Origin: Pararcticibacter amylolyticus
GTDB lineage: Bacteria; Bacteroidota; Bacteroidia; Sphingobacteriales; Sphingobacteriaceae
Direction of reading: 5' to 3'
Length of the DNA: 39,277 nt
NCBI RefSeq assembly: GCF_003130405.1
Contig: NZ_QEAS01000009.1
Location: 99,272-138,548 of the forward strand
Under the pieces are notes generated by a model. It ran no database searches and had not been told where the DNA came from. It saw only the letters and a list, made by a program, of their open reading frames with translations. The first letter of the stretch is position 1. Each line of letters starts with the position of its first letter. Below, one piece after another: positions 1-39,277 of this stretch. Position numbers and translations under genes: made by a program.

Positions 1-446
1 TTACTTGTGATGTCTCCCGACCTGAGAAACAATAGAATGCAGACTCTTTATTGCTGCTTAAAGAGAATAGCGGACACGTACATGCGATTCGGCATGTATA
101 ACATAAATAAAATTTTAGTCGTAAACAGGTCTATAACAGGCCCCGGCGATTAAGAAAACAGCTCGGGGCTTACTTAATAAAGTCTTTACTGCTTTTAAGA
201 AAAGAGTAACGTAAAGAACAACAGCAATACCCCTGATCAGGTGATCCTGAGTCACCCGTCAGCAGCCGGAGTATATATGTTGTTTGATGCTTACTCATAT
301 TTCAAATTTCTACCATTAAAAAGACATAAGCAAGCACTTTGTTCTATCGCAATAGTTTTTTTACAATTGCCATGGTCTTTAGTATAGGTTATGTTCGGTG
401 TCAAATGGCTGACGGAGAACAATATTCAAAAAAGAAAACGGAGGTA
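1..446. other. Gene-poor stretch with several small hairpins
   Basis: No convincing coding frame is seen; short open frames here have no recognisable product, and the longest (339-596) runs antisense into idi. The stretch holds several inverted repeats: TACATGC/GCATGTA at 79-85 and 92-98, AGGCCCCG/CGGGGCTT (one G-U pair) at 138-145 and 164-171, TCTTTAC/GTAAAGA at 183-189 and 211-217, and GGTGA/TCACC at 240-244 and 252-256. They could be parts of a structured RNA, or terminators for a gene left of the window, or chance. No poly-T tract follows any of them, so none is called as a terminator. Confidence 0.4.
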
Positions 447-983
447 TCACTTGTACAAAGCCGCAACTTTATCAAATACCATGCGAAACCAGTAGGTGTA
501 CTGCTCCGGGTTGAGTTTTATATCTTCACTGATTTCATCGAGGTGCATATACTTCCACGCTGCTACTTCATCATGATTTATTTCCGGCTCTCCTGAAAAG
601 GAACCGGCATAAACGTGATCAAATTCATACTCATACATACCACTGCCTAATTCAGCTTTATAGATAAAGCTAAATAATTTATGAAAAGTACTATCTATGC
701 CCATTTCTTCTTTTAACCGGCGCCGGGCGGCATCTTCTGTCAGCTCCCCCGGACGGGGATGGCTGCAGCAGGTGTTTGACCATAGTCCCGGAGAATGATA
801 CTTACCGAAAGCCCGTTGCTGCAGTAACATTTCCTCTTTCTCATTAAAAAGAAACACGGAGAACGCGCGATGTAATTTGGCCTGTTCATGGGCCGCTTGC
901 TTTTCCATTGTTCCCACTACTCTGTCATTGGTATCTACCAGTATCACTTCTTCATAAGAAAGAATATTTTTGAGAGTATCCAT
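447..983 (-). CDS. idi: Isopentenyl-diphosphate Delta-isomerase, type 1 (Nudix)
   Basis: Interconverts isopentenyl diphosphate and dimethylallyl diphosphate, the two C5 building blocks of isoprenoids (menaquinone, undecaprenol, carotenoids), in the cytoplasm. At 178 aa it has the usual length of the bacterial type 1 enzyme. The active-site segment NTCCSHPRPGE lies at residues 70-80; Cys73 aligns with the catalytic cysteine in the C-x-H-P motif. His32 and His38 (HEQAKLHRAF) match the metal ligands, the Nudix helix is AARRRLKEEMGID at 85-97, and the EYEFDHVY block at 118-125 carries the second catalytic glutamate. The ATG start gives the expected N-terminus. The gene stands alone, with 599 bases to the next gene upstream. 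No clear promoter of the TAnnTTTG type was seen. Assignment is secure by motif. Confidence 0.95.
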   Translation of the reverse strand: MDTLKNILSYEEVILVDTNDRVVGTMEKQAAHEQAKLHRAFSVFLFNEKEEMLLQQRAFGKYHSPGLWSNTCCSHPRPGELTEDAARRRLKEEMGIDSTFHKLFSFIYKAELGSGMYEYEFDHVYAGSFSGEPEINHDEVAAWKYMHLDEISEDIKLNPEQYTYWFRMVFDKVAALYK

Positions 984-1190
984 AGCTTCAAATCTGCAGT
1001 AAAATCACCGAACTTTTATTTCTTGTGTTTAATACTGTAATAATAATCTGCAATCTACTATATTTAATTTAACCCATGGTTCGCTTTAACCAGCAATATT
1101 CTACAGAGGTAATTATTTATTGGTAGTGGCATAACTTTGTTTGTCCTAGTTTCGTTCGGGTTGGCTCCTGATTGGCTTCGGAGCTGAAAG

Positions 1191-1234
1191 GCTTTTGAAA
1201 CGCTTTCGAGACGCTCTTGCAACGCTTTCGATTC
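1191..1234. repeat. Four degenerate 11-bp tandem repeats
   Basis: Four consecutive 11-base units: GCTTTTGAAAC, GCTTTCGAGAC, GCTCTTGCAAC and GCTTTCGATTC. The first two positions and the TTG/TCG core are constant. The same phase appears to continue rightward as two copies of a 22-base unit beginning GACGC (1246 and 1268). Function is unknown. Confidence 0.75.
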
Positions 1235-1244
1235 GGAAATTTGG

Positions 1245-1280
1245 CGACGCCGCAGCGTCGGGTGAGCGACGCTGTAGCGT
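1245..1280. repeat. Two tandem short hairpins, 22-bp period
   Basis: CGACGC-CGCA-GCGTCG (1245-1260) is a perfect 6-4-6 hairpin. It is followed 22 bases later by CGACGC-TGTA-GCGT (1267-1280), a decayed copy. The 22-base spacing is twice the 11-base period of the adjoining array, so the two are probably parts of one repeat. Confidence 0.55.
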
Positions 1281-1515
1281 TACAGATCAGAGGCCAGTCA
1301 GGAGACTATCGGGAGCCGGTCCGAAGCCGTATTTTGTTGCATGAAAAAGATGGTAAAAAGCTAATTTTTTACTTTACCCAACCCGTACAATGGATTTAAT
1401 TTAATAAGCAGAGCAGAAGTCTCAGGCTCGTCGTTTAATGCACTGTGATCAGCTCGTTCAGAAAGCCCCGAAATTCAAGATTAAGACACGGAACACATTA
1501 TAGTCCATAAAAGCG

Positions 1516-1541
1516 AAAAATCCGCTATTCTGCGGATTTTT
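1516..1541. terminator. Bidirectional intrinsic terminator
   Basis: AAAAATCCGC-TATTCT-GCGGATTTTT is a perfect 10-bp inverted repeat with flanking A and T runs on both strands. It lies 41 bases past the stop codon of the T9SS-sorted protein gene (minus strand) and would also end any plus-strand transcript from the repeat region. Confidence 0.8.
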
Positions 1542-1582
1542 GCGTAATTATATTCTCTTAATCGTCAGACCTCTTATGTTCA

Positions 1583-4003
1583 TTAATACTTAATTACAAA
1601 ATACCCGGTCTGTTTTTTGAGCTCCAGGCTCTTCATATATTCTATAATGTAGAAATAGGTCCCTTCCGGAAGATTACCTTTATCTTTTGTCGTGCCGGTA
1701 AAACTTTCCGCATCAGCCGGAGAAGTAGGATCAAGTGTATTGTAATTTCTGCTCTCAAAAATCGGAACTCCGTTTCTGTTTACTATCATCAAATGATGCT
1801 CGGGGTACTTAACCAGTCCTTCTATTCTTAAAAGATCATTTACACCGTCACCATTTGGAGTGAGAACCTGACTTACCACAATATCCCGTGATGAAGGATC
1901 GCCAACCGACACCTCAAAACTTGCCTGTGCAGGAAGATAATCCTTATCACCAGGCTGATTAACTGTAATAGTAGCTAAACCGATTCCCTGTGGTATGAGT
2001 GTAGTACCTTCCACTTTTACAACAAAAGGATTAGAAGTTTCCAGTTTTAATTCGAGAGGTGCTGTGGTGGTTGCTGCCGGGGAATAACGGCTGCCAAACC
2101 TTTCCATCTCAACCATATCTTTATATGTTAATATTTGCGTAGCCTTATGGACAACAAGTGTTTTAGTGGTTTGGGCGGAAGTATATGTAGCGTCCTCTAT
2201 ATGAGAAGCTGTGATTTCTGTAGAACCAGCGCCAACTATATGAATCCGGCCATGAGAATCTATAGTAGCTACATCTGTATTGCTACTGGTGAATGTAATG
2301 ATCTCAGGACTATTACTAACAGCTGTAACTAAGAAATCATTATCCAGGAACGTTTTCTCAAATACTCCGTCGAGATCAATCACAGCGTGCAATTTATCCG
2401 CTACTACAACCAATTTCAGGATATCGCTTTCATCACTTGTATTTCCGGCCCGGTCTGTAGCAGTAACTGTTATATTATGAGTATCATCACTTAGCTGAGA
2501 TTGAAAAGTATATCTCCAATAACCTTTATCGTCCGCAAGTACCTCACCATCTTTCCGTCCGTCGGCCCGTACTTCTACCGTCGAAAAAGCTTCTGCCTGC
2601 CCATGAACGGTAGGATAACTCGTGTTAACAACCGTTTCACCATATTCAACGGTTACATCTTCCGCCACAGGAAGTCCTGGTTTGTCCGGCTCAACTGTAT
2701 CAATGATAACTTTCACTTCAGTGCTTTCACTACTATTCCCGGCTTTATCCGTTACTTTAATTTTTGCATTTCTTTCACCATCAAGCAATGCAGGGATGAT
2801 GGTTATCTCCCATTTCCCGTTTTCATCAGCAGTTACTGGCCCATACGACACACCGTCAATAATTACCACTGCGGTGGCTCCCGCCTCAGTCACTCCACCG
2901 TAAGTGGGGGTATTATCCGGACAGTAGCCGTTTGCCGGAATGACCGGTGGGGCTGGAATGGATGGGTTCTTAGTGTCTACAATAGCATTAAAAGGTGCGC
3001 TATACTGGCTCAGATTGGAAGCAAGATCCAGTGCAGTTGCCGTTAAGACATAAGTATTATCCGCTAACACAGGAATAAATGTATAAGTCCAGTTGCCATT
3101 AGCATCTGCTGTTAGTTCTGTGCGTTTTGCTCCATTTATATACAGCCTTACAGTAGAATTAGGTTCAGACGTTCCTGTTACTACAGGTTTATTTATGGGA
3201 GTATAGCCTGCCCCGTTCAACCCTGTAAGTGTTTTTATATCAGGAGGAAGTGCCGTAAAATCTACAATAAACTTTTTCTCATTGCTGAGAGAACTGATAT
3301 TTCCATAACTATCTGTTGCTGTGGCAGTAAGAACATACTCCTTTTCAGCAAGTGCTGTTGCAAATGTATACGTCCAGTATCCACTTGGTCTTGTCGTTAC
3401 CTCCGCTAATTTTACTCCATCAAGATACAAAGTTAAAAGAGAATTTGGGTCAGCTGAGCCACTGACAGAGGGTTGTTTTTCCTGCGTATATCCCAGGGAA
3501 TTTAATTTTGATATAGAAGTAATAGTTGGCTTGGGCGGTTCTGCGCTACTGAATGTGATATCGGAATTGCCTGAGGCACTGCCCGGGCTACCCAGGTTAT
3601 CAGTTGCCGAAATAGCATACGCAACCGGTGCGTTGGGATCTGATGAAGTCATCGTACGCACGGCGTCCCATGTATCTATTCCAGTGTTTGTTACTAAAGC
3701 CGTTTGTCCGGCAATCGTAACTACCGGCGTTTGCGTAACGCCAACGGTATTAAACTTAACAGTTACCTGATCTCCAGGCTTCGCTTTTCCGTTGCTGGGA
3801 TTAGTGGTAAAAAATTCAATGCCGGTAATAACCGCCCCTGAAGTCAGTGTCTCAGCGTGTACAATATTAACCGCGCAGCTCAGCCAAAGAGCCAGGAAGC
3901 CAAGTATTTTGCTGAAACGTTTAACACAGACATTTGAATATTTGTACAATTCTTTCCGAACGATCAGACATAGCATGGTAAAAGTGTGTATCATATTATT
4001 CAT
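1583..4003 (-). CDS. Secreted multi-Ig-repeat protein with T9SS type B (gliding-associated) C-terminal domain
   Basis: Probably a cell-surface or secreted adhesin-like protein exported by the type IX secretion system. After a long N-terminus, a hydrophobic segment ends near residue 50 (SCAVNIVHAE, signal-peptide-like). About four Ig-like repeats of 90-100 aa follow (roughly residues 155-535), each with the pattern P-x-V-x-G-x-A-x-P-N-S, G-x-W-x-Y-T-F and TATD-x-x-GN. They are followed by a BIG2-like domain (about 540-620) and another all-beta module. The final 105 residues carry the type B sorting domain signature: LTPNGDGVND, I-x-GL-x-x-YP, NRNGVPIFES and LPEGTYFYII. The N-terminal stretch before the signal is longer than usual, so a later start is possible. 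It is a stand-alone gene with its own terminator. The ligand is unknown. Confidence 0.85.
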   Translation of the reverse strand: MNNMIHTFTMLCLIVRKELYKYSNVCVKRFSKILGFLALWLSCAVNIVHAETLTSGAVITGIEFFTTNPSNGKAKPGDQVTVKFNTVGVTQTPVVTIAGQTALVTNTGIDTWDAVRTMTSSDPNAPVAYAISATDNLGSPGSASGNSDITFSSAEPPKPTITSISKLNSLGYTQEKQPSVSGSADPNSLLTLYLDGVKLAEVTTRPSGYWTYTFATALAEKEYVLTATATDSYGNISSLSNEKKFIVDFTALPPDIKTLTGLNGAGYTPINKPVVTGTSEPNSTVRLYINGAKRTELTADANGNWTYTFIPVLADNTYVLTATALDLASNLSQYSAPFNAIVDTKNPSIPAPPVIPANGYCPDNTPTYGGVTEAGATAVVIIDGVSYGPVTADENGKWEITIIPALLDGERNAKIKVTDKAGNSSESTEVKVIIDTVEPDKPGLPVAEDVTVEYGETVVNTSYPTVHGQAEAFSTVEVRADGRKDGEVLADDKGYWRYTFQSQLSDDTHNITVTATDRAGNTSDESDILKLVVVADKLHAVIDLDGVFEKTFLDNDFLVTAVSNSPEIITFTSSNTDVATIDSHGRIHIVGAGSTEITASHIEDATYTSAQTTKTLVVHKATQILTYKDMVEMERFGSRYSPAATTTAPLELKLETSNPFVVKVEGTTLIPQGIGLATITVNQPGDKDYLPAQASFEVSVGDPSSRDIVVSQVLTPNGDGVNDLLRIEGLVKYPEHHLMIVNRNGVPIFESRNYNTLDPTSPADAESFTGTTKDKGNLPEGTYFYIIEYMKSLELKKQTGYFVIKY

Positions 4004-4253
4004 CAGGCGAAACTTCTTGCCTGATCTTTTTACTGAGAAAAAGAGAAAAGGTTACGTTTTTAATCCAGGATTTTGTGCCGGACAATAAAGTGAGGAATTC
4101 CTGAATATTTTATTCCTGCATAGGGGATATGCACTGCGAGACTGTATTAATCAAAACATGAATGGAGACACCTTCTAATATAGAGTTCGAATATGTATCA
4201 TTTATTTATATATCAAACACTTAAAATGCAACACGTAGCAAAGAGAGAGCTAC
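4004..4253. other. Upstream region of the T9SS protein gene, no feature recognised
   Basis: AT-rich sequence between the start of the Ig-repeat gene and a possible small ORF. No repeat, terminator or convincing promoter was recognised on either strand. Confidence 0.4.
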
Positions 4254-4388
4254 TTATACTATCTGCCGGCGTTCCGGAGTGTCGATTGCTTCTTCCGGGG
4301 CCGCTCTTCTTTTACTAACAGAGGCAATTGCTGATATTAAAACAGAACAGATTATAGATGGAATCCGATCCTCTCTCACGAAAACCAT
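4254..4388 (-). CDS. Possible small membrane protein or gene remnant (44 aa)
   Basis: An ATG overlaps the end of the YciI-like gene by 13 bases in another frame and opens a 44-residue frame. It has a hydrophobic stretch (IPSIICSVLISAIASV, residues 9-24) followed by a basic stop-transfer-like KRR and a charged tail ending PERRQIV. This is the layout of a single-pass small membrane protein, or of the last helix and tail of a truncated transporter. Overlap with the upstream stop suggests translational coupling if it is real. No family is recognised, and a chance frame is quite possible. Confidence 0.3.
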   Translation of the reverse strand: MVFVREDRIPSIICSVLISAIASVSKRRAAPEEAIDTPERRQIV

Positions 4389-4657
4389 ACTGGTTCCCGG
4401 AAGGAGACTGTATTAATTACATTTAGCATTCCGGCTTTAACCGCAGGATCGTCTCTGATAATTCTCCTGAAGTCTTCATCTGAACATACAGCCAGAACAA
4501 GAAATAGTCCCGGATTGCCTGATATTTGACTATAGAACATTGTTTGATTAGGCTTTCCAATCTGTTCATAGTATTTCCTATGATCGGGGAAATGCTCAAA
4601 AGAGAGTGTTTTATCAGCAGATCTCTGCATCCAGACTGCAACATAATGAGGTAGCAT
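4376..4657 (-). CDS. YciI-like (YCII-related domain) small protein
   Basis: A 93-residue protein with the YCII-related fold pattern: an N-terminal strand (MLPHYVAVWM), a central strand (GLFLVLAVCSDEDFRRII) and the typical ending DDPAVKAGMLNVINTVSFREP, which resembles the DP-x-V-x-A-G-L segment of YciI proteins. These small cytoplasmic proteins are ferredoxin-like; some carry a His-Asp pair, but no enzymatic role can be assigned here. It lies 96 bases downstream of the hxlR gene on the same strand and may be cotranscribed. Short inverted repeats in the gap (GACAT-CCCT-ATGTC at 4707-4720 and ATTGT-TT-ACAAT near 4680) could instead mark its own promoter. Confidence 0.7.
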   Translation of the reverse strand: MLPHYVAVWMQRSADKTLSFEHFPDHRKYYEQIGKPNQTMFYSQISGNPGLFLVLAVCSDEDFRRIIRDDPAVKAGMLNVINTVSFREPVWFS

Positions 4658-4753
4658 AAAGGGGGTCGTTTCTATTGTTTACAATACAAATGAACGGGAC
4701 ATTAGTGACATCCCTATGTCAACAGAAACATACCGGTGATGCTTAATCTTTTA

Positions 4754-5167
4754 TTATTCTTTTATATGCTGAGTATAGAGCTTCTCTCTTATTTTTTCCA
4801 GCCCCGTCATCTTATTTTCTTTAACTCCTCCCAGAATAATCTCTTTTCCAGGATTCAAATCATCTGAAGCATACTTATCAGACCACAACCCGACCTCTAT
4901 GATAACCGGAAGAAGATCTATCCCTTTCTCTGTCAGGCTGTAAATGATCTTCTGTTTGTGTTTCCCGTCTTTTTGCTTGGTAATAAACCTTTCTCTTTCA
5001 AGCATCGCTAGCCTGTCAGCCAGGATGTTTGTAGATATCCCCTCCTTCGACATCAAAAATTCATTATAATATCTTTTGTTGAAAAACATCATGTCGCGAA
5101 TAATCAGAAGAGTCCATTTATCGCCAAATATTTCCAGTCCAAAATTAAGGGGACAATCCGACCTCAT
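4754..5167 (-). CDS. HxlR-family winged-helix transcriptional regulator
   Basis: A 137-residue DNA-binding regulator. The whole chain matches HxlR: MRSDCPLNFGLEIFGDKWT at the start, then LLIIRDMMFF, the recognition region EGISTNILADRLAMLE, and the wing KQKIIYSLTEKGIDLLPVI. Cys5 occupies the position of the redox-sensing cysteine found in several HxlR regulators (HypR, YodB). That similarity hints at thiol or electrophile sensing, but this is inference. The frame is open to a GTG at 5173; the ATG at 5167 gives the family-typical N-terminus. Its promoter faces the fabF promoter and the two share TTGCAA-containing elements, so it probably represses both itself and fabF. Confidence 0.88.
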   Translation of the reverse strand: MRSDCPLNFGLEIFGDKWTLLIIRDMMFFNKRYYNEFLMSKEGISTNILADRLAMLERERFITKQKDGKHKQKIIYSLTEKGIDLLPVIIEVGLWSDKYASDDLNPGKEIILGGVKENKMTGLEKIREKLYTQHIKE

Positions 5168-5186
5168 ATACACTTCAATAAACCAC

Positions 5187-5218
5187 TTGCAAAAATAAAT
5201 TAGTTTTCCCTATATTTG
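5187..5218 (+). promoter_or_regulatory. fabF promoter (TTG-N21-TATATTTG)
   Basis: TTG at 5187-5189 and TATATTTG at 5211-5218 match the Bacteroidota -33/-7 consensus. Initiation is expected near 5225, giving a leader of about 23 bases before the ATG at 5248. Confidence 0.75.
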
Positions 5219-5221
5219 CAA
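5190..5221 (-). promoter_or_regulatory. hxlR promoter (TTG-N21-TATTTTTG)
   Basis: On the minus strand, TTG (5221-5219) and TATTTTTG (5197-5190) have the same 21-base spacing as the opposing fabF promoter. Initiation is expected near 5183, about 16 bases ahead of the ATG at 5167, which supports that start. Confidence 0.7.
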
Positions 5222-5247
5222 CCACTTGCAAAAAAAAAGCAGTTAAT

Positions 5248-6489
5248 ATGAAACGAGTAGTCGTAACAGGTATGGGAGCAGTCACCCCTATAGGGAATGA
5301 TGTTCCAGCTTTTTGGAATAATCTCGTAACAGGTAAAAGCGGGGCCGCCAGGATCACTAAGTTTGATCCATCAGCATTCAGAACGCAAATCGCATGCGAG
5401 CTTAAAGGCTTCAATCCCCTTGAATATCTGGACCGCAGTGAGATTAAACGCACAGATCCATTTACTCAGTACGCCCTGGCTGCAGCCGCTCAGGCAGTAA
5501 GGGATTCCGGGCTTGATTTTAAAGCGATGAATCCCTATGATACAGGCGTCATTTGGGGCTCGGGACAGGGAGGTATGCTTACATTTGAAGAGCAGGTTAT
5601 GAATTATGCTTCTGATATGTCAAGGCCAGGATTCAGTCCGTTTTTTGTCCCAAAGCTCATTGCTAATATGGCTTCAGGAATGATAGCCATAAAATATGGT
5701 CTTAAAGGCATAAATTACACTACAGTGTCCGCTTGCTCAACCTCCAATACGGCTATCATGGATGCTCTCAATTACATCAGATGGGGAAAAGCAAAAGTAA
5801 TCCTGACAGGAGGATCCGAAGCTCCGGTAACAGCGGCATCTGTTGGGGGTTTTTCGGCAATGAAAGCGATGACAGTACAAAATCATCAGCCGGAGAGAGC
5901 CTGCAGGCCCTTTGATTCTGCAAGAGACGGATTTTTAATGGGTGAAGGATCGGGCGCTCTGGTTCTGGAAGAATATGAACATGCTGTGGCAAGAAATGCC
6001 CCGATATATGCGGAGGTTGCCGGTGCTGCGATGACTGCAGATGCCTACCATATGACAGCAACTCATCCGGAGGGAGAAGGTGCTTATATGGCAATGAAAT
6101 TTGCCCTTGAAGATGCAGGCTTGCTGCCCGACGATGTAGACTACTTAAACGCTCATGCAACCTCTACTCCTGTAGGGGACATAAGTGAGTTGAAGGCAAT
6201 AGCAAAGTTGTTCGGGGGAAAGAAGAAACGCCTGAAAGTCAGTGCTACCAAATCAATGACGGGGCATTTGCTGGGAGCAGCGGGGGCCATTGAAGCAATT
6301 GCCTGTATACTGGCTATCAGGAACTCTGTCATTCCTCCTACCATAAACCTTTTAAATCCGGATTCCGCCATTCCTGAGCAGATTGATATTATAAAACAGA
6401 ATGCATTGGAAACAACAGTGGATGTAGCAATGAGCAACACATTTGGATTTGGCGGACATAATGGAATTGTTGTTTTCAGAAAAGTTTAA
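5248..6489 (+). CDS. fabF: Beta-ketoacyl-ACP synthase II (FabF type), regulator-linked copy
   Basis: Condenses malonyl-ACP with acyl-ACP in fatty acid elongation (cytoplasmic FAS II). At 413 aa it has the usual KAS II length. The Cys-His-His active site is complete: Cys163 (TVSACSTSN), His303 (NAHATSTPVGD) and His340 (SATKSMTGHLLGAAG), with the C-terminal NTFGFGGHNG loop at 398-406. It is not beside acpP, fabD or fabG, as a housekeeping fabF often is, but alone behind an HxlR-controlled divergent promoter. It may therefore be a second, inducible ketosynthase that adjusts lipid composition, or one for a specialised acyl product. Whether the genome holds another fabF cannot be seen here. A separate promoter-terminator unit lies 43 bases downstream. 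Confidence 0.93.
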   Translation: MKRVVVTGMGAVTPIGNDVPAFWNNLVTGKSGAARITKFDPSAFRTQIACELKGFNPLEYLDRSEIKRTDPFTQYALAAAAQAVRDSGLDFKAMNPYDTGVIWGSGQGGMLTFEEQVMNYASDMSRPGFSPFFVPKLIANMASGMIAIKYGLKGINYTTVSACSTSNTAIMDALNYIRWGKAKVILTGGSEAPVTAASVGGFSAMKAMTVQNHQPERACRPFDSARDGFLMGEGSGALVLEEYEHAVARNAPIYAEVAGAAMTADAYHMTATHPEGEGAYMAMKFALEDAGLLPDDVDYLNAHATSTPVGDISELKAIAKLFGGKKKRLKVSATKSMTGHLLGAAGAIEAIACILAIRNSVIPPTINLLNPDSAIPEQIDIIKQNALETTVDVAMSNTFGFGGHNGIVVFRKV

Positions 6490-6531
6490 GGGATGATACC
6501 GTATATAACGAAAAATAATTAATAAAAGGTA

Positions 6532-6562
6532 TTGACTTTGTTTCTATAAAGTCTTACCTTTG
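6532..6562 (+). promoter_or_regulatory. Strong consensus promoter (TTG-N20-TACCTTTG)
   Basis: TTG at 6532-6534 and TACCTTTG at 6555-6562 with 20-base spacing fit the Bacteroidota consensus on all fixed positions. No open reading frame follows before a terminator about 20-50 bases later. Confidence 0.7.
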
Positions 6563-6568
6563 TACTGA

Positions 6569-6617
6569 TAAGGTTTAGGTGCTCCGTTCGTGCTCATCAC
6601 AGCGGGGCTTTTTTTTT
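6569..6617 (+). ncRNA. Putative ~50-nt small RNA ending in an intrinsic terminator
   Basis: From the expected start near 6569, only about 50 bases are transcribed before a terminator: GCTCCG (6581-6586) pairs with CGGGGC (6603-6608, one G-U pair), followed by nine T (6609-6617). The 16-base loop, containing CTCATCAC, is the longest unpaired stretch. The unit has a promoter and terminator but no frame longer than a few codons. It may be a small regulatory RNA, or simply a terminator for fabF that happens to follow a promoter-like sequence. No known RNA family is recognised. Confidence 0.45.
6581..6617 (+). terminator. Intrinsic terminator (6-bp stem, nine T)
   Basis: GCTCCG/CGGGGC stem and an uninterrupted run of nine T. 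It ends the putative small RNA and any read-through from fabF. Confidence 0.75.
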
Positions 6618-6863
6618 AAGATAAACTCTCATTCTCAAAGTTCTGTCAGAACCTGGTACTCTTGTGATCTTCTCAAAAACAACGCTTATCGCTTTCTGAG
6701 TTAGATGCTCCATAATTGATAAATATTCAGATGCCCCCCTTTAATATAACAATACTCATGCACGAATATTTATATTAAACCGATGTAAATTTCTGAAAAC
6801 TAGGGCAATAAAAAAATAGCAATTCGAGCCAAACTAAAACGATATTTAATGGCAATAAGACCA

Positions 6864-7892
6864 CTATGGCCAAATAGTGCTAAAACTTGCACCATTGAGA
6901 TTCAAAAACTGTCTGATGTTTTTTGGTGAAGTAGAAAACTGTTTCTGCATAACCCTGCTGAAATAATTTTGATCTGGATATCCAGCCAGCCTGCTCACTT
7001 CGCCAATTGAAAGTTTGGTTTCTCTGAGAAGTTTTAACGCACTTTCGAGTTTACATTTCTCTATATACTCCTGAACTGTAAGCCCGGTTTCACTCTTAAA
7101 GATTCTGGTCAAAGTACGACGGGCAAAAAAGAATCTGTCTGCAATTTGCTGGATATCTCCTATTTTCAGATCCCTTGAATTCTCTTCTATGTATTGCTGA
7201 ACTATCCTTATTCGTTCCTTCTGCGCATCAGAGCGAACAAATGCACCGCTAACAATCATATCGTTATAAAGCCTCAATAGCTGTACAACCTGATTCAAAA
7301 CATGTACTTCAACATCCTCCCCCCGCGTCTTTTTTAAATTAAAAAGACTAAGTATCAATCGCAAAGCTTTATTATCAATCTGACAACGGGGCATGTAGCC
7401 ATATTCTACCTCATTATCTCTAAAGGTCTTAATGGACTTTTCAATCGCCGAAAACTCAGATGACTTTCTTTCCAGCCATTCAAGACGGGGGGAAATGTAA
7501 CAAAAACGGTGGGTTCCCGGAGAAATGTTATTTATAAAAGTACTGCCTTTTTCTTTATAATTTGCGTACCATATACTTTTATTAGCTTTTGCTATATCCG
7601 AGCCGTCAGGAGCGGACGCAGAAATATCCCCATCGAACATAAAAAAGAGGTAGAATGAGGATTCATTTACAACATACGCAGTTTTGATTTCTTTCTCCAC
7701 ATGAAGCTCGTAAATTTCAATAAAGAAGAGGTAATTACTATAGCGTTGGATCAGCATCCTTCCCCCTTCTATATGCATTTCCCGAGCGTCCGCATAAGGG
7801 AATCGGATACTGCAATATGCTGGTAACCTACCGGTCACATTGGCCTCGGATAGCACCTTAGGAAAAATGGTAGCCTGAATTGAAGGTCTCAT
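6864..7892 (-). CDS. AraC-family transcriptional regulator
   Basis: A 342-residue regulator. The C-terminal 100 residues (about 228-330) form the double helix-turn-helix DNA-binding domain: IGDIQQIADRFFFARRTLTRIFKSE for the first HTH, then GEVSRLAGYPDQNYFSRVMQKQFSTSPKNIRQ for the second, with the AraC signature. The N-terminal 220 residues are a sensor region without a recognised ligand motif; the FYLFFMFDGDISAS segment is cupin-like. It lies downstream of the efflux operon on the same strand, 300 bases after the outer membrane factor gene. A long inverted repeat sits 27 bases upstream of its ATG and could be its own control site. Its target genes are unknown; the efflux operon is a candidate only by proximity. 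Confidence 0.88.
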   Translation of the reverse strand: MRPSIQATIFPKVLSEANVTGRLPAYCSIRFPYADAREMHIEGGRMLIQRYSNYLFFIEIYELHVEKEIKTAYVVNESSFYLFFMFDGDISASAPDGSDIAKANKSIWYANYKEKGSTFINNISPGTHRFCYISPRLEWLERKSSEFSAIEKSIKTFRDNEVEYGYMPRCQIDNKALRLILSLFNLKKTRGEDVEVHVLNQVVQLLRLYNDMIVSGAFVRSDAQKERIRIVQQYIEENSRDLKIGDIQQIADRFFFARRTLTRIFKSETGLTVQEYIEKCKLESALKLLRETKLSIGEVSRLAGYPDQNYFSRVMQKQFSTSPKNIRQFLNLNGASFSTIWP

Positions 7893-8192
7893 TACAAGTA
7901 TAAAACTTGAAAACTCAAGGCGATATTAGCCATTTGAATTGAATAAGACAAGTATTTCTTCTCAAATAGCTGATATCGCCCCGAATTAAAGATAAAGCAG
8001 ATCAAACACAATCCCGATAAACAGGATGCGTCACAGGCATAATTGCAGAACAGTATCCACTGTAAAGCTTGATTCTCCTGATACATCTTCAGTTGAATCT
8101 TTTTCTTTCTCACTGCCGCTGGTAGCGAAAAAGCCTAGATAATAATCATAGATCAGTCCCATAATTTATTTTTAATTTTTAACACACCTCAT
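7893..8192. other. Intergenic region between efflux operon and araC-type gene
   Basis: Holds a 62-base inverted repeat (7919-7980). A minus-strand frame (7892-8113) spans that repeat, ends exactly at the regulator's start and has no protein-like features, so it is not called. No other element was recognised. Confidence 0.45.
7919..7980. repeat. Long inverted repeat, 19-bp arms
   Basis: Arm GGCGATATTAGCCATTTGA (7919-7937) pairs with TCAAATAGCTGATATCGCC (7962-7980) at 17 of 19 positions; of the other two, one can form a G-U pair on each strand. The 24-base spacer is AT-rich. It lies in the leader or promoter of the AraC-type gene (27 bases before its ATG) and 212 bases beyond the stop of the efflux operon, so it could be an operator, a leader hairpin or a terminator. 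Confidence 0.8.
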
Positions 8193-9605
8193 TTATTGCC
8201 ATCCACCACCTACTGAACGATACAATTCAACTACCGCGCCAAGTTGTTTACGCTTTATCTCGGCCAGTTCAAGTTCACTCTGCAATACATTGCCCTGAGC
8301 TGTTATAATCTCCAGATAATTAGCCATTCCCGTATTAAAGAGCATTTGTGCGTTGCTTATTGCCTTTTGCAAAGTCTCAGTCCTTTGTCTGGCTATAAGC
8401 TCTTCCTGCTTGTATTTTTCGAAACTAACCAGTGCATCCTCTACTTCGGCAACAGCCTGAAGAACAGACTCCCTGAATTCAATGACAGATTTATCGCGCT
8501 CTATCCTGGCAAGTTCATATCTCGTTTTCAATTGTCTTCTCTGAAAAACCGGCTGGGTTAAACTTCCTGCAGCGGCTCCAAACAAAGAAGCCGGAATTGA
8601 AAACCAATTGCTTGCCTGAAAAGAATTCAACCCTCCCTGTGCAGATATCCTCAATGAGGGATACATAGATGCTATTGAGAACGAAACCTCCGCATTGTTT
8701 CGCCGGACGTCAAGTTCAGCTTGCCTCACATCTGGCCGGTGGGCAACTATAGAGGCAGGCACCCCTGCAGAAAGTTCCCCGGGCGTCGCTATTTTCTCAA
8801 GATTACTCTTAAGAACAGGCAAGCCAGGCAATCTGCCTGTCAACACACTGAGGGCATTTTCCTGGATAACAATGCTTCGTTCAAAAGACGGTATTAACTT
8901 CGCAGCTACCAGTCGCTGAGCTTCTGCCTGCTGCACAGCCAATTGAGTGACTTGCCCGGCTTGAAACTGAAGCTTGATAATATTCAGCACGCTGTCATTC
9001 AGCACCAGGTTTCTTCGCGCAATGAAAAGCTGTTTATCCAGCATTAACAGATTATAATATCCCTGCGAAACATTACTTACTATTTGCGTTTGAACGGCTT
9101 TTCTGGCTTCTTCTGTCTGCAGATAAGATGCAAGCGCCGCCGCTTTCTGACTTCTTATTTTTCCCCAAATATCAGCCTCCCAGGAAAGGTCGGCAGATGC
9201 CAAATAATCCTCGATATGACTGCTTCCTAAAAATTGATTGGCACTTAAACCGTTGATACTATTATCCGAAGGCCTGTTTGTAGTAGCAGTTACTCTAAGG
9301 CTTACTTCCGGCAGGTTACCAAGCTTTGCCTGGTTGAGAACTTTTCTGGATGCTTCCAGATTTTTAACGGCAATCTGAAGATTATTGTTCCGTGCAATAG
9401 CCGAATCTATTAACAGTTTCAAACGCTCATCAGAGAAGAAACTTGTATAGGGAATAGTAGCTATCCCGGCAGTATCTGCGTTTAAGGCATTCGCAAAGCT
9501 TGATGGAAGTCCCATGTCTGGTGCCGGAACATCTTTCGATAAGTGGCAGGCAGGCAGTATAGCTACCAGAATAATAAAAAGAAGTAATCTGATATATGTT
9601 TTCAT
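8193..9605 (-). CDS. RND efflux outer membrane factor, NodT/OprM type lipoprotein
   Basis: The trimeric outer membrane channel of the tripartite efflux pump encoded by the three genes here. The N-terminus MKTYIRLLLFIILVAILPAC is a lipoprotein signal with the lipid-anchored Cys20. The body contains the two OEP repeats: VKNLEASRKVLNQAKLGNLP near 80-100 and ELDVRRNNAEVSFSIASMYPSL near 300. It also has the typical DLSWEADIWGKIRSQKAAA segment and the ending KRKQLGAVVELYRSVGGGW. Length 470 aa is normal for the family. It is the last gene of the efflux operon, 61 bases behind the pump gene. Confidence 0.93.
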   Translation of the reverse strand: MKTYIRLLLFIILVAILPACHLSKDVPAPDMGLPSSFANALNADTAGIATIPYTSFFSDERLKLLIDSAIARNNNLQIAVKNLEASRKVLNQAKLGNLPEVSLRVTATTNRPSDNSINGLSANQFLGSSHIEDYLASADLSWEADIWGKIRSQKAAALASYLQTEEARKAVQTQIVSNVSQGYYNLLMLDKQLFIARRNLVLNDSVLNIIKLQFQAGQVTQLAVQQAEAQRLVAAKLIPSFERSIVIQENALSVLTGRLPGLPVLKSNLEKIATPGELSAGVPASIVAHRPDVRQAELDVRRNNAEVSFSIASMYPSLRISAQGGLNSFQASNWFSIPASLFGAAAGSLTQPVFQRRQLKTRYELARIERDKSVIEFRESVLQAVAEVEDALVSFEKYKQEELIARQRTETLQKAISNAQMLFNTGMANYLEIITAQGNVLQSELELAEIKRKQLGAVVELYRSVGGGWQ

Positions 9606-9666
9606 TATTTCTTATTTTATAAAAAAGACATGAAGGATACCCCGGACAGATATCCCTTTCATGTCA

Positions 9667-12600
9667 TTAGCTTAAGATGGATTGAGGGGAATGTGTTGCA
9701 ATATGATCCCTGTTGACATGGCCATCGGAGTGTACGGCATCCAAAGACTTCCCAGAAACCCTTTCCTGAAGATACTGGAATACTACATAAAGCACCGGAA
9801 TAACGAAAAGTCCCAGCACTACCCCTGCCAGCATGCCTCCTGCGGCTCCGATACTGATTGAATGATTTCCCTGGGCTGAAGGCCCCTGTGCATACATCAT
9901 TGGAATTAACCCAACAACAAACGCAAGGGAAGTCATAATGATCGGCCTGAGTCTTAATTTTGCTGCCTCAAGAGCTGAGGCCAGGATAGTCTGTCCATTT
10001 CTCCGTCTTTGTACAGCAAATTCAACTATTAGAATAGCATTCTTTGCAAGCAGTCCTATAAGCATAACAAGCGCTACCTGTACATAGATATTATTTTCAA
10101 TTCCAGTTAGGCCTATCGCTGCAAATACTCCAAATACTCCTGTAGGAATTGATAAAATAACAGCCAACGGTAGAATATAACTCTCATATTGGGCTGCCAG
10201 AAGGAAGTAGACAAATATCAGACAAAGAACGAAGATAATTGCCGACTGACCTCCGGAAGAAATTTCCTCCCTCGTCATACCGGAAAATTCATAAGAGTAT
10301 CCTGTTGGCAAGCTCTGTTTCGCAACGGCTTCGACAGCTTTTATCGCATCTCCCGAGCTGAAGCCGGGCTTTGGTATTGCGTTAATACCAATTGAATTAA
10401 ATAAGTTATATCGGGATGCTGTCTCCGGCCCATAAACCCTTTTTAATTTTACCAGCGTATTGAGAGGAACCATATCCCCTTCCCTGTTTTTGACATAAAC
10501 TCCGTCCATCGACGACGGTTCGTTCCGGTTTGCCTTATCAGCCTGAACCACTACCCGGTAATATTTCCCGAAACGGTTGAAATCAGAAGCCTGAGCACTG
10601 CCAAAGTATGCCTGCATAGTTTGGAGGACATCTTTTGTACGGACACCGAGCTGCTCTGCTTTTACTTCATCCACTTCCATTTCATATTGAGGATAATCGG
10701 CTTTAAAAGTGGTGAATGCTACCGCAATTTCCTGTCGCTTCATTAATTCGCCAATAAAATTGTTGCCCACTTCGCTGAACTTATTTAATGCCCCTCCCGA
10801 ACGATCCTGCAACACCATATCCAGTCCGTCAACATTACTGAATCCCGGTACCGTAGGAAACGTAAATACAAAGAAATCTGCACCTTTTATGCTTCCTAAT
10901 TTCTCCCTTACAACATTCATAATCTGGTTTATGTCTTTCACATCACCCCTCTCTTCATATGGCTTGAGGAGAATAAAAGCAACACCAGCAGAAGGACTCG
11001 TAGCAGAGGTAAGAATATTGAAACCGGAGATGACATTTAGAGTCTTATTGAAAGAAGCGGGCTGCAGGAGCGTTTCTGCTTCGTGGAGAGCGGCGTTCGT
11101 ACGCTCAAGAGACGCACCTGCCGGCATAGACAGGGAAACAGCGATAAAACCCTGATCCTCCGACGGAATAAATCCGGAAGGTGTTCTTTTTATCATAAGT
11201 CCTGTAACAACTACTATAATTCCCAATCCGGCGAGGCTTGCCCATTTATATTTAGTCAGGAAACGCAGGGATCCGACGTAGCGGTTGGTCATTCTGTTAA
11301 AAGTTGTATTGAAGCCAATAAAGAACCGTTCTTTAAAGCTGCTCTTTCTGTTATCATCCTTCTGATAAGAATGCGTTTCCTTTAAAAATAAAGCACAGAG
11401 TGCCGGACTCAACGTAAGGGCATTGACTGCAGAGATCACAATCGCAATAGCAAGTGTAAACGCAAACTGGCGATAGAAAACTCCTGTTGAACCCTCCATA
11501 AAGCCAATGGGCAGGAACACTGCAGACATTACCAGTGTAATTGATATAATAGCACCTGTGATGTCGTGCATTGCAGAAATAGTCGCCGCTTTCGGTGCAA
11601 GATGATTATGCTCCATTTTTGCGTGTACAGCTTCCACTACCACAATCGCATCGTCCACTACAATCCCTATCGCGAGTACGAGTGCAAAAAGTGTAAGCAG
11701 GTTAATGGAAAACCCGAACAGCTGCATAAAAAAGAACGTTCCTACAATTGCAACTGGTACCGCTATTGCTGGAATGAGGGTGGACCGGAAATCCTGCAGG
11801 AAAACAAATACAACAAGGAACACTAAAATGAAGGCTTCCACTAACGTATGTTTCACCTGATCTATAGATTGATCCAATGCTACTTTGGTGCTGTAAAGCG
11901 TCAGATATTTCATTCCCTTGGGAAAATCCTCCTGAGCTTTATCCATCATCTTTGTAATAGCCTCCTGAATCTCATTAGCATTAGAACCTGCCAATTGCAA
12001 TACGCCTATATTTAATCCGGCCTTACCGTTAATCCGCGTATTGCTGGCATAGGTGTAAGATCCGAATTCTACTCTTGCAACATCCTTAAGACGCAATACT
12101 GATCCGTCTGCATTAGAACGTATAATAATATTTTCATAATCGGATGGCTGATTTAGCTTTCCCTTATACTTAATAACGAACTCAAACGCCTCAGTACTGC
12201 TTTCCCCGAATTTTCCGGGTGCCGCCTCCAGGTTTTTATCCTGAATTGCTGCTGTTACTTCCTGAGGAGTCAGCTTATAAGCAGTCATTTGATTGGGGTT
12301 TAGCCAGATACGCATGGAATAGTCCTTGCTCCCACCAAATAAAAGAGCTTGACCAACACCCGGAATACGTTTGATTTCCGGTATCAGGTTGATCTGGGCA
12401 TAATTCGCCATGAAGGTTTGATCATAGGTCTTCTCATCTTCGCTATAAAGATCCACTACCATGATCAGACTGTTCTGCTGCTTGGTCGTTGTAATTCCTG
12501 CCTGTATTACCTCAGCAGGCAACTGACTTGTCGCCTGAGATACCCGGTTCTGCACGTTAACTGCGGCCTGGTCAGGATCTGTACCAAGCTTAAAGTAAAC

Positions 12601-12873
12601 CGTGATAGCAAGAGATCCATCGTTGCTGGCGGTGGAACTCATATAAGTCATGTTCTCTACTCCATTTATCGACTCTTCAAGTGAAGGGGCTACTGAGCGC
12701 AAAATTGTTTCAGCGCTTGCACCCGGATAAAATGCTGTTACCTGAACTGCCGGTGGGGCGATATCCGGGAATTGCTGTAAAGGCAATTTGGTTATCCCAA
12801 TAATACCCGCAATAACCAGGAGTATTGAGATCACTGTGGCCAGAACCGGCCTTTCTATAAATTTCCTGAACAT
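9667..12873 (-). CDS. RND multidrug efflux pump, AcrB/MexB type (HAE-1)
   Basis: Inner membrane proton-driven transporter of the tripartite pump, exporting amphiphilic drugs or toxic compounds. At 1068 aa with the two-fold RND layout (six-helix halves around 340-540 and 870-1040, large periplasmic loops between), it is full length. The proton-relay aspartates fall at 407 and 408 (AIGIVVDDAIVV), the same numbers as in AcrB. The TM10 lysine is in LLAKNAILIVEFA, and the FRKFIERPV start is typical of HAE-1 pumps. The gene begins 10 bases after the adaptor stop, so they are cotranscribed. Substrate cannot be predicted from sequence. Confidence 0.95.
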   Translation of the reverse strand: MFRKFIERPVLATVISILLVIAGIIGITKLPLQQFPDIAPPAVQVTAFYPGASAETILRSVAPSLEESINGVENMTYMSSTASNDGSLAITVYFKLGTDPDQAAVNVQNRVSQATSQLPAEVIQAGITTTKQQNSLIMVVDLYSEDEKTYDQTFMANYAQINLIPEIKRIPGVGQALLFGGSKDYSMRIWLNPNQMTAYKLTPQEVTAAIQDKNLEAAPGKFGESSTEAFEFVIKYKGKLNQPSDYENIIIRSNADGSVLRLKDVARVEFGSYTYASNTRINGKAGLNIGVLQLAGSNANEIQEAITKMMDKAQEDFPKGMKYLTLYSTKVALDQSIDQVKHTLVEAFILVFLVVFVFLQDFRSTLIPAIAVPVAIVGTFFFMQLFGFSINLLTLFALVLAIGIVVDDAIVVVEAVHAKMEHNHLAPKAATISAMHDITGAIISITLVMSAVFLPIGFMEGSTGVFYRQFAFTLAIAIVISAVNALTLSPALCALFLKETHSYQKDDNRKSSFKERFFIGFNTTFNRMTNRYVGSLRFLTKYKWASLAGLGIIVVVTGLMIKRTPSGFIPSEDQGFIAVSLSMPAGASLERTNAALHEAETLLQPASFNKTLNVISGFNILTSATSPSAGVAFILLKPYEERGDVKDINQIMNVVREKLGSIKGADFFVFTFPTVPGFSNVDGLDMVLQDRSGGALNKFSEVGNNFIGELMKRQEIAVAFTTFKADYPQYEMEVDEVKAEQLGVRTKDVLQTMQAYFGSAQASDFNRFGKYYRVVVQADKANRNEPSSMDGVYVKNREGDMVPLNTLVKLKRVYGPETASRYNLFNSIGINAIPKPGFSSGDAIKAVEAVAKQSLPTGYSYEFSGMTREEISSGGQSAIIFVLCLIFVYFLLAAQYESYILPLAVILSIPTGVFGVFAAIGLTGIENNIYVQVALVMLIGLLAKNAILIVEFAVQRRRNGQTILASALEAAKLRLRPIIMTSLAFVVGLIPMMYAQGPSAQGNHSISIGAAGGMLAGVVLGLFVIPVLYVVFQYLQERVSGKSLDAVHSDGHVNRDHIATHSPQSILS

Positions 12874-12883
12874 AATCTTCTAT

Positions 12884-14023
12884 TTAATTGAGTGCTGTAA
12901 GTTTGCGGTCTTCCGGTTTCAAAGGTTCCGGCTTTATTACCTGGTCTTCCTGAAGATGTTCAATTCCTTTGTAAACAATTTTATCTCCCGATTTCAGGCC
13001 CTCGCTGATAATGTAGTTTGGACCACTTTTACCAATTACGGAGATCGGCTTTTTATTTACCTTATTGCTGTCACCCAAAGCGTAAACAAAAATCTTGTCC
13101 TGTATTTCGATCGTTGCAGATTGAGGGACAATTAGTGCATTACTATGCTGCAAAGCTAACTTTACCCGTCCGGTATTTCCAGCACGCAGTAACCCCTCTT
13201 TATTAGGAAAACTTGCCCGCAGGGTGATTGCGCCTGTATTTTTATCAAATTGACCATCAACCATATCTACCTTCCCTTCAAATGGGTAAGTACTTTGGTC
13301 GGATAAAATCAGACTAACTGGCGGCATGTTGTTTAACTTCTGTTTTAAAGTAGCACCGGGGTATTGTGCCTTGAACGTAACAAAGTCACTTTCGCCGATA
13401 GAAAAGTATGCGTGCATTTCGTGTACATCGGATAGTTGTGTAAGCGGTTGCATATCGGAAGGACTAAGTAAACTTCCCTGCTTTTTTTGTAAGCGGCCTA
13501 TATAACCACTCACCGGAGCTGTAATAACTGTATATCCCAGATTTATCTTCGCAGCAGCAACGTTTGCTTTCGCCTGTTCTAGATTTCCTAAAGCCACGCG
13601 GTAAGCCGCACGGGCGGATTTAATCTGAAAATCTGATACGACATGGTTCTCTACTAGTGGCTTTAGTTTTTCTACCTCCAGTTGTGCGTTCTCTACTGCC
13701 CCCTCTGCCGCATTGAGACTAGCTCTGGAAGCATTCAACTGCTCCCGATACGGCCTGTCATTTATTTTAAAGAGAGCCTGCCCCTTTTGAACGAATGCAC
13801 CCTCATCCACTAAAACCTGATCAAGGATACCCTCAACCTGCGGACGGATCTCTATATTAACAATTCCATCAATAGAGGCTGGATACTCCTGATAAGTCAC
13901 TTCCGAACCCTGCTTAATTTCCCACACAGGTAAAGACGGCGGAGGAGCTGCGCCCATTTGAGCATTTTGATCAGAGGAACACCCGAATAAAAATAACACC
14001 ATGACAAAAATGGCGGCCTTCAT
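12884..14023 (-). CDS. RND efflux periplasmic adaptor (membrane fusion lipoprotein)
   Basis: Links the AcrB-type pump to the outer membrane channel. From the ATG at 14023 the product begins MKAAIFVMVLFLFGC, a compact lipoprotein signal with Cys15. The AcrA-like layout follows: biotinyl-lipoyl hairpin halves (IRPQVEGILDQVLVDEGAFVQKG and INLGYTVITAPVSGYIGRL), a coiled-coil hairpin between them (SLNAAEGAVENAQLEVEKLK), and beta-barrel and membrane-proximal domains (AGNTGRVKLAL, QDKIFVYALGD). The frame stays open to an ATG at 14101, which would add 26 residues before the signal; that form is too long for a lipoprotein signal and would put an operator copy inside the gene. First gene of the efflux operon. 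Confidence 0.93.
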   Translation of the reverse strand: MKAAIFVMVLFLFGCSSDQNAQMGAAPPPSLPVWEIKQGSEVTYQEYPASIDGIVNIEIRPQVEGILDQVLVDEGAFVQKGQALFKINDRPYREQLNASRASLNAAEGAVENAQLEVEKLKPLVENHVVSDFQIKSARAAYRVALGNLEQAKANVAAAKINLGYTVITAPVSGYIGRLQKKQGSLLSPSDMQPLTQLSDVHEMHAYFSIGESDFVTFKAQYPGATLKQKLNNMPPVSLILSDQSTYPFEGKVDMVDGQFDKNTGAITLRASFPNKEGLLRAGNTGRVKLALQHSNALIVPQSATIEIQDKIFVYALGDSNKVNKKPISVIGKSGPNYIISEGLKSGDKIVYKGIEHLQEDQVIKPEPLKPEDRKLTALN

Positions 14024-14038
14024 AACATCATTAAAGTG

Positions 14039-14053
14039 TTTAACAGCGTTAGA
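14039..14053. promoter_or_regulatory. TetR operator copy 3 (adaptor-proximal)
   Basis: TTTAACAGCGTTAGA differs from the operator at 14176-14190 at two positions. It ends 16 bases from the adaptor ATG at 14023, where bound repressor would obstruct transcription or an initiating polymerase. Confidence 0.6.
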
Positions 14054-14175
14054 TAGTGTAGGGTAGGATTGCAGATAGACATAAAATCGATGCGTTTTCA
14101 TTTTCTATTATGTAATTGTGGTAAGAATATTTAATGAATGTGAGCTCTCCCTATCGGAGAAATTTTAAAGGACAG

Positions 14176-14190
14176 CTTAACAGCGTTAAA
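14176..14190. promoter_or_regulatory. TetR operator copy 2 (efflux operon)
   Basis: CTTAACAGCGTTAAA is a near-perfect palindrome, almost identical to the one at the tetR start site. It lies in the 202-base gap between tetR and the adaptor start, 137 bases (centre to centre) upstream of copy 3. A clear TAnnTTTG box was not found beside it. Confidence 0.7.
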
Positions 14191-14225
14191 TTATTTACGA
14201 CTCTTATAAGACGTATAAATTTTTT

Positions 14226-14822
14226 TTAGCTCTTAAGCGAAAGAGTGATCCCGCGGATCGCCTCTGTTAAAATATGCTGGTTGTCTTTATCACAAACTCC
14301 CCGGTTAACGAGATTAATTGAAATAAGACCATGTATGATAGACCAGAAAGTATAATACTTTCTGCAAACTTCTTCATCTGAAGGATCCTGCCCCTTCATA
14401 ACTTCACGGATTACAGAACACACCATTCGGAATGCCTCCTCTCCTTCTTTGGATTTATTGAGGGCACAACAGGAGGTACCCACTCCAAACATTAATTGAT
14501 AGAATTCTCTCTCTTCAAAAGCAAAATCCCAATAAGCAAGCCACATTGCTTCCAACTGTTTCTCAGGCTTTGACCTGGAATCTTTTGCCTCCCGCATTCT
14601 TCTCAAAAGCAGCATATTTCCTCTTCTTGAGAGCTCAAGTAAAATTGCTTCCTTATTTGCAAAATACTCATAGATCATGGGAGCAGTATACTCTATCTTG
14701 TCTGCAATCTTTCTCATGCTCAACGCCTGCCACCCTTCCTCCTTCACTATCTCTAGGGACGCGTCCAGGATGTTAATCCGGTTTTCGTCTTTTAAGCGTT
14801 GTATTCTCTCTTTGCTTCCCAT
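14226..14822 (-). CDS. TetR/AcrR-family repressor of the efflux operon
   Basis: A 198-residue regulator. The N-terminal HTH spans about residues 12-58 (ILDASLEIVKEEGWQALSMRKIADKIEYTAPMIYEYFANKEAIL), with the usual Y-x-YF-x-NKE end. The C-terminal ligand domain (LEAMWLAYWDFAFEEREFYQLMF, then FWSIIHGLISINL) resembles the WHG-type TetR C-terminal families. It is transcribed in the same direction as the pump operon, which starts 202 bases downstream. A 15-bp palindrome directly behind its own -7 box and two copies ahead of the adaptor indicate that it represses itself and the pump. The inducing ligand is unknown. Confidence 0.92.
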   Translation of the reverse strand: MGSKERIQRLKDENRINILDASLEIVKEEGWQALSMRKIADKIEYTAPMIYEYFANKEAILLELSRRGNMLLLRRMREAKDSRSKPEKQLEAMWLAYWDFAFEEREFYQLMFGVGTSCCALNKSKEGEEAFRMVCSVIREVMKGQDPSDEEVCRKYYTFWSIIHGLISINLVNRGVCDKDNQHILTEAIRGITLSLKS

Positions 14823-14841
14823 CAGTTTACCTGATAATCTA

Positions 14842-14864
14842 TTTAACAGTGTTAAACAAACATA
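14842..14864 (-). promoter_or_regulatory. tetR promoter -7 box with adjoining operator copy 1
   Basis: On the minus strand, TATGTTTG (14864-14857) is a full -7 match. It is directly followed by the perfect palindrome TTTAACA-G-TGTTAAA (14856-14842), which covers the expected start site near 14850. The -33 box is weak. This geometry is that of autorepression. Confidence 0.75.
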
Positions 14865-14915
14865 GAAATAACTTTCCAGGTAAATGTCTTTTTTTTGTCA
14901 ACTCTAAAACATTCT

Positions 14916-14935
14916 GATTTAAAGACTTTTAAATC
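14916..14935. repeat. Perfect 8-bp inverted repeat GATTTAAA-GACT-TTTAAATC
   Basis: Lies in the 246-base gap between tetR and the end of lrgB, 94 bases upstream of tetR. Position fits an additional binding site in the tetR upstream region, but the half-site differs from the TTTAACA operator. Confidence 0.5.
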
Positions 14936-15068
14936 AATCAACCACGAGGTTATATACAAAAATAAGCACTAAAGATAAACGTTCAAAGGTGTGAATGCGC
15001 CATTTTGAAGGGCGTGTTACGGCAATTTTTAAGGATAAGTGAGCTTTTTTTCGGAATTTTCAAAGACT

Positions 15069-15776
15069 TCAAAATTTTATCCACAAGCTCATTATTTCGA
15101 TAATATAAGGCGTAAGAATAGCGGTAAAGATGCCATTTACAATCAATCCCAGGCTTGAGAAAGCTCCGAAAGTGGGACTTATTTCCATTGACTTAGAAGT
15201 TCCGACAGCATGGGCTGCGGTGCCCATAGACAAGCCCTGAGATACTGGGTTATGTACTTTGATCCATTTCATAATGGCGTATCCATATATAGACCCAAAG
15301 ATTCCGACTGTTATCACAACCGAAGCTGTAAGCGGAGGAATTCCTCCTATGGCTTTCGATACTTCTATGGCAATCGGAGTAGTAACAGATTTTGGCGCTA
15401 ATGAAAAGACTATTTCTTTCGGAGCCCCAAGCAGCTTCGCTATAAGAACTACGCTGACAATGCCAGCTATACAGCCCGCCAGTTCAGACACAACAATATG
15501 AAGTGTCTGCTTTCTGATCTTTTCCAATTGCTGGTACAAGGGTACACCAAGTGCCACTACAGCAGGCTTCAGAAAGAACTCAATAAGCTTGCTTCCCTCA
15601 TGATAAACCTCGTACTTAATATGGAATATGGATAGAAAAACAATAATAATGATTATCGATACCAGGATTGGATTCAGAATGATCAGTTTGGTCCTCTTCT
15701 GTATCTCCTGCGCTACATAATAGCAGAAGAAAGTAAAGGAGATGATGAAGATGGGATTTTGAAGAAAGGTACTCAT
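15069..15776 (-). CDS. lrgB: LrgB-family membrane protein
   Basis: Polytopic inner membrane protein of 235 residues with the LrgB family features: LILNPILVSIIIIIVFL, the conserved FLKPAVVALGVPLYQQ segment, SLAPKSVTTPIAIEVSKAIGG and AAHAVGTSKSME. Family members are described as antiholin-like or, in Bacillus PftAB and plant PLGG1, as carriers of small organic acids (pyruvate; glycolate/glycerate). With LrgA it probably forms such a transporter or regulates murein hydrolase activity. The frame is open to 15806, but the ATG at 15776 overlaps the lrgA stop as ATGA, a classic coupled start. Confidence 0.92.
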   Translation of the reverse strand: MSTFLQNPIFIISFTFFCYYVAQEIQKRTKLIILNPILVSIIIIIVFLSIFHIKYEVYHEGSKLIEFFLKPAVVALGVPLYQQLEKIRKQTLHIVVSELAGCIAGIVSVVLIAKLLGAPKEIVFSLAPKSVTTPIAIEVSKAIGGIPPLTASVVITVGIFGSIYGYAIMKWIKVHNPVSQGLSMGTAAHAVGTSKSMEISPTFGAFSSLGLIVNGIFTAILTPYIIEIMSLWIKF

Positions 15777-16111
15777 AACTTTTTCCTGATTATTTGGTGC
15801 ACCCACCCTGTTACGGCTAAAATAATGATCGTGCTTCCAATGGAAGCAACAATAATGGGTAAAAGCGAATCCTTCAGAATATCAAGATAAAGCATAATTG
15901 CTACTCCGGATGGAACAAAGAACAGGGCGAGGTTTTTAGCCAGAAAATCGGATATGCCCTTCACGGATTTTAATTTAATCCATCCCAACTTCAGAAAGAC
16001 GGTCAGGAGGATCATACCTATAATACTGGAGGGCAATTTAAGCCCGGTCATGCTTACGGCAAATTCACCGAGGGCAAGACAACCAAAAACAATTACACAC
16101 TGCTTTATCAT
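15773..16111 (-). CDS. lrgA: CidA/LrgA-family holin-like membrane protein
   Basis: A 112-residue protein with about four hydrophobic helices and the family block LPSSIIGMILLTVFLKLGW, followed by DFLAKNLALFFVPSGVAIM. Partner of LrgB, with which it overlaps by four bases (ATGA), so the two are made together. Described roles of the pair are control of murein hydrolases/cell lysis and pyruvate uptake (PftA). A perfect AGCTGTT-AATG-AACAGCT repeat 23 bases upstream of the start may be an operator. In B. subtilis and S. aureus such operons are controlled by LytSR-type systems, but no such pair is in this window. Confidence 0.9.
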   Translation of the reverse strand: MIKQCVIVFGCLALGEFAVSMTGLKLPSSIIGMILLTVFLKLGWIKLKSVKGISDFLAKNLALFFVPSGVAIMLYLDILKDSLLPIIVASIGSTIIILAVTGWVHQIIRKKL

Positions 16112-16134
16112 CTCATTGATACTGAAAATAACAG

Positions 16135-16152
16135 AGCTGTTAATGAACAGCT
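16135..16152. promoter_or_regulatory. Inverted repeat upstream of lrgA, possible operator
   Basis: AGCTGTT-AATG-AACAGCT is a perfect 7-4-7 inverted repeat, 23 bases before the lrgA ATG. It could be an operator or a leader hairpin; the binding factor is unknown. Confidence 0.5.
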
Positions 16153-16284
16153 TACACTAAGCGAAACGTTTAGAAATCTTCACTCATCGTGATGTCCTGC
16201 AAAACTACTGCTGGAAAAGGAGAAAATGAACGATAAGATACATAAAAATATCTGATACTTGTCAGGAATATCATAAGGTGTAAT

Positions 16285-16329
16285 TAATAGCAGTGGCCCT
16301 GTTTTTTCAAAACAGGGCCACTGCTATTA
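16285..16329. terminator. 21-bp perfect hairpin after the aldo/keto reductase gene
   Basis: TAATAGCAGTGGCCCTG plus TTTT forms a 21-bp perfect stem with its mirror arm (16309-16329) around a three-base loop (16306-16308). It lies 55 bases past the stop of the minus-strand reductase gene. It is far longer than a usual terminator and lacks a clean trailing T run, so it may also block read-through toward lrgA or protect an mRNA 3' end. Confidence 0.7.
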
Positions 16330-16384
16330 TAAATTTTCACTTTTCATTCAGGATAGCTAAGTTACAGTCCGGAATCCTTAATGC

Positions 16385-17416
16385 TTATTTAAGTTCAGCC
16401 GATCTGGCCCATATGTTAACAGAAGCGTCTTTGGCATATTGGTCAATTTCAGCAAGTTCGGCCTTAGAGAAAGTAAGGTTTTCCAGCGCCCTTACAGAGT
16501 CGGTCACTTGTTCAGGTTTGCTTGCGCCTATAAGCGCCGATGTTATCCGTTCACCTCTCAAGACCCACGCTATCGCCATTTGAGCAAGGGTCTGCCCCCT
16601 GTGCTGTGCAATAGCATTCAATGCACGGATATTGCTGAGATTCTCTTCACTCAGAAAAGCAGGGTTCAGCGATTTTCCCTTTGTTGCCCGGCTATCTTCT
16701 GGAATCTCCTTCAGGTATTTATCCGTTAGCATGCCCTGTGCCAGGGGCGAAAAAACGATGGATCCGACACCAAGTTCTTCAAGAGTATCAGCAAGGCCAT
16801 CCTCTTCAATCCACCTGTTCAGCATCGAATAACTCGGCTGATGTATCAGGCAGGGTGTTCCGAGCTCCTTCAATATCTTGACAGCCTCGCGGGTTCGCTG
16901 AGAATTGTAAGAAGATATTCCTATATATAAAGCCCTTCCGGAGCGGACGATATGATCCAGTGCCATCATCGTTTCTTCCAAAGGAGTCTCCGGATCAAAA
17001 CGATGCGAGTAGAAGATATCGACATAGTCAAGTCCCATTCTTTTCAAACTCTGATCACAGCTTGCAATCAGATATTTCCGGCTGCCCCACTCGCCGTAAG
17101 GCCCTTCCCACATATTGTATCCGGCTTTTGATGATATAATCAGCTGATCTCTGCAGCCTGCAAAATCTTCCCGCAAAATCCTTCCAAATGCCAGTTCTGC
17201 GCTTCCGGGAGGAGGCCCATAATTATTGGCAAGATCAAAGTGTGTAATCCCTGAATCGAAAGCAGTCCGGCAAATAGCCTGCTTTGTCCTATGAGATGTA
17301 TCATCTCCGAAATTGTGCCAGAGTCCCAGAGAAATAGCCGGAAGCTTCAATCCACTTTTACCACAGCGGTTATACTTCATTTTTTCGTAACGTTGAGGAT
17401 CGGGTATCCAGTTCAT
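16385..17416 (-). CDS. Aldo/keto reductase, YghZ (L-glyceraldehyde 3-phosphate reductase) type
   Basis: NADPH-dependent carbonyl reductase of the AKR14/YghZ group, which reduces L-glyceraldehyde 3-phosphate and methylglyoxal-like aldehydes. The 343-residue chain follows E. coli YghZ closely: RYEKMKYNRCGKSGLKLPAI, then SLGLWHNFG, HFDLANNYGPPPGSAE, SSKAGYNMWEGPYG and LIHQPSYSMLNRW. The catalytic tetrad is Asp61, Tyr66, Lys97 and His138. The frame can be extended to a TTG at 17422, but the ATG at 17416 gives the family-typical MNWIPDPQRY start. It is divergent from a YghA-like SDR; a detoxification role for aldehydes is likely. Confidence 0.92.
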   Translation of the reverse strand: MNWIPDPQRYEKMKYNRCGKSGLKLPAISLGLWHNFGDDTSHRTKQAICRTAFDSGITHFDLANNYGPPPGSAELAFGRILREDFAGCRDQLIISSKAGYNMWEGPYGEWGSRKYLIASCDQSLKRMGLDYVDIFYSHRFDPETPLEETMMALDHIVRSGRALYIGISSYNSQRTREAVKILKELGTPCLIHQPSYSMLNRWIEEDGLADTLEELGVGSIVFSPLAQGMLTDKYLKEIPEDSRATKGKSLNPAFLSEENLSNIRALNAIAQHRGQTLAQMAIAWVLRGERITSALIGASKPEQVTDSVRALENLTFSKAELAEIDQYAKDASVNIWARSAELK

Positions 17417-17553
17417 CCGCAATAAGATTTTAAATTATTTTTTCAAAGATAGCCTTTCATATAAATAACTAAGCAGATTCCTTGTTTTAGATAAGTAGCA
17501 ATCTGTTAGAAATACGTGATTGTTTGGATGAGCCCAGGAAAGCTAAACATCAT

Positions 17554-17565
17554 GGATAATTATCC
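17554..17565. promoter_or_regulatory. Perfect 12-bp palindrome in divergent promoter region
   Basis: GGATAATTATCC lies between the divergent AKR and SDR genes, 33 bases before the SDR start. It could be a shared operator; a palindrome this short and AT-centred may also be chance. Confidence 0.35.
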
Positions 17566-17598
17566 GTTATTCATCTATCTATCTGTAAAAAATAAGCT

Positions 17599-18486
17599 AT
17601 GAACATCTCACCAAACACTAATTCAGAAGATCCAACGGAAAAGTATCCATCGTCGCAGCCTTCACAACATCAGTCACGGGTTCCGGGAATAACGTCCGAA
17701 ATGAACCCTAAACCCGACCACGGAGAAGAAACATACAAAGGGACAGGGAAGCTGAAAGGAAAAAAAGCCATTATAACAGGCGGCGATTCAGGCATAGGCC
17801 GTGCCGTTGCTATTGCATTCGCACGGGAAGGAGCAGATATTCTGATATCCTATCTGGATGAGGATCAGGATGCAGAGGATACCGCTGCCCTAATTGAAGC
17901 ATCAGGCCGGAGAGCGATACTCGTTCGGGGCGATATTGGAAATGAAGATCATTGTATTCAGATTGTCGAAAAGGCTGTTAATGAATTCGGACAAATAGAT
18001 ATACTCGTGAATAACGCAGCTTATCAGATGGCCAGAAACTCCCTTCAGGAAATTAGCAGCGAAGAGTGGGATTATACTTTCCGAACCAATATTTACTCGA
18101 TGTTTTACCTGTGCAAAGCATCAGAGCCTTATATGAATCCGGGCAGTTCCATTATTAATACCACTTCTGTCAACGCTTATAATCCCAAACCCATTCTGGT
18201 ACCATACGCAGCCACTAAGGGAGCTATTCAAAACTTCACCGCCAGTCTTGCCCAGTTGCTTGGGGAGAAAGGTATCCGGGTTAATTGTGTTGCTCCCGGT
18301 CCTATCTGGACACCTCTTATTCCAGCCACGATGCCCGACGTCGAATCATTTGGAACCGATGTGCCACTTCAGAGGGCTGGCCAGCCGGTAGAACTTTCTG
18401 CAGTCTATGTGATGCTGGCCTCTTCGGAGGCAAGCTATATCTCAGGAGCAACAATCCCGGTGACAGGAGGAAAACCCACAATCTGA
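17599..18486 (+). CDS. Short-chain dehydrogenase/reductase, YghA type
   Basis: NAD(P)-dependent oxidoreductase of 295 residues, close in length to E. coli YghA and the Bacillus general stress proteins of this clade. An N-terminal extension of about 50 residues rich in P and Q precedes the Rossmann fold. Motifs: TGGDSGIG at 60-67 (cofactor), NNA at 138-140, catalytic Ser190, Tyr203 and Lys207 (YAATK), and CVAPGPIWTPLIPA after the active site. It is divergent from the YghZ-type reductase and convergent with the SMP-30 gene 14 bases away. The substrate is unknown; reduction of aldehydes or sugars in stress is the family expectation. Confidence 0.92.
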   Translation: MNISPNTNSEDPTEKYPSSQPSQHQSRVPGITSEMNPKPDHGEETYKGTGKLKGKKAIITGGDSGIGRAVAIAFAREGADILISYLDEDQDAEDTAALIEASGRRAILVRGDIGNEDHCIQIVEKAVNEFGQIDILVNNAAYQMARNSLQEISSEEWDYTFRTNIYSMFYLCKASEPYMNPGSSIINTTSVNAYNPKPILVPYAATKGAIQNFTASLAQLLGEKGIRVNCVAPGPIWTPLIPATMPDVESFGTDVPLQRAGQPVELSAVYVMLASSEASYISGATIPVTGGKPTI

Positions 18487-18500
18487 TCAGGGCTGAACGC

Positions 18501-19466
18501 CTATTCAGATACGCCCCGTACCTGCATTTTTATCTTGTACAGGCTCTCGGTGGCCGTAATAAAGAGCCAGTCTTTATTGCGGCCGCCGAAACAAACATTT
18601 GCTGTCCATTTCGATGGTACCGGAATATGTTTTATCCTGATACCGGACGAATTATAAACGGTCACGCCATTTCCGGAAAGATAGATATTTCCAAAGTTAT
18701 CCAGCGTCATCCCGTCTGATCCCTGCTCTATCAGAAGCTTTTTATCTCTTACTGAGCCGTCGGCGGCTAAAGTATACCGGTACGTCTTTCCTGCTTCTAT
18801 GTCTGCCACATATAAGTACTTTCCATCCGGTGTACCAACAATTCCATTGGGACGTTTCAGGCTGTCATCTATACTTTGGGGCAATTCCCCCTTTCTTAAT
18901 ATATATACCCCCTGATGCGCGAGTTCCGGCGACTTCCTCGTCCAATAAGATCTCTGATAATACGGATCTGTGAAATACATCACCCCTTTTTTATTTACCC
19001 ATACATCATTAGGACCATTCAGCTTCCGGTTCTGATACTGATCAACAAGAACTTTAACATGACCATCCGGTGAAAGAGCCCAAAGTTGATTATGCTCATC
19101 TGCACAGGCTATCAGTTTGCCACCAGGCGCAAAATACATTCCGTTTGCCCTTCCGGCATTCTCCTTAAAAAGCGTCAGCTTGCCGCTAATATCATACTTC
19201 CATATCTTGTTATTGGGCTGATCGGTAAAAAACACATTTCCATCTTTATCCGATGCCGGCCCCTCTGTAAAACTGAAGGAATTTGATATCAGCTCCAGCT
19301 CAGCTCCGTTAGCAACCGGAAAAGATTGATCTGTCTGCTTCTGCTTTTTAACGCTACCGCAGGACAGCAAAACAACAGAGAGACAAACACTTAGAGCCAA
19401 CTTCTTCAACACCTGTATATTTTTACTATTTCGGCTTCCGCCCGTTCCTGACCAGTCAATTTGCAT
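18501..19466 (-). CDS. SMP-30/gluconolactonase-like beta-propeller lipoprotein
   Basis: A 321-residue secreted lipoprotein with the six-bladed SMP-30/gluconolaconase/LRE fold. Visible blades: FTEGPASDKDGNVFFTDQPNN, IWKYDISGKL, GRANGMYFAPGGKLIACAD, LNGPNDVWVNKKGVMYFTDP, RPNGIVGTPDGKYLYVADI and SDGMTLDNFGNIYLSG. The conserved Glu (FTEGP) and the Asn/Asp pair (NGPNDV; SDG) are the usual metal ligands. The lipobox is SVVLLSC. Lactonase activity on sugar acids is likely but not certain. The ATG at 19466 places about 18 residues before the signal; GTG at 19412 would give a shorter, more typical lipoprotein signal. No link to the neighbouring DUF2723 gene is evident. Confidence 0.85.
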   Translation of the reverse strand: MQIDWSGTGGSRNSKNIQVLKKLALSVCLSVVLLSCGSVKKQKQTDQSFPVANGAELELISNSFSFTEGPASDKDGNVFFTDQPNNKIWKYDISGKLTLFKENAGRANGMYFAPGGKLIACADEHNQLWALSPDGHVKVLVDQYQNRKLNGPNDVWVNKKGVMYFTDPYYQRSYWTRKSPELAHQGVYILRKGELPQSIDDSLKRPNGIVGTPDGKYLYVADIEAGKTYRYTLAADGSVRDKKLLIEQGSDGMTLDNFGNIYLSGNGVTVYNSSGIRIKHIPVPSKWTANVCFGGRNKDWLFITATESLYKIKMQVRGVSE

Positions 19467-19619
19467 TTGAGAATAAGTTTTGTAAAATTATCGAATATAA
19501 AATCTTAATTTAGAAAATAAAACAAACCGGCATGAATTTCAGGAAATTACTTCTTGATTATATTTCTAAAACCATTCTTTCATTATTCAAAACCACTCCT
19601 TTAAAAACTCTCTGCAAGT

Positions 19620-22600
19620 ATGAAAAAGTTCAGCATTCTTAATATTCTTTTCGGATGGATTTGCTTCTTGACTGCACTTACGGTGTACATGTTAACACTA
19701 CAACCAACTGTTAGCTTCTGGGATTGCGGAGAATTCATTTCAACTGCCTTCCATATACAGGTAGGGCACCAGCCAGGTGCACCTTTATTCCTGATGATCG
19801 GCAAAATATTCACTCTTCTCGCAGCTGAGAAAAATCAGGTGGCCTTCTGGATGAACACCGGTTCGGCTGTAGCAAGTGCAGGCACTATTATGTTTTTATT
19901 CTGGACCATCACTGCGCTCGCGCGGAAAGCGGCCGACGAAACTAAGCTCAGTTCTTTTAAGCAACAGCTGATCGTTTTAAGTGCCGGCCTTACAGGTGCA
20001 CTTGCCTATACATTCTCTGATTCTTTTTGGTTTTCTGCTGTTGAAGCAGAAGTGTATTCTCTCTCATCTTTATGCACAGCCGTAACATTCTGGGCCATCC
20101 TGCGCTGGGAGGCAGAAGCAAATGAAGCAACAGCTTCAAGATGGCTGCTGTTTATTGCTTATCTTACAGGACTATCTTTAGGTATTCATTTGCTCACTCT
20201 CCTTACTATACCTGCGATTGCAGTCCTTTATTATTTTAAAAAGAATACCCGTCACACTACAGGAAGAATGCTTCTGGCTCTTCTGGCGGGATGTGCAGTA
20301 CTCGGATTTATACAATTCGTAGTTGTCCAGTACATGGTCCTCATCGCATCTAAATTTGAATTATTCTTCGTCAATTCACTTGGCCTGATGTTTGGATCCG
20401 GCGCTATATTCTTTGGCGCCGTCATTGTGGCCTCACTTGCAGGCGGCATAATCTATTCTCTTAAGAAAAACAAACCGGGGCTGAACCTCGCTTTGCTTTC
20501 CATCAGTTTTATTCTGATCGGGTATAGCTCGTATGCCTTGCTCATTATCAGGGCGAGTGCAAAAACGTCCATTAACATCAGCAATCCGGATAATGCCTTT
20601 TCATTGTTAGGATATCTCAGCCGTGAACAATATGGCGATACACCCTTATTTTATGGACCTTACTTTGACTCTCAGGTCTCCGGCACTACCGAAAAAGGCA
20701 AACTATATAGAAAAGGGGATGATAAGTATGAAATAGCCGGAAGCAGGAATACCGAATTATATGACCGCACTACTATTTTCCCCCGTATTTATAGTCAGCG
20801 GCCAGATTATATACCTGCATACAGAAGATGGCTGGGTCTTTCCGAAAATGAAAAAGCGACCTTTACCGAAAACCTGAAATTTTTCTTTTCATACCAGACC
20901 GGATTTATGTATATGCGATATTTCCTCTGGAACTTCGCCGGAAAACAAAATGACAACCAGGGTTACGGCGAAAGAACCAACGGCAACTGGCTAAGCGGCA
21001 TCAAGCCACTGGACCAGATGCATCTGGGTTCTCAGGATCAATTACCCTTGAGTATAACCCAAAACAAAGGATACAACCGTTTTTTTGCGCTGCCTTTGAT
21101 AATCGGTTTAATTGGTTTGCTGTTTCATTTCAAAAAGCGGCGAAGTGACGCTATAGTGATCACTATCTTATTCTTTTTTACGGGTCTTGCCATTATTCTC
21201 TATCTGAACCAGGGTCCCCAGGAAGTGAGAGAACGCGATTATGCCTATGTCGGCTCTTTTTATGCATTCGCAATCTGGATCGGCATGGGAGTTCCCGGAC
21301 TCATCAATCTATTCAAACGTATTGCAGGTGAAAATCTCAGCATATCACTTTCTGTAGCCGGATGTTTGCTTGCTGCCCCTGTTATTATGGCAACAGAAGG
21401 CTGGGATGACCATAACCGCTCAGACAACTACATTGCACATGATATGGCTGTAAATTATCTTCAGTCCTGCGCTCCTAATGCCATCCTTTTTACCAATGCA
21501 GACAATGATACTTACCCCCTATGGTACGTGCAGGAAGTTGAAGGCGTTCGTCCTGATGTGAGGATCGTTAATTTACAATTGATATATGATGATTCCTATA
21601 TCGATCAGTTAAAGAAAAAATTACATTCCTCCGCCCCTCTTCCCCTTACCATGGCGAAAGACAAGTACAGAAAAGGTACCCGCGATTTTATCCCTTTTGC
21701 TGATTATGGCCTCAGTGACTCCGTAGAGTTAAAAGATCTCTTTGATGTTCTCATTTCCGACAATGAAAACGACAAGGTTGAAATGCAGGATGGGTCTCGT
21801 ATGAATTTTTTACCAACTAAAAAGTTCAGGATAACTGTCGACAAAAAGCAGATTGTAAAAACAGGAACAGTTAATCAATCAGAGCTGTCAAACGTCGCAG
21901 ATAAAATGGAATGGACATTCCCTGGCAGTTACCTAACAAGGGCAGATCTCGCCCTGATCGATATCCTGGCACACAATAACTGGAAGCGACCAGTGTATTT
22001 TGCTACTTCGTTGCCCGATGACAGCTATTTCGGTCTCGACCGCTATCTTTACCTTGAAGGATACGCATACCGTCTGCTGCCTTTTAATGGAGGTCAGAAT
22101 AATCAGCGTAATAAGCCGGAAAACATAAACGCAGCAGCTTTATATAGCAATATCATCAGTAAGTTTAAACTGGATTCATTTAAGAAAGCCTCCTATCTTG
22201 ACCCCGAATCTAAACGTGTCTCCAGGAACACATGGGATACCATGAACACACTTGCAGCAAACCTGATTGCCGATGGGAAACAGGAAATGGCCAGAAAAGT
22301 GATGGCGAAAGCGCTTAAAGTATTACCACAGAAAGATTCTGACCTGATCGATACAGCGAATAAAATTCAAACAGCATTGAATCTTTATAATCTGAAAGAG
22401 CCGGTAAAAGCGAACCAAATAATCCTGTCTGCCACCAACTTTATTCATGCAGAATTGAAATATTACAGCAGCTTGAATACACAAGATCAAAGATATTCAG
22501 CAGGGGCAGTTCAATACGCTTTTTCGGTGCTGGAAAATTTTAGGAAAATAGCTGAAGAAAATGATCAAAGAGCAGTCGACCAGGCTATCAGGCGGATATA

Positions 22601-22637
22601 CTCGGGTATGGACGGAAAGTTCGCCGGAATAATTTAG
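19620..22637 (+). CDS. DUF2723 / TMEM260-like integral membrane glycosyltransferase
   Basis: A 1005-residue membrane protein of the DUF2723 family, common in Bacteroidota. The N-terminal signature WDCGEF is at residues 34-39, followed by GHQPGAP, then many transmembrane helices to about residue 590 (GT-C fold layout) with ERDYAYVGSFYAFAIW and NADNDTYPLWYVQEVEGVRPDVRIVNLQL nearby. The last 380 residues are mainly soluble. The vertebrate relative TMEM260 is an O-mannosyltransferase (CAZy GT117), so protein O-glycosylation in the periplasm is a reasonable guess; the donor and target here are unknown. Its stop is one base from the convergent response regulator gene, leaving no room for a terminator between them. 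Confidence 0.88.
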   Translation: MKKFSILNILFGWICFLTALTVYMLTLQPTVSFWDCGEFISTAFHIQVGHQPGAPLFLMIGKIFTLLAAEKNQVAFWMNTGSAVASAGTIMFLFWTITALARKAADETKLSSFKQQLIVLSAGLTGALAYTFSDSFWFSAVEAEVYSLSSLCTAVTFWAILRWEAEANEATASRWLLFIAYLTGLSLGIHLLTLLTIPAIAVLYYFKKNTRHTTGRMLLALLAGCAVLGFIQFVVVQYMVLIASKFELFFVNSLGLMFGSGAIFFGAVIVASLAGGIIYSLKKNKPGLNLALLSISFILIGYSSYALLIIRASAKTSINISNPDNAFSLLGYLSREQYGDTPLFYGPYFDSQVSGTTEKGKLYRKGDDKYEIAGSRNTELYDRTTIFPRIYSQRPDYIPAYRRWLGLSENEKATFTENLKFFFSYQTGFMYMRYFLWNFAGKQNDNQGYGERTNGNWLSGIKPLDQMHLGSQDQLPLSITQNKGYNRFFALPLIIGLIGLLFHFKKRRSDAIVITILFFFTGLAIILYLNQGPQEVRERDYAYVGSFYAFAIWIGMGVPGLINLFKRIAGENLSISLSVAGCLLAAPVIMATEGWDDHNRSDNYIAHDMAVNYLQSCAPNAILFTNADNDTYPLWYVQEVEGVRPDVRIVNLQLIYDDSYIDQLKKKLHSSAPLPLTMAKDKYRKGTRDFIPFADYGLSDSVELKDLFDVLISDNENDKVEMQDGSRMNFLPTKKFRITVDKKQIVKTGTVNQSELSNVADKMEWTFPGSYLTRADLALIDILAHNNWKRPVYFATSLPDDSYFGLDRYLYLEGYAYRLLPFNGGQNNQRNKPENINAAALYSNIISKFKLDSFKKASYLDPESKRVSRNTWDTMNTLAANLIADGKQEMARKVMAKALKVLPQKDSDLIDTANKIQTALNLYNLKEPVKANQIILSATNFIHAELKYYSSLNTQDQRYSAGAVQYAFSVLENFRKIAEENDQRAVDQAIRRIYSGMDGKFAGII

Positions 22638-22638
22638 T

Positions 22639-23019
22639 TCAGGCGGCCCTATGGAGATGGGTGTCTATTTTTGACAACAGGTAATGTATATCAAAAGGCT
22701 TGGCAACAAAATCATTGGGAGCTCCCGGATCCTTTAGAATATCTTCCAATCCGTGAGTAGCCGAGATAAGAATGACAGGGATATCATGCGTATTTTTATC
22801 ATATTTAATTGCGTGACAGATATCCCTGCCATCCAGGTCATCCAGCATTACATCAAGCAATATCAGGTCAGGATGCGTTTCTGCGATAGTTTCAAAAATA
22901 GAATTACCATCCGACAGAGTGACGACCTCGTATCCTTCAAACGATAAAATCTCATTTAATGCGTCAAGTATCGCAGGATTATCGTCCACTGCAAGTATTC
23001 TTTTCGTTATCTCCTTCAT
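22639..23019 (-). CDS. Single-domain response regulator (receiver only)
   Basis: A CheY/Spo0F-like receiver domain of 126 residues with no output domain. The acid pocket is Asp12-Asp13, the phospho-acceptor Asp56 (LILLDVMLDDLDG), the switch Ser86 (LISATHG) and Lys107 (VAKPFD). It may pass phosphate in a multistep relay or act by binding a partner protein. No histidine kinase is encoded nearby, so the partner lies elsewhere. It is 50 bases downstream of surE on the same strand and may be cotranscribed with it. Confidence 0.9.
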   Translation of the reverse strand: MKEITKRILAVDDNPAILDALNEILSFEGYEVVTLSDGNSIFETIAETHPDLILLDVMLDDLDGRDICHAIKYDKNTHDIPVILISATHGLEDILKDPGAPNDFVAKPFDIHYLLSKIDTHLHRAA

Positions 23020-23069
23020 ATTTAATATAAAACCAATAACATGCCAATAGTAAAGCTACATGAGAAATA

Positions 23070-23822
23070 CTATTTTGCAATCGGATATTCCGTGCCCTCC
23101 TTCTCAAGCATGCTCTTCAGTTCTTCTTCATTAGTGAGATCAAGACGGAGGGGAGTGATGGAAACATAGTCGTTTTCCACGGCCCATCTGTCAGTCCCCT
23201 CATCTGCAGGTTCCAGGGGTGTTACAGTGAACCAATAATGCTTTCTTCCAAGAGGATCCGTTCCGGGAACAATTGTTCCGTCGTACAGGCGGACGGACTG
23301 CCTGGTCCATCGCATTCCTTTAGGTTTCTCAGGAAAATTCACGTTAAACAAAGAAAGCCCCGGACGATCCAGCAGAAGTTCCAACGATTCTTCTACAAAC
23401 GGAGCGAGGGCCTCGAAGTCTGGTTCTGTTTTACCCACAGGAGTACTCAGAGCGATTCCTTTTATCCCGAGCAATACAGCTTGCTTGGCAGCAGCCAGTG
23501 TACCCGAATGCCACATGCCGTTTCCCAGATTAGGCCCCATATTGATCCCGGAAAGTACGACATCCGTTTTAGTCCATAAATGAGTTCCTAAAGCAACACA
23601 GTCTGCGGGTGTACCATTTACCCTGTACGCTTCTATTCCTTCAAATTCAATAGGCGATTTTTTATAGCTCAGCGGTCGTGAATGAGTAACTGCATGTCCC
23701 ATGGAAGATTGTTCAACATCCGGTGCTACTACGCGAACCTCTCCGAATTTCAGGGCAACTTTAGCTAAAGCCGCTATTCCCGGGCTATAAATACCATCGT
23801 CATTTGTAATCAGAATTCTCAT
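23070..23822 (-). CDS. surE: 5'/3'-nucleotidase SurE
   Basis: Metal-dependent nucleotide phosphatase that hydrolyses nucleoside 5' and 3' monophosphates, linked to stationary-phase survival. At 250 aa it is full length. The start MRILITNDDG carries the metal-binding Asp8-Asp9; VVAPDVEQSSMGHAVT supplies the conserved Ser loop, and VNGTPADCVALG and LSGINMGPNLGNGMWHSGTLAAA complete the SurE signature including the ligand Asn. The gene is divergent from the lipid kinase, with a 74-base gap. Confidence 0.95.
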   Translation of the reverse strand: MRILITNDDGIYSPGIAALAKVALKFGEVRVVAPDVEQSSMGHAVTHSRPLSYKKSPIEFEGIEAYRVNGTPADCVALGTHLWTKTDVVLSGINMGPNLGNGMWHSGTLAAAKQAVLLGIKGIALSTPVGKTEPDFEALAPFVEESLELLLDRPGLSLFNVNFPEKPKGMRWTRQSVRLYDGTIVPGTDPLGRKHYWFTVTPLEPADEGTDRWAVENDYVSITPLRLDLTNEEELKSMLEKEGTEYPIAK

Positions 23823-23896
23823 AAGTAAAAATTATTGATCTTTAATGCCAACCAAAAAATCACTACTATGTTTTAAGTAAAACACTTCAGAACTTG

Positions 23897-24793
23897 ATGA
23901 AAACCGCGACACTCCTTCACAATCCCGGGGCGGGAGACGAAGACCATGACAAAGACGCCCTGCTAAGAATGATTGAATCGGAAGGATACATTTGCCATTA
24001 TGTTCCCGTAAAAGAAAATGGTATGGACTCTCTTGGTGAAGGTACCGACTTCATTATCATTGCCGGCGGAGACGGAACCGTCAGAAAAGTCGCAAAACAA
24101 CTCCTTCTCAATAAGACCAGCCTGTTCCATATTCCTTTAACTATTTTACCAATGGGAACAGCCAATAACATCGCCAGAAACCTCGGTTATTCAGTGAATA
24201 TCAGCGATGTCATAAAATCATGGGCAGAAATGCATGTGCAGAGCATTGATGTTTGGAATATAGATAATCTTCCAGGAGCACGCTTCTTTGCCGAGGGCTT
24301 CGGATTCGGAGTTTTTCCGGAGCTAATGAAGCAAATGGAAGAGCATCAGGGAGAAGAAGATAAAAGTCCTGAAGAGGAATTAAAAATCGCTTTAAACAAG
24401 CTGACCTCCATTACTGCCGGTTTTGAAGCAATACACTGTCAGATCATAGCCGACGGAAAGGATTATTCAGGAGAGTATATCTTAGTTGAAGCAATGAATA
24501 TTGGCTCCATAGGCCCTAATCTCCACCTGGCATCGGTTGCTAATCCTGCCGACGAAACACTAGAGCTGGTATTGCTCAAAAAAGAGCAGCAACAAACCTT
24601 TGAAAATTACCTGAAGAGAAAGATTAACGGATCACTCATCCCCTACAACGCGGAGATAATAAAGGCTAAAAAGCTGGAACTCCAATGGCATGGAGAGCTT
24701 GTTCATGTTGATGACGAACTGATCAGGCTAAAAGAGCCAAAAACAATTACTGTTTCAATTGAAGGCAGAAAGCTGAATTTTATGGTTCCTTAA
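23897..24793 (+). CDS. Diacylglycerol/lipid kinase-family protein (DAGK catalytic domain)
   Basis: ATP-dependent lipid kinase of the YegS/DgkB/sphingosine-kinase fold, 298 residues from the ATG. The nucleotide loop GGDGT (in FIIIAGGDGTVRKV) is near residue 60, followed by LPMGTANNIARNLGY, the conserved segment that closes the active site. The C-terminal beta sandwich has VEAMNIGSIGPNLHLA and ELQWHGELVHVDDE. The substrate may be diacylglycerol, a glycolipid or another amphiphile. A TTG three bases upstream (23894) also opens the frame, but ATG at 23897 is preferred. Its stop TAA shares TTAA with the convergent Rieske gene. Confidence 0.9.
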   Translation: MKTATLLHNPGAGDEDHDKDALLRMIESEGYICHYVPVKENGMDSLGEGTDFIIIAGGDGTVRKVAKQLLLNKTSLFHIPLTILPMGTANNIARNLGYSVNISDVIKSWAEMHVQSIDVWNIDNLPGARFFAEGFGFGVFPELMKQMEEHQGEEDKSPEEELKIALNKLTSITAGFEAIHCQIIADGKDYSGEYILVEAMNIGSIGPNLHLASVANPADETLELVLLKKEQQQTFENYLKRKINGSLIPYNAEIIKAKKLELQWHGELVHVDDELIRLKEPKTITVSIEGRKLNFMVP

Positions 24794-25569
24794 ACTTTAA
24801 TATAGAGCTTACCTTCTTTTTCCATAACTGTATAGGTATTGATCTTTTCTTTTGCGGGTCCCGCTTTTACAGAACCATCGTTAACACAGAACTGAGATCC
24901 GTGCCAGGGGCACTGAACTGTTTTACAGATAAGTACCCCCGCTGCCAGTGAGCCGCCTTTATGGCTGCAACGATCGTCAAACGCTACATATTCGCCTTCT
25001 GTTTTCCCTAAAACAATCCGCTTCTTCCCTGCCAGGATCAATTTCATCTGGTCATTTTTCAGTTCGTTTACATCACCCGCTTCTACAATACCGCCCTTAA
25101 TAACAGCATAAGCTTCCTGATATTTGCCACTGTCTGCATACCGGTTAAAAACCCCGATTTGGTTTCTGTGCACCAGGGTTCCTCCCATCCAGCCGGCAAC
25201 CACCAGCATAACCATTCCAACACTTTCCAGCACAATGACCCATAACGAAATTTCATCTGCTCTGATCAGGAATGCGGTTATGAAAACCAAAAGCATTCCT
25301 GTATTGATAATACCATGTTTTGCGGCTCTTTTTTTAGCTGAGCTATCAGGCGGAACAGTATACCTGAAATCTACAATACCCGGTACTGCGGCGATCAAAG
25401 CAGAAATAATTCCGGCAGCCTCCATATACCCCGCAGCGTGCCATAAATCATCTTTTCCAGTAAAAAATGATAATACCCCAAAAAGAAAGGTACCAGTCAA
25501 AAATGCTGTCGGAAAAGGGATAAGCATGGGATGTATAGGATGAGTCTTGATATGTGCTTTGCTTCTCAT
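24790..25569 (-). CDS. DUF2231 membrane domain fused to a Rieske [2Fe-2S] domain
   Basis: A 259-residue two-part protein. The N-terminal DUF2231 module (about 1-135) begins KTHPIHPMLIPFPTAFL and contains about four membrane helices. A C-terminal Rieske domain (about 165-259) follows, with the cluster ligands Cys201-x-His203 and Cys220-x-x-His223 (RCSHKG and CPWHGS). The combination suggests a membrane-tethered electron carrier; the redox partner is unknown. The frame is open to a TTG at 25611, but the ATG at 25569 gives the family N-terminus. It shares TTAA at its stop with the convergent lipid kinase gene and is divergent from glgX. Confidence 0.88.
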   Translation of the reverse strand: MRSKAHIKTHPIHPMLIPFPTAFLTGTFLFGVLSFFTGKDDLWHAAGYMEAAGIISALIAAVPGIVDFRYTVPPDSSAKKRAAKHGIINTGMLLVFITAFLIRADEISLWVIVLESVGMVMLVVAGWMGGTLVHRNQIGVFNRYADSGKYQEAYAVIKGGIVEAGDVNELKNDQMKLILAGKKRIVLGKTEGEYVAFDDRCSHKGGSLAAGVLICKTVQCPWHGSQFCVNDGSVKAGPAKEKINTYTVMEKEGKLYIKV

Positions 25570-25632
25570 TTTTAAGAATCTGGTACATAATAACACCAGA
25601 TGCCTGACCAAAGTTTAGTTATTAGTCCTCTC

Positions 25633-25650
25633 ACACCATATATATGGTGT
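25633..25650. promoter_or_regulatory. Perfect 18-bp palindrome between glgX and the Rieske gene
   Basis: ACACCATATATATGGTGT reads the same on both strands, with no mismatch. It lies 54 bases before glgX and 63 bases before the Rieske gene, in the 135-base gap between the divergent genes. A dimeric regulator could act on both sides; its identity is unknown. A weak promoter candidate for glgX (TTG-N21-TTTATTTG) follows it. Confidence 0.7.
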
Positions 25651-25704
25651 AAAACAGACACATTATTGCAGAAAATACGTTAATTATTATTTATTTGCAT
25701 TGAA

Positions 25705-27741
25705 ATGAAATTATGGTATTCACAGGAAGGAGCTCCTCATCCCCTAGGTATCTCGTTTATACCTGAAGAGGATGCATACAATTTTGCAATCTATTCTAAA
25801 CACGCATCTTCTGTAACTCTTCTTTTATATAAGGAAAACGAATACAAGGTTCCGGTTGTGACAGTCCGGCTTGATCCGTTTAGAAACAAATCTCAACGAA
25901 TCTGGCACTACAGGATCAAAAGATCTGAACTAAAAGGTGCGGCATTCTACGGATATCGTATTGAAGGCCCTCTCGGTAACGGACCGGATTATCTGCACCA
26001 GTTTGACCCTCAGAAAATATTACTTGACCCATATGCAAGGGAAGTAATCTTCCCTCCTGAGTTTAGCAGGGACGCGGCAGAACAATCAGGATCTAATGAT
26101 GGAAAGGCTCCTTTAGGAATGATCAGCAGCGAAGAAGATTTTGACTGGCAGGGCGACAAACCGGTTAGGCACGAGCACGATCTGGTCATCTACGAGATGC
26201 ATGTTAAGGGCTTTACCCGGAATCCGAATTCCGATGTTTCTTCCGAAAAAAGAGGAACGTACGCAGGAGTAATTGAGAAAATCCCTTACCTGAAGGAATT
26301 GGGCGTAACAGCCGTCGAACTGATGCCTGTTCATCAGTTCGACCCAACAGAAAAAAACTACTGGGGATATATGTCCCTTAACTTTTTTGCTCCGCATCAT
26401 TCGTATACTTCCGACAACAGTCCGGGCGGCGCCATCAGAGAATTCAAGACAATGGTCCGCGAGCTTCATAAAGCAGGTCTGGAAGTCATACTCGATGTTG
26501 TATTTAATCATACTTCCGAAGGGGATATGGCCGGGCCTACCTACTCTTTTAAAGGTATAGACAATAGTACCTACTATTTGATGGAAGATCACCTCGGTAA
26601 TCCATACGTCAATTACAGTGGCACCGGCAATACCCTCCGTACTGATCATCCTGCCGTCCAGCAGCTTATCATGGACAGCCTGCGTTATTGGGTAAAAGAA
26701 ATGCATGTAGATGGCTTCAGGTTTGATCTGGCTTCCGTGTTCAGCCGGAAATCAGATGGCAGCATCGGCTCCTCTCCCATCTTCGACCAGATCGCAGCAG
26801 AGCCCTACCTGGCTGATGTCCGGTTGATTGCAGAACCATGGGACGCAGGCGGACTATACCAGCTTGGCAGGGCTTTTCCTGGGGTAAGCTGGTACCAGTG
26901 GAACGGGGGGTTCAGAGACGACATCAGGCGGTTTGTACGCAGTGATCCTGATTTCGCAGGTAAGGCAATTCAAAGGGTCTACGGCAGCGATGATCTGTTT
27001 CCTGACGATCCTTACAATGCCTATCACCCGTATCAGAGTATTAACTATCTTACCTCCCACGATGGCTTTACCCTGTATGATCAGGTATCTTATAACAATA
27101 AACATAACTTCTCGAATGGGCAGAACAACCAGGATGGGCATGAACACAACTATAGCTGGAATTGCGGGTGGGAAGGAGATGGAATTGTCCCGCCTCCGAT
27201 AATGAAGCTTCGAAAACGCCAGGCAAGAAATTTCATGACTTTGCTGATGCTCTCAAACGGAACTCCAATGATCCTTTCCGGCGACGAGTTTCTGAATACT
27301 CAAAAGGGAAATAACAATCCTTATAATCAGGATAATGAGACTACCTGGATCGACTGGAGCCGGAAGGAGCTTATGAATGAGCATTTTGAGTTTGTCAAAC
27401 AGCTGATTTCATTCCGGAAGCAGCGCAAGTCAGTTTCCCGCAGTCGTTTCTGGCGCGAAGATGTAAAGTGGTATGGGTGTAATGGTCAGATAGGCTTCGA
27501 TAAAGAATTAAGATGTTTTGCATGGCATCTCTCAGGCAGATCATTTAACGAACCCGATTTGTATGTGATGGTAAATTCGCATTGGGAAAAGCAGAAATTT
27601 AGTTTCATGGAGCCCGGCCCCTGGAAGAGGATCATCGATACTGCAGCAGAAAATGGAAAGGCTTTTTTAAAAGAACCCCAATCTAACCCCAAGCCATACT
27701 ACGTATTGGAATCAAGGTCAATAGCTGTCTTTGAAAAATAG
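25705..27741 (+). CDS. glgX: Glycogen debranching enzyme, isoamylase type (GlgX)
   Basis: Hydrolyses alpha-1,6 branches of glycogen or limit dextrins in the cytoplasm. The 678-residue chain has an N-terminal CBM48 domain (about 10-120, starting HPLGISFIPEEDAYNFAIYS) and a GH13 barrel. The catalytic residues are Asp341 (GFRFDLASV), Glu377 (LIAEPWDAGG) and Asp453 (TSHDGFTLYD); VVFNHTSEG is GH13 region I. QNNQDGHEHNYSWNCGWEGDG is the isoamylase/GlgX loop and GTPMILSGDEFLNTQ closes the barrel. No other glycogen gene is adjacent, so it is a lone debranching gene. It ends in a short terminator. Confidence 0.95.
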   Translation: MKLWYSQEGAPHPLGISFIPEEDAYNFAIYSKHASSVTLLLYKENEYKVPVVTVRLDPFRNKSQRIWHYRIKRSELKGAAFYGYRIEGPLGNGPDYLHQFDPQKILLDPYAREVIFPPEFSRDAAEQSGSNDGKAPLGMISSEEDFDWQGDKPVRHEHDLVIYEMHVKGFTRNPNSDVSSEKRGTYAGVIEKIPYLKELGVTAVELMPVHQFDPTEKNYWGYMSLNFFAPHHSYTSDNSPGGAIREFKTMVRELHKAGLEVILDVVFNHTSEGDMAGPTYSFKGIDNSTYYLMEDHLGNPYVNYSGTGNTLRTDHPAVQQLIMDSLRYWVKEMHVDGFRFDLASVFSRKSDGSIGSSPIFDQIAAEPYLADVRLIAEPWDAGGLYQLGRAFPGVSWYQWNGGFRDDIRRFVRSDPDFAGKAIQRVYGSDDLFPDDPYNAYHPYQSINYLTSHDGFTLYDQVSYNNKHNFSNGQNNQDGHEHNYSWNCGWEGDGIVPPPIMKLRKRQARNFMTLLMLSNGTPMILSGDEFLNTQKGNNNPYNQDNETTWIDWSRKELMNEHFEFVKQLISFRKQRKSVSRSRFWREDVKWYGCNGQIGFDKELRCFAWHLSGRSFNEPDLYVMVNSHWEKQKFSFMEPGPWKRIIDTAAENGKAFLKEPQSNPKPYYVLESRSIAVFEK

Positions 27742-27748
27742 ATCCTCA

Positions 27749-27771
27749 AAACGCCGGAGATACCGGCGTTT
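27749..27771 (+). terminator. glgX terminator
   Basis: AAACGCCGG-AGATA-CCGGCGTTT is a perfect 9-bp stem seven bases past the glgX stop. It overlaps the last two bases of the convergent pirin gene, so it may serve both strands. Only a short T run follows. Confidence 0.65.
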
Positions 27772-28684
27772 ACGATAAAATTTCCGGGGACGGGCCTCCC
27801 CGCGTTTTAAACCGGTCTTCGGGGAGGGGGATAAATTCATGGTTGTCATTTGGCGGCAGTAGGATCCGTCCCTCTTTCCAGTCGGCTTTTGCCTGCTCAA
27901 TTCTCTCCTTTCTCGAGGAAACAAAGTTCCACCAGATATAACGCTCTCCCAGAGGCTCACCTCCCAGCAGCATCAGAGTAGATGCTTCTGTTGCAATGAT
28001 AACCGGATCCGCTCCTTTTTTGAATACGAGCATCTGCCCGGCATTATAAAGCTGGCCGGAAATCGCGATTACTCCTTTTGCTATATATATACCTCTTTCA
28101 GCATGGCCTCCCGGCAGTCCGAACCTGGCCCCTTTATCCAATTCAACATGAATATAGAAAAGCGGAGAATGGGTTTTAACCGAATTTTTCAAACCGTAAG
28201 CATCGCCGGCTATCAGACGCATCCATACCCCCTTTTCTGTAAACACAGGAAGAACCTCCGGCTTGTAATTATCAAATGAAGGCGCTGATTCTTCATCTTT
28301 CTCTGGTAATGCCACCCACGTCTGGATCATCTCAAGAGAACTGCCTGCAAGAACGGAAGGGTCCTCAAAACGCTCCGAGTGTGAAATCCCGCTTCCTGCG
28401 GTCATCCAGTTCACTTCACCCGGGCGGATAATCTGATTCACCCCCAGACTGTCCCGGTGCGTCACCTGCCCTTCAAGCAAATAGCTAGCTGTAGATAGTC
28501 CTATATGGGGATGTGGCAGTACATCAATTGACGCCGCAGCCTGTGGCTGCAAACTGACAGGACCTGCGTGATCCATAAATACAAATGGACCAACCATTCT
28601 CCTGAGCCTGAAAGGCAGGATCCGTTTTACATCCATTCCTGGCGCAATAGAAGCACGGCGCGCTTCAATGACGATATCTAGCAT
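27770..28684 (-). CDS. Pirin-family bicupin protein
   Basis: A 304-residue cytoplasmic bicupin. The four iron ligands of pirins fall at His58 and His60 (LPHPHIGLST), His102 and Glu104 (ISHSERF), almost the same numbering as human pirin. The C-terminal cupin contains PLFYIHVELDKGARFGLP and LMLLGGEPLGERYIWWNFVSS, as in the family. Some bacterial pirins oxidise quercetin; others bind and regulate enzymes, so the exact role is open. Overlapping terminator with glgX. Confidence 0.92.
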   Translation of the reverse strand: MLDIVIEARRASIAPGMDVKRILPFRLRRMVGPFVFMDHAGPVSLQPQAAASIDVLPHPHIGLSTASYLLEGQVTHRDSLGVNQIIRPGEVNWMTAGSGISHSERFEDPSVLAGSSLEMIQTWVALPEKDEESAPSFDNYKPEVLPVFTEKGVWMRLIAGDAYGLKNSVKTHSPLFYIHVELDKGARFGLPGGHAERGIYIAKGVIAISGQLYNAGQMLVFKKGADPVIIATEASTLMLLGGEPLGERYIWWNFVSSRKERIEQAKADWKEGRILLPPNDNHEFIPLPEDRFKTRGGPSPEILS

Positions 28685-28754
28685 AGGCAGTATTCTCTAA
28701 ATTTCTGACAATTCAGATACAAGGTAGTGAAATAAATATAAATTATTAAAAAGA

Positions 28755-28776
28755 AAGGCGCCTTCTGCGGCGCCTT
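28755..28776 (-). terminator. Terminator of the beta-barrel-like protein gene
   Basis: AAGGCGCC-TTCTGC-GGCGCCTT is a perfect 8-bp stem beginning 22 bases past the stop codon. On the minus strand it is followed by a T-rich tract (TTTCTTTTT), as in an intrinsic terminator. Confidence 0.8.
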
Positions 28777-28797
28777 AGATACTTGAAATAATTATTA

Positions 28798-29418
28798 TTA
28801 ACCTTTGTTATGATGTTTCCTATGTCCCGGGATCACCTTGCTGATACCGAATCCCAGGATCCAGGTATCATACGCTTTCCATTTAACATCATACGAAAGT
28901 TCTGCTCCGAACTCCCATCCCCCGGGGATATGAAGTCCGTATTCAAGCCCTGCTGTTGTAAGGAAATAATTTTCTCCTTTTGCTATTTCATCACCAGCGC
29001 CCAGCATAAAACTCAGATGCTTTCCGGGTTTGAACGAAGCAACCAGTTTTGTTGCAATAGGACGCTCCCGCTCCAAAGTCATGTTTTCCTCTTCTCCTGA
29101 TTGCTTTTCCACTGTAAAGTCTTCCAGGATCAGATCATTGTGTAAGCCTAAAGACCATTTCGAATTAAAAAGATAATCATAGTTAAGAGCCCAGGAACCC
29201 ATTACCAGCCACTTTTTCTCATCTTGTTCTATTCCCTCGTGCACATGCGCATGACCAATCCCCAATGTGATTTTATGAGCACCTTTTTCTTCATCTTCTT
29301 CATGTTTTCCCTCAACATGCTCCTGTGCAAACGTTCTTAAACAAGAAAGGACGGCAATTGATAGAGTCAAAACCGCTATCAGTGCTGTCCTTCTGATTTG
29401 ATAGTATTCAATCTTCAT
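28798..29418 (-). CDS. Secreted beta-barrel-like protein with a His/Glu-rich N-terminus
   Basis: Function not recognised. The 206-residue product has a signal peptide (hydrophobic core ALIAVLTLSIAVLSCL, cleavage after FAQ). It is followed by a 30-residue segment rich in His, Glu and Asp (EHVEGKHEEDEEKGAH, then HAHVHEG). The rest is alternating hydrophobic/aromatic strands (WALNYDYLFNSKWSLGLHNDL, KLVASFKPGKHLSFMLGAG, WEFGAELSYDVKWKAYDTWILGFGI) typical of a small outer membrane beta-barrel. The His-rich patch could bind a divalent metal. It stands alone between pirin and the E2 gene, with its own terminator. Confidence 0.7.
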   Translation of the reverse strand: MKIEYYQIRRTALIAVLTLSIAVLSCLRTFAQEHVEGKHEEDEEKGAHKITLGIGHAHVHEGIEQDEKKWLVMGSWALNYDYLFNSKWSLGLHNDLILEDFTVEKQSGEEENMTLERERPIATKLVASFKPGKHLSFMLGAGDEIAKGENYFLTTAGLEYGLHIPGGWEFGAELSYDVKWKAYDTWILGFGISKVIPGHRKHHNKG

Positions 29419-29492
29419 TTTATAGTTTAATATTCCGGTGCAAACAAAAGGAATATCACGTTAAAATGAGATGATGAAGATCACAATTATGA

Positions 29493-30857
29493 TTAAATAT
29501 TGTAATTAACGTCCCATGCTTCCAGGTAGTCGGCCACCTTTTTTATAAACATTCCACCCAGCGCACCATCAACTACACGATGATCATACGACATAGAGAG
29601 GTACATTTTATGCCGGATAGCAATAACATCACCGAATTCCGTTTCTATAACAGCAGGTTTCTTTTGAATAGCCCCTACAGCAAGAATTGCAACCTGCGGC
29701 TGGTTAATGATCGGGACTCCCATGATATTTCCGAAAGAACCAATGTTAGTGAGCGTAAAAGTGCCATCCCGCACTTCATCAGGCTGAAGTCTGTTATTCC
29801 TGGATCTGGCAGCCAGATCATTCACAGCCCGCGTCAACCCTACAAGATTCAGCTGATCGGCGTTCTTTATTACCGGGACAATCAGGTTGCCGGATGGTAA
29901 AGCTGTCGCCATACCAATATTAATATCCCTGTGCTTAATAATCCTCGTACCATCAACGGATACATTGATCATCGGCATCTCTTTAATTGCCTTAGCTACT
30001 GCTTGTATAAATACAGGAGTAAATGTGATCTTTTCGCCCTCCCTCTTTTCAAATGATGATTTAATCCTCTCGCGCCATTTCACAATATTGGTAACATCCG
30101 CTTCAATGAACGACGTAACATGCGGCGATACCTGCTTGCTCATCACCATGTGTTCAGCAATGATCCTCCGCATCCGGTCCATTTCGATAATTTCATCAGT
30201 TCCGGAAACAGGCACCGAAGCAACCGGAGCCTGACGGCTAACTGACGCAGCCGGTTGCTCAAACGCAGGTGGATGATTGAAAGGCGTTACCGGTACCGGC
30301 TCTCGTTTAGGAGTCTCCGGAGATACAGCTTTCTTCCTGTTCTTTATGAAATCTAAAATATCTTGTTTAGTTACCCGGCCTTCCGCTCCTGTCCCGGGTA
30401 TTTCATCGAGTTGTTCAGGAGTAATCCCCTCTTCAGCGGCAATACTCTTCACCAGTGGCGAATAGAACCGGTTGCCATCAGATGGTGCAGGACTTCTGAA
30501 TGCGGAATTAAGATCCGGCTCCAGTGCTTCTACGCCCGGGATTTGTTCCGGCTGAGAAACCGGAAGATGGTCTTCAGAAGAAACTTCAGGAGATTGTATT
30601 TCGGCTTCCGCATCATCACCGGTTTCAATCAGGGCAATAACAGATCCAACCTGTGCAATATCGTCTGTATTAACTAGGTGTCTGACTAGTTTACCTGAAA
30701 CAGGAGATGGAACTTCTGAGTCGACTTTATCAGTAGCTATTTCAACTACCGGTTCGTCTTCCTCGATGATGTCGCCCGGATTTTTTAACCATTTGATAAT
30801 GGTAGCCTCCGCAACGCTTTCACCCATCTTTGGAAGTAATAATTCAAAGTGAGCCAT
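29493..30857 (-). CDS. 2-oxo acid dehydrogenase E2, dihydrolipoamide acyltransferase
   Basis: Core acyltransferase of a 2-oxo acid dehydrogenase complex. The 454-residue chain has one lipoyl domain (residues 1-78, lipoyl Lys44 in EIATDKVDSEVPSP), a proline- and glutamate-rich linker, an E3/E1-binding domain (about 145-185, FYSPLVKSIAAEEGITPEQL) and the catalytic domain. The catalytic His426 and Asp430 are in SYDHRVVDG. Without the partner E1/E3 genes nearby, the substrate (branched-chain, pyruvate or 2-oxoglutarate) cannot be fixed; the sequence is nearest the branched-chain type. The frame opens upstream to 31040, overlapping cinA, but MAHFELLLPKMGES at 30857 is the true family start. Last gene of the lptD-cinA-E2 group. 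Confidence 0.93.
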   Translation of the reverse strand: MAHFELLLPKMGESVAEATIIKWLKNPGDIIEEDEPVVEIATDKVDSEVPSPVSGKLVRHLVNTDDIAQVGSVIALIETGDDAEAEIQSPEVSSEDHLPVSQPEQIPGVEALEPDLNSAFRSPAPSDGNRFYSPLVKSIAAEEGITPEQLDEIPGTGAEGRVTKQDILDFIKNRKKAVSPETPKREPVPVTPFNHPPAFEQPAASVSRQAPVASVPVSGTDEIIEMDRMRRIIAEHMVMSKQVSPHVTSFIEADVTNIVKWRERIKSSFEKREGEKITFTPVFIQAVAKAIKEMPMINVSVDGTRIIKHRDINIGMATALPSGNLIVPVIKNADQLNLVGLTRAVNDLAARSRNNRLQPDEVRDGTFTLTNIGSFGNIMGVPIINQPQVAILAVGAIQKKPAVIETEFGDVIAIRHKMYLSMSYDHRVVDGALGGMFIKKVADYLEAWDVNYNI

Positions 30858-30901
30858 ACTATATAAATTGGTATCCCTGCAAAAATAAAGCTTTTTGCCA
30901 C

Positions 30902-32149
30902 TTAACCGTGGTCTTCTCTTACTAATTTCAAAAGCATTATTAACGAATTGACCGCAGCTCTTTCTATATTCTGCTGCCTTCTCCCGGGAAACATAAATTT
31001 CCGCGTCTCGACTTTGTTCCTGCCGGCAACAGCAACCCATACTGTTCCCACTGGCTTATCAGGAGTACCTCCCCCGGGGCCTGCAATACCGCTTATAGCG
31101 ATGGCATAATCCGAATGGTAATTGCCTAAAGCCCCCGCGGTCATCTCTCTTACGGTCTCTTCACTCACGGCACCAAATCTGGCAAGAGTTTCATCGGACA
31201 CATTCAGCATAGTCTTTTTGAGGTCATTGGAATAGCTTATTGCCCCTCCCAGAAATACTTCACTCGATCCGGGGTGCTGAGTAATCAAATGAGACAGATA
31301 TCCTCCTGTACAACTTTCTGCTACTGCCAGCGTTACTCCCATCTGTTGCATATAATCGAGAACAGCCTTCTCCAATGGTTTATCATCATGCACCACATCA
31401 TACTCCTGGATAATACTTCTGATCCTTTCAGCATAACTCTCCACCTCTTGCCTCAGCTTCTCTTCATTCTCTCCGTATGCACTTAAGCGGAGGCGCACCT
31501 GGCCTAATTTGGGAAGATAAGCAAGTTTAATATAAGGGGGAAGATCATTTTCAACAGGGGCTATCGCTTCGGCCAAAAAAGACTCTCCTATTCCGGCTGT
31601 AAGTATATTGTAATGGACAATAGCTGAAAGCCTGAAGTGAGCCTTTACCCTCGGCAGCACTTCCTCTTCCACAAGATACATCATCTCAAAAGGAACACCC
31701 GGCATAGAAACATAAACCCTGGAGTTGTATTCAAACCACATGCCGGGGGCAGTGCCATTCTTATTTCGCAGCACCGTACAGTTCTCCGGAACATCAGCCT
31801 GCCGGATATTTACATCCAGAAGAGGTCTGTTGGAGGCGGCAAAGATTTTCTTTACATCCTCAAGCGCATCAGCATCACTTCTGAACCCAACTCCAAAATA
31901 ATCCGCCAGGGTCTTCTTGGTAATATCATCTTTCGTTGGTCCCAGCCCTCCGGTAATAATAATGAGATCAGCTCTTTGTGAGGCCGCTTTTAAAGATTCC
32001 AGGATATGAGAACGTTCATCTGAAACGGATGTGATCTGTTTCACACGGATACCGTTTTCATTTAGTTTCTGCGCAATCCACGCGGAATTGGTATCCACTA
32101 TCTGGCCGATCAGAATTTCATCGCCGATAGTTATTATTTCTGCTAACAT
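30902..32149 (-). CDS. cinA: CinA-family protein (NMN deamidase / competence-damage inducible)
   Basis: A 415-residue CinA protein with an N-terminal MoaB/MogA-like domain (1-170, EIITIGDEILIGQIVDTNSAW and ITGGLGPTKDDITKK) and a C-terminal CinA domain (about 250-415, TLAVAESCTGGYLSHLITQHPGSS and YAIAISGIAGPGGGTPDKPVGTVW). The C-terminal domain of related enzymes deamidates nicotinamide mononucleotide in NAD salvage, and the N-terminal part shows ADP-ribose-type activity in some members. It starts 10 bases after the lptD stop and precedes the E2 gene by 44 bases, so the three are probably cotranscribed. Confidence 0.95.
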   Translation of the reverse strand: MLAEIITIGDEILIGQIVDTNSAWIAQKLNENGIRVKQITSVSDERSHILESLKAASQRADLIIITGGLGPTKDDITKKTLADYFGVGFRSDADALEDVKKIFAASNRPLLDVNIRQADVPENCTVLRNKNGTAPGMWFEYNSRVYVSMPGVPFEMMYLVEEEVLPRVKAHFRLSAIVHYNILTAGIGESFLAEAIAPVENDLPPYIKLAYLPKLGQVRLRLSAYGENEEKLRQEVESYAERIRSIIQEYDVVHDDKPLEKAVLDYMQQMGVTLAVAESCTGGYLSHLITQHPGSSEVFLGGAISYSNDLKKTMLNVSDETLARFGAVSEETVREMTAGALGNYHSDYAIAISGIAGPGGGTPDKPVGTVWVAVAGRNKVETRKFMFPGRRQQNIERAAVNSLIMLLKLVREDHG

Positions 32150-32159
32150 GATTGAATAT

Positions 32160-34814
32160 TTAATAAGAAGTGGAATACGGAGACAACATCGTACTTCTTC
32201 TGGTCAGCTTTAGATCTTGTAACACGGAAGCTCTAACCCTCAAATTGATATTATAACTCTTATATAATCCAAATGGTGTCCAGCCAACAGTGAAGTCCCA
32301 GCAATGGAGGTCCCGGCTTATGTTGAATTGTGTAGTGGCAATTTCCTTTTGCCGGAAATCATATCCGGAATTGAACGAAATTTTCCATTTCTGAGTCAGA
32401 CTGAAGTCTCCGTTAAAATTTAAAGTATTCGAAATAGTGGATCTGATTCCATCATTAGAATAATTAAAGCTATAAGAAGCACTGAAGTTCCAGGGCACAT
32501 TAAAATCCACATAATAATTGGGATTCATCAGAATGCTCCTGATATCCTGTTGCTGCGATGGCGTCAGATTGGGATCATCCTGTTTTTTTCGCAACTCTTC
32601 ATTGCGCTTCTGGAGCGCCGATGAGTTAAAGCTAAAATCCGTCGAAAGACGAAGGTTCGTCAACCGGGCTAATTTCCCGTCTTCAAGCGTAAACTGATTT
32701 ATGCGCGTAGCAGTTCCGTATTTTGAAATAGCTACCTTATAAGGATCAAACGTTCCCCCGAATGAAATTCCAATCTTCTGCTTAAACAAAGCCGTTCTGC
32801 CATCAAAGTTGATTGTGGACAACTTAAGAGAGTCCGCAGCGAAATTATAATTCCCGGAAAAGTTTAAACCTTGTATAATCGGCACATTTTGGGTCGCGGT
32901 ACTGGTATCGCTCGTCGATTTCTTTTTTGCATCGATAGTATTCTGAAGGCTGAAATTAATAGACGCACTTCTGCCGCCACCACTGCCGGTCAAAAAACGG
33001 GAGTATTGCATCTGATTCGCATAGACAGTTCTGATAGAATCGGCAAACTGACTGTTTCCGGTAGGTAAATTTGTAATTGTATTATAAAAACCAAATCTTG
33101 AGCTTGTAAAGTCAGGACTGTAAGAGAAACCTACATTGGGCGTCATAACATGACGCAGAGCAACCAGATTTCCCTTCTTAAACTTAAAGATACCATACAC
33201 CTTGGTTGAAAAACTCCCCCCCATAGAGTAGTTATAGATCCTCGCAAAGCCGTTGACAGTATCTGTTCTTACTGTTCCCAGATTTTGATCATATGTTTTA
33301 TTAATCGTTTTAAGAACCCAGCTTTCATTATAATTTACGTTAGTACTAAACTGCAATACCTTCATCACATTTAAACTCATACTGATGGGAATGCTATGCT
33401 GGATATTAGTGGTATATTTCTTCAGGCCTTCTTTCTTAAACACCTGGTTCTCAAGACCGGAAAAAGAGTTATCCCCAGACATACTGTAATTCAGTGCAAT
33501 CCTCTGATACCATTTTTGTTCGCCAGTACGGTTTTTAGAATCAAACGGATTAAACTGCTGCGCCAGTCCTAAGTTGAATGAAGGCAACGTTAACGAAACT
33601 GTCTTATTTGTTAAATCCTGGCTATGTCTCAATGAACTTGAAAAGCTGAAGAGTCCATCAAAAAGACTGGTAGAATAGTTGATACCGGAAGACATGGTGT
33701 TTTGCACCAGCGATCCATAGTTATATGTTCCCCCCGCCGCAGTATTTCTGTTGTAACCGCTTGTACCAAAATCCACATTAGCACTAAAATTAGATCCTGG
33801 CCTGGCCGCCTGGTCCTGCGAATGTGTCCAGGTTATTCTAAAATCTTTTGTAGCTGAGTTTTCCGGAGTACCTTCTATCGCGTTGGGATTTTTAGTAGAC
33901 GCATAACGAAGATTCACACTCCCGTTATACTTATAATTCTTCTTATACCGCCCGATAACTCCTATATCATAAGACCCCTTTGAATAAAGCGTCCCCGTCA
34001 CATCGGCATCCCAGTAATCATTAATACCGAAATACCATCCTATCCCCTGCATGTAAAATCCCCGGCTGGCATCGTCACCAAATGTAGGAAATCTGAATCC
34101 CGAGGATCGTTTATTCGTTTTTGGAAAAAAACCGAAAGGCAGATAAGCAAAATATATCGGGATGTGCTCAATCTCCAGGTAGGCAGATTTGGCCATTACC
34201 TGCTTCTCTGTTATAATTCCTTTGTGAATGTGGATACCAAAGTGAGTATAAGGCTCGGGCAGACTACAGGTACTATAGATCCCGTCTTTCAGAAATCCTT
34301 CATTAAATTCGTTTTTCTTAAACTGCCTCGCCTGGATATATCCCTCGTCTGCCGAGGTAGCAGTACCAAATGCCTTTCCTTTTTTGGTTTCGAAATTAAA
34401 TATCAGCGAATCGGTATTAACAGGCGCATCCGAACCTTGTTTAAATATTGGCCTTCCCCTGTATATCTGATTTTTATCTTTCCTTCCGGCGGCAAAAAGC
34501 ATCTTCGTTTTCTGCTCTATCCTGATATAGTCGGCGTCCAGTTCAAGCTCCTCATAATAGATCCTCGCCTTCCCGTACAAATAAATAGTACTTCCATCTA
34601 CACTGAACTTTATTGAGTCTTCTGCCGTATACTTGATCTCAGAATTCAATCCGGTGGCTGTTTTCAATTTGACAGAATCAGTTTTTGCAGAATCTGTCGT
34701 TATAGAATCAGTACGTATCGTATCAGATACAGTAGTATTTACTCTCCGGGGCGCATTTTGAGCTTTAAGATTAAAGGCTACAAATAGTAGCGAAAAGATG
34801 AAAAGATGTCTCAC
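32160..34814 (-). CDS. lptD: LPS-assembly outer membrane protein LptD (OstA-type)
   Basis: Inserts lipopolysaccharide into the outer leaflet of the outer membrane. From GTG at 34814 the 884-residue product has a signal peptide (RHLFIFSLLFVAFNLKA), then an OstA/LptA-like beta-jellyroll (about 50-200: YTAEDSIKFSVDGSTIYLYGKARIYYEELELDADYI) and a large beta-barrel with many aromatic strands. This is the Bacteroidota form of LptD. The frame can be read from TTG at 34838, but that codon is part of the promoter's -7 box (TAATTTTG, 34843-34836), so it would lie upstream of the transcript start. First gene of the lptD-cinA-E2 group, divergent from the amidase. Confidence 0.9.
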   Translation of the reverse strand: MRHLFIFSLLFVAFNLKAQNAPRRVNTTVSDTIRTDSITTDSAKTDSVKLKTATGLNSEIKYTAEDSIKFSVDGSTIYLYGKARIYYEELELDADYIRIEQKTKMLFAAGRKDKNQIYRGRPIFKQGSDAPVNTDSLIFNFETKKGKAFGTATSADEGYIQARQFKKNEFNEGFLKDGIYSTCSLPEPYTHFGIHIHKGIITEKQVMAKSAYLEIEHIPIYFAYLPFGFFPKTNKRSSGFRFPTFGDDASRGFYMQGIGWYFGINDYWDADVTGTLYSKGSYDIGVIGRYKKNYKYNGSVNLRYASTKNPNAIEGTPENSATKDFRITWTHSQDQAARPGSNFSANVDFGTSGYNRNTAAGGTYNYGSLVQNTMSSGINYSTSLFDGLFSFSSSLRHSQDLTNKTVSLTLPSFNLGLAQQFNPFDSKNRTGEQKWYQRIALNYSMSGDNSFSGLENQVFKKEGLKKYTTNIQHSIPISMSLNVMKVLQFSTNVNYNESWVLKTINKTYDQNLGTVRTDTVNGFARIYNYSMGGSFSTKVYGIFKFKKGNLVALRHVMTPNVGFSYSPDFTSSRFGFYNTITNLPTGNSQFADSIRTVYANQMQYSRFLTGSGGGRSASINFSLQNTIDAKKKSTSDTSTATQNVPIIQGLNFSGNYNFAADSLKLSTINFDGRTALFKQKIGISFGGTFDPYKVAISKYGTATRINQFTLEDGKLARLTNLRLSTDFSFNSSALQKRNEELRKKQDDPNLTPSQQQDIRSILMNPNYYVDFNVPWNFSASYSFNYSNDGIRSTISNTLNFNGDFSLTQKWKISFNSGYDFRQKEIATTQFNISRDLHCWDFTVGWTPFGLYKSYNINLRVRASVLQDLKLTRRSTMLSPYSTSY

Positions 34815-34835
34815 AAAAAAGCTTCTGACGGATTT

Positions 34836-34865
34836 CAAAATTAAAGACGAATATTATTTTTGCAA
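34836..34865 (-). promoter_or_regulatory. lptD promoter (TTG-N19-TAATTTTG)
   Basis: On the minus strand, TTG (34865-34863) and TAATTTTG (34843-34836) fit the Bacteroidota consensus. Initiation near 34829 gives a leader of about 15 bases to GTG 34814. The -33 box overlaps the amidase side promoter, so the two oppose each other. Confidence 0.65.
34855..34862 (+). promoter_or_regulatory. Amidase promoter -7 box (TATTTTTG)
   Basis: TATTTTTG is a full -7 match three bases before the first ATG at 34865. With initiation near 34869, the ATG at 34889 becomes the first usable start. The -33 element is weak (TTTC at 34833-34836). Confidence 0.55.
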
Positions 34866-34888
34866 TGATACAATACGGCTCAAAATTA

Positions 34889-35698
34889 ATGAAAATAATA
34901 CCATTGAAAAGATTAGTTTCCGGATTACTCGCTCTATTTCTGTTTTTCCCATTTGTTTCATTTAGTAATAACTACAAAATACCGCCATATCGTATAAAGA
35001 CGATTGTTATAGACGCCGGTCACGGCGGCAAAGACGGCGCAACACGTGGTCTGATAGCGAGGGAGAAGGACGTTGCGTTGCAGGTAGCACTTCGTCTGGG
35101 AAAAGCAATCTCTGAGGCTCTGCCCGAGGTTAAAGTGGTCTATACCCGTACAGAAGACGTTTTTATCCCTTTGTATGAGAGAATAGGATTGGCCAATAAA
35201 TTAAAAGCCGATATGTTCATCTCCATACACTGTAATTCTATGCCGTCAAATATGCGAAACCGTACTGCATCAAAAGGCGTCGAAACTTTCGTATCAGGAT
35301 TCGGAAGGCTTGACGAGCAGAATACAGCAATCAGGGAAAATGCATCCATCCTGCTGGAAAAAGATTACGAGGAAAATTACGAAGGCTATGATCCAAAGGA
35401 TCCTGAAAGTATCATCATATTCTCACTGCTCAAAAACGCATACCGTGAACAGAGTATCCGCCTGGCAACGCTGATACAGAATGAATACATCTCCACTGGC
35501 AGAATTGACCGGGGAGTGAAAGAGCAAAGCCTCGCAGTTCTGGCAAAGGCCGGCATGCCGGCAGTCTTAACCGAGATAGGCTTTATCAGTAATCCGGAAG
35601 AGGAAGAATATATGGTTTCAGAAAATGGGCAGAACGAAATCGTAAGTTGTCTGTTAAAAGCAGTTCAGACATACAAAAAGCAAGTGGAAAAAGACTAA
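34889..35698 (+). CDS. N-acetylmuramoyl-L-alanine amidase, Amidase_3 (AmiC-like)
   Basis: Zinc hydrolase that cleaves the lactyl-peptide bond of peptidoglycan in the periplasm. The 269-residue product begins MKIIPLKRLVSGLLALFLFF, a signal peptide. The zinc site is His45 (IDAGHGGKDG), Glu59 (AREKDVAL) and a second His (SIHCNSM), with the catalytic Glu in LTEIGFISNPEE. Start: an ATG at 34865 would add eight residues, but it lies upstream of the likely transcript start, so the second Met at 34889 is chosen. It precedes the MCE gene by 108 bases on the same strand, with lptD divergent, forming an envelope cluster. Confidence 0.92.
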   Translation: MKIIPLKRLVSGLLALFLFFPFVSFSNNYKIPPYRIKTIVIDAGHGGKDGATRGLIAREKDVALQVALRLGKAISEALPEVKVVYTRTEDVFIPLYERIGLANKLKADMFISIHCNSMPSNMRNRTASKGVETFVSGFGRLDEQNTAIRENASILLEKDYEENYEGYDPKDPESIIIFSLLKNAYREQSIRLATLIQNEYISTGRIDRGVKEQSLAVLAKAGMPAVLTEIGFISNPEEEEYMVSENGQNEIVSCLLKAVQTYKKQVEKD

Positions 35699-35806
35699 TA
35701 TTTATCGCTTTTGAAACCTTCAGGCTATGTTGGAGTTTATAATATTGAAATATATTTAGTTTTAAATAAACAGAGATAACTGAAAATATCAGTAAAGATT
35801 ACTTCA

Positions 35807-36751
35807 ATGAAGATTACGAACGAAACCAAGGTAGGTATACTCGCAGCAGTTGCTATTGCTGTTTTAATTTTGGGATACAGCTTTTTAAAAGGGAACGATG
35901 TTTTTTCACGGGAACAGGAATTGTATGCATCCTATGATAACGTCGAAGGTCTTTCAGTCTCAAACCCTGTTCTTGTAAACGGCTTTCAGATCGGCAGGGT
36001 TTCCAGCTTAAAGCTACAGGAAAGTGGCCGGATTGTCGCTCAGCTGAAAATTAACCCTGACTATGAAATTCCATCAAACACCATAGCGAGGCTTGAGAGC
36101 ACGAGTCTGCTTGGAAGCAAAGCAATCGTGTTTGAGCTTGGTAATAGTAATAAATATGCGGAAAGCGGCGATACGCTTAATGCAAATGTGCAAAAAGACC
36201 TTCTTCAACAGGTAAAGCCGGTACAGCAGAAAGCAGAAGCAATGATAGGCCGGCTTGACTCTATTTTAACTTCTTTAAACAACACCATAAGCCCCGAATT
36301 CCAAAGGAACTTCAATAGCAGTTTTGCGAGTATTGCCAATATACTGCATACCCTTGAATCTACGACAAAAACTGTCGACGGGATGGTCGGAGCTCAGCAG
36401 AATCGTTTGACAACAATCTTCGCCAACATGGAGTCTATCTCAACAAATCTCCGTAACAATAATCAGAAGATTAGCGCCGTCATGACGAATCTTCAATCAG
36501 TTACCGATCAGTTTGCACGTGCGAACTTTGAACAGACCATGAAGAATGCGGATAAAGCGGTAGCCGATCTCCAGCAGGCAATAGATAAAGTAAACACAGG
36601 CCATGGTTCTTTAGGCAAACTGGTAAACGATGATCAGTTGTATAACAACCTCAATAACGCAGCAGAAAACCTGGATAAGTTAATGATAGATCTGAAAGCA
36701 CACCCCAAACGTTATGTCAGCTTTTCAGTTTTCGGAGGTAAAAAAGACTAA
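35807..36751 (+). CDS. MCE/MlaD-family lipid-binding protein
   Basis: A 314-residue single-pass periplasmic protein with an N-terminal anchor (residues 8-27, VGILAAVAIAVLILGYSFLKG) and one MCE domain (about 35-115, LYASYDNVEGLSVSNPVLVNG and SLLGSKAIVFELG). A long coiled coil rich in N, Q and S follows (about 125-290), which may span toward the outer membrane. MCE proteins shuttle phospholipids. The usual ABC partners (MlaE permease, MlaF ATPase) are not encoded beside it, so they must be elsewhere, or this protein works without them. Downstream of the amidase; ends in a strong bidirectional hairpin. Confidence 0.92.
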   Translation: MKITNETKVGILAAVAIAVLILGYSFLKGNDVFSREQELYASYDNVEGLSVSNPVLVNGFQIGRVSSLKLQESGRIVAQLKINPDYEIPSNTIARLESTSLLGSKAIVFELGNSNKYAESGDTLNANVQKDLLQQVKPVQQKAEAMIGRLDSILTSLNNTISPEFQRNFNSSFASIANILHTLESTTKTVDGMVGAQQNRLTTIFANMESISTNLRNNNQKISAVMTNLQSVTDQFARANFEQTMKNADKAVADLQQAIDKVNTGHGSLGKLVNDDQLYNNLNNAAENLDKLMIDLKAHPKRYVSFSVFGGKKD

Positions 36752-36757
36752 TACAGA

Positions 36758-36807
36758 GATTGAGAGCAGGGCTTAAATAAATAATATTTTAAGCCCTGCT
36801 CTCAATC
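36758..36807. terminator. Bidirectional terminator, 20-bp perfect stem
   Basis: GATTGAGAGCAGGGCTTAAA (36758-36777) pairs perfectly with its mirror arm (36788-36807) around a 10-base AT-rich loop. It sits between the convergent MCE and rnz genes and would end both transcripts. The stem is much longer than typical terminators. Confidence 0.75.
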
Positions 36808-36849
36808 GCATGGAGCAACGTTCAACCACCACCCCACAAAGTAATCTCT

Positions 36850-37761
36850 CTAAATATCAAAAGTGTGACCTTCCAGGGCAAGTCTGGAATTAGGGAAAAT
36901 AGCCTTAGCCTCCTCCAAAAGAGGATCGAGCTCACGATAGCGGGCTGAGAAGTGTCCCAGCAGCAGCTGCTCTGCTCCTGCCTTCAATGCAACTTCAGCA
37001 GCCTGTAATGCAGTTGTATGATAAGTATCTTGAGCTCTCTGAAGCATATCATGCATAAATGTTGATTCGTGATAAAGGGTATTAACCCCTTTTATCTGAT
37101 CGAGATAACACCAGTTACAGATAGTATCAGAACAATAAGCATAAGACCTGGGTTCATCAGGATCTGTAGTCAATTCAGACGCCGGGTAAACATTCCCTTG
37201 TTTATCCTTATAGTCAACACCTGCTTTAATAAGAGGTATCATATCCACAGGAATACCAATCGAATCAACTTTCTCCTTTATGACCTTTCGCAGACGCTTC
37301 TTCTGAGAGAACTTAAACCCGGTACAGGGGATTCGGTGTTCAAGAAGTATCGTTTCGACGATTATGTCATTATTCTCAAAAATAACTTCCGGAGTTTCGG
37401 TTTGAGTTGCCTGAAAAATAATTGGGTAACGTAATTCGGTCTGTGAGTATTTAAACTGGATTTCGAGAATCTCTTTCAGCTCAGGCGGACCAAAAATGCC
37501 TATTGGCTTAACCCGTCCGTTTAGGTGCAGAGACGAAAGTAAGCCTACCAGCCCGAGATAATGGTCGCCATGCAAATGGCTTATAAAAATATAATTTATC
37601 CTCTGAGCTTTTATACCATTCCGTAAAAGCTGCTGTTGAGTACCCTCACCACAATCAATAAGAAAAAGCCGCTCATTTACGTTCAGGATCTGAGCAGTTG
37701 GATTTCGGTTAAATATGGGCGTTGCAGAACTGCTTCCGAGAATAGTAACATCAAATCTCAT
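36850..37761 (-). CDS. rnz: Ribonuclease Z (tRNA 3'-processing)
   Basis: Metallo-beta-lactamase-fold endonuclease that removes the 3' trailer of tRNA precursors. Length 303 aa is typical of the short form. The zinc motif is HLHGDH (His62, His64, Asp66, His67 in SHLHGDHYLG), with later ligands in LEHRIPCTGFKF, YCSDTICN and LLGHFSARYRE. MRFDVTILGSSSATPIFNRNP is the usual start. It is the last gene of the purC-STAS-rnz group, 16 bases from the STAS stop. Confidence 0.95.
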   Translation of the reverse strand: MRFDVTILGSSSATPIFNRNPTAQILNVNERLFLIDCGEGTQQQLLRNGIKAQRINYIFISHLHGDHYLGLVGLLSSLHLNGRVKPIGIFGPPELKEILEIQFKYSQTELRYPIIFQATQTETPEVIFENNDIIVETILLEHRIPCTGFKFSQKKRLRKVIKEKVDSIGIPVDMIPLIKAGVDYKDKQGNVYPASELTTDPDEPRSYAYCSDTICNWCYLDQIKGVNTLYHESTFMHDMLQRAQDTYHTTALQAAEVALKAGAEQLLLGHFSARYRELDPLLEEAKAIFPNSRLALEGHTFDI

Positions 37762-37777
37762 TCATCCAATGCAGCGC

Positions 37778-38155
37778 TTACTCTGCCTCTCTTTTTAAAT
37801 CCCGTTCAACCTCTTCCATAAAGATCAGATCTATTGCTTCTTCAACTGTCGGTGTTATATTCAATACGTTTTCTAATTGAGAAATAGTGATCAATCGTTC
37901 AAGGTTTTCACTCATGCCGGTAATAACAAAAGATCCGGAAGAATTTTTACACAAACGGTGCCCGACAAGCAAACTACTCAACCCCGACGAATCGGAATAT
38001 TTAACTGAAGAGAGATCAAGGATAATATTACGCTTCCCTTCCGTATTGATCAGAATTAATTCCGACTTTAACTGTGGCGAAACAAGACTGTTTAATTTCG
38101 TCTCATCCAGCTTAAACAGCACATATTTCTCGTGTTTGTCAATAGTAAATTTCAT
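37778..38155 (-). CDS. STAS-domain anti-anti-sigma-like protein
   Basis: A 125-residue STAS protein of the SpoIIAA/RsbV type. The signature DLSSVKYSDSSGLSSLLVGHRL is at residues 48-68, with the phosphorylatable serine in DSSGL (55-59). Such proteins bind anti-sigma kinases in partner-switching systems. No anti-sigma kinase or sigma factor gene is beside it; in this lineage it sits between purC and rnz. The acidic C-terminal tail (about 20 residues) is a small extension. The partner is unknown. Confidence 0.9.
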   Translation of the reverse strand: MKFTIDKHEKYVLFKLDETKLNSLVSPQLKSELILINTEGKRNIILDLSSVKYSDSSGLSSLLVGHRLCKNSSGSFVITGMSENLERLITISQLENVLNITPTVEEAIDLIFMEEVERDLKREAE

Positions 38156-38201
38156 ATTTCTATGGTTTCTGGTACTTCGTATACAATATTATAAAATATT
38201 T

Positions 38202-39149
38202 TCAATTTAAACGATTGATGCTCTCCAGAATATTATCTTCTAAACGTTTGAAAACATTATTTGTGTTATCTTTTCTAAATTGCTCTCCGGTAATGTGTTC
38301 ATACAGTTCTATATAGCGTTCAGAAATAGATGAAACCAGGTCCGCATCCATAACAGGAACCGACTGCCCTTCCTTCCCCTGGAATCCATTTTCAATCAGC
38401 CAACGTCTCAAAAACTCCTTAGATAACTGACGCTGAGGCTCCCCTTTTTCCTGAAGCTCTTCGTAGGTATCTAAATAAAAATACCGTGATGAATCCGGAG
38501 TATGTATTTCATCAATCAGATAAATCTTTCCTTCGGCCTTTCCAAACTCATATTTGGTATCCACGAGGATCAGGCCTCTTTCAGCTGCAATTTCTGTTCC
38601 CCTCTTATAGAGCAGGCGTGTATATTTTTCAAGTTGTACGTAGTCTTCTTCCGAAACAACCCCGCGCTCTAATATCTCTTCTCTGGAAATGTCTTCATCA
38701 TGCCCTACAGCGGCTTTTGTTGTCGGCGTAATAATGGGCTCCGGTAATTTATCGTTTTCTTTTAAGCCTTCGGGAAGCTCTACACCACACAAGGTTCTCT
38801 TGCCTGCACTGTATTCACGCCAGGCATGTCCGGCCAGGTATCCCCGGATGACCATCTCAACCTTGAACGGCTCACAGATTTTACCAATAGTAACACTGGG
38901 ATCCGGAACATCTATCACCCAATTAGGAACAATGTCCTGCGTAGCATGTAAAAATTTAGCAGCAATTTGGTTCAGTACCTGTCCTTTATAAGGAATAGCC
39001 TCCGGAAGGATTACATCAAATGCTGAAATCCGGTCACTTGCAATCATGACAAGATATTTATTGCCGATAGTATAAACGTCCCTGACCTTACCTCTGTAAA
39101 AACTTGTTTGACCCGGAAATTTAAAATTCGTTTCCTTAATTGCGCTCAT
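38202..39149 (-). CDS. purC: Phosphoribosylaminoimidazole-succinocarboxamide synthase
   Basis: Catalyses the ATP-dependent joining of CAIR with aspartate in purine synthesis. The 315-residue chain is the longer, yeast-like form. Motifs: [13 protein letters not shown] (ATP site), [33 protein letters not shown] (IRGY loop), [10 protein letters not shown] and [14 protein letters not shown]. It heads the purC-STAS-rnz group (gap of 46 bases to the STAS gene). A TAATTTTG box lies 31 bases upstream of the start, giving a short leader. Confidence 0.96.
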
Positions 39150-39179
39150 AGCTGAATATGAATGATTGATTTAAAGCGT

Positions 39180-39187
39180 CAAAATTA
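39180..39187 (-). promoter_or_regulatory. purC promoter -7 box (TAATTTTG)
   Basis: A full TAnnTTTG match on the minus strand; initiation near 39173 would leave a leader of about 24 bases before the purC ATG at 39149. The -33 box is not clear. The last 90 bases of the window contain no other recognised element. Confidence 0.5.
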
Positions 39188-39277
39188 TCAATAAAATTCC
39201 GGATTACACCTACTATAACACGCGCTGGCAACATATAATAGCTATTTCCGCCTTCTACCACCATCCCCCTCTCCTCC

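Follow-up and report, generated by a model that had tools for sequence, protein, structure and literature searches.

How expression is controlled where two genes share one short stretch of upstream DNA is the question raised by this region of Pararcticibacter amylolyticus (“the window” denotes the whole 39,277 nucleotides analyzed), in which hxlR on the minus strand and a fabF gene on the plus strand diverge from an 80-bp intergenic region. A first-pass annotation had described this region as a pair of face-to-face, bistable-looking promoters built on two TTGCAA elements, all of whose boxes a single regulator would cover. Here, we combined promoter prediction, shuffle controls, and comparison of related loci to arrive at a model of how the two genes may be regulated.

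The product of hxlR carries the winged-helix domain of HxlR/DUF24 regulators, with a Pfam score above the cut-off (Table 1). Its start codon is most likely the ATG at 5167 (protein beginning MRSDCP), since 24 of 25 aligned hxlR-fabF pairs, window included, have ATG at this codon, L024 with AGG being the sole exception; the GTG at 5173 was set aside in favor of this conserved codon. The fabF gene starts at ATG 5248, and its product scores as a FabF equivalog (Table 1) and contains C163, H303, and H340, which we take to be the catalytic Cys-His-His residues of FabF. The genome holds two fabF copies over the family cut-off. The second (housekeeping) FabF is 53% identical to the accessory FabF studied here and has an ACP-like motif within 500 bp upstream, as judged by a simple motif test. 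At least two fabF genes over the cut-off were found in each of the 16 pair-bearing genomes checked. Elsewhere in the window, a 93-aa ORF downstream of hxlR (4376-4657, minus strand) has no Pfam or NCBIfam match, and the minus-strand region 6864-14101 contains an AraC-type regulator followed by ORFs of 470, 1068, and 405 aa which, judged by eye, resemble an RND efflux operon in size.

Table 1. Features of the hxlR-fabF region, in window coordinates; promoters and starts are predicted
Feature	Position	Strand	Detail
hxlR (HxlR/DUF24 winged-helix regulator, 137 aa)	4754-5167	-	Pfam HxlR PF01638, 61.5 bits (cut-off 20.8)
O_H, operator-like dyad CCACTTGCAAAAATAAATTAG	5183-5203		Overlaps hxlR -7/+1 and fabF -33
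fabF promoter	5187-5218	+	TTG 5187-5189, N21, TATATTTG 5211-5218; predicted start ~5223
hxlR promoter	5190-5221	-	TTG 5221-5219, N21, TATTTTTG 5197-5190; predicted start ~5185
Perfect inverted repeat TTTGCAA-CCAC-TTGCAAA, TTTGCAACCACTTGCAAA	5215-5232		Perfect in 1 of 26 pairs, the window alone
O_F, operator-like dyad CCACTTGCAAAAAAAAAGCAG	5222-5242		Spans predicted fabF -1 to +20
Accessory fabF (beta-ketoacyl-ACP synthase II)	5248-6489	+	TIGR03150, 572 bits (cut-off 493.75)

Both strands of the intergenic region carry the elements of a Bacteroidota sigma-A promoter, a TAnnTTTG -7 box with an upstream TTG, in the form TTG-N21-TAnnTTTG, and the two predicted promoters share the same DNA; on these points, the first-pass annotation was right. 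No other N21 promoter of this form occurs in the whole 39-kb window, which has one on each strand. In 5000 dinucleotide shuffles of the 80-bp intergenic region, opposed N21 promoters on both strands never appeared, and one N21 promoter on either strand appeared in 0.96%. With TAnnTTTG set at -12 to -5 (PMC9723704), we predict starts near 5223 on the plus strand and near 5185 on the minus strand. RNAs from these starts would diverge without overlapping. Consequently, the predicted hxlR and fabF promoters are overlapping and divergent, an arrangement that differs from what “face-to-face” promoters usually means, and we do not retain that part of the annotation.

Relatives of this locus were collected in several ways. 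A search for related loci gave 36: a divergent fabF accompanies the nearest 13 (L017-L029), and no such gene was present in the DNA examined for the remaining 23. At E <= 1e-40, scans turned up hxlR in 7 of the 399 genomes from the window's family and in 17 of the 394 from that of Chitinophaga skermanii; a class-wide sample of 395 genomes contained it in 8 at E <= 1e-35 (the first and last counts include the window's own genome). In the five other genomes of the window's genus, an orthologue of hxlR is absent; the HxlR matches there are 23-38% identical, or 59% identical over 32 residues, with E of 2e-6 or weaker. The hxlR-fabF pair is sparse yet spread across two families of Bacteroidota; Mucilaginibacter arboris and Pedobacter nutrimenti are among its bearers. 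Removing duplicates (L076, L078, L081, L121-L123, L125, L128, L129, and L134-L136) left 25 pairs, window included, to which L156, found through its fabF, was added as the 26th; with an hxlR that is partly N, L156 is counted among the 26 and not among the 25. Because related sequences are not independent, all such counts overstate the number of evolutionary events.

Across the 25 pairs, the -7 box is present in all at hxlR and in 24 at fabF. The fabF -33 TTG occurs in 23 (N21 in 18, N22 in 5), and the hxlR -33 TTG in 9 (N21 in 8, N23 in 1); in L156, the promoter spacing is N19 by eye. HxlR and FabF distances correlate over 24 pairs, with L019 dropped and L156 not included (r = 0.76; 0 of 2000 permutations). 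A conserved operon extending beyond hxlR-fabF was not found, as no other ORF family is common to more than 4 of 14 loci (ORFs inside fabF aside, and with some flanks short).

What these relatives conserve is a dyad of 17-21 bp, about CYACTT-N9-AAGTRG, usually present in two copies 38-41 bp apart (start to start). The annotation had expected its elements to be kept in relatives that retain the gene pair. They are, with at least one dyad at all 26 hxlR-fabF pairs, although the unit kept is this dyad; TTGCAA as the conserved unit is ruled out, because CTTG-N7-CAAG dyads persist in relatives while their inner bases drift. In the window, the two dyads O_H and O_F have one degenerate half each (4 of 8 symmetric positions) and form the sole dyad pair (at least 8 of 10 positions, 30-45 bp apart) in the whole stretch. 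Relative to the predicted starts, O_H lies at -40 to -20 of fabF and at -18 to +3 of hxlR. Compared with CCACTTG-N7-CAAGTGG, O_H matches at least 10 of 14 positions in 22 of 25 pairs, and O_F matches at least 9 of 14, at 38-41 bp from O_H, in 21 of 25. O_F is missing or strongly changed in L019, L024, L029, and L133, and O_H in L028, L079, and L126. When 10 of the 26 pairs are aligned, most invariant columns belong to the CTTGCAAA-ATA block, to the TAT-TTTG box, or to the AAG in O_F's right half.

The perfect inverted repeat singled out by the annotation is real in the window, where the fabF -7 box (TATATTTGCAA) continues into the left half of O_F to form it, and allowing up to 2 mismatches yields no second match anywhere in the 6.3-Mb genome. 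Taken alone, the repeat is weak evidence, since 13.5% of shuffles contain a perfect 7-bp inverted repeat of some kind (spacer up to 10), and we reject it as an operator because it is perfect in one pair of 26. One could go further and regard all repeats in this region as chance features of AT-rich promoter DNA, given this figure and the 5.6% of window intergenic shuffles that contain a single dyad of 8. However, a spaced dyad pair occurs in only 0.08% of the 5000 shuffles, and both conservation and co-occurrence with hxlR extend over 26 pairs, which makes chance a hardly credible explanation.

Whether the dyad belongs to the regulator or to fabF can be judged from loci in which the two genes are separated. 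Of the 26 pairs with hxlR, 25 have a dyad within 130 bp of fabF that agrees with the core at 8 or more of 10 positions (21 of 26 at a threshold of at least 9); in the 26th, L021, the gap is 398 bp and both dyads lie beside hxlR. The five fabF genes nearest the window's among 369 genomes scanned are 77-80% identical to it, and only that of L156 faces hxlR, with dyads. The other four (L154, L155, L157, and L158) have no hxlR within 1.5 kb on either side of fabF, and none has a dyad of 8/10; in L155 and L157, TTG-N21-TATATTTG is kept and the dyad is absent. For fabF genes without hxlR in a sister clade, a dyad of 8 was found in 4 of 18 and none at 9. Housekeeping fabF genes gave 0 of 17, a weak control because their 130 bp follow an ACP-like gene and are possibly promoterless (L107 and L108, which are the fabF genes of pairs L029 and L028, were dropped from this set).

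The dyad also accompanies HxlR proteins much further away. The 29 distinct loci of distant HxlR relatives (41-64% identity) include 25 with a dyad of at least 8 in the ~150 bp upstream, 22 with one of at least 9, and 19 with two or more dyads; they derive from 32 loci, with positions taken from the alignment, of which L084, L085, and L088 repeat L031, L034, and L036. No dyad of 8 was found at L046, L047, L048, and L087, and L040, L043, and L044 reach 8 at most, a value equalled by 4.5-12.5% of shuffles of their own upstream DNA. The loci in which the dyad was counted also supplied its consensus, in part the distant ones as well; the outside tests are the hxlR-less, sister-clade, and housekeeping loci, with n = 4 for the close hxlR-less relatives. 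Given its presence at 26/26 hxlR pairs and 25/29 distant HxlR loci, versus 0/4 close fabF relatives lacking hxlR, the dyad, as far as co-occurrence in sequence tells, goes with the regulator and not with the fabF gene.

Within the genome itself, spaced dyad pairs are confined to three loci, those of the window hxlR and of the two HxlR paralogues closest to it; among the remaining 12 HxlR matches, three have one dyad of 8 and nine have none. The two closest paralogues, L059 (=L013, C45) and L064 (=L015, C127), are 50% and 44% identical to the window HxlR and have paired dyads of the same type, the former facing a short-chain dehydrogenase and the latter an ORF without a Pfam match. Pfam matches for 20 of the 25 genes facing distant HxlR comprise four SRPBCC (Polyketide_cyc2), two SDR, two GST, two DUF1330, and two SnoaL proteins, together with one glyoxalase, thioesterase-like, GNAT, GFA, zinc dehydrogenase, and cytochrome P460 protein each, and two without a family. 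An ACTTG-N7-CAAGT dyad also stands beside seven HxlR relatives (L030, L039, L041, L049, L050, L051, and L052) from KSB1, Omnitrophota, Chamaesiphon, Obscuribacterales, Gammaproteobacteria, and Robiginitomaculum, with varying facing genes. A wider regulon defined by the pattern TANNTTTGCAAGTNG was not upheld: the pattern gave 15 matches spread over 11 of 13 genomes, with 10 of the matches at hxlR-fabF (in the window's own genome one, at this site), versus 29 for its reversed control, a result that reflects the rarity of such sites and is not a regulon screen.

We propose, with a probability of about 0.8, that HxlR is an autorepressor that turns off its own gene and the accessory fabF together through the two dyads. 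The intergenic region would then be the control region of a two-gene divergon, with an HxlR dimer on each of two dyads ~39 bp apart. The first dyad would lie over the hxlR -7 and fabF -33 boxes and the second over the fabF start, so that bound HxlR would block both promoters and thereby repress hxlR and the accessory FabF gene, until an inducer, probably Cys5-reactive, frees the DNA from HxlR and permits a self-limiting burst of fabF expression. The genes, the promoter-like boxes, and the dyads, together with their conservation and their association with hxlR, can be read directly from sequence; binding, repression, the inducer, and the role of the extra FabF we infer. The positions of O_H and O_F, over promoter boxes and predicted start regions, suit repression. 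The annotation's idea of one regulator covering all four boxes survives for both -7 boxes or start regions and for the fabF -33 box, and lapses for the hxlR -33 box, whose TTG is found in 9 of 25 pairs.

Two other modes of action have to be weighed against this. HxlR could activate fabF and repress hxlR alone; the founding HxlR of B. subtilis is an activator of its targets (PMC7835342), and we count this against the repressor model. However, the sites are unfriendly to an activator, with O_F at -1 to +20 of the predicted fabF start and O_H over the fabF -33 box, and both boxes of the fabF promoter are present in most pairs; we therefore consider activation improbable. A bistable switch, as the annotation implied, would arise if polymerases excluded each other at the overlapping promoters and so maintained two stable states. 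The hxlR and fabF promoters do overlap in sequence, but that overlap is not strictly kept, given how few pairs have the hxlR -33 TTG. Moreover, the gene pair encodes only a single regulator, which is predicted to act on both promoters, and negative feedback is what a lone repressor of hxlR and fabF would be expected to produce. A bistable switch is thus more improbable still, and negative feedback takes its place in our description.

Autoregulated divergent regulator-enzyme pairs such as TetR-type divergons have one regulator, shared operators, and both promoters covered. The autorepressor arrangement proposed here is like them in all three respects and unlike them in that its promoters are of the Bacteroidota -33/-7 type and one of its dyads encloses a -7 box. 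On sequence grounds, it looks like a standard repressor switch placed on an unusual target gene.

As for the signal, Cys5 is the single cysteine of the window HxlR and the only cysteine that is invariant (25 of 25 pairs). An N-terminal cysteine is also present in all 32 distant loci (29 distinct) and, at the equivalent position, in 7 of 8 alignable other HxlR paralogues of the same genome. We infer that Cys5 may serve as the sensor. YodB, CatR, and QsrR use an N-terminal cysteine at the Cys5 position (PMC8063818 and PMC6798810), and the YodB operator is given as TACT-N7-AGTA (PMC8063818), with the same half-site spacing as here. The window system resembles the MarR/DUF24 thiol repressors of Bacillus and Staphylococcus in family, in its N-terminal cysteine, and in half-sites 7 bp apart. 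It differs from them in its half-site (ACTTG/CAAGT), in having paired dyads over two divergent promoters, and in facing fabF, whereas their facing gene is a quinone reductase or dioxygenase. In addition, it has no second conserved cysteine equivalent to Cys101 of YodB; no cysteine other than Cys5 is conserved in the 25 HxlR proteins, which does not fit a YodB-type two-cysteine switch. With the formaldehyde-responsive activator HxlR of B. subtilis, the window protein shares the HxlR domain and the conserved N-terminal cysteine, whereas the operator positions here suggest repression. The Cys-X-Lys pair crosslinked by formaldehyde in that protein is Cys11/Lys13 (PMC7835342); here, the lysine is replaced by leucine (C-P-L in 25/25), and we reject formaldehyde sensing given the absence of Cys-X-Lys.

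The accessory FabFs form a clade separate from the housekeeping clade (support 100/100). Since the hxlR-less copies and the sister clade of 18 nest among the hxlR-linked FabFs (the sister clade joins on a weakly supported branch, 84/72), linkage to hxlR may be ancestral and later lost or swapped. At acyl-pocket position 107 (window numbering), all 48 accessory FabFs have Q, N, or E, versus I or V in all 17 housekeeping FabFs, and the solved FabF chain 3o04_A has Ile at the equivalent position. We take position 107 to be I108 of B. subtilis FabF, in which the change I108F leads to cerulenin resistance (PMC3996569).

Residue 107 and the I108F change motivate, without establishing, a special case of the repressor model that also names the signal and the purpose: a compound able to alkylate the housekeeping FabF at its active-site cysteine would also alkylate Cys5 of HxlR, thereby releasing a less sensitive accessory FabF with an altered acyl pocket. 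The sole invariant cysteine at the YodB/CatR/QsrR position is consistent with this idea, as are the polar residue at the presumed I108 position and, among the 20 facing genes scanned at distant HxlR loci, the two GSTs, glyoxalase, GFA-family protein, two SDRs, and zinc dehydrogenase. However, an N-terminal cysteine is general in the HxlR family, as the paralogues indicate, which makes it unspecific as evidence. FabF clades that lack hxlR have the polar residue in equal measure, and this residue could equally set chain length or substrate. We regard such a bypass as speculative and rather unlikely.

In the sister clade (L165-L182), a palindrome, ATACC-N4-GGTAT, lies within 130 bp upstream of fabF in 16 of 18 loci, and it was found in 0/26 hxlR pairs, 0/4 hxlR-less relatives, and 0/17 housekeeping fabF genes. 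By eye, a TetR-like ORF lies near the sister-clade fabF in L174, L176, and L179. As a tentative extension of the electrophile-responsive bypass, this sister clade of the accessory FabFs appears to have swapped HxlR for other, perhaps TetR-type, control.

In the open-licence literature, which omits most subscription papers, we found no description of the HxlR-fabF pair, and nothing on HxlR operators in Bacteroidetes or on HxlR with ketoacyl enzymes in Bacteroid taxa. What began as a vague repeat is now a concrete predicted operator for a subfamily of HxlR regulators that occurs in several phyla, and the analysis also draws attention to a group of regulated spare FabFs in Bacteroidota. If the sister-clade swap is true, regulator-controlled spare FabFs would be a repeated theme in this phylum, and if the bypass is true, these bacteria would possess an inducible FabF with lower sensitivity to inhibitors of FabF.
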